Shown here: positions 1-64,000 of the stretch, in pieces
How the letters are laid out: each line of letters begins with the position of its first letter
How positions within the stretch are numbered: the first letter of the stretch is position 1
DNA from: Neofusicoccum parvum
Taxonomy: Eukaryota > Ascomycota > Dothideomycetes > Botryosphaeriales > Botryosphaeriaceae
Length of the DNA: 64,000 bases
NCBI GenBank assembly: GCA_020912385.1
Contig: CP087214.1
Coordinates: 372,001-436,000 of the forward strand
Direction of reading: 5' to 3'
Position numbers and translations under genes: made by a program
The notes under the pieces: model-generated
The model's database searches: none
Seen by the model: the letters and a program-made list of their open reading frames with translations, nothing else
Told to the model about the DNA's origin: nothing

Positions 1-1639
1 CGAGATCAACCTCAAGGCACGCGTTTGACTTGGCAAGATGGCTCACTAGCCGCCAATGCAGATTCCGCGCTCTCAGCCCCAGCACCACCCTCAGCGGCAG
101 ATGCCCGACGAGCCACCTCACCCAGCCTGACCCTCCCCAGATCCGCCGAATCCAAAACACCGCTCGCCGCTCGCGGCCGCTCTTCGTCACCGGCACCCGC
201 CTCCGCCGTGCTGGCCACAGGCTGCGGCAAGTGACAGTCTGCCCTGTGGGAGCAAGCCTGAAAAATGAGGACCTGCCTGTTCAGTCAAGCGATTGACTGG
301 ATAAGGCATGTTTCAGGTCAATGAGTGGACCTCGACCAGATAGGGACCGTGTCGGCACAGGCGTGCCTGTTGTGCATGAGCTTGATGCTGAATCTGGTGT
401 GGACGAGGAATGCCTTCACTGGTTGTATCCAGAAACACTGCTTCAGCCTCGCGCTAGGTAGGTACATCGGAAATATAGTAGTTTTGGCCTTCAACGCTGA
501 AAATAGACAACCCCTCACCTTCTCTGCGTTGGGTAACACTGTGAAGACAACAAGGCTGATAGCCACAAAGGTGCACAGAGGTAGGCTGTGCATTTTTGAG
601 CCAAGCATGTCAGTCTTCAACAAAGGTAACGCAAGGGTGTATGCAGTATGCACCCTGGCGGGTTACCTGTGCGATACGTCGGCCAGGAAGATGTATAGCC
701 ATAGGCTGGAGTATTTTCCGGTCAACTGAGGAGAATCTTAGCCGTTTAAAATAGTAAACACAAGGTGTCATGTCTACCTCCCACTAGAGATGACGACTCA
801 GCCCCTACAGTCACCCAGTCAGTTGGCACCCCCGTCCACCCACGTCTACCAGAGCTGCACATCAAAAGCCGTCTGTGTAACACACCAAAAACAGCCCGTC
901 ACAAAAGCCTCGATGCCCGTCTGGTTCTGTAATTCTCACAATAGCGGGGATAGGAAACGGAGGAGTAAAAACATGATTCAGGATACGTGCAAATGACCTT
1001 CCCATTTTATAGCATAACCGAGAAAGAGAACCCGCTCCACTTTTACGTATGATTCGCTTGGCCGAGAGCAAAGCCTCGGCAAGAATTAGAATATGATCGA
1101 GAAGCAAGCAGTGTGCCCAAGGGCAGGTATCTCTTGAAATGAAAAAAAAAGCCGAAAGAAACTTGTGCAGACGAAACTTCCCCCTTAGTCAGGAGGCCGC
1201 CGTGAAGGAAGAAAGTCCGTTTTGCTCATCGAAAGACCTTTTCCCAAACGCCGCCAAAAAATAAAATAAAAACGCCGTAAAGCACCAGGCTTTTGTGTTG
1301 TACGCCTTCATGGGTATAACCGAAAGCAGATGTTTGCGCATGCCGATTATTCGATGCAAAGATATGAAAACTGAATGATGATGATGACATTTGAGCCTTC
1401 GAAGGCAAGTCTTGTATCATGCCCGTAGATGCCTATAGATAGTCGTCAGCGGCCTCACGTGCTAAAGGGCACAGCGACGCTGCGGTCATGGCTAGGAACA
1501 CAACAGGTTGCAGGTGGTATGGAGAGACGGTACTTACCCCCAATAATGAGCTCAAATTATGTACCTTGTAGGACCCTACTCTTCAAGCTTTCTCGCTCAT
1601 AGTACGAGATTTCTACGAATGAATCAAAAGAGCTCTCCG
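1..1639. other. gene-free stretch, downstream of the SP-RING gene
   Basis: No open frame here has recognisable protein features; the longest (325-729, + strand) has random composition and no plausible splice partner. The stretch is less GC-rich than most of the window. Its right end must hold the 3' UTR of the minus-strand SP-RING gene, whose stop codon is at 1640-1642. Confidence 0.6.
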
Positions 1640-4600
1640 CTACTCCAGCTCAATGACTTCAGGAGGTTCTGATGGAAGATGAGACGACGGCGTAGGTGCG
1701 GGAGGGGCCTTGCTGTTGTCCACAGGTGTCGAGCTGTGTGACGTGCGGGAGTCGTCCTGCTTGTCTTCCGGCTTAGGCCTCCATTTGCCATCGCTGTCCA
1801 CGATGATTGCTCTCGTGTTCGACTGACCCATCGCAGATAATTTCTTGTGGACGTCAATCAAGAAACCATCCACGACGAGACTCTTTGGGCGCACATCAGC
1901 CCTACAAATTGGACACTTCCATACGTCCACGTAGCAAGGGCTGTCTTGTCTGCGATCACGAGTCTGGAGAAAGATCTCCAGATCGAAGCAGTTGCGGTGA
2001 AGACAATGCTTGCCTCTAACGGGTATGTCGCATGGACGGCAGTTCGTGAATGGGTCAAACAGGTTTATGGTGACGTTGCTGTCAACAATGGCAATGTCGT
2101 CATCATCCTCCGGACCATTCAGGCTCTTCTTGATTGAGTCGAGAACATCCTCTGCTGGAATTAGCTTCCTTAAGGTACAGTCCACCTTTATCTTTTCGTA
2201 ATGCTGAATCCCGATGACCTCAACAGCAATAACGAAGTTGGATGTCTTTTCTTCATGAGGTCGCCTCAATAGGCTGATCTCGAGCTGGTTTTCGTCGGGT
2301 CGAATCAACGACGTAATATCGATGGGGTGGTCTTTGCCATGCTGTAGCTTCTTGCGCATCTCGAGCATATCTCCATTTAGGCTAAGAACCATTCCAGCGG
2401 GCCAGAGAGTATCTTGCAGAATCCAATCATGCTCTTCAGTGACGCTTGACCGTGCGCAGCGCAGACGATAAATCCTCGACTCTTCATTTACAAATCTTGT
2501 GGAAGGTTTGCCCAAAGAAGCAGGAGTCTTTGTAGGTAGGGCTTTCTTCTCTTCCGGGGAAATCCTAAAAGAAAACGTCTGTTGAGGTTTGAAGTCCGCG
2601 AGCCTTGTCGGAGGAATGGCAAAAGCGACAACGGATTGATATAGTTGCTCTCCAACCTCTGGGTGGGGCCAAGCCCTCAAGACTGGACTTCTCAGATGTG
2701 CCTGGTGAAGTGCCGATTGGCTAGGATCAATGGCCTGTGGTTGCCAGATATGTCCAGAACGAGGAATGAAAGGTTGAGATTGCTGACGTTGCCGTTGCTG
2801 CATGTGAGCTGGTGGTCCGGGCTGCCCATTTGCCTGCACTGGTTGTGCCTGGTGAGACGCCCGATGGGCGGCTTGAACTGCAGCTAGAGACGGTGCAGAA
2901 TTGCTACGAAGGATCTGTTGGTTATACATCTGAGGATGGCTGCTTCGCGGGTCGACGGGGCCAGGTAGTATGTGTTGGTACGGTGGTTGTTGCTGGACGC
3001 CATTTGGTACTCCATGGCGTATCGCTGCCCCATGATAAGGTTGAGTCCCAGGTGAGGGATATGGAGGTGACATTGGGGACTGCGGTTGCATCCGCACCCA
3101 GTTCTGAGAAACTGGACTGTGGCCATTTGACGGCACGGTGAAGCCATTGGGTGGCCCCATCATCGGGCTGCCAACCGGGACGCCCTGGTGAAAAGATTGC
3201 TGATTATTCACGTAATAAGTCTGGCGATTCATGCTCTGAGCTGGTGCAGCGTGGGACGAGGGAAGAATTGCCACCGGTGGCATCGTTCCAAGGTGGACCA
3301 TTTGAGAGCCGTTAGAGTGGTCTTGTGGTATGCTTATCTGGACCTGAGGCCGACCAGGTTGCTGAGCAGGCATGATCTGGTGTTGTAACGGTGCATGCCC
3401 TTGGTTTTGATACGCAGGACTACCAATTGGGGTGTGCTGCACTGGTGAGTTTGGGTGACTTCGATGGACGGGCGAGTTTATTTGCCGTTCTTGCACGGTT
3501 TGAGCCTGTCGGGACATCCTCCGTGATTGCAAAGTCGATGCTTCCTGCCTTCGAGCTCCCGACAGAAAGTACTGTTGGAGACTGATGATTCTGTCTCTGT
3601 ACAGCCGTTCCTCGTTCATCTCCACGATGTTGAGCTCTTGTGTGGTCGGCACTGCGGTGTGGCTTTCAAGTCGGTATTGATGGTCTTTGAAAGCCGCCTC
3701 GGCCTGGGAGATAAAGTTGATCTGCGACTCGGTATTTGGCTCTGGGAAGTTGCACATGGCTCGCAGAATTGCCCTGTTAAAAACTGACTGGAAGATATTA
3801 GAATTCATACCCAATTCTCTTCTGATCTCCACGGCTGTGGGCGGGAGCTTTTTCTCAAAGCAGGCCTTTTGCAGCTTCTCCCATCCGGCCACTGCGAGAG
3901 CAAGAAACTGCTTGATGTGTAAGGTCTGTCTATCATATTCATCCGGCCAGCGCTGCTTCAAGTGTTGAAGAGTGACTGGAAAGTCGGCGAACCATTGTAG
4001 CCACGCTTTCGAGCATTCTCGCGTTTGGACCAAATGATTTAAAAGGTCCAGAGACCCGGTTGTAGCAGCAATTGTGGAAAATTCCAGAGGCAGACGGTCG
4101 GGAGAGAGTACTTGCAAGCACATGAGCTGGTGAAAGCGCATGTAGTCGTGGTCCTTGATTTCGACGGCTTCACGCATTAGCTCAATTCTGACGTTCTCCA
4201 CACCGTTGAGGCTTTTTCCGTCGTCAGAGATGTCACGCAGGTGCTGCAATTCTCGGAGGCAGAAATCGGGGTCGTAGCACGAGGCTCCCGGCGGAGGTAG
4301 AGTACTCCAACGTGCAGAGTCTCGTGGAGACATAGCAGGATTGTCCGAAGTGGCCGGGGTGATGGTCTGCATTTGAGTACCATTTCCAAGGTCCTGTGGG
4401 CTCACAGGTCTGGCGTTTGCGGGGTGAGCACGATCCTCGATGCGATAAGCCTGTTCTGCATCTCTTGACGGCCGCTCAACCGGGGCTGGCATGGCCTTAG
4501 ACGAAGTGTTGTTCAAATGACCTTCGAGCGGGCCCGACGACGCGCTCCGCCTCTCAGCAGAGGTTGTATCCGCCGTCCTAGTGTGATCCACACCATTGTA

Positions 4601-5062
4601 CTCATTATCCTCGTCGTCTTCGCCTTCACCCAGACTAATGATGGTGGCAGCTCTTCCTCTGCCGGCGGACAGGTCCTCGCTCGGCGCCGGCGAAGGGAGA
4701 ATGTTGTTCTCGTTATCGGCGGAGGACTGGGAGGTCAGAGAAGTAACGACGTTTGGGAGCGCTGGAGAAGCTGGGTTAGAGGCATTTTGAACGGCAGCAT
4801 TGGCAGGCTGGGGAGCCGGGGCCAGGACGCAGGAGAGCACTGGCGAGGCCGAGCTGGACGGGCGGTTTATAGCGGGCTTCGAAAGCCGCCTTGGCTGGGC
4901 CAGCTCCTTCGGGGCGGGCCTCTTCCGCGAGGGCGCCGGCGGAGGCACGGTCGGCTGCGGCTTGGAGGAGGTCATCCAGGATGGCACGCGGCCGCCCAGG
5001 AAGGCATTCGCGGTGGAATTGGACGAGGCGAGCTCGTGGCGGGCGAGGTCTGGCGGTCTCAT
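1640..5062 (-). CDS. SP-RING/MIZ zinc-finger protein, probable SUMO E3 ligase (PIAS/Siz type)
   Basis: A single open frame of 1140 codons on the minus strand, with no intron needed. Residues about 1-250 are Pro/Ser-rich and probably disordered, the middle is Gln/Pro-rich, and the C-terminal third is folded. An SP-RING lies at about residues 1000-1056: Cys1008, Cys1011, the block GKHCLHRNCFDL (Cys1020, His1022, Cys1025) and WKCPIC (Cys1050, Cys1053). This is the RING-like fold that recruits Ubc9 in PIAS/Siz/ZMIZ proteins. The segment before it (PIDITSLIRPDENQLEISLL) resembles the ZMIZ/PIAS region preceding the ring. Several SUMO-interacting-motif-like strings occur, including VIELE as the last five residues. 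The expected role is transfer of SUMO to nuclear or chromatin proteins. It is divergently transcribed from the BOI-like gene. The family is well supported; E3 activity and substrates are inferred. Confidence 0.88.
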   Translation of the reverse strand: MRPPDLARHELASSNSTANAFLGGRVPSWMTSSKPQPTVPPPAPSRKRPAPKELAQPRRLSKPAINRPSSSASPVLSCVLAPAPQPANAAVQNASNPASPALPNVVTSLTSQSSADNENNILPSPAPSEDLSAGRGRAATIISLGEGEDDEDNEYNGVDHTRTADTTSAERRSASSGPLEGHLNNTSSKAMPAPVERPSRDAEQAYRIEDRAHPANARPVSPQDLGNGTQMQTITPATSDNPAMSPRDSARWSTLPPPGASCYDPDFCLRELQHLRDISDDGKSLNGVENVRIELMREAVEIKDHDYMRFHQLMCLQVLSPDRLPLEFSTIAATTGSLDLLNHLVQTRECSKAWLQWFADFPVTLQHLKQRWPDEYDRQTLHIKQFLALAVAGWEKLQKACFEKKLPPTAVEIRRELGMNSNIFQSVFNRAILRAMCNFPEPNTESQINFISQAEAAFKDHQYRLESHTAVPTTQELNIVEMNEERLYRDRIISLQQYFLSGARRQEASTLQSRRMSRQAQTVQERQINSPVHRSHPNSPVQHTPIGSPAYQNQGHAPLQHQIMPAQQPGRPQVQISIPQDHSNGSQMVHLGTMPPVAILPSSHAAPAQSMNRQTYYVNNQQSFHQGVPVGSPMMGPPNGFTVPSNGHSPVSQNWVRMQPQSPMSPPYPSPGTQPYHGAAIRHGVPNGVQQQPPYQHILPGPVDPRSSHPQMYNQQILRSNSAPSLAAVQAAHRASHQAQPVQANGQPGPPAHMQQRQRQQSQPFIPRSGHIWQPQAIDPSQSALHQAHLRSPVLRAWPHPEVGEQLYQSVVAFAIPPTRLADFKPQQTFSFRISPEEKKALPTKTPASLGKPSTRFVNEESRIYRLRCARSSVTEEHDWILQDTLWPAGMVLSLNGDMLEMRKKLQHGKDHPIDITSLIRPDENQLEISLLRRPHEEKTSNFVIAVEVIGIQHYEKIKVDCTLRKLIPAEDVLDSIKKSLNGPEDDDDIAIVDSNVTINLFDPFTNCRPCDIPVRGKHCLHRNCFDLEIFLQTRDRRQDSPCYVDVWKCPICRADVRPKSLVVDGFLIDVHKKLSAMGQSNTRAIIVDSDGKWRPKPEDKQDDSRTSHSSTPVDNSKAPPAPTPSSHLPSEPPEVIELE

Positions 5063-6007
5063 GGCGTCGCGAGCGGTCGGTGGGAGCGAGGACAGGCGGC
5101 AGACGCGCGGTGTCTGGGCTGGGGCATGATAAGACGTGTGGTTTGGCGTTTGCAGTCCGCTCCGGCTTCAGCAGCGGCCGCACGTTGCGCACGGTGCACC
5201 TGGCGCGGATAGGGAAGGATGGAGGAGAAGGCACGCAGCAGTCAGCGGGCGGGGCAGCGATGTGAGGGCGCTCAAGACGCTCGCCTGGAGTCGCAGCCAG
5301 TGTGAGCTGGCTGTCCGTAAGCGCGGCCTGGGTGCAGCGCCACGAGGGCCACAAAGAAAATTCCAAAATTGCACACAATGCACTGCGCACGGCACCACGG
5401 CGCCCGGCGTGCGACTTGTCGGCTGCATGCGCGACAGTCGAGCGACGGGACGGGTGCGAGCCTTAAGAGCCTGCGCGCGAGGCCCTTGGCCAGCCTGAGG
5501 GAGATCCGCCCGTGCGAGGGCCAGGTGCCCGCGTGCCTGCGGCTATCTGCCAGTACGGGGATCCTGGGCGCATCCAGCCCTTGGACGTTGCGCCCAACTC
5601 AACTGCCAGCACCGTGAGCCCAAGTGCGCGTCCATCAGCTCCTCAAGCGCCCGCTGCCGCGCGCTGCTCCCGCTGCCTCGCTCGCGCGCGCTCTGCCCTC
5701 GCCGTTTGCCAGCGCTCCCTCTGAGGCCTCCCATGGAGCGATCGCGCATGTGATTGGCCGCCGCCTGCGCATGCTATTAACTCAGACGGGGCCCCGAAAT
5801 TGAGCTTCTCCATACCTGCCGGCCGCCACTCCCGTTCGCTGAGCTCCCAAACCTCCATCGGTCTGGCACGATCCCGCCTCCGGCCAGCCTCGAAGCGATG
5901 CCCTTTGCGAGGGCTGCCATGTGGTGATCCCCAGCAGCAGCGCCTGACCCCCGACGCCCTCAGCCCTCGACCGAGCAGCGCCCCCGCAGCCGCCGGGACT
6001 GCACACC
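5063..6007. promoter_or_regulatory. shared divergent promoter of the SP-RING and BOI-like genes
   Basis: This 945-bp gap separates the start codons of two head-to-head genes, so both promoters and 5' UTRs must lie here. It is GC-rich with no clear TATA box. GC-rich frames in it (for example 5643-6095 on the minus strand) look like compositional artefacts. Confidence 0.6.
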
Positions 6008-9000
6008 ATGGCCGCGCGCCCCAACACGGAACAGGCGCGGCCTGGGGACACCCTCCTGGTGATCCGTAAGTCGCCTCGATGCGCAGCGTGCGCACGCTGC
6101 TGCCAGCGCTCCCCGTAGCCTCCGAGGGCGCCTGCTGATGTCGGCCGACAAACAGACGAATTCACGGCGCGCAGCCCTGACGAATTGAGCCTCAAGCGCG
6201 GCGACCGCATCGAGCTCATCGAGCGCGACGATGACTTCGGCGATGGCTGGTTCTTAGGCCGCCACCTGCAGAACGGACACACAGGCCTCTTCCCAGAGGG
6301 TACGCCAGCACTCTCGGTCCGCTCGCGGAGAATGGCTAACTGAGCTAGTCCAGTCTACACACAGCTGGCCCCGCGGCCTACCTTCACCTCTGCCCTTCAT
6401 GCGCGCCCTGGCGTGACATATACCGCTAGCCCGACCTCCATCACCGGCCCCTCGTTCGCAAACCCCGATGGCACTCCTCCCGAGAACGATCCCCCGCAGT
6501 CTGCGACGCCCCAGGCCGAGTCTGCCCCTCCCGCGCAAAGCGCTTCGACTGCCCAGCGCTCCGCCACCGCGCCAATGGCGCTGTCGTCGGTAGCCACCAT
6601 GAACAACGGCCAGCGGGGGCTGTCAGGAGAGCAGAGGAGCCCCGTCATGAACGAGACGCTGAGCGTCATCGACGAGCATCTGACCGATATCAACACCCCG
6701 CGCGGCAGCATGATGCGAGACCTCCGCCCCGCAAACGACAGCTCGAGCGAATACAGCAGCCATGTTGAGCACCGCCTTTCATACATCAACGGCCAGGAAA
6801 CCGACGAGGAGGAGCAGGGACTGCACACTCTTGAGGAGATCAGGCACTGGTCGCCTCTCCAGGTTGCGGAGTGGCTGGAGGACGTGGGAGTAGAGAGGCG
6901 TCACTGCGACGTGTTCAAGGAGCAGGAAATTTCCGGAGAGGTGTTGCTGGGTATGGATCAGGCGTCGGTCTTCATGAAGGAGTTTGATCTTGGACCCATT
7001 GGCCCGCGCCTGAAGATATGGCAGAAGATCAAGGCTCTTCAGCAGGAAGTGGCCGAGACGGTGCGCAGCTCTCACGCGATGCAGGACTACTCCGGTTCGG
7101 AACGCTCCTCCAACGCTGGATCCATTCGTCATCGTTCCACTTCGATAGGCACAGTGCTTCCTAGAATTCCTAGCTTGATGGAGTCCAACGGCGCCAGGCC
7201 ATCCAGTCGACAACAGTTGAACAGAGCAAGCTCGCAGCAGCAAGCATCTGGTATGGGATCCGCGCCTGGTACACCGTCCTCTACTCGAAATGACACGCGG
7301 CGTCCGTCAGCTGCATCTGTAAGAGAGATGAACCACCACCGAAGACATTCGTCGATTGAGTTCGCAAACGCCCCAACCACGCCGACAACGCCCAGTACTG
7401 TGCAAGTGACGCAGGCAACACCCACTGCACACAAGAAGCAACCATCGTTTGACCGCGGTTGGAAAATGGGGGATCCAATTACAAATGGAAGGCCGGCATC
7501 ATCAGCGCAAATGCGGCCGTTGAGTCCCGGTGAAGATGGTATGCAAGCTGGAGGTCTGACGGTGGCGACGCCTGATCTTGATCGCGGATATTTCTCAGGG
7601 GGAGAGGTTGAAAACCGGAAGCAGAGGAATGTCCTGCGGAAGGGCCACAGCCCTAGCCACTCGCGGACGTCGAGCTCTGGCAATGACGGAAGGCGCATGT
7701 CAGCGTTTAAACGCCACAGCAGATTCGGGAGCAGCGATTCGGTTCGGGATCGGGAATTCTCTGAGCCTACCATCTTCTCCTCGTCCTTTTACACCGGCGC
7801 AAAACGAAGCCAAAGCGCACGCACAGCCAGCGGTCCCGAACTGCGAGGGTCTCCCAAGGCAATCAACAAGGAGCGCTCTCAGACAGTCACGAAGCTGGAT
7901 TACGGAACGCCAAGCATAGATGCCATAGCTTCGTCGCCCAACCTGGCAGAAGGCGAGGACGCGTCCGGACGAGCTTCACCGCCGCCGGCCATCCAAAGAT
8001 ACCCCAAGCAGCGCGCGACGGGACTTCGAGCCATTTCCGATGCCCTGGCCGGGACTCTGAGTGGTAAGAACCCGCCGGCATCTCCGAATAAGGACTCCCC
8101 GATGAACTCTCCTGTTCGTACCGGATCCAGCACTCCCTCACAAACCTCGAAAAGCTTTGACTCTGGAGAGGCCCCGCCGGATGTCCTTCGCAGTGGTACT
8201 GGAAATTCGATGACCCCTAGCACTACGAGCGGCGGACCGAAGAAGAAGACCAAGAAAGAGACTAGCGCCTACCAAAGAGGGTTGGAGAACAAACCGCCAT
8301 CGGAGACAATTCCAGGATCTGACTACAGCGGTTGGATGAAGAAGAGGTCGTCGAACATGATGACGACGTGGAAAACGAGGCTGTTTGTGCTCAAGGGCCG
8401 CAGGTTATCTTACTACTATTCCGAATTCGACACAGCGGAGAAGGGGTTGATCGACATTTCCGGCCACCGCGTGCTGCCAGCGAACAACGAACGTATCACC
8501 GGCCTCCACGCGACCATAACTGGCGCCAAATCTTCGCCGACGTCTCCACACAACGCAACATTACCAACATCAGCTCAGACCGATGCAGCAAACGAAGTTG
8601 ACGTGAAGGATGACACGTCGGGCATGTTCATTTTCAAGCTGGTCCCGCCTCGCAGTGGGCTGTCAAAAGCTGTTAATTTCACCAAGCCAACCGTACATTA
8701 CTTCGCCGTGGACAATCTTCAGCAAGGACGTCTGTGGATGGCAGCGCTGATGAAGGCGACGATTGACCGTGACGAGAGCAAGGAAGTCATCAGCACCTAC
8801 CAGCAAAAGACGATCTCACTCGCCAAGGCTCGGGCAATGCAGCAACGGCCTCCGGCACTAATGGGCGGGGACGAGGACGAGGAGAACGTCAACCCCGACA
8901 AGATCGACGAGGAGGACGAGGTTGGACTGGCGATATCGGGCCTCGAAGACGAGAAGAAGGCCGAGGGCGACTCGGGTGACGACACGAAGCGATCAAGCAG

Positions 9001-9070
9001 TGTTGGCGCCAGCGAGGGCACGAGTGCAGCAGCAGCGTCGGTGGAGGGTGAGGCTGCGAGCAAAGAGTAA
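6008..9070 (+). CDS. BOI1/BOI2-like polarity scaffold (SH3, SAM and PH domains)
   Basis: Three exons: 6008-6065, 6156-6299 and 6354-9070, giving 972 aa. Donors are GTAAGT and GTACGC and acceptors are CAG. Exons 1-2 encode an N-terminal SH3 domain (residues about 16-68, including DELSLKRGDRIELIERDDDF and GDGWFLGRHL), which is missed if only the long third-exon frame is read. A SAM domain follows at about 230-295 (HWSPLQVAEWLEDVGVERRH). A Ser/Pro-rich linker leads to a PH domain at about 720-840 (SGWMKKRSSNMMTTWKTRLF). The SH3-SAM-PH order is that of yeast Boi1/Boi2, scaffolds that bind Cdc42/Bem1 and PIP2 at growth sites. The likely role is polarised hyphal growth at the plasma membrane. The C-terminus is acidic. 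The first ATG is chosen because it sits just upstream of the SH3 exon and splices cleanly into it. Confidence 0.92.
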
Positions 9071-11664
9071 TCGAATCAAGATGTCGCCTGCTGGCTGGGA
9101 GATCATCCAGCCCTCTCAAAGCACGGATCCCTCTCTTTCCTTTTCCTTGGTCTACACCACTCCGCCATTTTCATTTGTTTCTCGGGACATTAGGTTTACT
9201 GGGGGAAAATCCAAGGGGAGTCCCTGTGCGCGACTTTACTTCACAGCAGCGTGCTTGGCTGCAGCAGGCTCTCGACGACTGGCTAGTCTTTTCCTTTTGA
9301 CCTTGCACTGGGTCCTACTCCGTTTCTATTAGCATATCTGGACGACGGTTATGAAAGTTGGCCTGCGGGTTGGTTTGGTGGTATAGGAACCGGTACCCCT
9401 GGAGGCTTAGTATATTTTTTCCTCTTTCGTATTCTCCAGCCCTGCTTTCTTCCGGATCCGACAGGCGGATCAGCGGTTTCCTTATAGTGTTTAGTCGGGA
9501 GCCTCGGGCTATAGGTAGTTCCGTTGGAGCACTCAGCGTAATACAGAAGCGGCTGTCTATTGTTGGACACGATGAACTGGAGGCTCCCTGCGGGTTGCGT
9601 GATGGCGGCACGGGTCGAAAGCGCAATTGATGCTGTTCTCGCACGTCCACAGCTGCAGGCGCGTCCGGTTTGCGACAGAGGCATAAGCAGACGAGGATCC
9701 GGGTTGTAGGCTGGCGTGATGGCCATCTCGATGCGTAGCGCGTACCCTGGACTCTGCGGGCACCGGAAGAATACGTCACAGCAAGCCCATCCCTGCGGGC
9801 TACGTCAAAGGGCGCATAAGGCTTGTGTGGAGGTGCGGCTAGCCCGCTTGCCGAGCAGCGCAGGCTGGGTGGCGCGCAGCAACGTCTGCAGTCGCAGGCT
9901 GACCGGTAATATAAATAAACTTGCGTCGGATGGTGGAGCGCGGGCTGCCGGGGATCGAGCAATCTCGCGCACCGCGGCCGCGCACCAGAAGCAGGACGGA
10001 AGCAGCCACAGGCGCAGCAGCGCGAGATCGCATCGGCGGGCATCGAGCAGCGCCCCAAGCTGCTGCAGGGTCCCTCGGCCGGCGCGGTCTAGCTCGTCAG
10101 CCCGCCGGTTCTGCCGAACATGAGCCAGCGGATTCCGCCTCGCCTCGACTTATCCATCCTGCACGCTGCACATGCACGCCCGCCAATCTCGTCACGCAGA
10201 AGGCACCGCGATAGCAAGGTACCGCGTCCCCAGTCGCCCGTTCCAGCCTTCCCAGAACCCCATATTTTCCTGCTGCCACCGGCTCCACCCTGCATGCGCG
10301 CATGCGTCAACGGCAGTCCGGCAATGGGGACCCTTCTTGTCCGTTTTGCCTCGGAGCCGCATTTCAGCAGGCGCAGCGCCCATCGACGATGCGCCAGCCT
10401 GTGGTCGCACATGGTGCATGCAGGAAGCGTGCTGCTGACGCCCGTAGCATGCAGCCGGGCGGCGCTCGCGAGCAGAAAAAAAATGTGATAGAAAAGCGCA
10501 GCGTCAACAGCAGCATGAAGAAGGTCGCCTCGTATCCTCACCTCATCACGTCCTCCCGCGAGACCCCAAGCCGAGGCAGGCGACGAGCGCGACTGACCAG
10601 GCAGCCGGCCACGCAGTAGACCCACACCACCTCACACCAGCACGCCCAACGCAACGCGCCGCCGCCCGCACGCCGCAAGCCCGCGACGCCAGAGCCCACA
10701 GAAAGCCGCGAGCCTGGGAAGCGGCGCTGGACGCACCCGCCGAACCTCCACACCTTCTGCACGCGACGGCACCCGCACAACGCAAGCACACGGCACGCAC
10801 GCGCGGCACGGTAAGACGAAGGTGGAGGGCGGCAGGGCAGGCCCGCCTACACCATCCGCCGCAGTATACTCCGCAGCGGCAGGTAGGACGGCGCGCGCCA
10901 AAAAAGCAAAAAACTAACGAGCACGGCGGCCGCCGCTCCGAGCCGGCAAGTTTAAATTTTTTGGCTGCTCCCTACAGCTCGACGCGAACCGCTGCGATCG
11001 TCCGCCCGTCCTGTCCGGTCCGCAAAGGCAAAATACCCTCTCGCCTCTCGTCTTTAGGGTTCAGAGACGCGCGAACGCGGCATATGCCCGCTTCTAGGAG
11101 CAGTAGGGCCGGCTGCCGAAACCGCACAACGCTTCCGCCCCGTGGCCCTGCCTTTCTGCCTTTCTGCCTTGTCCCCTCCGATCTGCTCTGTCGGCAAGCG
11201 GTCTCGAATCCCGAGGCCTGGGCCACCAGCGAAACCCGCTCGCTGGCCATTGACCCGACACGGCCGCCGATGAGGTCACACAGAGTACGTATCCCCGGTG
11301 TGCGGAGAGAGCCCCTCCCCGCCTCCCACATGCAAGCTCGCGAGAGCTCTCAGCGCGGAGCCCCGCGGCGGGACAGCACGGTGCGAGGATGGCGGCGGCG
11401 GAGGCGGAGGAGGGAGGGGCAGCGGCCAGGAAAGGAGGGGTGTAAACAACGAGACAGCTACCTTTTCTACTTGCCTAGCTCGGCCTTGAACGCGCGCGCG
11501 CGGAGACGAATTGATCCTTATTTCCTGAATACCAACGCTTCTGTGATTTTTTTTTTCTCGCCCTTCTGCTGCGAACCTCGCCTTCCCTCCCCGGACCCCG
11601 CGCCGCGAACCCCACCACCACCGCAAACCACCGCCGTCCTCCCACACACACAAACACGCGAGCA
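9071..11664. other. intergenic region, no supportable gene
   Basis: About 2.6 kb, rising in GC content towards 10-11 kb. The open frames (for example 9315-10058 minus and 10961-11668 plus) are Arg/Pro/Cys-rich frames expected from GC-rich DNA, with no domain-like segments. A T-rich tract just before 11580 and the AC-rich stretch around 11600-11664 are probably the 5' UTR and promoter of the downstream LRA1-like gene. Confidence 0.55.
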
Positions 11665-12666
11665 ATGACGACACAGCTCCTCGCCAACAAGGTCGCCGCC
11701 ATCACTGGCGGCGTCACCGGCATCGGGCGCGCCATCGCCCTCGAATACCTGCGCCAGGGCGCCAAGGTCGCCGTCAACCACCTGGGCGACGAGGCCTCGA
11801 ATAAGCAATTCGAAACCATGCTGCGGGAAAAGGTGGCTGACGGCCAGCTGATCGCGGTGCCGGGCGACATCTCCAAGCCCGAGACGGCGAAGCAGCTGGT
11901 CGCCGAGACGGTGGGCAAGTTCGGGCGGTTGGACGTGTTCGTGAGCAACGCGGGCGTGTGCAAGTTTGCGGACTTCCTGGAGTGAGTTTATTTTTTTTCC
12001 CGCCCGCCCTCGGCTGTCGGCAGATCCAGGTGCCCTTTTCTTCGGGGGAAGGGGGGAGATGGAGGGTTACACAAAGTTCGGGAATCGTGTGGTCTGCTGC
12101 GGGGACTGGGGAGTGATTGGCTGCGCTGACCACCGGCTCCTTTCCCAACAGCCTCGACACCGAGCACTGGGAGTTCACGCTCAACACCAACCTCGGCGGC
12201 GCCTTCCACGCGACCCAGGCGGCCGCGCGGCAGATGGCGGCGCAGGGCGACGGCGGGTCCATCATCGGCATCTCGTCCATCTCGGCGCTGGTGGGCGGCG
12301 GCCGCCAGGCGCACTACACGCCCACCAAGGCCGGCGTGCTCAGCCTGATGCAGTCGTGCGCCTGCGCCCTCGGGAAATACAACATTCGGTGCAACGCGCT
12401 GCTCCCCGGGACCATCAAGACGCAGCTCAATGAGGAGGACTTGGCCGACCCGGCTAAGAAGGCGTACACTGAGGGCAGGATACCGCTGGGCAGGACGGGT
12501 GAGCCGGCCGACCTGGCGGGGCCGGCTGTGTTTTTGGCTAGCGATCTGAGCAAATATGTGGTGAGTGCAAGTCCCAGGACTCCGTTCAGGGGTGTTGCTG
12601 ACTTGGGTTGGACAGAACGGTGCGCAATTGCTCGTGGATGGCGGCTTGTTCGTGAATCTTCAGTAG
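11665..12666 (+). CDS. LRA1: L-rhamnose-1-dehydrogenase (short-chain dehydrogenase)
   Basis: Exons 11665-11981, 12152-12560 and 12616-12666; 258 aa. The tiny last exon supplies the C-terminus NGAQLLVDGGLFVNLQ, which I recognise from yeast LRA1. The enzyme oxidises L-rhamnose to L-rhamnono-1,4-lactone with NAD(P)+, step 1 of the non-phosphorylated pathway. SDR hallmarks are all present: TGGVTGIG (residues 14-21) for the cofactor, NAG (95-97), and the catalytic Ser148, Tyr161 and Lys165 in SSIS and YTPTK. The length is typical of classical SDRs. The neighbouring lactonase and aldolase support the pathway assignment. Donors are GTGAGT in both introns (170 and 55 nt). An unrelated 3-oxoacyl-ACP-type SDR is the main alternative, made unlikely by the context and C-terminus. 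Confidence 0.9.
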
Positions 12667-12742
12667 ATATTATTATAGAATTGCAATTGAACGTTATTAA
12701 GGACATATCTGGACCATTGTCGATCTGTATCATAGCTCCCCT

Positions 12743-13928
12743 TCACGCTGACGGAGGACTCAGCCTGTATGCCTCCACAGCCGTGCCGTACCACACCCGA
12801 TCCTTCTGCTCATCAGTCAGCCCGTACGCATCCAAGATCCTCTCTACCACAGCCACCCAGCTCTTCCACGCCAGCTTCTCGCCGGGTCCGCGGACGTTGC
12901 AGACGGGCCAGTCACTACCGAACATGATGCGCTCCGGCGGGAAGGACTTGAACAGCACGTCGAGCCAGGGCCGCATGCGCTCGAGCACCTGATCCGGCGT
13001 CCACGGCTGGGCCGGGTCCTGGTCTGCGATCTCCGAGAAGGCGCCCGAGAGCTTCATGTAGTTGTGCGGGGAGCGGCCGGCACGCTCGATGGCAGCGCTC
13101 CAGCGGTTGAAGGCGCCGATCTGGGCGGGCGTGGTGGGGTGCTGTTCCATGTCCGGCTTGCAAAGATGATCTTCCGCCGTTCAGTCAGCCATATCTCCCA
13201 AAAGCACCAAACCATCCACCACATAGATAAAAAGAGACAAGAACAGGACTGGCAAACTCACTCAACACAAATCTCACCTCCTCCCCCACCCCCACCTCCC
13301 CCTCCCTATTCACCCTCTCCACCGCCTCCACCACCCTCTCCACCTGCCACACGCCCACCCCCCTCGAATCCACCCCGACATCAAAACACCACCCCCTCCT
13401 CCCACACTCCCTCAAGCACCCCACCCACTCCTCCCCGCCAACCACGCCCCCAAACGCCTCCTCATCCCTAATCCCCTGCACCAAAAACCGCCACCCGCGC
13501 ACCCTCCCCCACGCCTCCGGCCCCGCCGCCTCCTCCGCCGCTCCGAGATACTCCTTCAACACACCAGGCGCCACATCAACCGGCGCCCACGGCACCAGGC
13601 CCCACAGGACGTCGCCGTCGCCGGGCGCGAAGGCCTCGCCGTCGCCGGGCGCGCCGGCGACCAGGCGGCGCAGCCAGCGCAGCTCGGCGAGGGGCTGGGC
13701 GGCGCGGGCGGTGATGGGGGAGGCGCGGTCGCCCGCCAGCGTGCGGTCGGTCTCGACGTAGACGGCGCCGCGGAGGGCGGGGGAGGGCGCGGCCGCCGAG
13801 TAGTCGCGGAGGGAGTGCTGCTTCGTGAGAGGGCCGTCCGGCGCCATCCAGGCGTGGCCGGCGGGGTTGGTGGAGGTGTGCGGCCAGAGGTGGATGTGGG
13901 AGTCGAGGATGCGGGTGGGTGGGGTCAT
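12743..13928 (-). CDS. LRA2: L-rhamnono-gamma-lactonase (amidohydrolase 2 family)
   Basis: Two exons on the minus strand: 13928-13262 and 13170-12743, joined across a 91-nt intron (GTGAGT donor, AAG acceptor); 364 aa. The expected reaction is hydrolysis of L-rhamnono-1,4-lactone to L-rhamnonate, step 2 of the pathway. The amidohydrolase-2 fold is shown by the N-terminal metal ligands HIH (residues 11-13, in DSHIHLWP), NHLCKPD around residue 224, and FGSDWP with Asp309. It lies tail to tail with the dehydrogenase: the stop codons are 76 bp apart. The coding strand just before the intron is very G-rich and encodes a Glu/Gly/Val-rich stretch. The assignment rests on family plus cluster context; another sugar lactonase or TIM-barrel hydrolase would look similar. 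Confidence 0.86.
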
Positions 13929-15432
13929 GGTTGCGGTGGTGGGTTGGGGGTTGGGGGTTGGGGGTGTGGTGTTGGGGGGATTTGGGGTTCGTGGTTTCTT
14001 TTTTGTTTCGTTCTTCTCGCTGTGTTTGGTGGTGGGGAGTGAGGTTGTGGAAATTCGACGCAGAGACGCGGAGATTTATGACGGCTAAATTGAAATTATG
14101 GCACAGTGACTGAGGAAGGAAATAGCTGAAAGCACTCTCTCTTATCGGCAGAGAAGCCAGGGTCATGCGGGCTTCAATTGCCAGTTGAGAGCAGCAGAGA
14201 GCAACAATTCAGTCCATTGCAGTGTTGAGACGCAGGCCTATGGGAAGCGCAGCAATTGTCAGGACAGCAGTGGCAGTGGCAGGGCCGCCGACGCCCCGGG
14301 CCCAACGCGGGCAGGCAGTGCTCGACGGCGCGCGGGTCTTGGCTTCTTTTCTTCTGTCTGCTGCACGCATCCCACGTGTCGCTGCAGCGCGGCGACGCAG
14401 GCCGTGGCATTCTGTCCCCCTCGGCGGCCACGCCCCGGAAAAGCTTCCCCCTTGCAAACAAGCTCTCGCTGGCGGGGTAGTTTCCCAGACACATCCAAGA
14501 CAAAATGACGCAGCACGCGCAGCAAAGCGGGCTGGTGGGAGAAATTCTGGCAGAGTCCCACAGCGGGGCCGCCCACCACCAGCGAGCCCACACCACGAAC
14601 ACAGTCCCGCCGCCGCAGCGCCGCCGGACATAACGCGGCCGCAGTCGCAGCCAGCCGCGGAGCCAACTCCTTGCGCGCCCGCCGTCGTCGTGGCCGCGAC
14701 TCGCCGCGCGCAGCGCCACACGGGGCGCGAGGTCGAGCCACATCACGAGCTAGCGCACGGCGGGCGGGCTAACGCAAGTCATGTCCGCGCCATCGCCCAA
14801 TCTAGCGCGTTGTCGCGGCCACGATCTCCGCACCACAATCGCATGGTCGCCCGATGCGCGGCCGCCGTCGCCATCGCCATCGACGGTGACGGTGACGGTT
14901 GGGGGCCGCGCAGGGCGGGACTCCCGAATGCGAGCGGCCATTCGGCACGATGTGGCGCCGAGCCCGGCGACGTCGACGAGGCAGATGCCGAGCCGCCTGC
15001 CCGCCAGCCTGCCCACCAGCCTGCCCACCAGCCTGCCCGTCGCGCCGTCCGGGGTGGGGGCCCTCTTTTTTTGCGGGTTGACCCCTCGTTTGGGGCCGCG
15101 CGCTCCAAGCCCCCATCCCCTCCTCGCCCTTCCCCGGGCCATCATCAGCGCTCGCCGGCCGACGCGACGCCCACGCCAGAGCCTCCCGCGCGGCTTCCAT
15201 TGCCGACAGCGCCCAGCTGTCGCGAGAACGGCGAGCCGGCAGGCGCGCGCTGGCCGCCGGTGTCGGGCTGCTGGGCCCTTTTATAGAGCGTGGCGATGGC
15301 GGGGTACGCGGGGATACAGAGACACGTCCTGCCTCTCCACACGCGTCTGCAGCTGTTGAGAGACCTGTCCAGCACCGCCAATTCCTCGTGTCCCGCTAGA
15401 GATAGACGCGTAGACGCTCCGCTCCGCCCGTC
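13929..15432. promoter_or_regulatory. divergent promoter region of LRA2 and the aldolase gene
   Basis: 1.5 kb between two head-to-head rhamnose-cluster genes. A TATA-like element TTTTATAG at 15279-15286 lies about 150 bp before the aldolase ATG. A tandem 12-bp repeat is at 14996-15031. The long frames across 14.2-15.3 kb on both strands are GC-rich and protein-unlike. Inducer-responsive sites for a rhamnose regulator would be expected here, but I could not identify any by eye. Confidence 0.55.
14996..15042 (+). repeat. tandem 12-bp repeat (CCTGCCCACCAG)
   Basis: Three consecutive 12-bp units start at 14996, 15008 and 15020; the first differs by one base (CCTGCCCGCCAG). A partial fourth unit starts at 15032. 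The array is non-coding and sits in the LRA2/aldolase promoter region. Confidence 0.85.
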
Positions 15433-17147
15433 ATGGTTGCCTCTCCGCCCAAGGGCATCTTCGTGCCTGTACGTACACGCCGCCCGAGCACGCGACAGCC
15501 CTGACCGGTGAACCGCAACACGCGTCGGCGAGCCTTCGCTGTCCCCCCCAACCACCGCACACCCCAGATCCCAGAAACACCACGCATCAGAGCACCAGCA
15601 GCAAGCAGCCGCAGCGAGTCCTCCACGTCACTGACACCCCCCACCCCCCACCGCAGGTCCCCACCTTCTTCGCCCCCAAGAGCGCCGCCAACTACGACGC
15701 CACCGCGCCGCCCGTCGACGTCGCGACGCAGGCGGCGCACGCCGTGTACCTCGCGCGGGCCGGCATCCGCGGGCTCGTCATCCTCGGGTCGACCGGCGAG
15801 GCCGTCCACATCACCAACGCGGAGCGGCGGGCGCTGCTGGCCGGCGTGCGCGCGAAGCTGACGGAAGCTGGGTTCGCCGACTACCCGATCGTGGCGGGCA
15901 CGGCGACGCAGTCGGTCGAGGAGACGGTGGTGCAGCTGCGCGAGGCGCGCGACAGCGGCGCGCAGTGGGGCATGGTGCTGGCCCCCGGGTACTTCGCCGG
16001 CGCGGTGCAGCAGGACGGCATCGTGAGGTGGTTCGAGGCGGTGGCGGACCGGAGCCCGATTCCTGTGCTCGTGTGAGTCGTCTTCTCTTCCCTCTCCTTC
16101 CTCCTCTCCGTCTCTCCCCTTCTCCTCTCGGCCCCTGGGGTGCGGGGGTAAAGAGGTCGGGCTTCCGTGATGCTTGGGGAGCGTCCGGAGTTGAGGAGTC
16201 CGGCCGGACGATGAAGTGTCGTTCGGAGCCCTGGGGAGGTTTGCCTTTCTCGGAATGATTTTCTGCATATGCCCTGCCCGCACACACGCCCCCACGCCCC
16301 CGTTCCTGCAGCAAGAGTCCAAAGCGGAAGTTTTCTTGGGAGAATAAACGATCCAACGACAGCCCACGGGGAAGCTGGAAGCCCTCATCCGCCTGTCGGC
16401 TGGAAGGGTGAAGGCTTGGGGAGGGGGACACGCCCCCTGGCCGGTGGCATTCATGCCGTCCGGACAAATCACTCCCCCCAAGCACCACACACACACAGAA
16501 ACTGCATGCTGCAGGTCCGGAAGGAGCACATGCAGGGGCCCTCATGCACGATCGAAGCCTATCTGCTCCTGAAGAGAGTCGAAAAAAAAAATGTCGTGCT
16601 CGGTGCTGAAATTAGTCGCAGGTACCACTACCCCGGCGTCACCAACAACGTCGCCATCGCGTCGGAGACGATGATCCAGCTGGCGCAGCACCCCAACATC
16701 GTCGGCTGCAAGCTGTCCCACGGCAACCTCGACGACCTGGCGCTCGTCGCGCTGTCGCCGCGGGTGGACCACGCCAAGTTCCGCACGTTCACGGGGCTGG
16801 GCCAGGTGCTGCTGCCGGTGCTGACGCTCAACGGCGCAGGCGCCATCGACGGGCTGGCCAGCATGTTCCCCAAGACGGTGGTGCGCATCTTCGACCTGTT
16901 CGAGCGCGACGCGCTGGGGGCGCTGGCGGAGCTGCGGGTGCTGCAGCAGAAGGTGGCCGCGGGCGAGAAGATGGTGGGCAGATGGGGCGTCATCGGCGTC
17001 AAGGAGGGCATCTCGCGGCTGCGCGGCTTCGGCGACCGGGACGGCGGCCGGGTGCCGCTGCAGGGCGGTTTCCCTGCAGGCGACGCCGAGTGGGCGCGCT
17101 GGAAGGATGTGCTCGACGAGCTGGAGGCCGTCGAGGCGTCCCTGTAG
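15433..17147 (+). CDS. DapA-family (class I) aldolase, candidate 2-keto-3-deoxy-L-rhamnonate aldolase
   Basis: Exons 15433-15468, 15657-16072 and 16622-17147; 325 aa. The first exon is only 12 codons (MVASPPKGIFVP) and joins VPTFF, restoring the N-terminal strand of the dihydrodipicolinate synthase fold. Seen motifs: GSTGEA (56-61), the Tyr of VYHYPG (Tyr152) and the Schiff-base lysine in GCKLSHGN (Lys181), spaced as in DapA/NAL enzymes. The predicted reaction, cleavage of a 2-keto-3-deoxy sugar acid to pyruvate and an aldehyde, would make it step 4 of the rhamnose route (L-lactaldehyde as co-product). As I recall, the yeast LRA4 aldolase belongs to a different fold family (HpcH/HpaI), so a pathway role here is inferred from linkage only. 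Intron 2 is 549 nt, unusually long for this window. Confidence 0.82.
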
Positions 17148-20100
17148 ATACCCCGTTCGTGCACCCCAACACACCATCCCACCCCCCTCCCTCCCTCCCT
17201 CCCCGCGGGCAGCGAAAGTCGAGGGGCGCGGGCGGCCGGGGCCCAGGTCAACACCAATGACCGAAACGAAAATCCTCCGTCCCAAAGATAATCGATTATT
17301 TTTTTTCTCATCCGCCTGGAGCGCGAGTGCTAGTGCCAGTGCTGTCTAAGACCTAGGACGGATCCTCAGCTAGCTACGTGCCGGATTGCAGCCTGCTGAC
17401 CGCGGCAGCTGAGCGGACCCCCTCCGCCAGATCTGGGTTCGCCCGGGAGCGACTCGCTTCCAGATGCACGAATGAACGGGGTGACGTTCCTTTTTTTTCC
17501 TTTTTCCTCCCGCTGGCTGATCGCTTGGAGCGAGAAACACTTGCATTAGCCTGCGGCTCTGCTGCTCGCTCGGCGGCGGCGGTGGCGAAAAAGATACGGG
17601 CACGCTGTTCGGCGAGCCCTCGCCCTCGTCGGCGGCGTGTGGGTGGCTTGCCTCTGACACAGCCCTAATCGCAGAGGGGTGCATGCCGCTGGCTGGGCTG
17701 GGCTGCGCGTGAGCCTCACGAGCATGCGAACACCCTCCGATCCCGAAGATAGATCAATGGGCCAAAGTTTGCTAGCTAGCTAGCTCGCCGGCCCTGCAAG
17801 TCAGAGCAGCCCGTCGCGCGCTTGGCTAGCCCTGCTGGCTCTTGCGCCCACCCGCCCGCGCGCCTGTTTTGGGACCTGTCACCTCCGTCTGTCTTTTTCT
17901 CTCGCGCGCTCACACACCCTCTCGCTCTCCTGCCTTGCCCGAACGGGTCGACTAAAATGTCGCGGACGTGGCTGCTGATCGAGCATCAAGGCGCGCGCGC
18001 GCCAGCACTAACGACCGTACTACGTATTCCGGGGAGGGGAAGGGGGAGGGGGGCTTAGCAGGCTTTTTGCGTGTGCACTGCACCGCCATGCCGCCGTGCT
18101 AGCAAGAGCCTAGAGCAGCGCAGTCATGAGCAAGCAGGGTCTCGATGGGGGCAGGGTAGGTCGGTCGTCGAGAACCACACCTCCCCCGAACGGCGCGGCC
18201 GGTGGCTGATCGCCGCTGTCGAAATCCCCGCATCGCAGCGCGGTCGCAGCGCAATCGCGCGGATAATGGGGCGCCCGGGGCGCCCGGGGCGGCCTTCGCC
18301 TTTAGCGCTGCCTACGGCCGTTCTGGGCCGGGGCGAGTCAAGGGCCCGCTTTGGCCGCCCCCCTCCCTTCCTGTCGCGTCGCGCGCAAAGCTCGACGCGA
18401 GGTTGAGGATGAGGGAGGGGACGGGGGACGGGGATGGGATGGGATGGGATGGGATGGGATGGGACGGAGGGACGGGAGCCACGGGCATAGCACGGGCCTG
18501 GGAGCGCTGCGCGGGTTTCCAGAGCGCCGCGGCGGCGGCCTAAGGAGTGGGAGCTTGGGAAGTTCCCGCCGCCAGCGCGCGGGAAAGACGTCTTTGAAGC
18601 ACAGAGGACGGAGGGAATCGAGCGGAGGCGGGTGGGGTCCAGAAAAGAGGCCCTCGCGAGCACAAGCACGCGCCGGGGCCCGGCTCCAGCCAGCCAGCCA
18701 GTTACTTAGTACCGGCACCAGCACCAGCACCAGCGCGCGACGCAGCGTCGGGGCCCGGGCGGCGGGCGGCTGAGTCGCGGGACTGGGCTGGCGCTGACGA
18801 TTGCTGAGATTTGGAACGACGGCTGGCCGTGTTTTACGCGCAACGGCTGTGGGGGCGGACGCGCTGCGGACGGTCTCGTTCAATAGTGTGGCGATGTGCT
18901 GCAAGGGCCGGGCTGGTGTTGTTCCTGATTCCCTGGCGGCACGCCTTCCCACTCGCCCAGCGCAGCCGGGCTGCTCCACGGATCGCACGTCTGGCCGCCG
19001 CCCTGACACACGCGATGTGCTGCGAGCTCCGCTGATGGACGGCCAGCGAACAGCTCGCGGCGGCGGTGCCAGTGGGTTCGGCGCTGGTCGAGCGTTAGCG
19101 GAGGTTGGATTGCGGAGGCGATAGGCCTGCGGCGAGTGGTGCCGACATAGCGCCGCTCGCTGCTGGCACTGGCACTGGCACTGGCAGCGGACGGGCTCCG
19201 CGCGCTGGCACCTGGCGCCTGGCACCTGGCACCTGGCTCGCTCTCGTCGCGCACCTGGGCCCCGTCCGCACGGCTGGCGGCAGTCCGTGGGCGGCGGACA
19301 AAGCGCCGCCCAGCCAGCAGTTGCGCAATGTGGCTACCGCTCGTTAGCCCGGGCCCCGTCCGCGATGGAGACGGCCGCGCTCGACAGGCGGCACCCCGGC
19401 GCCGCGATGAGCTGATGGGCCCGCCGGTCAGCAGCTGCTGCGTCGTCGCCAGCGGCCGGCTCGGAGCGATGGGCGCGCGCGATCAATCTGGCGCGCCCGC
19501 CGCGTGCTGACGATGACGATGCTGCGCGCGCCGCGATTCGCGCACACCAGGGCCGAGCCACAGCAGGGAAATTTCTTCGCCAGGCCTCGCGCGACCGGCC
19601 TTAGCAGACAGGAAGCGCGGAGCGACTCGCGGGATCATCCATGGTCTGCACTCACGCCGCACCGCACTGACGGCCGCCTCCAGGGAACCGCGGCGGCAGC
19701 GAAGCGTCGAGGGACGGCTCGCCGACCAGGGCGGCAGCAGCCCTGCCTTCGCCCCGAGTACCCACCTGAGCCACAGCCTGGAGGGCGCGCGCGCGACGAT
19801 GTTCGCCGTGGGATGATCTCTGCCTGGATCCTGCGGCAGCGGCAAAAGCAAAGAGGCTGGCCACCTCGTGGGCAAACACCGATCACTGGTGCCTCATGCG
19901 CTCCGGACTTGCTTTTTGCTGTGAGCAATGCGGGAACAACCGCCGGACAGGCGACCAGGAGCCAACCACCCCGGACCTGGGCGGCGGCATATAAACTCTG
20001 TGCCACGGCCGCCGCCCGTGCCCGCTGCCATCAGACCGCGCTGCTGCCGCCGCCGCTACCACCGCGCCCGCGCTGCCCTGGGACGCACTACGCTTGCGAC

Positions 20101-22049
20101 ATGTGGATGATGACAGCCGGCCGCAGCAGCGGGTGGGTCGAAGCTCCTTCGCGGCCGCGACCCAGAGAGCCAGACCCTGCTGGCCGGCTGCTGCTCCCGC
20201 TGCAAAACGTCGCAGCCGTCACAGCCCGTGCTGCGATCCCTGAGAGTGAGCAGCAGCAGCAGCAGCACCCAGCAGCACCCAGCAGCAGCGCGGCGGGCGG
20301 CGCGGCGAGGCAGCGGAGCGTCAAGGGCACCCACCCCATTCCCGCGCTCGAGCACGGCTGTTGCCGCTCAGGCCTGCATTTTGCGTCCGGCGCGGCGATT
20401 GCGGGCGTCGAGCTTTAACCACATGCGCAGCCGCGAGTTGCGTGCGGCCGGCCTGCACTCCGGGTGCAGGCAATCTGGCTGATCGCGATGTCGCCAGGAT
20501 CAGGGTCCCCCCTGGCTCCGCGCCCGCCCCAATGCGGTCGATGGTCGCGAGCCACCCTGCTCCGTCTGAAAGGAGGGCCCCATCCCCCCCCCCAACCTGG
20601 CCCCATGGCGGGCCAAGGCGCGCCGCGGCTGTTGACACTGTGGCGTATGCCAGAGACCCCTTCGCAACCCTCTTTTTCTCCACCGGCGCCCGTGGCTCGG
20701 CGATGCGGCCGGTTGGGGCATGGGAAATGTAGGGTCGCGCGTGCCGTGACTGGCCGCAGCGCGCGCAGGCGCAGGCGGGCGGCGTGGATGCAGGTCGCAA
20801 CACATGCGCCTTTCTTCAGGGCCCGGCACATGCTGAGGAATCTGCGTTTGATCTCTCGCCTAAACTTTTTTGCTCATGCATCTGCCCGCCCGCGCCGGGC
20901 CTGCAGATGGCGACGGCAATGCAGAAAGTTTGGAAATGTGACAAAGCGTATTCTGGTGCGAACCTCGACGCGCCCTCTGTCTCTCTCTCTCTCTCTCCGG
21001 AGCCGACTTTCTTCATACGTCCCGGCGCTGCGGGCAGCCCTTTCCCGGAGCGGCCTGCAGGGCATTTCGCACGTCTCTTTTCGGGATTGGACGCCTGCTC
21101 GGCATGCCAATTGGAGCCGTGTGGAGCGCGCTGATCCGACGTATTCAGGCCCATGACGTCCGCCAGCGTTTTTTGCTGCGCGCAGAGGGAGGGGCCCGTT
21201 TTCCCTGGACCGCGCCGGCCAGCAATGGGCGAGCAGACGGAGCGAGGGGCCAGCGTCCGGCAGATTTCGGGGGCTGCATGGCCGTCTAGCGTGTGTAGTG
21301 TCTTGCGTGATGCTCCGCTTGGTTCGCTCGCAGCTGGCGGGCTTGATTTTATTATTATTATTTTTTTTTCGTCTGCATGGCGCCGGACGCGCCGCCGAGT
21401 TGCCATTCACCAATGGGCAGAATACCTGCTTTATCGTCGCGTTTCACCACTTGCCCTCCAACCGTCAGACATTGGCCGCCGTTGAGAGATATGCATAGCA
21501 TTACTGCTGACTATATTGGTCTTCTTTTTTACCCGCCCATGAGAAAAGTGTACTATACACACAAATCGTGAGATCAAGTCTGTCTCTGGACATAATGATG
21601 CAAGCTGCTGCCCTCTACGCCATCCTGGGATATCGGCAAACACGGGGGAAAAAAATGGCAAAATGCAAGAGGAAACCAGACGCGGGAAGAAAGAGACAAT
21701 CCAAACCCCCTTTCGCAGTGCAGCGCGACAAATGGCCCAGAACAATGTGAATGCAAGCCTCCCGCCCATTTTTTTTCTTTGAGCAGAAAAAAACCCAGTG
21801 CGCAGCCTTCGGCGCCTCCGCCGTGCATTGTCATAAAAAAAAAGGAGAAAAAAAAAGAAAGCAAGGGACGAAACAAAGGACACACCTCAGCGGCGTGCGA
21901 CGATCGCTGTGCGACACATCATCAACAAACCCAGCCGCCTATGCAAGATTAGATCTCGGCCGCCCGTTCCAGAGGGGGCACGAGCGCGGCATTATGCGGA
22001 CAGAAAACCACCAAGCAAGCAACACGAACAACAAAAAGCGTCTGGCGTT
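17148..22049. other. 4.9-kb GC-rich stretch without a recognisable gene
   Basis: Overlapping open frames on all strands are Arg/Pro/Ala-rich and show no domains, which is the signature of GC-rich non-coding DNA. Low-complexity elements include six GGGAT units at 18431-18460, CTGGCA-type repeats around 19160-19190, CAG-rich DNA near 20250-20290 and a CT tract near 20980. The region presumably carries the 3' end of the aldolase transcript on the left. No RNA gene was recognised. A lncRNA or a gene with many small exons cannot be excluded by eye. Confidence 0.55.
18431..18460 (+). repeat. microsatellite, six perfect GGGAT units
   Basis: A pentanucleotide array of six uninterrupted GGGAT units lies in the non-coding GC-rich stretch. 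It is a likely site of length polymorphism between strains; no function is evident. Confidence 0.9.
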
Positions 22050-23631
22050 CTATTTGGGAAGCAAAGACTTTTCGGGGTCCGACGGCGCAAAGCCTGCTTG
22101 CGCGTTTGTTGGTCGCACCATTCTGATGTCGTCGTCGGTGTCTGCGGCCGGCCTGCTGCCCCAGGTGGTCTGCGATTGCGGTGTTAGTAACGCGATCATG
22201 GGCGGTGCGGGGTACACCGGCCGCGTTTGACGGGGGAGGGGGGGTGGAGGGGGGGGGGGCTCCGACTTACTGCGTTGAGTGTGACCAAGCCCCAGAGCTT
22301 GATCAGGCCGTGGACGTAGCCGAACACGACGACGACGGGCAGCAGCAGGACGGTGTCCTCCGGGTGCCGCACGAAGTGAGGCATCAGCTTGGTGCACTTG
22401 CTGAGCACGATCCAGGCGGCGAGGGCGACGGCCACGGCGACGCGGGTGTTGTAGGCATAGTCCTCGCTTTGGCCGGAGCGGTACCAGGTGTAGAATAGGG
22501 TCAGGTCATACGGCAGGGCCCAGGCCGTCAGCGTGGTCTGCTGCACGGCGTACGTGCTCCACGGCTGGCGTCTGCGCGGCTGGGTCAGCAGATGCACGCA
22601 TCAATCAATATCGGGCGGCTGCGCCCCCGTTCGGGAAGGGATCTCTTACGTCCAGGTGTGGCGCTCCACGAACATCGTTGTCAGGTTGCTGCGCCAGTTG
22701 CTTCGCACCCAGCGCAGGCATTGCCGCAGGTACCGCTGGTTGCACTCGAGCGTGGTCTGGACCTCGGCGTGCGGGTGGTACTGCACGGTGGTGTCGAAGC
22801 CGTGCGAGACCATCCAGCGGGTGATGAAGTTGTCGTCGTCGGCATTGAGCGTGTAGCCGTTCCACTTCTCGTTCTGGAAGCCGTGGGTGAAGTCGCCATT
22901 CTGCAGGATACGCGCCCGGTAGGCGACGGTGCGGCCGGACAGGCAGGGGAGACCCCCGTCCATCTGGGTGCACGCCGTGATATCGAAATTGCGACGCCGA
23001 ATGTACATTTCGCCGAGAAATTGCCACAGGTACTCGCGGGACAGATAGCGGAAGTTGGGGTTCCTCTTGATCTTCTGGTTGGTGCCGACGCCGCCGATGT
23101 TGGGGTTCTCGAAGGGGGCCAGGATCCAGGGCAGCAGGCGCTTGCCCCATTCCACGTCGTCGTCGGCGAAGATGATGATCTCGGTCCTGACCTGGGGGAT
23201 TGCGGCGCACATCTGGCGGCGCTTGTTGGCCTGGGGCACGCTCATAACTCGGATCGTCTTTTGGGCGGCGCCGCCCATGGCGTCCAGCATCTTATTGGCC
23301 CGGCTCACGTTGGCGTCGATCGTCACCAAAATGATTTCTGCAGGCGCACAGCCCAAGATTGACCGGATAGTATCCCGCAGCTCCTCGCCATCGCCGTCGA
23401 TGGAGGGCAGGATGACGGTGACGTCGCTGGGCTTGTACGTGGGCTTGTCGGGAATGGGCGTGGGGCGGTACAATGCGTAGAAGGCAATGGCGTTCACGAG
23501 AGTGCGCACGCCCTTGAGGAGGCTTGGGGGTGTCAGTGGGTGCGCGGGCGTGCATGTGAAGTGCCTTACAAGGTCAGGGCGAAGACGGTCAGCCACCAAT
23601 GCTGGTCGACAAAGGACCAGAGAGCCTCCAT
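22050..23631 (-). CDS. family 2 processive glycosyltransferase, fungal GT2/Cps1 type, membrane protein
   Basis: Four exons on the minus strand: 23631-23570, 23522-22650, 22571-22271 and 22169-22050; 451 aa. Exon 1 encodes MEALWSFVDQHWWLTVFALT, starting a membrane segment. The GT2 domain carries VTVILPSIDGDGEELRDTI, the nucleotide-sugar/metal motif FADDDVEWG (about residue 140), the acceptor region LNADDDNFITRW and the processive-synthase motif QCLRW (QxxRW, about residue 290). Two or more hydrophobic segments follow in exon 3. The architecture matches the small fungal GT2 reported in Zymoseptoria as needed for hyphal growth on solid surfaces, and Cryptococcus Cps1. The product is probably a cell-surface polysaccharide; its sugar is unknown. 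Intron 3 has a textbook CTAAC branch site. An alternative ATG at 23748 would add 39 low-complexity residues and seems less likely. Confidence 0.9.
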
Positions 23632-26600
23632 TGCAACGCCAAACGAGGGACGCAACGAGTGTGAAGGAGACGGCGGGACTGCTCGCGTCGATGCGCTTGT
23701 CAGGCGGCGCTTCTGTCGGGGAGGGGAGGGACTAAATAGTGCAGCCACATCTGGGAGTGGAATATGACTGGTAATAAGTACGCCGTTGATGGGTTTGAAT
23801 AGCGCAGCAGCATGTCGTCAAAGAGAATAAGTCCTTGTGCATGGCCCGTAGCCCGGGCCCACCAGGCCACTGAGCAGTTCTGTAACTGCCTGCAGGCGCG
23901 CTTTACCCATCCATCTTAGTCGATCGACATATTTCCGCACCCACACGCTGCAAGTAAGGAAAGGCCAGTTGCAGGGGGGCAGCGTCGCCAACGCGCGCCG
24001 CCTAGGCGAGGGCACGGCGGGCAGCCATCGCGCGGCCTCCGATCATGCACACGCTCGTGCCAGCTCCCGCGCGAGTGGAGGCGCGTTAAGAATAGGCAGG
24101 CCGGAGCCTTCTGTGCCTCGTTCTCGATTGCAGCGCCGGCCCACTGCCGTCCAGCCCCCCAAGCCCCAAGCCCATCCTGCCCGCCCGTGGTGTGATGGAT
24201 GGAGCTGCCAGCGCCGTCGGCTAATGCCTGCCGCCAGCGTAGCTCCGTCGCCGCGCGCCCGCCGTCCGCGCCGCGCTGTGGAGAGATCAACGCTGCCGGA
24301 ACATGGCGAATTGCTGTGGCGACTGGGCCCGTCACGAGCAGCGTATCGCCGCCGTGGCTGACATCAAAGTCTTACATGTCATGCTCGCGCCATCGATAAC
24401 TTCGTATGCGCGCCCGCGCCGCGCCTGCCCCAAACGGGCCTGCCCTCCACACGCCGCGACGCTGCTCCAGCCCGCGCGACAGCACCCACGACGCGCCCTC
24501 GCCCCCGGCGCGCACGACGACGCCCGCGAGCTCCTCCAGGCCTGGCCCGCCGCCCGCAGCCCAGCCCGCGTCAAGCGAGCCCGCCGCCTGCACGCAACGT
24601 GCGCCGCGCCGTCATCATGCCATGCCGCATGCATAATCTCCTGCCGCTGCGTTTTATCCGCACGCTCGTCGAGCTGCAGCAATGATCTGCCCGGGGGCAG
24701 CGGGGGGAACGAAGCCTCCCGTTCCGATGCATGTCAGGTTATTTAGCCAGCATGCGCAAATGAGAAAAAGGAAAGTGGCCATTGCTGCGAATATTTGCAC
24801 CCCATCCCGCAACCCGCGCCCCCAAGCACGCGGCTCCACTGTTTGCCTCCTGCTCCGGCGTGCTGCAGACGTCCGCCGGCGTGATCGCGCGCCCGTTAGT
24901 CAGAGGCCTCGCCGCCGCGCGCCAGGCTGGATGCGGCGCCTGGAGGGAGATAGGGCTGAGCCGCATAGACGTCCTCCATCGTGGCACCCATGCCCCAGAA
25001 TTGCTTTTTCGCCTTGAGCTTGTTCGCAACAAGGCCACATAGGCACCGCCGCCCTAGCCTCAACCGCCAGCCCGCCGGCGTGAAGGGCTTGCAGACGTCC
25101 GTGTCTCGGGTGCTGCCCAGCGCCTCCACATCGACCCCAGATGGACGCCCTCGCCCTGCCTCCGACCACCGCCAGCCGCCGCCCACGCCCCTCCAGGCCC
25201 ATTCCGCGCGGCTGCTCGGCCTATCGGCAGGCACCACCAGATCGATCTGCTGTGTCTGCAGCTGCAGCCTGTCGCTGCCCGCCGCGACATGGGTGCGCCG
25301 CGATCTCCGGGTCCTGGGCCATAAGACCATTGGTATGCCGCCCGGAGGGGTCGCCGCTGCGCCCTCAGCGGCGCGAGGGAGCGTGACCAGCCCAGCACCA
25401 CCTTCTTCTAGAAGCCCGCGCGAAGCTGCCCTGCAGCACATGCGGCCCGCTCTTTGTTCCGACTCGCCGTGCCCGCGGCTGGCTTGCCCTCGAGGCCACC
25501 CAATAGAAGCATCCAGGACTCGACGCGGGGCCGTGGGATATCTGACGACATAGGCCCTCGATCAGGACCAAGCCGGGCAGGGGGGCGAAGCGGGTGGAGG
25601 GGGCGGCGTGGCTGGAGTTCTGAGGATGTCGTTTTTAGCTCAATATTCTTCTTCATCTTGCTGGAGCAACTCAGTCCCCTGGCATCCCTCATTTCGCCTG
25701 TTGGTCGCCGCAGCAGTTACGCGTCGAGAGCTGGAGATGTGCGCCCGTCACTCCACTCCGGAGATAGCGCTTGGAGGCCCATCCATCCGCTTTGGGGCAT
25801 CGGCCTCCCGACCACTGCTAATCCTCTCGTAGAAGCCATCCAAAATTAGCAATCTGCATTCTCTTACAGTACCGGCGCGGAGATGAGGAGTTTGTGGAAA
25901 GTGCCGATGACAATCCCGCGCGCGCTTGGAGCACTTCGCCGTGCCAAGCCGAGAATAGCATCCTCACCGCGACTGTTGTACATTGCCCCTGAGCCCAGAA
26001 CGCCGTCTGCCTAATCCGATAGGCAACTGCGTGGTTCCATAGAAGCGTGTCTCGTATCAAGCCCGCCGTCGACGACTCAACATGCCGGCCAGACCCTCCC
26101 TCTCGTTGGTGCGGCATAGGCGCTTGCATAAAGAGATCGACGGCACACCGGCACTCCCGATCGCAGTGTACAAGCTGATGACAATTTGCTCTAGCCCACC
26201 TCGCAACGTCTGGCCCCCCGTCCGCTCTTGTCTTCCAGAAGTCGACCGTGAGTACGCAAGCGCTCGCCATTCATGGAAAAATGCATCCGATGGCGTTCCA
26301 TACCGATACTATGGGGACAGGAGACCGCGACTCGTTGCCGAGATTGCGGTATGACGTCTCTGCGACACATCTTCATTCTCGCTTTCAATACTTTTTTCTT
26401 TTCTGTCTCAACGCCGAGCACAACGATCCGAGTACGGGTTGGGAGGATGTGGACGACATGCATCCAGAGGTAAATGAACCCTCCGAACGAGCATTCCAGG
26501 TGTTCCGATCCGCAAATCCGTTCGGTCAGAATTTAAATGCCCCGTCGAGAGTTCCAGGTTGACAGCGGGCCCATTCGTCTTGACGAATCTATTTTTCCAC

Positions 26601-27755
26601 GTCTCATTGGATGTCTGAGTCTTATTGGTCCATCTCGCTTCCGGTACTTTCGGTACTTGGTGGAGTATGATCAAAAGGTCTTCATCGATGTTCCTATTTG
26701 TCAACTGTCCAATTTCCTCCCAGCGTTCTGGCGTCTCGTTCTGTCAAAAACTCCGAAAGAAGTGGGAGCGGTTCGCGTCCCGGAAAGACAGCAAAGGGGC
26801 GGTACGAGCGATGCAGCATCCGATGACTCAGGTGGCAGGTGACGTCCTGGGAGGGAGCATTGGTTATGTCAAGGGAAATGAACGAGGTCTGGCCGAGGGA
26901 TGGAGGGGTGAGTGAGCAAGGTGGGGTGAAAAGTCAGTGCCCGTGCCATGGTGTTGAGGGGCCATCCACGCGCGCAACGGCGATGGAGGATACATGCAGC
27001 TCACCGGCACGAATACCGCGGACTCCGTACCACGCGAGCGCAGGTCGTCGGTCCGCAGGGGACTGCAGCAGGGGGATGGTTCGGCAGGGGGGCTGAAGAA
27101 TCCAGCCGGACGGGATTAGCATCGTGCTGTCTTCGCTATCGCATCCGGACGGAGTCTGCAAGTCCCCACGAGTGACGTATCCCGCGGCTGCAATGCCACA
27201 GAAAGACGCCGGACGACAGGGGCGATGAACTCTGCACCCAGGCTCGGGACAGAGAAGGAGACGCTCCGGAGGGGTGGTTGGTGCGGAGGGTGGCGTTGAG
27301 GAGGGCTGAGAGGGACGGAGGACGTGTGGGCGAGGGCTCGACGCCGTCTGCCCGCGAACCTGGCATGTCATCTGCGCAGCATCGTGACTTGCCTCTCTGT
27401 ACCTCCTGGCCCGGGAGCCCGAGGCTTGCGTGCGAGGGTGGGCTGGGCGGGTGGTGGGCCGGACGGATGGAGCTATGGAGGCGAAGACGGGCGACTGAGG
27501 CGTTTGAGCAGGGCGATGCGAGCGCGCACCCGCGTGTTCTTTGTGATAGAGTAGAAAAAGTTTGGCAGTGGTGTGCGGGAGGGCGATGGTGACTGTCGCA
27601 GAGTGCCGGCATCTCAGCTAGGGTCTTGGCGCCCGAGGCGCTGGAATGGTTTTCCCTTCGGGCGTGCACGGCAGAGTTGACCTCAACGCCCACGGAGCAC
27701 GCAGCCTCATCCGCCCTCGACACCACCCCATCTCCGCGCCTCCATCGCCGTCGAC
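23632..27755. other. 4.1-kb intergenic stretch
   Basis: The left part (to about 25.6 kb) is GC-rich and contains only Arg/Pro/Ala-rich frames on several strands. From about 25.8 to 27.2 kb the composition is more balanced, but no frame shows conserved-looking protein segments. The 350-codon minus-strand frame at 27136-28188 overlaps the ATP synthase subunit g gene and is its antisense shadow. The right end should contain the promoter of that gene. Confidence 0.55.
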
Positions 27756-28618
27756 ATGTCTTTCGCTGCCTCTCGCCAGGTGCTGCGGCACTCCCGCTTC
27801 GCCGTGCGCCGCCCCGCCGTGCGCCACGCCTCCAGCACCTCCGAGGCCGCGAAGGAAAAGGCCGCTCAAGCCTCCTCCAAGGCCGCCGAGGGCCTGTCTC
27901 GCGCGAGCGCCCAGGGCAGCGCTGCTCTCCAGAGGGCCTCCCAGTTCGGCGGCGCCGCCCTGCAGCGCCTGGCCTCCGCCGGCGGCCGCACCGCGAAGGT
28001 GGCCGGCTTCGTCCAGTGTAAGTGCGCATTGCGTTTTGCAGGCCCTGCGTGCGGATTGTCATCCGCCACTTTGCCGTCCGCCAGCTGCCGGCAGCATGCA
28101 GCGCTGGCAAGGCCATTGGCGCTGTCGATGGTGTTCTAGACGCCTGCAGCTTGTCTATCGCTCCACCGTGCTGCAGGCGCATCCTCAACCCAGTTGCTCG
28201 CAGGTGCTTGCGTCATCCCTACTGACACGCATTCCCCGCAGCTCTCATCCCCCCGACCGTCTACTACTCGCGCGTTGCGCTTGAGCTCGGCAAGATTGTC
28301 TTCCAGGCCCGCAAGATGAGCCCTCCGTAAGCGCAGCCCGTGTACAGTCCTCAGACAGAGCGTGCACTCATTGACCCTCGCAGCTCCTCGCAAACCTTCC
28401 AGGCCTACTTCCAGCCGCTCCTCAACACTCTCAAGAACCCCTCGCAAGTCTCCAGCCAGACCTCCAACATCCTGGGACGCCTGAGGAACGCGAGCCGCGC
28501 GGAGGTCGCGTCCGCCGGTGTTGTCGCGGCGGAGGTGCTTGGATTCTTCACCGTTGGCGAGATGATCGGCCGGATGAAGATCGTCGGCTACAGGACGAGC
28601 GCACCGGCCCACCACTAA
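27756..28618 (+). CDS. ATP20: mitochondrial F1Fo ATP synthase subunit g
   Basis: Exons 27756-28017, 28242-28326 and 28384-28618; 193 aa. The N-terminus (MSFAASRQVLRHSRFAVRR) is a typical mitochondrial presequence rich in Arg and Ser. An Ala/Ser-rich amphipathic segment follows. The membrane part of the family is assembled across the splice sites: LIPPTVYYSRVALELGKIVF, then FQAYFQPLLNTL, ending in the glycine-containing helix VVAAEVLGFFTVGEMIG. Subunit g (with subunit e) sits in the Fo membrane sector and is needed for ATP synthase dimers and cristae shape. Introns are 224 and 57 nt with GTAAGT and GTAAGC donors. The gene lies 424 bp upstream of ROK1 on the same strand. Confidence 0.92.
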
Positions 28619-29042
28619 AGGGGCCGTGGATTAGGGATGGAAAGGAGAAAAGTCGGCTGTCAGGAGGAAGCAGACGGGGCTGGGGACGGGCGGACGGAAG
28701 ACAGGCGGCAAAAGTTGTAGAGGGAGCCGGATGACTAGAGGAGCACCTCTTGCTCTACGGAGCAGGACTGTACTACATGCACATAAGCTGCTTCTAGATT
28801 TTGTGAATTTCCTTTGTATTCGTACGCCAATCAGGCAAATGCACTGTAGTGAGGAACCTCGAAAGCTAGGTGAATGGCCGCACGTGATGGCGTGAAGCTT
28901 TGACAGGCCCCGATAAGTATTTTTTCGATAGCGGAATTATTGCGCCGCCAACGTCTGCCGCTACTGCAAAACTATGCGCCGCCACCACTGAGCTGCCCGC
29001 AACCTCCCACGCTCTCAAAAGGATACCGCGACCGGCCTGCAC
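28619..29042. promoter_or_regulatory. ATP20-ROK1 spacer
   Basis: This 424-bp spacer between two same-strand genes must hold the ATP20 3' UTR and the ROK1 promoter. No TATA box or other element stands out. Confidence 0.4.
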
Positions 29043-31286
29043 ATGGACTTTCTCAAGCTTCTGTCGCGCGGCACCAATGTCGCCAAGGGTGCGACGAGAA
29101 ACGCTCCCGCGGCGAAGACGCCTTCCAGCGGCGCAAACCTGAACCCGCAACTTTTCGGCCGCGACACTCCCCAGATCGAGCAGACTGCCGCGTCGAACAC
29201 GCAGTCGAAGACGAAGAAGCGCAAGCGAGGCCAGAACACCACCGCTGCGACCGTCGACCTGCCTCCAGAGCTCGACTTTTTCGGCGATGCAAAGCGGGAA
29301 GACAAGGATGCGGAATCTCAGGGCGCGGCCGCAGACACAGAGCAGGGGAAGAGCAGAGACACCGAGAAAGAAACAGAGGGAGAGATTGTTGGCGGAGAAC
29401 AGCCTGTGACGGAGGAGGACTGCAAGCGGATCCTGCGTTCGCACAAGGTGAAAATCACACTGCTGGAAGACTACAGGGCACAAGAGGCGGAGGAGAAAGC
29501 AGCAAAGCGGAAGTCAAAGAAGCGCAAGAAGGAGCAGGCGCAGGAGCCGGCCCAGAAGAAAAACAAGGTGCAGCTGTTCCCGCAGCCGCTCACGTCCTTT
29601 GGCCAGCTGAGGTCCCGATTCAACATTTCCAGAAAACTGGCCGAGAATATCAATGCGCAAGGCTACACCATGCCTACCGAAGTGCAGCTGTCCAGTCTCC
29701 CGCTATTGGTGGAAGCATCTGGTCCGGAGAGCAACGGTATCGATCTCCTCACAGTTGCACCGACGGGTAGCGGAAAGACGCTGGCTTTTCTAATCCCAGT
29801 TATCGAGTCGCTGTTGCGCAGGCGTAAGCAGACACGTAATGCAGGGAATACCTCTGGAGAAGACGATCAAGGGGTTCAGGCCATCATTCTTGCTCCGACT
29901 AAAGAACTGGCTAGCCAAATCACCAACGAGGGACGGAAATTGGGCCTCAAGACAGGAATTAAGGTTTCGCTCATGCGCAAGGGCATGGAGGTGCTGGAAC
30001 GCTCTGAGGATGAGGAAACTAAGTCAGGCGATACTCATGCTCTTTCTGACGAGGAAAGCGCCGGTGAAAGCGAAGCTGATTCAGCGTCTGATGGTGAGAG
30101 TGCGGCCAAAAAGACAAAACCACGCAAGAGGGGACAGCTTGTGAAATCGGATATATTGGTCGCCACGCCGCTTAGTCTATTACACGCACTTCAAGACTCA
30201 AATGGGAAGGCTGGGTCTCTGTCAGCTGTTAAGTACCTGGTCTTGGACGAGGCCGACGTCCTGCTCGACCCTCTTTTCCGCCAGCAAACTCTGGACATCT
30301 GGAACGCCTGCACAAGCCCGCTCCTCCGAGTCAGCCTCTGGTCAGCCACCATGGGATCCAACATTGAGGAGCTCGCCAAAAACACCATTACCTCCCGCTG
30401 GAACTCCATCGAAGTGCCCGACGCGACCAGGCCCAACCTAGTCCGCCTTATCGTCGGTCTCAAGGACTCAGCAGTGCCCAATGTCGACCACCAGCTCACC
30501 TATGCCGCCACCGAACAAGGCAAGCTGCTCGCTGTCCGCCAACTCCTGCACCCCACCACGTCCAAACGCGACAACACCACCCCGACCCTCCGCCCCCCCT
30601 TCCTGATCTTCACGCAAACCATCCCCCGCGCGCAAGCCCTCTACTCGGAGCTCCAATACGACATCCCCCCCGAAGCGGGCGGCTCGTCCCGCATCGCAGT
30701 CCTGCACTCGTCGCTCTCGTCCAGCCTGCGCGACAACGTCATGGCGCGCTTCCGGCGCGGCGAGGTGTGGGTGCTGATCACGACGGACCTGCTGGCGCGC
30801 GGGGTCGACTTCCGCGGCATCAACGGCGTGGTCAACTACGACGTGCCGACGTCCGGGGCGGCGTACGTGCACCGGGCGGGGCGGACGGGGCGGGCCGGCC
30901 GCGAAGGCGGCGTCGCGGTCACGCTGTACACGGAGGAGGACGTGCCGTACATCCGCAACATCGCCAACGTCATCAGGGCGAGCGAGGCGCTGCGCGGCGA
31001 GGAGAGGACGGTCAAGCAGTGGCTGCTCGACGCGCTGCCCACCCCGAGCAAGCGCGACAAGAAGGAGCTGAAGCGGCGCGGCGTCGAGGCGAGGAGGGCC
31101 GGCGTGGAGCGCCAGGAGGGGAGGGGCAGGTGGCGGACTACCATCAGCACGAAGAGCGGGTACGAGCGGAAGGTGGAGCATAATAGGAAGGCGGCGGTGG
31201 AGGCGAGCAGGAGGAGGGGTGAGAAGGTTGGTGGTGGGGATAAGGGGGGTGAGAGCGAGGGCGAGTTTGGGGGTTTTGATGATTAG
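29043..31286 (+). CDS. ROK1: ATP-dependent DEAD-box RNA helicase Rok1
   Basis: A single exon of 747 aa. It opens with MDFLKLLSRGTNVAKG, the short N-terminal block typical of Rok1/DDX52. The helicase core has the Q motif region (MPTEVQLSSLPLL), motif I APTGSGKT (about residue 239), PTKELASQ (Ia), DEAD in VLDEADVLLD (about 401), SAT in LWSATMG (about 433), ARGVDFRG (V) and HRAGRTGRAGR (VI, about 609). An acidic low-complexity insert (DEESAGESEADSASDGE) lies between motifs Ia and Ib. Basic stretches at both ends suit a nucleolar RNA-binding protein. Rok1 acts in 18S rRNA processing and 40S assembly with Rrp5. No introns and no anomalies were seen. Confidence 0.95.
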   Translation: MDFLKLLSRGTNVAKGATRNAPAAKTPSSGANLNPQLFGRDTPQIEQTAASNTQSKTKKRKRGQNTTAATVDLPPELDFFGDAKREDKDAESQGAAADTEQGKSRDTEKETEGEIVGGEQPVTEEDCKRILRSHKVKITLLEDYRAQEAEEKAAKRKSKKRKKEQAQEPAQKKNKVQLFPQPLTSFGQLRSRFNISRKLAENINAQGYTMPTEVQLSSLPLLVEASGPESNGIDLLTVAPTGSGKTLAFLIPVIESLLRRRKQTRNAGNTSGEDDQGVQAIILAPTKELASQITNEGRKLGLKTGIKVSLMRKGMEVLERSEDEETKSGDTHALSDEESAGESEADSASDGESAAKKTKPRKRGQLVKSDILVATPLSLLHALQDSNGKAGSLSAVKYLVLDEADVLLDPLFRQQTLDIWNACTSPLLRVSLWSATMGSNIEELAKNTITSRWNSIEVPDATRPNLVRLIVGLKDSAVPNVDHQLTYAATEQGKLLAVRQLLHPTTSKRDNTTPTLRPPFLIFTQTIPRAQALYSELQYDIPPEAGGSSRIAVLHSSLSSSLRDNVMARFRRGEVWVLITTDLLARGVDFRGINGVVNYDVPTSGAAYVHRAGRTGRAGREGGVAVTLYTEEDVPYIRNIANVIRASEALRGEERTVKQWLLDALPTPSKRDKKELKRRGVEARRAGVERQEGRGRWRTTISTKSGYERKVEHNRKAAVEASRRRGEKVGGGDKGGESEGEFGGFDD

Positions 31287-33843
31287 GGGGTGGAGGGATT
31301 GGGTAGATTCAAAAGTTAGTGGTGTTTTATAGGGGGAGAAAACGGCTTGCGCTGTTCGCGCTTGTGGTGGAGATGAGAAAATGATTCTTTGCCTTTGGCA
31401 TTGTGATGTGGAAAGTTCTTCTACCTAATTCATCGGCATTGAAGCGAGCATCTTCTATCTAAACAATAATTTCACAAGATATAATTACAACAGCGAAGAC
31501 TAATACATGCAGGGTCTAAGTGGTTTTTGAAATGCCGCAGATCTCACGGATAAGTCAACGTCTGTATTCCCATTTCACTTCCAGACGACGCACCCACATC
31601 ATGTCATCACCCTCGGCCAGCTTTTGCCTAAACACACTCACCCCGACCTCAAAGCCGAGCATCAAAAGCAGTCGAGCGCACGCCTCCTCAAGCCCATCTT
31701 CGTCTTCACGTGCAAGCACAGCGCTCAAGCCCAGAGCTCCCACCCAACCACCCCGACCCCACCACGCAAACGCTCCAGAATTAAGCTTCAGGCAGGGCGC
31801 ATCGATTCCGCCTCGACCGCGAACGCTCAACCAAGCCCTCCCGCGCCACCACGGCGCCCGGCCCCCATCACCGCGCCTCCCCAACGCCCATGACGTCTTC
31901 GCGGAAGTGGGGGCGCACACCTTTCAGACGTTCGACGTTGAGCGGAGGGGAGCGCGCGTCCTGCCCCATTGGCGCCTCGGCGGGACTCGAGGGTCTGAGA
32001 CGGGGGGGCCACCTTCGCGGAACCTCGGCGGTACTCGCCCGGTTCAGGGATGCGGCGGGGGTTTTGTTTTCTGGTCTGTCGTCGTTCGTTGGAGACACGA
32101 GGGAGGGGAGGAGAGGAGGAGGGGTGGGCGTTAAACACGACTAGTCGTGCTATTGGATGCGCGGTGCTTTGCCCCACTTGCCGCGTTGGCTAGTGTAGCG
32201 CCATGGGGGGGCTTTTGTGCCAAAAGACGGCACCGATATGATGGTGTTGGTTAAGAGCATGGGAGAGGCGTGTGTGCTTTGCTGGATTGGAGGCGGGCTG
32301 GACTGATGGGGGATGGGGCGGGTTGGCTTTTTGGGTTTGGTGGCGTGACTGGCACGGGTGCTGCTAACGGAGAGCGGCGGGAGGTATCTATGCATGCGTG
32401 TTACAGTATCAATAAGGATCTCGGCTTCAGGACCGTCGGGTCGCGGTCAGATTGCACAATCTTGATGATGGGATGTGGGTCGTTGTGTGCGAAGTGGCGC
32501 TTGTATTGGTATCAATGAAGACGCCCATTCACTCCGTCTGGCCATTTGTGCCGCGATCCGGTGCAAATTGATAACTTGCTCGTAGTATACTAGCGGGACT
32601 ACTATTTTCTGGGGAAGGCTTTGTGGAGATCGATTCCTGACATATGCACCTCCCGGGTAGGTATGAAATCGGGACGTCGTGATTGGAGGAGATAGACGTG
32701 GAGAAGGACGAAGTGACAGTTCCTCTAGCCCTGCAGTAGCTTTCGACACGCATGAACTTCAAGGACAAGGTGCAGTGCCTAACCGTGTGCTGTGCCTCAT
32801 CGATACGGGGTACGCCAGAGGCGGGATAGACAAAACAGTCTATTGGTACTGTGTCTCACGTCGTAGCGCTTTGGGGAATTCTTTTCATCCATTCCTTCTA
32901 TTTGGTCGAGGTAGCTATAATCGATGTCAACATCCTTGTGAGACGATAGAATTTGGAATGGGGAAGGCCTTTCAATGCGCCCTCTGCCTCAGATCGGATC
33001 ACGATCCGGTTTTCGTCGTCGGCATGTGCGGCCGGACGGTTCCGCTCGTCCGTGCGATGCCCGCAATGGCGGGTGCTTGACCGGTAAACATTTCAGTTCG
33101 GGTATCGGCCGGGTACGGGCAGCGGATGCTGGTGTAGGAAGTGAAACTTGCTCGTTTGAGGGCGAGATGATGTTGAGTGAGGGTGGGCGAATGATGGCTA
33201 CGAAGTGTCGGCGCTACGAGCTCAGTGATATGGCCAGGGAACTGTTACTTAACCCGCAGCTGAGACATCGACTGCAGGTTTGTCATATCCTGCAGCTGCA
33301 CGTAACGCTGACTGGCAAGTCCTGTCGTGCTCTCCCGCGCACCTTGTCCTTGACGTGTACGAGAGGCTAGACTAAGCCCGCTCCTGGGAAGCCTGGATGT
33401 GCCTGGACATTCATTGGCGGGAAAATGACATGTCATGAGTGGTTGCAGCCTCATTTTCGTATTGACTACGCTGTCGTTTATATCCACGTCCGAGACATGA
33501 TCCACTTGGATACAGCCATGATACGAAGGCAGTGAGGGGAAAGGTCGAGACTATTGCGGACCACAGCACTCTCCTGATCTTCTCTAGTTCGACAGCACTC
33601 AAAGATAGAAGACGGGACTCCAGCGAACGAGAAAGAGCCGCGTACCGGCTTCGATGTGGGGGACCAATACAAGCCAGTTCACCGACAAAAGCCACAACTC
33701 GTGTCGCGCCAGCGGCCTGGATCTCGCCGGGAGCATCGATTTCTGGGAGGATTCAGGTGGAGCGGCAAAATGAAGCCATCCACACCATCCTCGAGTAAAA
33801 GAGGATGCCCCAGAGGGCCGTAGAGCAAAAGAAGAAGGTGATA
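31287..33843. other. 2.6-kb intergenic stretch
   Basis: It contains the 3' UTR of ROK1 and no confident gene. The only segment with somewhat protein-like composition is on the minus strand near 31555-31740 (listed separately). From about 32.4 to 33.8 kb the composition is balanced and the frames are short. Confidence 0.5.
31555..32260 (-). other. possible small gene or gene relic
   Basis: On the minus strand, the last 55 or so codons ending at 31555 (VLAREDEDGLEEACARLLLM through RRLEVKWEYRR) have a balanced, amphipathic composition unlike the GC-rich shadow frames nearby. Upstream, two further minus-strand segments also read plausibly (from the ATG near 32257, MLLTNTIISVPSFGTK, and PLNVERLKGVRPHFREDVMG near 31900-31950). 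I found one possible join (GTGATG donor near 31868 to an acceptor near 31712), but no complete model with good splice sites. It could be a lineage-specific gene, a decayed gene or chance. Confidence 0.22.
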
Positions 33844-33947
33844 TGGTCACTACGAGGGTCGAACTCGCGACCTTGGCGTTAACAGTAAGCCCTCTGAAAG
33901 GGCTGTCAGTATTAGCACCACGCTCTAACCAACTGAGCTAAGCGACC
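33844..33947 (-). tRNA. tRNA-Ile(AAU) with a 30-nt intron
   Basis: The minus strand folds into a full cloverleaf: acceptor GGTCGCT with AGTGACC, D-arm GCTC/GAGC, anticodon stem TGGTG/CGCCA with loop CTAATAA (anticodon AAT), T-loop TTCGACC, discriminator A. A 30-nt intron (33880-33909) interrupts the loop one base 3' of the anticodon, the canonical eukaryotic position. Mature length is 74 nt. A and B boxes are intact. Confidence 0.95.
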
Positions 33948-35419
33948 TTGATATCAGGGTGTCAAGGACCTGGGAGGCCTGTTTGATGGAGGGGAGAGGG
34001 CAGAGAGAGCTTATGGCGATCAGAGAGGCGTGAGAGAGGCGTTGGAACAAGGAGATGAGCGTGGGAAGCAGTGGGCGGAAGTTGTATAAAATTTTGCCTT
34101 GGTGGACCAAGACTGCCTAATCGGGGATAGCGCAGACCGGAGCGATCGGGGCCTCGATAACGCCGAGGTCAGGTCGAGGAGGGTGGTGGGTGTATGAAAG
34201 ACGGTGACTCGAAGCCGGCAGAAGGAGTGATCAGAGGATTCTATCGAATGATGACGATAGACGGAAGAAGGAGAGGGAACGAACCAAAGCTAGGCGGCGG
34301 GTGTCGCCACGGGCCGGAAGAGGCAGATGCACATGTAAGCAGGAACTTGCCATTTTCCGGCAAGTCACCAGGGACAGGGCCATGTTGGTAAGCACTGACG
34401 GGTCTGAAGAACCATGATGGCGCAGAAATATCGAGAATCGGGGTGGAAGGCGGCTCGTGATGGTCGTATTGCAGCGCCGTCGGCGGATCCCCAAGCGTCG
34501 GTTACGCAGCAACGGCGGAGCAGGTCAACTTCAGGTGTGGGGTTGAGCGAGTAACAAGCTGGCAAACCACAGACGGTGACAGCACGCGACAGCTGTTAGG
34601 GCGCGATGGCGTCTGGACGTGGCGCCCGTATACGGCGGAGTCGACGGACGGAGGCAGGAGTGTCGTCGACGGTCGCCCTCGCTCGCGGCTGATCAACGTA
34701 GTAGCCATGGAGTAAAAAGCTTGACGTGTGGCTTGGAGCCGGCCAGAACAGGCGGGCGACACGCTGATCTCACGCAGATGCAGTGGCCGGAGGGAGACAG
34801 GCAGGGTGGAGCGGAAGGGCGGAGAGGCTGAGAAGGCGGTGCACCAGCCCGGCTGCAACGTTACATGGGCGCTGGGCGGCCTGTGCGCGGCTGCTATTTT
34901 CAGCATCCCGCGTCCTCGCCCGCCTGCGACCCTCAACCTTCACACCACAACGGCCGCCCCGGCCGGACCTGCAGCCAGTCCGCTGCCGCTCGCAGGGCTG
35001 ATGCACCTCGTAAGGCCGTACTACTGCCACAAATGCTAACCATGGCGTCCGTACTCGCCGCTCCGTCACCGGCCTGACCTCCGCCGCATCCAGCGTTCCG
35101 TGGCTGCTCACCGCGCCGTGACTGCTCTGGCTCATCCGTCGCCCGCACGATGACACGGTTCCATTTTTGGCAGTATGCTTGCCGCACAGCTGTGGGTGCA
35201 GTCACGCAACGGCATCGCCTATATATCTCCGCGCGGCTGCCTTCACAGCTGCTCTCTCCAGTACAGCACTTGCATCTTAATCCACCATACACTAATACAG
35301 GCACCAAGCCGACACTCGCTTCTCTGCTTGCTTTCCTGGCTCACCTCGTTCGAGCCTCAAGAGTCGATCGCTTTTCCTAAACTTCCAGATCCCCTCTTAG
35401 TAATCTTTCAGCTTCCATA
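33948..35419. other. intergenic region upstream of the wall-protein gene
   Basis: No gene is supportable; the frames at 34.5-35.3 kb are compositional. The right end is a promoter: a TATATAT box at 35220-35226 lies about 195 bp before the next ATG, followed by a CT-rich leader, a common arrangement for strongly expressed fungal genes. Confidence 0.55.
35220..35226 (+). promoter_or_regulatory. TATA box of the wall-protein gene
   Basis: TATATAT, about 195 bp upstream of the ATG at 35420, with a pyrimidine-rich leader between. Confidence 0.5.
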
Positions 35420-36547
35420 ATGCACGCCTTCTCCATCGCTTTCACCGCCCTTGTTGGCGCCGCCTCCGCCAGCGTCAGCGGCCCTTGGCAAAGCCACAGC
35501 TCGTGGGGTACTGCCGTCTCTAGCACCGCCACTACTCCGCTCCCGAGCACGACGGACAGCAGCCATCTCCCTTCGGGCACCGGCTACACCAGCAGCAGCC
35601 TCGTCCCGACCTCGGGCAACAGCACAGTCCCGACGTCGACCCAGCCCACCACCACTGGCTACAGCAGCACTGAGACCCTGACCACCTTCACCACCGTGAC
35701 CACTTGCCCCATCACCGAGACGAGGACGGACCAGGGCCACACCTACATCACTACCAGCCTGACCACTTCGACCATTGTTGTCACTTCTTGCAAGGGAGGA
35801 TGCCACGGGTCGTACCCCACTGGTGCCCCCAACTCGACTCATGTGCCAACCGACAAGCCTACCACCTACCCGAACGGTACCTATGTACCCACGGGCAAGC
35901 CGACCACCCTTCCTGGTGACAACAAGCCGACTACTCTGCCCACCGACAAGCCAACCGACAAGCCCAGCACTCAGCCTACCAACAAGCCAACTGACAAGCC
36001 TACCGCCTCTGAGTACGCCCCTGGTACCACTCCCGTTGTTACCACCAAGGTCTACCCCACCACCATCATCTCCACCATCACTTCTTTCGTCCCCTGCTCC
36101 ACACCCGTTGGCCATGAGGGCACCAGCACCTGGTACTCGACCTGGTTGACCGCCACCCACATCCCTCATACCACCGTTTCCACCGTCTCGACTGTCTCGA
36201 CTCTCTACCCCGCTCCTACCAACGGTGGTGCGCAGCCCACGAACGGCGGTAACAACGGCGTTTGCGAGCCCGCCACCACTGTTTACTTGACCGGACCCAC
36301 CGTCACCATCACCGCCTCTGTCATCGTGACCAACGACTCCAACGGCTCTCACACCACTACCGTGGTTGGCAAGCCCACCACCGATGCCCAGGGCAATGGC
36401 TCAGCTTCGACCACCACCCACGATGTTCCTAACCCGACCTCCAAGCCTCACTGGACCGGGTCGGACAGTAACACCACCACCGACAAGCCTGCCTCTCCCA
36501 CTGGTACTGGTAGCCCGTCTGCCAGCGCCGCCAAGAAGTGGTATTGA
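35420..36547 (+). CDS. secreted Ser/Thr/Pro-rich protein, probable cell-wall mannoprotein
   Basis: A single exon of 375 aa. Residues 1-18 or so (MHAFSIAFTALVGAASAS) form a clear signal peptide. The rest is dominated by Thr, Ser and Pro with many potential O-glycosylation sites. A degenerate TDKPT/TNKPT/TGKPT repeat covers about residues 145-195 (for example TDKPTDKPSTQPTNKPTDKP), and several NGT/NST sites could be N-glycosylated. Cysteines are few and there is no catalytic domain. The C-terminus (AAKKWY) is not the hydrophobic tail of a GPI anchor, so the protein is probably secreted or wall-trapped rather than GPI-anchored. A strong TATA-type promoter lies upstream. No specific ortholog is recognised. 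Confidence 0.8.
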   Translation: MHAFSIAFTALVGAASASVSGPWQSHSSWGTAVSSTATTPLPSTTDSSHLPSGTGYTSSSLVPTSGNSTVPTSTQPTTTGYSSTETLTTFTTVTTCPITETRTDQGHTYITTSLTTSTIVVTSCKGGCHGSYPTGAPNSTHVPTDKPTTYPNGTYVPTGKPTTLPGDNKPTTLPTDKPTDKPSTQPTNKPTDKPTASEYAPGTTPVVTTKVYPTTIISTITSFVPCSTPVGHEGTSTWYSTWLTATHIPHTTVSTVSTVSTLYPAPTNGGAQPTNGGNNGVCEPATTVYLTGPTVTITASVIVTNDSNGSHTTTVVGKPTTDAQGNGSASTTTHDVPNPTSKPHWTGSDSNTTTDKPASPTGTGSPSASAAKKWY

Positions 36548-37391
36548 GCCTTGATCGATCCGACTTTTCCTCTTACCCTTTAATTGATAGATATCTTCGC
36601 ATTTGAGCGTATTCCATTCCTTTCTGCATCTGGGAAGGCGTTTCTGCATTCAGGAGGCCTTTTACGAGCCTGCTTCATTCCTTTCGAAATGAGCGCATTT
36701 GGGTGTTAATTCTTCGGGACAGCAATATGATGACGGGCAGCCGCGCTGTAGATATAACAGCATTGAATCTTACACTCCTTCTAGTTTACGCAAAAGTAAA
36801 CTACTCATGTATCTATAGATGAGCATGGAGTGAAAAATAAAATCAGAACATGTTTATACCAACTTCTCTCGATCAGACCTTTGATTTGATACAGTGCTTA
36901 ACTTCCTTCGTAGCATAGCATCTAAAACATCGCACTTGGCTCTTATATATTTTTAGGTTTATCTTTATAAGCAGAACAGTCACATCAGCCCATCACCCAA
37001 GGGTAGCAACAGGACCTACTCATCGGTGGCCAATAGCGCACCAATATTACGGCTAGCACTCCAACACCTTTCCACAAGAGTTGAAAGTCCTGAAGGGAGT
37101 TGTATGGGCACTCAAGGCCCGACATTTTGCTTGTTGATCTATTTCAATTACGAAGGAGGATGGTGATCGGTAAATGCACTTTTTTCCTTCTTTTTCTTTT
37201 CCAATCCGCCTGCATGGATTACCACCAATGGAGGTTTCGATGGGAGAAGCACTGATATCAGAACTTACTTCACCCAGAGCGCAGAAGATTCACAACTGAT
37301 ATTTGCAGCCGCTGGCTCGATACCTCCAACCTCACTTTATAAGCCGAATCCCACGACCCAACCCCACCACCGCATCCCCCTACCACACCCC
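36548..37391. other. AT-richer intergenic region between two 3' ends
   Basis: 844 bp between the 3' end of the wall-protein gene and the 3' end of the minus-strand kinase gene. It is noticeably AT-richer than the window average and contains no gene; poly(A)/terminator function for both convergent genes is expected. Confidence 0.5.
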
Positions 37392-39770
37392 TCACGGCCT
37401 ATACACATCATTCAGCACCGCCGCCCCCAGCGGATACTTGGCCCACGCGACGACCACGCCCCTCGGCCGCGCGAACCCCTCGCCGCGCGGCCACAGCGGC
37501 GGGTGCGGCGGCCAGTCTTGCGGCGCCTCGGGCCCGGCCCACGCGCCTCGCGCGAACCCGTCCGCCGCCCCCGCCACCTCGGCGGCCAGCTGCGCCAGCG
37601 GCGGCCGCTCCGCCGCGACGGGCGCCAGCATGCGGTACACGCACTCGACCAGGCGGGCCGAGTAGGCGGGGGCGAGCGCGCCGCGCGGCGCCATGTGGCG
37701 CCTGGCGGCGGCGTCGGCGGCGGCATCGTGGCCGCCCGCCGTTGTTGTCGCCGTCGTCGCCGCCGTGCTGCCGGCCGCGAAGGGTGGGGTGGGCCGGTCG
37801 TCGTCGCCGTGGCGCGGGGGGTGGGCTTGGCGCGCGAAGCCGGCCAGCGTCGCGAGCGAGAAGGGCTGCGGCGTGGGCGGCACCTGCAGCAGCGCGACCG
37901 GCCGCAGCAGCGACATGGCGCGCCAGCAGACCATGCCGAGCTCGTGGATCGACGTCGCCGTGTCCTTGGGCGCGTTGACGGGGAGGGCCGGGACCGCGTT
38001 GCAGGCCGGCCGGCGCCGCCAGGTGTTGGTGAGGTTTTGGGTTTCGAGGCTGAGGGCTTCCTGGGAGGGGGAGGTCAGTTGGGGGAGGTTTTTCTTTTGT
38101 TTGGTTGGGTTTGAGGTGGCCTGGGGAGGGGGTGTTCTTTCTTGGCCGGGAGGAAGAGAGGACTGAGGTGCGGAGTGGGCAGAAACAATGGGGTTGGCCG
38201 CGATCAGAGGGCTTGGGATTTGGAGGGTGTGCGGTTTGGGACGAGTTTGGACTTACAAAGGGTTGATATCCTACCGCCCCGCATGCGTAGATATAGTCTG
38301 GGGCTGGAAGCTCCTCCACACCACCGAAATCTGCAAGTATTGGTCTTGGGTAATGCCGGAACCAGTGGCGGGACGTGCGGCTTTGATCAACATCTCCCAA
38401 CAGGATGTTAGCGGGCTTGATGTCGTAGTGAAACATGGCTTTCTTGTGGGGCGGCACAGGAGTTGCAAGTACTCGGAGCGCTTCCAAGATGCAGCCTAGC
38501 AGGTACCAGATGAAGGGCTCAGGGACGAGGATCCTGTCAGTTGGGTTAGTAATTCTGCTTTCCCGACTCCAGTGACGTCGGATTCGTTAGATTAACTTGC
38601 CTTTGTGCTTCATAATAGTTTAGCAATGTGTCGAGATCGCCGTAAGGAGCGTACTCTAAATAGACACGAGCCGCTCGGCGTGGACCTGGCGGGCGATATT
38701 CACCGAGGTACTTCACGAGGTATTTGCTGCTGACTCCAGCGCTTTGCAAGTTACGAAGAAGGCGCCGCTCTTTGTTTGAACCATCACCGCCAAACGCTTC
38801 CCTCTTCACCACAATACACTGATAAAGTCCGTCAACCATGGTTTACGAGGGACGGAAATCAGCGAGACTCACTCTCACGGTTCTGTTGAAGGGATCACGA
38901 AGCCGATAAAGCATGGCAACTCCTTGATTGCCACCTCCCAGCTGCTTGTGCCAGCGCCATTGATGCATGCTCTGAGGAAGACCTGAGGCTTTCCATAGAT
39001 CAAACTGGTCAGTTTTTTCCTCCGCTCCGCCAGGGTAGAGCGAGGCGCTGCCATTGTCGGCAGCCGGCAGCTGGGAGGGCTGGTTTTGGACCTGGGGCCA
39101 GCGCGGGTGGTGGCCGCGCGCGTGGTCAATCAAGTCGGCCTGCAAATCGTACTCCGCGCGACCTCGGCTCCCGTTTGGGCCGGCGGTCGAAGTCCAGGGC
39201 AGCGCATCGTACACCTCTCGGTAGCGGCCACGAATATGATCTGCGCTCGCGTAGCGTCAGTTACGACGGGATCGGGCATAGCACGCTGGACGACCGACTT
39301 TCCGTCCAGTCCCACCTCGGCTCCCGCTTCTGGCCTCTGCCGCGCCTGCGACGCGGGCGGCGGCGGACCTCGTACACCTCGTCCAGGCTGCAGAAGACGT
39401 CGGCGGGATCGACCCTGACGGCGATGTCCTCGCCGGCGCGGGGCCACGTCCTGCGGGACTCGGCATCCCAGCGGCGCCTAACGATAGACGGCATGACTGC
39501 CCACTTAGTGTCGATAGCGCGGTCCCAGTCCGCTGGGAATAGCCGCGCGTGTTAGCCCGTTACACAGCCCAAGGTGGTGAAATTATGCTCACCCGGCTTC
39601 CGGCGAGCTAGCCTGTAGGCACCTGCATTGCCGCTGGCGATCGCGTCCTGCAGCGTGCGATAGACAGCCTGCCGATACAGGTCACGGCCATCGACCGAGG
39701 GGCCGACAGGGTGGAAGATTGGGCCGCACGGGAAGGCCGGTTCGAGTAAAGGAGCAGCGAGCGCGGCCAT
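37392..39770 (-). CDS. protein kinase domain protein of unassigned family
   Basis: Six exons on the minus strand: 39770-39593, 39532-39316, 39245-38873, 38818-38601, 38533-38257 and 38060-37392; 643 aa. The kinase domain is recovered only after splicing: glycine-rich loop region LGGGNQGVAMLYRL, ATP-anchoring Lys in CIVVKREAF, hinge-like YLEYAPYGDLDTLL, catalytic loop FHYDIKPANILLG (HRD replaced by HYD; Asp, Lys and Asn kept) and LADFGG (DFG). The C-terminal lobe carries an Ala-rich, His/Asp-containing insert of about 70 residues. The 38600-38534 intron uses a GC donor (AG|GCAAGT). The exon 2/3 junction (39315-39246) is my least certain splice; the others give clean family-like joins. Catalytic residues suggest an active kinase. 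Substrate and pathway are unknown; no other domain was seen. Confidence 0.78.
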
Positions 39771-41120
39771 GGTGGGGTGCTCGCGCCAGAGCGGGGAGCA
39801 CGCGTCGAGGGCCTCTGTGCAGCGCGCTGGGAATCTGCCCGAGCAGACAGGGAGCGGCGCGGTTGGGCTGGCGAGCGGGTGTCATTTGTGGCAAAAAGAT
39901 CCGGCGGCGAGCCCTGGCAAATGAAAGACGCGGGCAGGTCCTCTGGCGGCCAGCGGTGCGTTTGCGTCGCGCGGCGAGGCGACAAACAGCAGCGCTTTGT
40001 CGGTCCCTTCCGCATCGGGCCACGGCGGAGTGGCGACCTGGGACGGCAGCTCACGGTCTAGAATTGGGGCGCCGCCACGACAGCGCGGCGGGCTGCACAA
40101 ACAGCGGTCTGAAGAGTCCAGCAGCGCGGGCCGGAGGGAGACAGGAGGGCGGCGCAGTGGGACCGCCGTGCCCAGCCGCGGGAGCTGTGGCAGGCAGCAC
40201 GCGGGCGCGGGTGTGCAGGCCAGACGGGCGGCGCCGCGGCGCAGGACGGGCACGCGGGCGGGACAGGGCGGCGCGGTGCGGCAGCTGCAGGAGGCGGCAG
40301 CGACGACGTGAAGGATCTCGGACGTCTCACGTCGGGCGGGCGCTGGAGGGAGGTTTGGGCGGATGTTGCTCCGCCGGCCGGGTGTGGGCTGGGCTGGGCG
40401 GCCCACTTGGCTCCGGTGCAGCGCCGTGGAGACGGTGCTGATGATCTGCCCGCAGCTGAAACAAAGCGCCAGGGGCCGGCCGAGAGGGCGCGGAGCGGGC
40501 GTCACGCCATTGGGCGCGCGGCAGGGCGGGCTCGTCGCCGGGGCGTTCGGGGTGGGCTGGGCTCGGGGTGCGCGCTCGGGGGTGCGCCCATACGCACGCG
40601 GTGGGGGCAGCGGCGCGCTGACAAAGACGCGCGAACAGCCGCGCTGGGAGTCAGGCACCGGCAGGCCAGGCCGTGCCGCAGCGGACCGCCTCCCTGGAGC
40701 GGGGACCCTGAGCCTCGGACGGGGGGCGCGGGCGGGCGCAAAACACACCACTTGCGCCCGCAAAGCCGCCTAATTGCGCCGTTGGCAGGCCGATTAGCGG
40801 CGGCAGCACGGCAGCGCCCGCTGGCCTGGCGCGCTGCCACTCCAGATCTGCCGCGCCCCACCGCGAGAGACTCACACCGCACCGGACCACAGGACTGCCC
40901 CCCGGCGTGCCCCCGTCGCCTCGCGGAAACCCCTGACACGCATCAAGCCTGATTTTCCCACCCGGCCTGCGCCCTTTTTCCCTGAGCAAACCATGACATT
41001 AAGAGCCCGCGCCTGCCTCCCGCGCTGCCACTGGCCCAGCCAACCACCAATCCGACGCCGCCAGCACCTCCCTCCCAGCCCACCCCGTCGCGCCCTGCAG
41101 CGCGCGCTCCACAACACCGC
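39771..41120. promoter_or_regulatory. divergent intergenic region, kinase and ketopantoate reductase genes
   Basis: 1350 bp of GC-rich DNA between head-to-head genes. The large frames here (for example 39882-40763 minus) are compositional. The promoters of both genes should lie here; no TATA box is obvious. Confidence 0.5.
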
Positions 41121-42095
41121 ATGGCCCGCGTCCTCATCTTCGGCGCCGGCAGCATCGGCTCCGTCTACGCCTGGGTCCTGACGCGCGCCGGCGCCCAGGT
41201 CACCTGCGTGTGCCGCAGCAACTACGAGCACGTCCGCGAGCACGGCTTCACCATCAACAGCCAGGTCTTCGGCGACGCCCTGCGCGTGGCGCCCACCGTC
41301 GTCGACGCCGCGACTGCCCCGCCCGTCGACGAGCCGTGGGACTTCATCCTGGTGTGCACCAAGGCCTTCCCCGGCGCCAGCCCCAGCGGCCCGTCGCTCG
41401 TCGCCCCGGCCGTCGCCAGCCCGCGGACGGCCATCGTGCTGGTGCAGAACGGCATCGGCATCGAGGAGGAGTGGCACGCCGCCTTCCCGCAGAACCCCAT
41501 CCTGTCCGGCGTCGTCTACCTGCCCGCCACGCAGACCGCGCCCGGCGTCGTCGCCATGGGCGGCCTGGAGCGCCTCGAGGTCGGCGCCTTCCCCGCCACC
41601 CCCGTCGCCGAGGCCACCCAGCTGGGCGAGTTCATGGAGCTGGTCCAGCGCGGCGGCGCCACCATCCTCGTCTACGACGACATCCAGCCGCGCCGCTGGG
41701 CCAAGATGCTCGTCAACGCCGCCTGGAACCCCACCTGCGCCCTCGCCCGCCAGAGCGACGCCGACTTCCTGCAGTCGTCCCCCCACGGCCCCGACCTCGT
41801 CTGGGCCGTCATGCTCGAGATCGTCCGCCTCGCCCAGGCCTGCGGCTACGCCGAGATCACCGAGGACGAGGCCAGGCACCAGCTCGCCCGCGCCCAGGCC
41901 CGCGTCGGCTCCAACGGCGTCGAGCCCAGCATGCTGGCCGACGCCAAGGCCGGCCGCCCGCTCGAGGTCGAGGCAATCGTCGGCAACGCCATCAAGATCG
42001 CCCAGGAAAAGGACGTCCCCGTGCCCAATCTCACCGCGCTGTACGCTCTGGCAAAAGGCTTGGACAAAGGCATACAAAGACGAGCCAGCGTATAG
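41121..42095 (+). CDS. ketopantoate reductase (PanE/ApbA) family protein
   Basis: An intronless frame of 324 aa. The N-terminus MARVLIFGAGSIGSVYAWVL has the GxGxxG NADPH-binding loop of ApbA proteins, followed by CRSNYEHVREHGF at the NADP phosphate-binding strand. The catalytic segment WAKMLVNAAWNPTCAL matches the family pattern with its conserved Lys and Asn-Pro, and LEVEAIVGNAIKIAQEKDVP matches the C-terminal helical domain. The reaction would be 2-dehydropantoate + NADPH to pantoate in CoA biosynthesis. Fungi often carry several paralogs of unknown substrate, so a true pantothenate role is not shown. Codons are strongly C-ending, which produces a 467-codon antisense frame. Confidence 0.87.
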   Translation: MARVLIFGAGSIGSVYAWVLTRAGAQVTCVCRSNYEHVREHGFTINSQVFGDALRVAPTVVDAATAPPVDEPWDFILVCTKAFPGASPSGPSLVAPAVASPRTAIVLVQNGIGIEEEWHAAFPQNPILSGVVYLPATQTAPGVVAMGGLERLEVGAFPATPVAEATQLGEFMELVQRGGATILVYDDIQPRRWAKMLVNAAWNPTCALARQSDADFLQSSPHGPDLVWAVMLEIVRLAQACGYAEITEDEARHQLARAQARVGSNGVEPSMLADAKAGRPLEVEAIVGNAIKIAQEKDVPVPNLTALYALAKGLDKGIQRRASV

Positions 42096-42763
42096 CGCCC
42101 TGGGCCGTGTAAAATCAAAAAAGAAAGAGAAAATCAAAGAAAGGAAAGGGAAAGGAAGAAAGGAAGAAAGGAGGAACTCTCTGTTAGATACCATCTCTGT
42201 ATTTCTATCTGTGACGGCCGTTTTTGTATGTAGAGACGTAGCGTAGATACTTGTTTCCCCTATGAGGGCTTCCAAAGGGGGTGTTTATATCTAAGGGGGG
42301 GATTCGTTCTGGTGGCTGATCTTCTCGATGAAGATCTATAGACCATGTATTGAATATATTGGTCAAATACTGTACACAGTGGATTGAAAGTGTGTGAGTG
42401 AGTCGATTGGTTGTTTATACTATGTTAGGACATTTGCCAAGGAACCTTGCCTGTATAAACGAGCCATCACAGCTTTTGAACCGACCCAAAAGCCAAGAAA
42501 ATGACAAAGATCCGGCGTCCAATCTGAATACGTAGTGACGTAGACCTTGATGGTGGGGCAGCCGGTTGTGACAGACAATGCACCATGATGGACAGCACCC
42601 TCATCAGCATTCAAACTTAGTACTGTCGCGCTCTCACTTTCAATCCAAACAATTTTCACGCTTCTCCAAGAGCCACCAACAGTACTGTGCCAATCATTCT
42701 CATTGCACTCGTAAACATCGTTCCTATCTACTCATCCATGACCGTTCCTAGGCAATTTGGTAT
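42096..42763. other. intergenic region between convergent 3' ends
   Basis: 668 bp between the 3' ends of the ketopantoate reductase family gene and het-C. It has purine-rich (GAAA/GGAA) tracts at 42120-42175 and no gene. Confidence 0.5.
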
Positions 42764-45700
42764 CTAGTAGCCACCACCTCCGTAGCCACCGCCGCCATAG
42801 CCACCACCCTGGCCATAGCCACCGCCTTGGCCGTAGCCCTGCTGGCGAGGACGGCCGTACTCGTCCTCCTCGCCAAAGCCACCAGGCATGCCGCCACCGC
42901 CGTACTCATCACGAGGTGGCGGAGGACGCTCGCCGTAGCCGCTGCTACCGCCACCATAGCCCCCGCTGCTGTACTCAGAGCTGCCGCCACCGTAGCCGCC
43001 GCCACTGCTGTACTCGGAGCGGCCACCCTGGTAGCCGCTGCTGCCACCGTAGCCCTCGCTGCGGTTGGAGTACTCAGAGCGTTGGCCGTAGCCGCCGCTC
43101 TCACCGCCGTAGCGCTCGCGAGAACCCGAGCGACGGCGAGAGCCGGAGCGACGACGCTCACGCGAGCCGGAGCGGCGACGCTCTCCTGAACCACGACGCT
43201 CTCGCGAGCCCGAACGGCGCCTGTGTTTTTTGGAATCGTCAGAATCGTTGTCCGAGTATTCTTCGCCGCGTTCCTTCTTGCGGCGCTTCTTCTCCTCCTT
43301 CTCCCGACGCTTGCGTTCCTTCTTGAGACGCTTCTCCTCGTCGGAGTCGGCATCTTTGTCCGAGCGGCGACCTTGGTGCCTATGCGCTGTCGGTGGGAGG
43401 AATGAATGACAACACAAGGGAATGTTGCTTACCTGGACTCAGAAGAGTAATACTCGCCGCTCTGGCCGTATCCCTCGGTGCGGTTCCTGCTCTCATACTG
43501 GCCACCAGACGACTCGTAGCGCTCCTCAGTGCGCCTCTCATAGCCACCAGAGCCATAGCTGCGCTCTTCGACGCTAGCCTGGAAGCCGTAGTTGGAACGG
43601 CCCTCCGACTCGTAGCGTGAGAACTCCTCGCGCTGGCCGCTACCATCGCCGTACTCAGTACGACGGTACTCAGACTGACCATGGCGGTCACCACTGCCGC
43701 GGCGCTGGCGGTCGACTTCGCCGTAAGACTCGTTGTATGACCCATCACGGCCTTGGCTAGAGGTGTGGTACGAATCCTCGACAACCTTATCCTTCTTCTC
43801 GCCCTCTAGCACGTTGCCAATGGTGCTACCAACGATGCCTCCAAGCATGCCGCCGAGCACACCACCGCCAATTGCGTCGCCAACACCTTGGCCAATCTTG
43901 TCGGCAACCTGGTTCTGCTTACCGCTAGAGCCACTGCCGCTGCCGCCACCAACCTTGGCCACGCCAAGAGGCTTGCCGCAGCCGTGGCCCTTGTCGTGGA
44001 CACCCTCCTTGTGATTGCGGCCCTGTTCGACACCGTCACGAGACAGCTTGTCACGAAGGTCGTCGCGTTCACGGTCGCTCTTCTCCTCCCACCACTGCTG
44101 GACGACGCGGAACATCTGCTGGCGACCGTCACTAGCACCATCACGGCCCATCTCGCGTTGAGCGGGGTGGTGGAAGACGCCGGTGATGATGCGGTTGAGG
44201 GTGCGCTCGACATCGACGTTATCGTCATCCCAGGCTTCAACAATCTGGGGAACAACCCACTTGAGCACCTGAGAGGCGATCTTGCCAGCAGGCTCGTTCA
44301 GGATGTTGCTGAAGTGGTCCTTGGAGAGCATGGAGTGAGTCGGATCGGAGCACTCATCATCCTCAAAGACAATGTGCTGCTTGTCAATAGAAGACTGAAT
44401 GACCTCAGAGGAACCAGTCTCGAGCTCGGCCTTGACCTGCTGGAGAAGAGGGAGGATGAAGGGAGCGATGAGAGAGAAAACGAAGATGTTGATCTGGTTC
44501 TGGAACTCCTCGATGAGGTCAGGGAGCATCGGGATGTTGTCGATGGCCGCAGAAATGTTCTGCATGATCTCGTCATGGAACTCAAGGACAGGGTAGATCT
44601 GGCGGCGGATCTGCTCGGCCTGCTCAACGAAAGCCTCAGGCTCCTTGGGGTTGATGTCCAGGTTCTCCATCTGCGCAGCAGTGGTGTTGGCCTCGAGCTC
44701 ATCAGCCTTGCTAGCCTCATCCTTGCCACCAAAGATGCCGTCGGGAAGCTTGCTAAGGAGATCCTTAACCATGCTCTTAGCCTCGTGGTTCTGCTGAGCA
44801 TCACTGATGGTGCCCTCAAGCTCCTGGATCTCAGACTGAGTAGCCTTGTCATTGACCTCGCCCATAACCGAGTGCAGGAAGTCGACGCCACCGAAAGTAC
44901 CAGTAACAATGGGGAAGACGCGCTCGTTGACACCCTCAATCTCAACCTCAGTGTTGGAACCAACATGGGGGAAAACGTCGCGCTCGCCGAGTTCACGGAG
45001 AACAAGCTCGGTGAAGTTGGAGTGAGCGGAGTAGTCTGGAAGCAGAATCTGTCAGTCGGGTTCAAATGATTGGGGTACAGATATACACACCCTCAAGGCA
45101 GTGGCAACCAGTGCCAAGGAGTCTCAGAGCCTCGTACAAATCGTCCTTGTTTCCATCACTGTTGTAGCGGCGGGCAAGCTCGATCGAGCGACCAAAGAGC
45201 TTGCGGACGAGGCCAGCGGATGTGTCAATGCCAGCGTTCTCATTGGCAATGTAATTCTTCAGACCGGTGCGCTCATCGATACCAAGCTCGGTACGCTCGT
45301 CGACCGGGCCGCGGAGGCGCCTGTCGTATTCGCGCGCGTCCAGGTTGTCCGCATAGTCCTTGGGGTTGTCGATGTGCTCTTCGGGGCTGCGACGCAAGTC
45401 AGCGGATGTCAAAATGCGGGAGGAAGCTCTGGGCCGTACCGGTAGCAGCCGAGACGCTCGCGGGTGACCTCGAACTCGCCGGTGCCGTAACCAAAGGTCA
45501 TAAAACCGAGGATCCAAAGCAGGAGCCTGATAGCCTCAGAGCTGACCATCTTGAGAGCTCCGACCTGCATGTTACGCACGTTAGCGGGATAATGTCCTCA
45601 CAATGCAGCAACCGGTCTTCCGTCTTCGCAGTGCAGCTTCGGAGAGCGGAATTACTTACATCGACAGCCTGGGAGTAGTCACGGAGCCAATTGCCAAAGT

Positions 45701-45926
45701 AGACGCGCTTGACGTCCATCTTGGAGAACTTCTTGTTGCCGGCAGCGCGGCCCATCAGCAGGGTGAGCAGAGTGTCTTCGATGTCGCCATGGCGCCAGTT
45801 CTGGCCCTCGATCTTGGCCGTCGAGGCGATGTTGCCGGCGCCGAAAGCATGGCCAGGGCGCGCGAGGAAGACAAGCAGCACCAGGCAGGAGAGGAGAAGG
45901 GTAGGAGAGAGCCGAAGGGTCGGCAT
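42764..45926 (-). CDS. het-C: HET-C family heterokaryon-incompatibility protein
   Basis: Five exons: 45926-45660, 45564-45440, 45386-45091, 45035-43433 and 43379-42764; 968 aa, very close to the length I recall for Neurospora HET-C. Residues 1-27 form a signal peptide (TLLLSCLVLLVFLARPGHAF core). Family blocks follow: NWRHGDIEDTLLTLLMGRAA, VYFGNWLRDYSQAVD and RLLGTGCHCLEDYSAHSNF, which is rebuilt across an intron. The C-terminal third is low-complexity: Ser/Arg/Glu-rich, then Tyr/Gly-rich repeats (GGGYGQGGGYGG). In Neurospora, allelic HET-C forms interact at the plasma membrane, with PIN-C, to trigger incompatibility. In most ascomycetes the gene is conserved but its role is unclear. No NLR partner gene lies in the window. 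The last acceptor is TAG; the nearby CAG would hit a stop. Confidence 0.93.
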
Positions 45927-46698
45927 GGTGGGCGCAGTGGGTGCGTCAATTCAGAGGTAGAGGATAGGATGGGTATGCCAGTGGGATGGCCAGGGAAGAT
46001 GCGGACAGCAAGAGGTGTTGTGAGGATGGAGAGGAATGAGAAGACAGCAAGGCGTGGTGGCGGGGTAGCAGTGTCACAGCAACAGCGAAGAGGCGCCCGC
46101 TGGAGCTGAGGAGGGGCACGCACGGCCGGCCTGAGACACTTCGCCAGCCAACTCGCACACCAGGAAAGGCCACTGGCGCCTTGGCGAACGTCATCCGCAC
46201 AGCAAATGATCCGCTGCACAGGTAAGGCGTATGCTAAGCTGTCGCGTCGCACGCAGGGTTGCTTTCCTGGTCAGACCCGTCGCGCGTAGAGGAACGCGCT
46301 TGCAACCATCGCTGTAGGTACCGCGCTCTGGACCCTTCAGAGCTCTCTCCCCTCAGTCGCGCCCCGCGTCGCAACGGTCACACAGTTAGCGCAGACGCGT
46401 CTCTTGCAGGGGTGCTGGGCGAGAGTCAATTTTGTGGGCGCAGCATCCAGACATGTGAGAAGCGCCACACCGGTCACGGATGTTCGGCAGCCGACAGCAG
46501 GGCTCACGAGTGCTGCTGCCACAGCTGCGATTTTTGTGCGTGTTGGCCAACTTTTTCTGCAAAAACGTCTACAATTGGCCGAAGCAGCCCCAGCCTTGAA
46601 ACACCGCGGTGACGCGCTCGCCTCCGGTGCTCCACAAAGCGCCCACACCCCTGTCCAGCTGCGTGATACGAGCTGGCTGGATGTACCTCCGCACCCTC
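45927..46698. other. intergenic region upstream of het-C
   Basis: 772 bp between the het-C start codon and the stop codon of the Clr5-domain gene, both on the minus strand. It should hold the het-C promoter; nothing else is recognised. Confidence 0.45.
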
Positions 46699-48816
46699 TC
46701 ACGCCAGTTGCACGGCAAACGTAACCTTCCCTGCCGACATGTGCGCCAGATACCCTCCCAGCTCCTCGTTGTCGTCGATTGGGTAGTTCACCTCCTTGAA
46801 GTCCTTGCCCTTGACCACGCCCTCGATGCGCACCACGCTTGAATCTGGGTGCGCCTTCGTGGCCAGTGCTTGCAGCTCCTCCATCGTACCTGACGTTAGC
46901 GCCCCCAGCCAGAGACGCGGTTCGGACTGTATTTGCGAGTGCTGGTGCAGTCTGAAAAACACAGGGATGGGAGTCGGCTCCGGGTCTGGATAAGCCGGAG
47001 CATAGCTATACTCTCGTGCATGCTGTTGATGCTGGTTAGACGGCCCAATGCCCGTGTAGTCCTGTTGCTGATGCGCTGTCTGGCCACCATAAACAGGGCT
47101 CTGCTGTTGGTGCATTGCCTGGTTGCTGTAGACCGGGCTTTGCTGCTGTTGTACAGCGAGGTCGTTGGCCGCTAGCAGAAGTGACGGGTCGATCTGAAGA
47201 TCGCTAGCACTGGTCGCTTCGCGGGCTGCAGAAGTGGTAGGTGTAGGTGTGGATGGGGCATAGGCCGCCGGAGTCGTCTTCATCGGGCTGGCATGAGCAC
47301 TCTGAGATCTGCGAGCAGGTGTTTGCATAGCACGTGGTGGAGCTGGGCCAGGACCCGGGCCAGTGTTGATCTGCTTCTTGCGGGACGGATCACGCTTGGT
47401 CTGATCATCGCGCAGCCGCTTCATGACATCGCGGCAGAGCACCTCTAGAGCCTTCAGTCGTTGTTGATGCTGCGGGTCGGTGTCGCCTGGCGCGAGGATA
47501 CGCTGTAGAATGGCTGACCCTGCCATCCACTGCTCCTTGAGCTCCTGCCAATGCTCATTCCCTGTCTCGAGTTTACTGGTGATGTGGTCTGCCTTGAGAA
47601 TCTCGTAGAACTCGTCCCGAATTTGCCTGCTCTCTGCCGGATTGACGCCGATGATATTTTTTGCTTCCGCAATCGTCATCCTGCGTTCCATGGTCCTCAT
47701 CCGCTTTGTGACGTCGGTGCAAATGACATCCAGTGACAGCATCTTCTGGTCAGGTTTTTCCATCTGCTCATCCGTGAACTGCGCCTGGAGATGTTCGTTC
47801 TCAGCGATCAGTCGATCCTTGACCTGCTGCCATTTGTCTGGCCCGGCAAGGGTCTTCTTGATGACGCTCTCCTCCTCGCATATTGTCTGAAACTGATCAC
47901 GCAGCTGGCGATAGAGTTCATTGTCGAGGTTCAAGTAGGACTTGCTCTCATCAATAGTCGTTTCGGAAGGGAAGCGCGGAGGGCCTGCAGGATCGGCAGG
48001 CAAACCTGCCCATCCACGCATCCGTCGTCGGCGTTTCCGACTCCGCCAGCGTTCATCGCTCTCCTGTTGTATTTTTTCCATACGTTCTTTTCTCTTACGC
48101 AGAATCTCTGGATCAGGTTCTGGAGATTGCTCCCTTGCTGCTGTGCCAGGGGTCTGGGAAGACATGGCTGGCAGACCTGCATCCTCCTGCTGAATCACGG
48201 TTAGCGTACAGACTTGTTGTAAGGTCTTTCCACATACATCGATTGCTTGTCGTAGTTCGTTCACGAAAGATTCCGGGTAGGTCTCCGATGTTTGAGCAAT
48301 AGCTGCCGTGGTAGTTGCTCCCTTCATGCCATTGGGGACTCTCAGTAGCCATCTGTTCTTGGCGCGAACACGCATGAGCTCACGCTCTCTGATCTCGAAC
48401 CCTTCATCGTTCAAGATCTGCAGCATGTCCCTCTGGTTCGTATTCTTCTCCCATAGTTCTTTGACGCGAGCGACGAGCGCCGGGTTCTTGTGTGCGGGAT
48501 TCTGCTTGCTTGGAAAGTCCCATCGCTGCTGGATCTATCAGCCATCCGTCACGACGTAAGAACACCCAATTCAGGTGATTTAGAGACAAACCTTGAACTG
48601 GGTCTGGAAGGCGCGTTTGCTACCAGTAGTTAGACTCGCGCATCATGTCTGAGTCGGCGTCCGTAGAGTACGGTGGACCGTTGCAACCGCGCAAAATACA
48701 TACCTTGGGGCAAAATCGCGCTGCTTCCAGAATTCCATGACCTCGTCAAGAGACCTCCTCTCCTCTACGTAGAGTCGGTAGCATTCAGCTTCTTTGCCAT
48801 CCCAATCGTAGACCAT
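46699..48816 (-). CDS. Clr5-domain protein with a duplicated helical module
   Basis: Three exons on the minus strand: 48816-48704, 48619-48592 (28 nt) and 48528-46699; 656 aa. Residues 1-50 or so form a Clr5 domain (MVYDWDGKEAECYRLYVEER, then SLDEVMEFWKQRDFAP, then KRAFQTQFKQRWDF), a fungal N-terminal domain of unclear DNA- or chromatin-linked role. A basic helix KRRRRMRG lies near 215. Two copies of a roughly 75-residue module (about 252-326 and 347-421) follow. The middle is Pro/Gln-rich. The last 90 residues (from about 570) look like a compact alpha/beta domain ending GKVTFAVQLA. The tiny second exon is needed to complete the Clr5 fold. The function is unknown; a nuclear role is inferred. 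Confidence 0.82.
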
Positions 48817-49576
48817 CTTGTCGTGCTGATGCGCGCTGAGCGCGTGACTCGGGTGGGCGTAAAGTGCGCTGTTGGTGCGTGTGGTCGGGTGGGCGCGAGT
48901 GGATGTTGGCCTGCCGGGGCCAGCCGGGGCCGGTCTTGGCATTTCGGCGAAGATTCTGTCACGTGCCCTGTTCGCACAGGTGGATTATCAGAATGCCTGT
49001 TAGGGGAGGTTTGAAGCGTTCCTCTAGGTAGTTTTGGTACATGATCTTAAGAAGTATTGCGTGTGGATGAGGTTTCAACTCCTCGAGCAGCTGTGCGTAC
49101 CGGTTGAGCCAGTTGAGAGCAGCTCGCACCAGTCGTCGGCTACCGCACCGCCTCTCAGGTCAACGTCGGTAGAACGGTCTGCAAGCCAAGAATGGTTGAA
49201 AACCATTGTTTCAGATATAAAATATTGTCTTTGATGCATACTGTAAGCCCGGGTTGGCTCCTTTCGTTCTGATATTCCCCGCTATCAAATCTGCAGCAAG
49301 GCTGATCTCAACCCTACATACACAACGCTGCAAAAGGCCATCCACTGATCAACGAACACTGATTAGAGCAAAAGCGGTGGGCCATGAAACGTGTCTTGCA
49401 TTATCAAACTATTGTGAATACACAGGTGGGGAGGATGAGAGGTATCGGAACCGAAGCTGATGCGTGTCGCTGAATTGCCAAGAGCGTCGAAGCAAGAGTC
49501 CCGAGAGGTATGGAGACGCATTTTGGCGGAAATGATAGCTCCTCCAAATCTAAACTCCGTGCCAATGATGAAGACC
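48817..49576. other. intergenic region, Clr5 promoter and dynein light chain 3' side
   Basis: 760 bp. It should contain the promoter of the minus-strand Clr5 gene and the 3' UTR of the dynein light chain gene. No gene-like frame was seen. Confidence 0.45.
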
Positions 49577-50187
49577 TCACTGCGTCTTGAAGAGCAGGAT
49601 TGCGCAGTGTCCCAAGTAGAAATAGATGAAGTGCTTGGTTTCTGAAACGCCGTCAGCCGCGGGAGGGTGTACAAAGCGTATTGTTCAGCCTACCATGCGT
49701 GACGAAGCTTCCGAAATTCCTGCCCACGATGCAGTGCCAGGTGGCTCCTCGCTTGTCGTCAAACTGAATCTGGTCAGCGCACGTCCTTGGCGGATGCCTG
49801 CGCCCGGATTCTTACCTCTTTCTTGATGTACTGGGCGATGTCCTGGAGCTACATAAGCTTGCAACGGTTCCTGCTGGGAAGACGCCCTCAGGGCCTACCT
49901 TCTCGATGTTGAACTTTTGCATGGCCTCGGTCGCTACACGCGAGTCAGTATCATAACATGCACGCGGGGAGGAGACGGCCACTCACCAACCTCAATAGCC
50001 TGCTCTTGCATGTCAAGGGTCTGGGCGGCTATCGTTAGCACAAGGTGAGGGTTTCTCTGGACACGCGGACTCCATACCATGTCCGCAGACTTGACCTGGG
50101 CTGGACACACACATCAGAGGGGTCTGTCACGGGGGGTAAAAGGGGTGGCTTACCCTCCAGCTTCTCGGGGTTCTTCTCGTTGGCCAT
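49577..50187 (-). CDS. cytoplasmic dynein light chain, LC8/DYNLL family
   Basis: Seven exons on the minus strand: 50187-50154, 50100-50078, 50020-49987, 49933-49899, 49842-49816, 49763-49694 and 49641-49577; 95 aa. No single exon is long enough to stand out, but the joined protein is unmistakable LC8: [73 protein letters not shown]8 is a dimeric hub that binds dynein intermediate chain and many other partners through a groove between its beta strands. In filamentous fungi (nudG in Aspergillus) it supports nuclear migration. Two acceptors were chosen over nearby AGs because they restore the family length without extra residues. It is divergent from MRD1, 319 bp away. Confidence 0.95.
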
Positions 50188-50506
50188 GGTGATGACGCAC
50201 TTCGGTGTGGAGCGGATGCGGAGAGTCGAACGATTAGAGACGGAGGAGGAGCAGCGGTATGGAAAGAGATGGAATGAGAAGGTGGAGCTGATTGGTCAAA
50301 TATCGTGACGGTCTCCGGATGGGGCTGTCCGGCATGTGAGGGAAGGGGGCGGGCTGACGATGCTCGGCGGCGGTCGGCGCACAGGCGCCTCCGCCCGTCG
50401 GGTCCCGCAAAGCCTGCGCGCTAAGGAAATTTTGTGTCGCTCACACTGTTTACGCCCACACACAAAACACACGCTGCCGCCCACCCAGCGCGTCTGGCCT
50501 CGCACC
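50188..50506. promoter_or_regulatory. bidirectional promoter, dynein light chain and MRD1
   Basis: 319 bp separate the two start codons, so the two genes share a short divergent promoter. No clear TATA box; a pyrimidine/AC-rich leader precedes the MRD1 ATG. Confidence 0.6.
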
Positions 50507-53266
50507 ATGGCTTCCTCACGCATCTTCGTCAGGGGCCTTCCCCCAACGCTCAACGAGGCCGAGTTCCGCAAGCACTTTGCCCAGCGCGATGCCGTCACCG
50601 ACGCGAAGTTGCTGTCGCATCGCCGCATCGGCTACGTTGGCTACAAAACCCCAGAGGCCGCCGAGAAGGCCGTCAAGTACTTCAACAGGACATTCATCCG
50701 GATGTCGAGAATAGGCGTCGAGTTAGCCCGACCCGTAAGACCTACCTCTCGTCTCCGCCCACATTTTGCTAACCGCGGATCGCAGGTCGACGACGCGCCA
50801 CAGCCCAAAAACAGGAAGCGTGCCCCAACCGCAGCGCTGCCCGTAGCGGACAATGACTCGAAGGAGTCGAGGTCAACGGTGGAGAGCTCTCTCAAGCGCA
50901 AGAGGGGCGTCGATGATACCGTTGAGGCCGACCCGAAGCTCAAAGAGTTCCTCGAGGTCATGAAGCCGGCGTCCAAGAATAAGACATGGGCGAATGGTGA
51001 CATGCAGGTCGACCAGGCTGCCGTGGCAGACGAGAGCAGCAAGGTCGAGCCTGTCCATGTCGCTGAAGCTGAGAGCGATGATGAGTACCAGACGGTCCAG
51101 AAGAAGCCCAAACGCGCTGAGTCGGTGCCTGTGGCTGAGACTGCTGATGTCAACACTCCAGCCACTCAGCCATCGGGCGAAAGCTCGCACACGGACGAGC
51201 AGGCCGATGAAGAAGCAGAGCAGCAAGTGGACACAGAGCCCATGACAGATGCCGACTGGCTACGCTCAAGAACGAGCAGAACGTTGGATGTGGTCGATGA
51301 TGACGAAGAGCTCGCACATCGTCCCAAGCCTTCTCAAAAGGAGGTCTCCAGCGCCTCAGAAGACGGGAAGCAGGAGGCGGAAAGCGACACCCAAGCACCG
51401 GCTTCCAGCGGCGATGCAGCCGCTGACAAAACCGAGGCCCAGGTCAGCTCCGATGTCGACGCCATACACCGCACCGGGCGCCTGTTTCTACGGAATCTGT
51501 CTTACGAGGTGTCGGAAGATGATTTGCGTGGCCATTTCGGTTCTTTTGGGACACTACAAGAGGTAAGAAGCTCCGGCATTCCTTATCCCCTGCATACCTC
51601 TTTCGTGATGAACACCAGATAGGGACAACCGATGCAAAGCATTTGAGGAGACCCTGGGAGAAAATTTTAGTAGATGCTTCTCATTTTCTGAACTCTATGA
51701 GGCCACAATTCCTTCATTCATCTCTACCACTTTCGCAACGCGGATGCTAATATTGGGCCGTAGGTTCATGTCCCCCTCGACTCGAAAACTGGCAAGGGCA
51801 AGGGCTTTGCCTATGTCCTCTTCGAGAATCCCGAGGGTGCTGTGCGGGCTTATGAGGAGCTTGATGGCAGAATCTTCCAGGGTCGCCTTCTGCACGTTCT
51901 CCCTGCTGCTGCTAAGCGGGATAACAAACTTGACGAGTTTGCCATCTCCAAGTTGCCGATCAAGCAACAGCGGCAGATACAGCGAAAAGCAGAGGCGGCA
52001 ACTTCGACGTTCAACTGGAACTCCCTGTACATGAACGCCGACGCTGTCATCTCGTCTGTTGCCGATCGTTTGGGTGTCAACAAATCCGAGGTTCTTGATC
52101 CGACCTCGTCGGATGCTGCTGTCAAACAAGCCCACGCCGAAACGCACATCATCCAAGAGACAAAAGCGTACTTCACGCAAAACGGAGTTGATCTCGATGC
52201 CTTCAAGCAGCGGGCCAGAGGAGATACGGCCATCTTGGTTAAGAACTTTTCATACGGCACCAGTTCGGATGAGCTCAAGAAAATGTTCGAAGAGCATGGC
52301 ACGGTCACCCGTTTCCTCATGCCTCCCAGTGGCACCATCGCCATAGTGGAATTCGCTCTGGCTCCTCAGGCTCGCACCGCCTTTGCTTCGCTTGCCTACC
52401 GTAAAATCAAGGACTCGATTCTCTTCCTCGAGAAGGCTCCGAAGGATCTGTTCAAGGAAGGCTTCACACCACAGTCTGTGCCTACCACTGTTGCCTCGGC
52501 ACCGGAAGGTAAGGCTAGGCTGGCTGCATCTGACTTGCTTGCCAAGGACGCAGAGCCGACGCAGGTGGACACCTCGACTCTTTACGTCCGTAACTTGGCC
52601 TTCTCCACGACGACTCAGCGTCTGACGGAGGTCTTCAGACCTCTTGACGGCTTCGTTTCTGCGCGGGTGAAGACCAAGACGGATCCGAAGAAGCCAGGAC
52701 AGATTCTTAGCATGGGCTTCGGTTTCCTTGAGTTCCGTACGAAGGAGCAAGCCCAGGCTGCCCTCGCCGCAATGGACGGCTACAGCCTTGACGGTTACAA
52801 GCTTATGATCAAGGCGTCCAACAAAGGTCTGGATGTGGCCGAGGAACGTCGCAAAGATGACAAGGCGAAGAAGGCGGCGGGTCGGCAGACCAAAATCATC
52901 ATCAAGAACTTGCCGTTCGAGGCGACCAAGAAGGACATACGCGCCTTATTTGGAGCCTACGGACAGCTCCGTTCGGTGCGCGTACCTAAGAAATTCGACG
53001 CCTCAGCGAGGGGTTTCGCGTTTGCTGATTTCACAACTCCTCGCGAGGCGGAGAACGCCATGGACGCGCTGCGCAGTACCCACTTGCTTGGCCGCAAATT
53101 GGTCCTGGATTTCGCTGCTGAAGATCCGGAGGACGCTGAAGAGGAGATCGCCAAGATGCAGAAGAAAGTTGGCACGCAAGTCAACAAGGTCGCCCTTCAA
53201 AAACTCACGGGTGCCGGAAGAAAGAAATTTAATGTCGCAGGCACCGATGAGCTCGAAGCAGCTTAA
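50507..53266 (+). CDS. MRD1: multiple RNA-binding domain protein Mrd1
   Basis: Exons 50507-50734, 50786-51562 and 51764-53266; 835 aa, the size of fungal Mrd1. Five RRMs are visible: RRM1 at residues 4-76 (RIFVRGLP, RIGYVGYK), RRM2 split by intron 2 (RLFLRNLSYEVSEDDLRGHF, GKGFAYVLF), RRM3 (AILVKNFSYGTSSDELKKMF, TIAIVEF), RRM4 (TLYVRNLAFSTTTQRLTEVF, GFGFLEF) and RRM5 (KIIIKNLPFEATKKDIRALF, RGFAFADF). The linker after RRM1 is acidic and Ser-rich. Mrd1 binds pre-rRNA and U3-containing pre-ribosomes and is needed for cleavages leading to 18S rRNA. Intron 1 (51 nt) is a multiple of three and stop-free, so it reads through in the genomic frame. Its GTAAGA donor, GCTAAC branch and CAG acceptor mark it as an intron. 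Confidence 0.94.
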
Positions 53267-54247
53267 GACGGTAAAAGAGACGGGGATCCCAAAGATTTTG
53301 CCTACGCGGCCCTTTGCCCGTTGCCCGCGTCGGCCCCTTGCTTCGTCGGCGAAACGCGATCTCGAGCGCGCCACTCTGGTTTGCTGCCCCCTTGGACAGC
53401 TGATTCCCATTGCCTGGACCCACCACCCAAATGCAGGACAGCACGATCTCCTCTGGGTAGCGTTCGACCGAATTTCAGTTGCAGGTGGGAAACGTCTTGA
53501 ACCTTTTCTACCGCGTCCGTGAAAACCTTGCTGCGACTGATGTCTTAGGCGCGCGTATCCTCCACGCTAAACAGAGAAATCAAGGGTCATGACGCCCAGC
53601 AAACCAATTTCTTTCTGAACTCACACGCTAACCTCTGTCGCATTCCTGTCGAAAGACTCGGCTCAACTGCCGCAGCGCTGCCCGCAGAGTGGGTGTGAAG
53701 AACATTCCTCGCATAGGCTACATCCCTGGCACCGCGAGAGGGGTCTCAAGTCACCAGAAAGAAGATCTTTGGGGGCGAAAGGCCCGGCCAGCCCTTGCTT
53801 ATCAGGCTAACATGATAGAATAGAAGGAAGTCAGCATTCTTCTAATAGACCAATCTATGAAAATCAGTCAAGAACGTCAACAAACGATGATGAAATCCAG
53901 CCAATCCTATCGCGCCGTGAATCTTGGGTAGAATTGGCTTTTCTTATGTCATTGATCGACCCACGCCTCTCCTGCCGGCCGTTTCCATGGTGCCCTGTGG
54001 CATTGTTCGACAACGAGGCTCCTTCTGAGTCGATACCCAGCCTTCCTATAAACAACAGGCCACTTCTCTACATTCCCACACTCACCGTCCACATTCTCTT
54101 TCTCTGTCAAGTCATTCCTTTGGTCCAGCTCTCTACGTTCCTTCGTCTTTGACTGCTCTGTTCGAAAGAGCGAAGCCCAGCACCCCAGACATTCTTACTT
54201 TTGAAGCCTCATTCTTACCCTACCGCGCGGCATTCCCGAAACCTACA
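53267..54247. promoter_or_regulatory. abaA promoter and leader with nine CATTCY elements
   Basis: Nine copies of CATTCC/T, the AbaA response element described in Aspergillus, all in the same orientation, start at 53641, 53703, 53835, 54071, 54092, 54113, 54190, 54210 and 54231. One AGAGGGG at 53737-53743 fits the published BrlA consensus MRAGGGR. A TATAAA at 54047-54052 lies about 200 bp before the ATG. The last three CATTCY copies fall in the probable 5' UTR. Confidence 0.6.
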
Positions 54248-56858
54248 ATGGACAGAAGCTCATGCATCTTACCGTCCAACGCTCCATCACTTCACGATAA
54301 TATCATCGACGACATAGGGGTTCCGAGACCGATCCTGCAGGAGCGTTGCAGCAACCGGCAGGAGGCCTTTCTGGACACCGACCACCGCAAACATGGGCTC
54401 TACCAGCCCGCCGAGAACTTCTACAACGGGGCGGCACAGGGCTACTCCTTAGCATCTTCACAGAGCTCGCACGCCGGTTACGCTCCGCAGACATGGCTGG
54501 CGGACGAAGACGACCGGGTCAGGCAGGAGTGCGCTCGCTTGTGGCGGATGCTGTCCCGGTCGGACGCGTATCGGAAGTATCGAGCTCGGCAGCCGAAGGA
54601 CTGCAGAGAACAAGATCAGAAATGGCCCGAACACATGGAGTTGGCCTTCTTCTCAGGTAGGACACTCTGCATGTTGGCCAATGAGCATTATCGTGGCACT
54701 GACGTGTTCTTGCATTGCAGCGCTCGTCAAGTACCCGCCAATGGGCCGCCGCAAGCAGATGCATGAGGGGAAGCCCCGCGGACGCAACGAGCTGATCGCC
54801 TATGCCATCGAGAAGTGGACCGGTGAGGCTCGCTCAAGGAAGCAGGTCTCGAGTCACATCCAGGTGCTGAAGCCGCTCTTCAAGGAATACCCCAAGAGTC
54901 AGTATACCTGTCCTGTTCAGCCTCGTCTGCTGCTTGCCGCCTTCCTTACACCCGGACTGACGCCGTTAGTCATGAGATACATGTCCAAAGAAGACCTTGA
55001 CCACCGCCGCCATCATCGGCACAATTCGAATGACATGCTGCGGCGGCGATTTGGAGCACAGGCAAGCATGCGTCCGCTAGATTTCAACTCCATCGACCAA
55101 GGCTCGATATACGCACCTCAGCAACATGCCGCGCTGCCGCCACCTCGACAAATGCTTTCTTCAAGCCCTGCCTTGGTGCCCGCTTGCTTCGAGATGAATG
55201 CTCGGGACACTACCTCTGACCCACCCCGCTCCTTGCACTGCTTCACCCGCTTCCACAAGCGCGCAGAGCAGTCCCCGCTTTACGTCTCCGACTTGCAAGA
55301 CCAGTCCTCAAGCGTACCCAAGCACCTTCGGGACATGCTGGATGATAAGGAGTCGCTGATAAACTGCGACGTTATCCTAGCAGAGTCAAGCATCGAACTG
55401 ATGGCTATGCACGCTCCTGGCGAGAGCACGGAGCTAGGAATACAAATCGAGTTCAACAGCAGCTACGAGTACGCGCTGTACGACCACTTCGAGTCGCACA
55501 CGCGCTTCTACACGGGCGAGGACCTGGCAACGGAACCCAAGAGCGTTCTGGGCTATGACACGCACTATAAGAGGTTACACGCCGTAGCTGGCACATTTGG
55601 CAGCGGCTTCTGGGCAGGGAAACTTGGTGAGCTTTCGTTGATTATGCGGAAAGCCTACAAGAAGAAGGGTGACCTCGTCCCCGCACGCGGAGCCGTCCAG
55701 GTTGACGATGAACGTCTTCAGCAGGCGCGAGAGCACGCCAACCAGACGCTCAAGGCACTCAGCGCCGTGCAGGAGATATTCGCCGTGCCCCGCGGCAGCA
55801 TCGCTGCAGCCAACGGGTATGCCCCCGAGCCCGCAGCCCCAGAACGCGTCCTCATCGTCGGATGGACGTTCCGCCATGCGGGCGCCGGCGAGCCTGGAGC
55901 CACGACCTGGCGCCGTGTAATTCTTCCACACCAGCAGTCCCCCAAGGACGAGCAATCTCTAAAGCAAGATTCCCAGCCCTCTTTTATGAGCGGCAGCACG
56001 AACTCCCTCAAGCAAGATCCCACCAACCCATACAGCCAGCTCAGCCTCGAAACCATGCCTACCAGCGGCCTCATCACACCAACAACCTCCACCCACCCCT
56101 CCTTCGACGCATCCGCCCACAACGGCGCCTTCGACCTCGACCCGCTCTCCTCCATCGGCGGGCCCTTCTCCACCGGCTCCGTCGTGTCCCTCTCGTCCGC
56201 CTCGTCCGCGCCGTCCTCGTACCACACGCACCACCAACACCACCACCTCCAGCCGCACCAACCCGTCGCCGTCTGCTCATCCGCCACCACCGCCGACCTC
56301 GTCGGCACGCTCGCCGGCATCCCGCCGCCGCCGCCCGACCACAACGGGCTCGACTTCGCGGGCGGCCAGATCTCGGTGTGGATGGAGCCGTCAGTGTCGA
56401 TGCAGGGCTACTACGACATCTCGTCGGCCACGAACGCCAGCCTCCCCTCGCCGCTCGAGCACCACCACCACCCCCACCACTCGCACCACCACCACCACCC
56501 GGGCCACGTCTCCATCGCCGGCACCCCGAGCGGCCTCGGCCACCACCCCCCGCCGCAGCCGCCCCACACCCCCGTCGGCTACCACGCGACCGGCGCCGGG
56601 CCCGGCTCGGGCGCCGCGGGCGCCGCCGGCGACGCCGGCCTGCAGGCGTACAACCCGCGCGGCTCGTGGGGCGGCTACGGCGGCCTGCTGGAGGCCGAGT
56701 GGCAGCCGCAGGCGGGCGCGGGCGGCGCGGGCGCGTTCGCGGACGGCGCGTTCAAGGACGACGGCGCGCAGGGGAAGCACGGGCATTACCTGGACGACGG
56801 GTCCGGCGCGCAGGCGCAGGGGTACCAGAGGAGGGATAGTGGGATGTTGGGGTTGTAG
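54248..56858 (+). CDS. abaA: TEA/ATTS-domain transcription factor AbaA
   Basis: Exons 54248-54656, 54721-54897 and 54970-56858; 824 aa. The TEA domain at about residues 128-200 is interrupted by intron 1 and ends at intron 2: KWPEHMELAFFSALVKYPPM, GRRKQMHEGKPRGRNELIAY, SRKQVSSHIQVLKPLF. This is the AbaA/Tec1/TEF DNA-binding domain that recognises CATTCY. The middle is a weakly structured regulatory region; the C-terminus is His-, Pro- and Gly-rich. AbaA acts in the nucleus between BrlA and WetA in conidiophore development, controlling phialide differentiation. Promoter elements suggest autoregulation. Intron 2 (72 nt, GTCAGT donor) is stop-free and in frame; I treat it as an intron because removal restores the family-like join KEYPKIMRYMSKEDL. 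Confidence 0.92.
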
Positions 56859-57896
56859 GGGATGGAGGCTGGGGTGCGGGGTTCTTCCTTTCCTTGCGGC
56901 TTTGCGCTGTTGGGGGTTCCCGTGGGAGGCTTGGTGGTGGAGGGAGGGGGATGTGGCGGTGATGGTGACGGTGACGATGACAACGACGATGAAGACGAAG
57001 AAGACGATGATGATGGGAGAGGAGGATGGGGTTCTCGAAAGGGGAGGAGAACGACACTCGCTGGCTGATTGACTGACTGACCGACTGGAACTACTCGCTA
57101 CACTTGTCCATTTATGCCCACTCACGACCTACTTGCTCCACTCGCGCGCGCTCTCCAGCGTCGTTGTTGTTGGCTTTTGGTCTTATATACCCCTCGACCC
57201 TCCACACCCGGAAAAAAAGTTTGCGCTAAATTTTTACCGTTCGGCTTGTTCATCACTCACTTTTGCTTACCGCCCCTTTTATAGTAAGGTAACGTCCCCC
57301 CTAATTTGGAAAATATGAATTATTTCGCTGTTGAGATTGGGCTGCTTCGGCTTTTCCTTGTGTTGTTTTTGGATAGGTCCTAGAGTTAATGCTGAATACT
57401 TGATTCACCAAATGTCTTCTGAGCCTGTGCGGTATGTTCTGATAGCAGTGTGGCATGTTCGTGCCGAAGTGGGTTTTTCATAAGAGGCTGCCTGCATACG
57501 TAATGTATGATTCTGCTCTATGGAAGCCAGTATACTTGCCGGGCATCAGTCCATACGCATGTGGTGTCTTCATGCAAGAAGCTTTCGTGACCTGGCTGCT
57601 GGTTCTTGACTTGTTATCCGTCAGTATCGATGCCAAAGCCCTCGACTGCTTCCGTCCACTACAACGAGTCAGGAAAGAGGGTCTCGAGTCTTATTCAGGC
57701 TAAGTATCTTCGCTACGCAGCACTTTGGAAAATAACAAAACGGACCACGAGGACATAGTCAGCGCTTCAATGGCAAAACTCCGACTCCAGCACCAGGAGC
57801 GGCCACGCCATGGTGCCCGCTACCCAGGTCTCATGAGACAAAAGAGCAAAAAGATGGAGCTGACCAGTCTGAGACTGGTAAGGACTACAAATTCCT
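56859..57896. other. intergenic region, abaA 3' side
   Basis: 1038 bp. It holds the abaA 3' UTR on the left and, on the right, sequence just downstream of the minus-strand tRNA-Phe: an inverted repeat (CCAGTC/GACTGG, 57864-57878) and a run of five T on the minus strand near 57848-57852 that could end Pol III transcription. No protein gene was recognised. Confidence 0.5.
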
Positions 57897-58061
57897 TGCA
57901 GCTTCTGTGGATCGAACACAGTACCTCCAGATACCGCACAGAATACTGTGGATGGCGTTGGCCGAAGTTGACTTCAGTCTGCTGCTTGTTAGCGGGGAGT
58001 CGAGAGACGGTGAAGGCTGAGTAGGACTAACCTGGCGCTCTCCCAAGTGAGCTAAAGCTGC
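57897..58061 (-). tRNA. tRNA-Phe(GAA) interrupted by two segments (39-nt canonical intron and 53-nt insertion)
   Basis: Minus strand. Acceptor stem GCAGCTT/AAGCTGC (7 Watson-Crick pairs), D-arm GCTC/GAGC with TGGGA loop, T-arm CTGTG TTCGATC CACAG, discriminator A. A box (TAGCTCACTTGG) and B box (GTTCGATCC) are intact. Removing 57979-58031 and 57933-57971 leaves a 73-nt molecule with anticodon arm CCAGA CTGAAGA TCTGG (anticodon GAA). This is nearly identical to yeast tRNA-Phe as I remember it; differences are mostly in the acceptor stem. The 39-nt segment follows position 37 and contains ACTTC able to pair with the anticodon, as in ordinary tRNA introns. The 53-nt segment splits the 5' strand of the anticodon stem. 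Positions 15 and 48 (C and A) do not form a standard Levitt pair, so a pseudogene is possible. Confidence 0.8.
57979..58031 (-). other. 53-nt spliceosomal-intron-like segment inside tRNA-Phe
   Basis: On the minus strand it begins GTTAGT, has GCTAACA with the branch A 13 nt from the 3' end, and ends CAG: the complete signal set of a short fungal mRNA intron. It lies between the first four bases and the fifth base of the anticodon-stem 5' strand (CCAG | A). CAG occurs at both edges, so the exact boundary can slide by three bases. Precise removal restores a perfect 5-bp stem. Confidence 0.65.
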
Positions 58062-58304
58062 TGATTGGATGATAGGGAAAATCGTGACGCATTGCAATCA
58101 TGTTCCGGCGCAAATTTGCGCCGGAAATGCGCAGAGGAGAGGGGAAAGAAATTTCACGGTGGACGATTATCGGCAGCGCACGTGATAGCGCCTCGTCTTA
58201 TCGGGACGCGTCTGGCGGACCCCGCGCGACATTTCACGCGTCAACCCACCGCCACACGCTTCCGAGCGACCACAACGGCCCGCCAGCTCGACCCCCGGCT
58301 CGCA

Positions 58305-59670
58305 ATGGCGTCGCAAGCCTTCCCGCAGAAGATCACGGGCCTCGGCGCGAGCCAGGCCCAGAGCATTGAGGACTGGGAGGCCCAGATGGCCGACGCATCG
58401 AAGCAGGAGCTCGCCAGCACCGCCGCCGCCCACGCCGTGCCCTCGAGCTCCGATCCGCCGCCGCCCTTCAAGGCGGGCAGGGTGTGGTCCAGCGAGCCCG
58501 TCGCCACGTTCAACAACCTCTGCCTCAAGCACGCCGTCGCCAACGCCTACGACTACGCCCAGACCCGCCCGAGCCCGCCGGGCTGGGCCGTCACCCTCAA
58601 CTTCCGCTACGGCCAGCTGATCGGAGGCGGCGAGGACTTCAACGTCAGCCTGGCGGGCCCATATGGAAGCAAGAAGGAGGCCAAGGCCGCGGCGGCGGAG
58701 GAAGGCGTGAAGCTCTTGACCGAGGCGTTGGCGAAGGCCGCCACCAACAAGAGGAAGAAGGCCGACGACGACACCGGGGTCAACGACGACGCCCAGGAAG
58801 GCAGCGACGACGAGAATGAGAACTGGATCGGTCTGCTCTGCGGTACGTCTTCCCTCCCCCAACCCCCCGAGCCCCACGACGTCGAGGCGACGGACGCGCT
58901 GACCTCATCCCAGAATACTGCCAGGCCGCGGGCAAGGCCAGGCCGATGTTCCAGGAGTTCAGCCTCGGCGCCAACTACTCGATGGAGTGCACGCTGTCGT
59001 CGGAGGAGGGCGCGGACCGGCCGTTCGGCGACCGCCACGCGCTCTTCAACAACAAGAAGGCCGCCAAAGCGCACGCGGCCAGGGACGCGGTCAGGTGGCT
59101 TCGCGACCGCGGCCGCATGCCCAGGAAGGGGCACCCCACCAAGAAAAAGGCCAAAGCCGCCGCCGCCGCCGCCGTCTCCATCCCTCTGCCCGCAGGCCTG
59201 GCCCCGCTGCCCGCCCCGATGCCCATCGGCGGCGTCGACGCCAACGCCCCCGCCCCCGCAGCCGGCGCCGAGGAGAGCGACGGGTCGTCCGCCGGCTCGC
59301 CCGACCACAAAGACCGCAGCCTCGGCGAGCAAGTCATGAGTAAGTCCTCCTCCTCACTCCACAGCATCCTTCGAGCGCTGAGACGCAACCCGCAGTGCTC
59401 TGCAGCCGGCTCGGCGTCGCGCAGCCCGTCTACCGCATCACGCCCGACCCGCGCGTGCCCAGCATGTGGAGCGGCGCGGCCTTCTTCCCGCACGACCCGG
59501 CCATGGCGCCGCCGGGGCAGGCCGTCGGCGAGGTCGCCAACATCTACGGCAAGAAGAACGCGAAGGAGGAGGTGGCCAAGAAGGTGCTGAAGCACCTCAA
59601 GGCGAAGCGGGCGGAGAGGTTGAGGGAGGCTGAGGGCGTGTTGGCCGGGGTGGGTGCCGCGTCGGGCTGA
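58305..59670 (+). CDS. protein with three double-stranded-RNA-binding-like segments
   Basis: Exons 58305-58842, 58914-59339 and 59396-59670; 412 aa. The C-terminal helix signature of the dsRBD occurs three times: GSKKEAKAAAAEEGVKLL (from about 121), NNKKAAKAHAARDAVRWL (about 225) and GKKNAKEEVAKKVLKHL (about 373). Each follows 50-65 residues with the expected beta-strand pattern (for example LNFRYGQLIGGGEDFNVSLA in the first). Linkers are acidic or Ala/Pro-rich. No RNase III or deaminase domain is present, so it would be an RNA-binding accessory protein. The third segment is reached only after the GTAAGT intron at 59340-59395. A role in RNA silencing or RNA processing is possible but not shown. 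The ATG at 58305 is preferred over upstream in-frame ATGs because conserved-looking sequence starts only after it. Confidence 0.75.
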
Positions 59671-62600
59671 GATGCGGGGAGGGGATGGACTGGGTTCGGC
59701 GGCGGGTCTGCGTTGGCTTAGGGCAGGGGGAGGGAGTGCGGGAGGCTGGTGCTGGGTGGTCAGGGGGACTGCTTGGGGATTTCATGGGGTTTCCCAGGAG
59801 ATTGGGAGGGTTCAGTTCAGAGCGGGCAGGCGTTTCTTGGTTGGTGGCTCTTTGACGGCGTGGAGGGAAAATGTTGTATACCCGGGGACCTGCTTTGTAT
59901 TATTGCATCAGAGCGTCAGCGAATAGCATGATCTATTATCCGTGCTTGTTCAATTACACATGCTTCTTTTGGAACTGTTTTCTACCACTACGGAGCAAAG
60001 TTGCCGTGGAAAGATGCCTCCTAGCAAGCTATGCTACGAATTCCCTCATGCCCTCATATCTCTCCCAGATCATATTGTATTACCACATCTGAGCAGTCTT
60101 CCGGTTTATAGCTGGGTGCCACCAGTCAGTATGTTCATTTCCCATAAGAAGGTTAGCCTTCATACATGGGCAGTTGAAGCATTGATCCGAGCGCGATTAT
60201 GCAGTAAGGACCGCCAAATCCGTAAGGATGAAAGTGGCCATATGGAGAGGCTGGTAGATGCCTACACTGCTTGCAAATGTGGTGGGTTATTTGTCGATCA
60301 TGCTGTGGTGGTGGATAGATGGAGCAGGCGCTGGCGGTGGTTGGAGTGATGGATCATTGGCGCATGTGAACGTGAGTCTACTTGGTGGCAGGAGTTTCTG
60401 GTATGTGACTGATTGGCGTGGATGCGCAGAAGTGTGTGGGTGGCTCTTCCACGAGAGGTAAGTGACAAATTGACTGACACTTGGTCGGAAGAAATGACGG
60501 TCAAAGTTAATGCCGATCAGATATGTGAGAAGTGCATCTTCATCATCGTGTATGACTTGGTGGAGGAGGTGATATCTGTGGTTGATGTGGTAAGCAAGCA
60601 TGTGATGCTGGTGGTGAATAGCTTGATCTGTTTTAGAGATGGCGGAACCACTGGTGGAGAAAAAGCCAATGAGCACACTCCCTTCAGGCATCGCTGATGG
60701 ATCGGTTCAGTGAGGATAAAGTCGGTAAGAGGTGTTCTTAGTGGGACGAGTGGTGAAATGACGGTTGGTTAAAGAGACGAGGGGGGTGGCGAAGGGGTAG
60801 CCGTTGTATCCGGTAGCTAGAATGTGAGGAAGAGAGCCATGGTGGGAATGGAGGTCAATCTTCGTAGCTGCCAGGGCTGAGAGAGTAGCAGAACTGATGA
60901 TGGAAGCGCAGCTCATGCATGCTGTGAGGGTGCCGTGAAGATTGCGCTGGTCACGGTCTCATCACTGCTTCCTTGCCATCCCTTCGATCTCGTCCTTGCC
61001 TGATGCTGCGTCCTTGACGAGCTGATGGCGCCAGATTGATGGAGTAGCAGCATAGGCTAGTGGATTCCCAACGGCTACTTCCGCATGTGTTACTCCAACA
61101 TTCATAATTACCATTGGGGTCTCCGCAAGGAGACTCAAGGAATCTGAGCATCATTCCAGGCGCGCACTCAGCCGTAGAGTCCGGCAGAGTCTGGTCAAGC
61201 AGTGTCCTGAAATGGAAATAAGTTACTGCTGGAAGGTTGATTTTCAGTTGAGCTGCCAAATCTATTTGCGGCGTTGGAACGTAGGATATTCCACATATAG
61301 GCTTGAAGTGGAAGGCGGCCCCGAAAGATAGAGTTGCCATCAAGGTGCTCTCCAGACGGAGCGGGCTTCGGGTGTCAGAGATCGACGGCGGTGTGAAAGA
61401 AGAGGGATTCTTTGGGCAAAAGAGGTGGCAAAGCAGACCAAGACGGACATGCTGCGTGAGTGCTCTCTTCCGAAACGGCGCCCAAGCCACAGCTTGCACT
61501 GAGCGGAAGCCAAAGCAGCGGAAAGTGCGCGTCTGAGCCGTGGTGTGCGTGATGTAGAGCAGGCCGAGGGCGTTCGGGCCAGGTGAGAAGCTTGCCAGGA
61601 CTTGTTGCCCAGTTCAGCAATAGGTCCTGGGCCGGCGGCCGTGTGAGTTCGCAGTGACGCAGGCGCAAGTGGCCGGAGCGCAGGACCCTGGCCTGCAACG
61701 GGCCGCATCGGCAGTGCTCGCGCCTGCCGTGGGCTCCCGAGGGGCCACCACTTCCCAGCGAAGGCCCAAATTGGAACCCGTGAGTGCACACCAGCAGGGA
61801 CGCCCAGGAGCAAGGTGTGCCGGCACGCTTGTCACCCTCGCCCCGTCTCTCCAGGCCCGCGTGCCCGAGTGCTGCATGGCCCGTTGCGGGCATCCGCCCG
61901 GTGGCCCCGACGGTGCACCGACACGGCCGTAGGGTGTTCTTCCGCGCTTCTGCGTTGTTCTTCCGCGGTCTTTTCGTTCTGCAGGCGCGTACGAGCCTCC
62001 GCCGGAGCCGCATGTCTCAACTGACTTGCAGTCCGACGGAGGAACTGTAGGCGCCGCCGCTGGGCCGCGGCTATGGGCTGGCGACGAGCGGGCAGGCCAT
62101 CCCACCGGCGCCGATTGGCAGAGGCGGGGATGTGTCAACCACCAGGCGGGATTAATAATGGCGCTGCTGAGCAAGCAATGCGAAACGCGTTGGATCTGCG
62201 GCGGCAGCGGCGAAGCTTGTCGATGACGACGCCAGCGGCCGGCGTGCAGTCTGGGGCGGGAGCTTCGAGAAGGCCAATGGGCGGGTTGGCAGGGCGGCCG
62301 GCAGCGGTGCCGAGCGTGCGGCCAGGCATGGGGGCAGGACGACGCGCCGTTTCGGGGCTGGCTGCAAGAGTTTATCGCCTGAGCGGGGCTGCCGCGGCGA
62401 TCCCTCAGCGGCCGTCGACCGCTGCTCCCTCTGCGACTTCTTCACCTCCGGCCGCGGTTACTGCTTCCAGCGCCCGCCCCGCGCTGCCGACGCACGCACA
62501 GCCCGCCGCATAGCCCTATGCTGTGTCGAGCAGGTCGCGCCGACAAACTTCAGCGCCGTGCCCGCCCGCCAACAGCGCAGCCAACGCAACCAGCGGAGCG

Positions 62601-63262
62601 GAGCCCCAAAGCGTGTCGTCTCCGACCCAGCGCCAGACTCCCGACCTCACCAGCGCAGGGTCCAGCCGTCCTCTCGTGCGTACGCGCCCAGCAGTGCGTC
62701 GATGCCACCGACGCCGCGCGCGCCCGCCGGCGCTGGGCCACGACCACGCCCGCGAGGCGTGAGACGACCGGCGCGGAGAGGGCGGGAATTCCGAGCGTGG
62801 TGGCCAGCCGTGGCCGCGCAGCAGCGCTCGCGGCGTTGCGGCGCTGGGCTGGGCGCCGAGCAGCGTAGGGCTACGGCGCGGCTAAGGCCAGACTGGGCCG
62901 CGGCGGACGACGAGGCCTGGTGAGGCCTTTCTTACGGCAGCTTCGGCTCGAGCGCTCACCTCTCGGCCCTGGGCCTCCCTAACGCACGCCTTACGGCCGC
63001 CGCCACTGCCCCAGCTCCAGCCCGAGCCCGCGAGCATTGCCGCATGATGCAATCGTCGACCACCGTCCGCCTAGCGAGCATGGCCCCGGTCCAAACGAGC
63101 ACTCGTGGGCGGTGATATATACCACCGCCGTCCTCCCCGAATCGTCTGCTTGCTCCTCCAAGCGCCTCTTCCATTCTCGCCCTCCCTTCTCCGGTTGTTT
63201 GCAGCATCACTCTCCGCGTTCCTCAACACCACCGCTCCTTCACCACTGCCCCCGCTGCCACC
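59671..63262. other. 3.6-kb intergenic stretch
   Basis: The left half (to about 61.3 kb) has balanced composition but only short frames without domains; the right half is GC-rich with compositional frames. The last 200 bp form the promoter of the reductase gene, with a TATATA box at 63116-63121. Confidence 0.55.
63108..63129 (+). promoter_or_regulatory. TATA box flanked by a perfect inverted repeat
   Basis: Seven-base arms GGCGGTG and CACCGCC flank ATATATAC, about 140 bp upstream of the reductase ATG. The TATA is the likely core promoter; the palindromic arms could be a binding site for a dimeric factor. Confidence 0.5.
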
Positions 63263-64000
63263 ATGGTCCAGAACAAGAGCTTCATCTTCAAGAACCCGCC
63301 CACCGGCGTGCCCAAGCCCGGCGTTGACATCGCCGTTGAGGACCGCGGTTTCGACCTTGACGCCGCTCCCCCTGCCGGCGGTATCACTCTCAAGAACTAC
63401 TATGCCTCCCTGGACCCCTACCAGCGCGGCCGCATGCGGGACCCCAAGATCAAGTCCTACTCCCCGTCCTTCCAGCTCGATCAGCCCATCGACAACAGCG
63501 TCGTCAGCAAAGTCCTGAAGAGCGACAACCCCAAGTTCCAGCCGGGAGACCTCGTCGTTGGCATGGTCGGCATCCAGGAGTACGCCGCCGTCTCCGCCCA
63601 GCAGGCCGAGCGCGTTCGCCACATCCAGAACCCCCTCGGCCTGCACCCCTCGTACTTCATCGGCGCGCTTGGCATGCCTGGCCTGACTGCGTGGAGCTCG
63701 TTCTACGAGATCGGCAAGCCCAAGAAGGGTGAGACCATCTTCATCTCGGCCGCTAGCGGTGCCGTCGGCCAGATTGTCGGCCAGCTGGCCAAGCACGAGG
63801 GCCTCAAGGTCATCGGCAGCGTCGGTGACGACAAGAAGCTCGACTTCATCACCAAGGAGCTCAACTTCGACGCCGGCTTCAACTACAAGAAGGAGAAGCC
63901 TTCCGATGCCCTGGCCCGTCTCGCCCCTGATGGAATCGACATTTACTACGAGAACGTCGGCGGTGAGACCCTTGAGGCTGCCATCGATGCCATGAACAAC
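63263..64000 (+). CDS. NADP-dependent MDR oxidoreductase (alkenal/enone reductase type), 3' end outside the window
   Basis: The frame stays open for 246 codons to the window edge; the gene is truncated only by the window. The protein begins MVQNKSFIFKNPPTGVPKPG and has features of the zinc-independent medium-chain reductases (leukotriene B4 dehydrogenase/prostaglandin reductase-1, double-bond reductases): NYYASLDPYQRGRMRD, LGMPGLTAWSSFYEIGKPKK, the Rossmann nucleotide loop AASGAVGQIVGQLAKHEGLK, IGSVGDDKKLDF and DIYYENVGGETL. The expected reaction is NADPH-dependent reduction of an alpha,beta-unsaturated aldehyde or ketone, often as detoxification. No zinc-ligand cysteine cluster is seen. The substrate is unknown. 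Confidence 0.9.
   Translation, partial: MVQNKSFIFKNPPTGVPKPGVDIAVEDRGFDLDAAPPAGGITLKNYYASLDPYQRGRMRDPKIKSYSPSFQLDQPIDNSVVSKVLKSDNPKFQPGDLVVGMVGIQEYAAVSAQQAERVRHIQNPLGLHPSYFIGALGMPGLTAWSSFYEIGKPKKGETIFISAASGAVGQIVGQLAKHEGLKVIGSVGDDKKLDFITKELNFDAGFNYKKEKPSDALARLAPDGIDIYYENVGGETLEAAIDAMNN

Follow-up and report, generated by a model that had tools for sequence, protein, structure and literature searches.

Spliceosomal-type introns in a tRNA-Phe gene and other tRNA genes of Neofusicoccum parvum

Introns in small structured RNA genes

The introns of eukaryotic tRNA genes are thought to be removed by the tRNA endonuclease, and not by the spliceosome. The introns described here resemble these canonical ones, which are processed by endonuclease and ligase, in lying within tRNA genes, but they are extra introns at other positions, and they have GT, CTAAC and YAG. 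Ascomycete rDNA carries spliceosomal introns, that is, mRNA-type introns in a non-coding RNA gene as is the case here, albeit in rRNA and not in tRNA. U6 is a product of Pol III. According to PMC5832005, introns often interrupt just two small structured RNAs, U3 and U6, and U3 is called a Pol III product there; these introns are therefore a precedent for the splicing of such small structured transcripts. As in the fungal U6 snRNA and U3 snoRNA genes, we find mRNA-type introns in small structured RNA genes of the Pol III kind, with intron-bearing and intron-free copies in one genome. Unlike U6 and U3, the host genes here belong to eight tRNA families and mostly have a canonical intron too, and some of the spliceosomal-type introns hold a promoter box.

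Introns in the D arm, the anticodon stem and the T arm, with several per tRNA gene, are described for archaea, nucleomorphs and Cyanidioschyzon merolae in a review (PMC4090602). In contrast to what we propose, they are credited there to the endonuclease and a bulge-helix-bulge, or left unexplained, and the string 'spliceosom' has 0 occurrences in the main text of that review. A 2026 review (PMC13149111) keeps tRNA splicing separate from the spliceosome. Among the titles and abstract openings of the open-licence literature, we found no report of spliceosomal introns in nuclear tRNA genes. Because the literature found does not describe them, we lowered our prior for the reading proposed below.

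A tRNA-Phe gene with two introns

The window (the whole 64,000-nt stretch of DNA analysed) contains a tRNA-Phe(GAA) gene on its minus strand, running from 58061 to 57897. An earlier note, made from the letters alone, had recognized in it a 53-nt segment and a 39-nt canonical segment, and both are indeed found, at the positions given in Table 1. Read from 5' to 3', the minus strand gives the acceptor strand, the D arm and the CCAG of the anticodon stem, followed by the 53-nt insert between tRNA positions 30 and 31; then come ACTGAAG with the anticodon GAA, the 39-nt canonical intron and the remainder of the tRNA. The insert has GTTAGT at its start, CTAAC within and CAG at its end. Over both strands of the window, this association of donor, branch and acceptor signals occurs in 4 of 3,324,360 (start, length) pairs; two of these correspond to the insert, counted once for each of its possible ends, which leaves two others (~6e-7). 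It was also absent (0/200,000) from mononucleotide shuffles of each of the three tRNA-Phe inserts of this genome. The earlier note went further and took the signals to be exactly those of the short mRNA introns of this genome, a claim that the window does not bear out: a strict search yielded 2 intron-like stretches versus 2 in the reversed control, and the donor GTTAGT is one base off GTRWGT. ARAGORN with default settings called no tRNA in the whole window, and an Rfam search of the 3 kb around the gene returned only two sub-threshold matches, to unrelated families. The window also encodes, at 54681-56858, a 725-aa TEA-domain protein with 98% identity over 99% to a Neofusicoccum parvum protein.

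Table 1. Features of the window tRNA-Phe gene, the other tRNA-Phe genes, and tRNA positions of the spliceosomal-type introns (intron position numbers assigned by reading)
Feature	Coordinates	Strand	Remarks
tRNA-Phe(GAA) gene, two introns	57897..58061	-	the genome search found five tRNA-Phe genes, this one included
Exon 1, tRNA positions 1-30	58032..58061	-	same in 5/5 copies
A box region	58043..58054	-	sequence reading; we take it to lie at tRNA positions 8-19
53-nt spliceosomal-type intron	57979..58031	-	tRNA position 30/31
5' splice site GTTAGT	58026..58031	-	GTAAGC in two sister genes
Branch-site consensus CTAAC	57988..57992	-	found in 14/14 introns
Tandem acceptor CAGCAG	57979..57984	-	tRNA-Phe restored by second CAG only
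Exon 2, ACTGAAG	57972..57978	-	anticodon GAA
39-nt canonical intron	57933..57971	-	at 37/38; tRNA endonuclease is the expected cutter
Exon 3	57897..57932	-	variable region, T arm, acceptor strand
B box GTTCGATCC	57909..57917	-	uncut in the window gene; sequence reading
3' trailer	57862..57896	-	two predicted hairpins; common to all five tRNA-Phe genes
T5 run	57848..57852	-	probable Pol III terminator, 45 nt past tRNA 3' end
tRNA-Phe without insert	C1:2386880-2386987		
tRNA-Phe without insert	C9:471350-471454		
tRNA-Phe with 54-nt insert	C3:2827500-2827666		at 30/31
tRNA-Phe with 65-nt insert	C10:920927-921101		at 30/31
Phe, three genes			intron at 30/31
Leu-CAG, two genes (L014, L067)			intron at 25/26
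Initiator Met (L048)			intron at about 24/25
Ala-TGC (L140)			intron at 9/10
Pro-AGG, two genes (L068, L120)			intron at 57/58
Pro-CGG, two genes (L135, L136)			intron at 57/58
Arg-CCT, two genes (L107, L071)			intron at 57/58
Asp (L078)			intron at 59/60

The 73-nt exon sequence of this tRNA-Phe, used as a query against its own genome, was found in five places. Three of the five genes (C3, C10 and the window copy) have an insert, at exactly the same site, and the exons are identical at 73/73 positions across all five copies. A whole-genome scan for the D arm, allowing up to 3 mismatches, gave nine matches, corresponding to the five tRNA-Phe, two tRNA-Thr and two places without an ARAGORN tRNA, and revealed no further tRNA-Phe. 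An early Phe pattern allowed a gap of up to 30, too little for canonical introns of at least 32 nt, and therefore had no match. In all five genes (window 57848-57896, minus strand; L049, L050, L055, L057) the tRNA is followed by a 3' trailer of ~45-55 nt with two predicted hairpins and then T5; both-side changes are seen in 3/12 of the hairpin pairs.

The copies bearing an insert could be pseudogenes or silenced genes, with the work done by the two insert-free tRNA-Phe genes. These two genes do exist, and among the 14 genes described below the window copy ranks with the weakest because of its off-consensus donor and tandem acceptor, a combination that may lead to imperfect splicing: with a cut after the first of its two CAGs, the tRNA would retain three additional bases. 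However, the exons are the same in every copy, the splice signals are preserved within unrelated intron bodies, the two Leu-CAG genes found both have an intron, stems show compensatory changes and T runs are preserved. We consequently regard the loss of function of these copies as quite unlikely. The silencing that the earlier note had envisaged finds no support in the exons or in the stems of initiator Met and Arg-CCT, and its reading of a non-standard 15-48 pair as decay does not hold, given that the C15/A48 combination is present in all five identical copies.

When the signals are removed, the three Phe insert bodies are 0.49-0.60 identical, versus shuffled means of 0.52-0.57; therefore, only the splice signals are kept. 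It seems that one old intron site in tRNA-Phe has retained just its donor, branch site and acceptor, and bodies at the shuffled level suggest that these introns are old. A very different history would be the recent insertion of an introner-like element, or of other mobile DNA, into tRNA genes. It would agree with several genes being affected and with the CAG found at both the exon end and the intron end in the window copy. Part of the earlier note's proposal of a CAG target duplication stands, since the two do resemble a 3-bp duplication, but they equally make up the tandem CAGCAG acceptor. Used as one genome query, however, the 14 introns gave 14 matches at E up to 10, each to its own place, in a search of limited sensitivity that ignores very common words and may overlook copies that have diverged. 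Together with the lack of likeness between the Phe bodies, this speaks against the newly inserted introner of the earlier note, and we hold such an origin to be highly improbable. The intron pairs of Leu-CAG and Pro-CGG have higher identities (0.80 and 0.91) than the Phe introns, and look like younger duplicates.

Spliceosomal-type introns in other tRNA families

In total, 14 tRNA genes from 8 tRNA families have a spliceosomal-type intron among roughly 75 tRNA genes seen, a tally that is biased by one pattern search that targeted the junction itself. The survey is partial: out of 860 candidates, 63 were scored in the Rfam tRNA search, and any single DNA or pattern search addressed either some D-arm types or one type of junction. 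The eleven inserts outside tRNA-Phe are 54-58 nt long and lie at five positions other than 30/31 (Table 1); the isotypes of Ala-TGC and Asp were assigned by hand, as ARAGORN mislabelled them. The intron is present in one of the two initiator Met genes seen and in 1/6 of the Asp genes with the same D arm, while the D arm AGT(N)GGTTATGGC has 16 exact matches across the whole genome, two of which belong to Leu-CAG genes, both with the intron. A canonical-site intron is also present in 13/14 genes (Asp being judged by comparison with its sister genes). A set of fungal tRNAs used as a single query led to Leu and Pro only, missing a second Pro-AGG gene that the intron-removal script described below later found, and the Rfam tRNA model reported two of the 14 genes at its cut-off, one of them partially.

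Some of the tRNA genes encountered deserve a description of their own. Canonical introns are common among those seen, and are long (62-71 nt) in seven tRNA-Gly(GCC) genes (L009, L010, L011, L077, L082, L083, L084). One Arg-CCT gene (L071, minus strand) has a canonical-site intron of ~79 nt plus the T-loop intron, and reaches a gene length of 207 nt. The acceptor stem of Ala-TGC (L140) shows one T-T mismatch by reading. One Leu(AAG)-like gene (L093) is degenerate, its T arm being broken, and is probably a tRNA pseudogene.

We compared the introns with the fungal consensus reported in PMC5832005: a GTRWGT donor with GT invariant, an RCTRAY branch site 6-36 nt from the acceptor, and a YAG acceptor. 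The GT start, the G at +5, CTAAC and YAG are each present in 14/14 introns, which are 53-65 nt long with 9-14 nt from CTAAC to the intron end. The donor is GTAAGT in nine of them and agrees with GTRWGT in ten; the other four deviate by one base (GTTAGT in the window copy, GTAAGC in the two Phe sisters and GTAGGT in Asp). The leading R of the branch site is present in 9/14 and absent from 5/14. Cutting at the first YAG past CTAAC restores the tRNA in 13/14 cases, the exception being the window copy, where the second CAG of CAGCAG is needed.

The effect of removing the introns was assessed in two ways. A script cut out stretches of 42-110 nt with a GTNNGY-type donor, CTRAY and YAG, and sought a tRNA across the junction; its input was 127 of 141 loci (the 14 left out were mostly overlapping duplicates), with only the 900 central bases of loci longer than 1300 bases. 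It produced 117 candidates and 20 hits covering 13/14 genes, some of which were also hit through a second or third acceptor, versus 106 candidates and 0 hits on reversed sequences. The fourteenth gene (L071) was spotted by eye. Two of the hits, in L011, were rejected as spurious, the tRNA there being complete without splicing. ARAGORN, for its part, was right for 0/14 genes with introns kept (5 wrong calls, 9 without a call), and found a tRNA in 14/14 with introns removed, with a clear isotype label in 12.

Alternatively, the tRNA endonuclease might excise these inserts at a bulge-helix-bulge, as non-canonical tRNA introns of the kind found in archaea, nucleomorphs and Cyanidioschyzon. PMC4090602 lends this some weight, with archaeal introns at 25/26 and 30/31 and a nucleomorph tRNA-Phe with two introns. 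But a full central helix of 4 pairs is found at 0/14 sites (0-3 of 4 pairs) and a full outer helix at 1/14, in a test that is weak, as five canonical controls had 4/4 outer but reached only 2/4 central. The endonuclease would also leave the presence of GT, CTAAC and YAG in every intron unexplained, and we judge its involvement at these sites very unlikely.

Pol III signals, promoter boxes and the proposed maturation route

Neither the window gene nor any of the other thirteen has an internal T4 run, and T5 or longer begins +6 to +47 nt after each gene end; for the introns alone, the absence of T4 could be due to chance (0.22). The B box is uncut in 7 genes, cut at 57/58 in 6 and cut near its end in Asp, while the A box is cut by the intron in Ala. 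In this Ala-TGC gene the intron (164-220 in L140) falls inside the A box, and its donor side TAGTGAGTTT may mimic part of an A box. In the six genes with an intron at 57/58, the B box is interrupted after GTTCG and before A. A perfect GTTCRANNC is present in four of these introns, always at intron offset 12, and the remaining two have a box with one mismatch (L068 at offset 13, L071 at offset 4, with a second one-mismatch box by reading at offset 13 in L071). In the other eight introns, a B box at up to 1 mismatch is found in 0/8. The association of intron boxes with position 57/58 has a Fisher value of 0.0003, or 0.015 for perfect boxes only, with paralogs counted apart; as the paired 57/58 genes are paralogs, these are about three independent cases and not six. 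The chance of a perfect box per shuffled intron is ~0.7%, versus 11-14% for a one-mismatch box, and in one intron the fixed ends alone always give the latter; therefore, only perfect boxes weigh much, and these trace back to some three independent lineages. It is probable that the box in the intron replaces the broken B box for transcription where a 57/58 intron cuts it. A search of the genome with B-box patterns was discarded as unusable because they are too common (417 and 424 places versus 273 and 295 in the control).

The loci could alternatively be Pol II non-coding RNAs with tRNA-like parts, for which splicing by the spliceosome would be ordinary. This would account for the splice signals, and the structured trailer of the tRNA-Phe genes could be seen in the same light. 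Against it, T5 follows every gene and internal T4 is found in none, most of the genes retain the B box or have a match to it within the intron, and the D-arm scan of the genome left no other tRNA-Phe. We grant this possibility next to no probability.

In our opinion, the window tRNA-Phe gene is very likely functional and transcribed by Pol III, with the 53-nt insert as a short spliceosomal intron of the U2 type, and the same would apply to at least 13 other tRNA genes. One proposal of the earlier note placed an mRNA-type intron within a gene of the Pol III class, and it has been strengthened by the number of genes and tRNA families involved and by the B boxes inside the introns that cut a B box. 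The stems point in the same direction: three compensatory pairs separate the initiator Met gene that has the intron from the one that lacks it, and the Arg-CCT genes, which both have an intron, are distinguished by two such pairs in the anticodon stem, changes that fit selection on the spliced product.

From these sequences, a two-step maturation can be envisaged. Pol III would transcribe the window gene from its A and B boxes up to the T5 run, and the spliceosome would then join tRNA positions 30 and 31 through GTTAGT, CTAAC and CAG, an order of events that we infer. This joining would allow the anticodon stem to form, after which the tRNA endonuclease and the ligase could take out the intron at 37/38. 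The other tRNA genes with such introns, 13 or more in this genome, would follow the same route. Where a T-loop intron cuts the B box, the intron's own B box would serve as promoter before being spliced out. Another Leu tRNA could read CTG codons in part through wobble, and in two long window ORFs the share of CTG among Leu codons is 0.30 and 0.25. Given this possible wobble, we consider it only likely that the spliceosome is needed for CTG decoding via Leu-CAG.

More broadly, we lean towards the view that tRNA maturation in this fungal lineage regularly employs the spliceosome as one of its enzymes, that whole isoacceptor sets (such as Leu-CAG) require the tRNA endonuclease as well as the spliceosome, and that the B box for Pol III lies within the T-loop introns, in which case some of the promoter would be spliced out and the mature T loop rebuilt at the exon junction. 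If this is true, a set of at least 14 tRNA genes needing the spliceosome would break the division between tRNA splicing and the spliceosome, and would tie translation to spliceosome activity. It would also mean that tRNA annotation overlooks such genes, as the 2/14 recovered by the Rfam model at cut-off illustrate, and would show how even very short Pol III genes can come to harbour introns.
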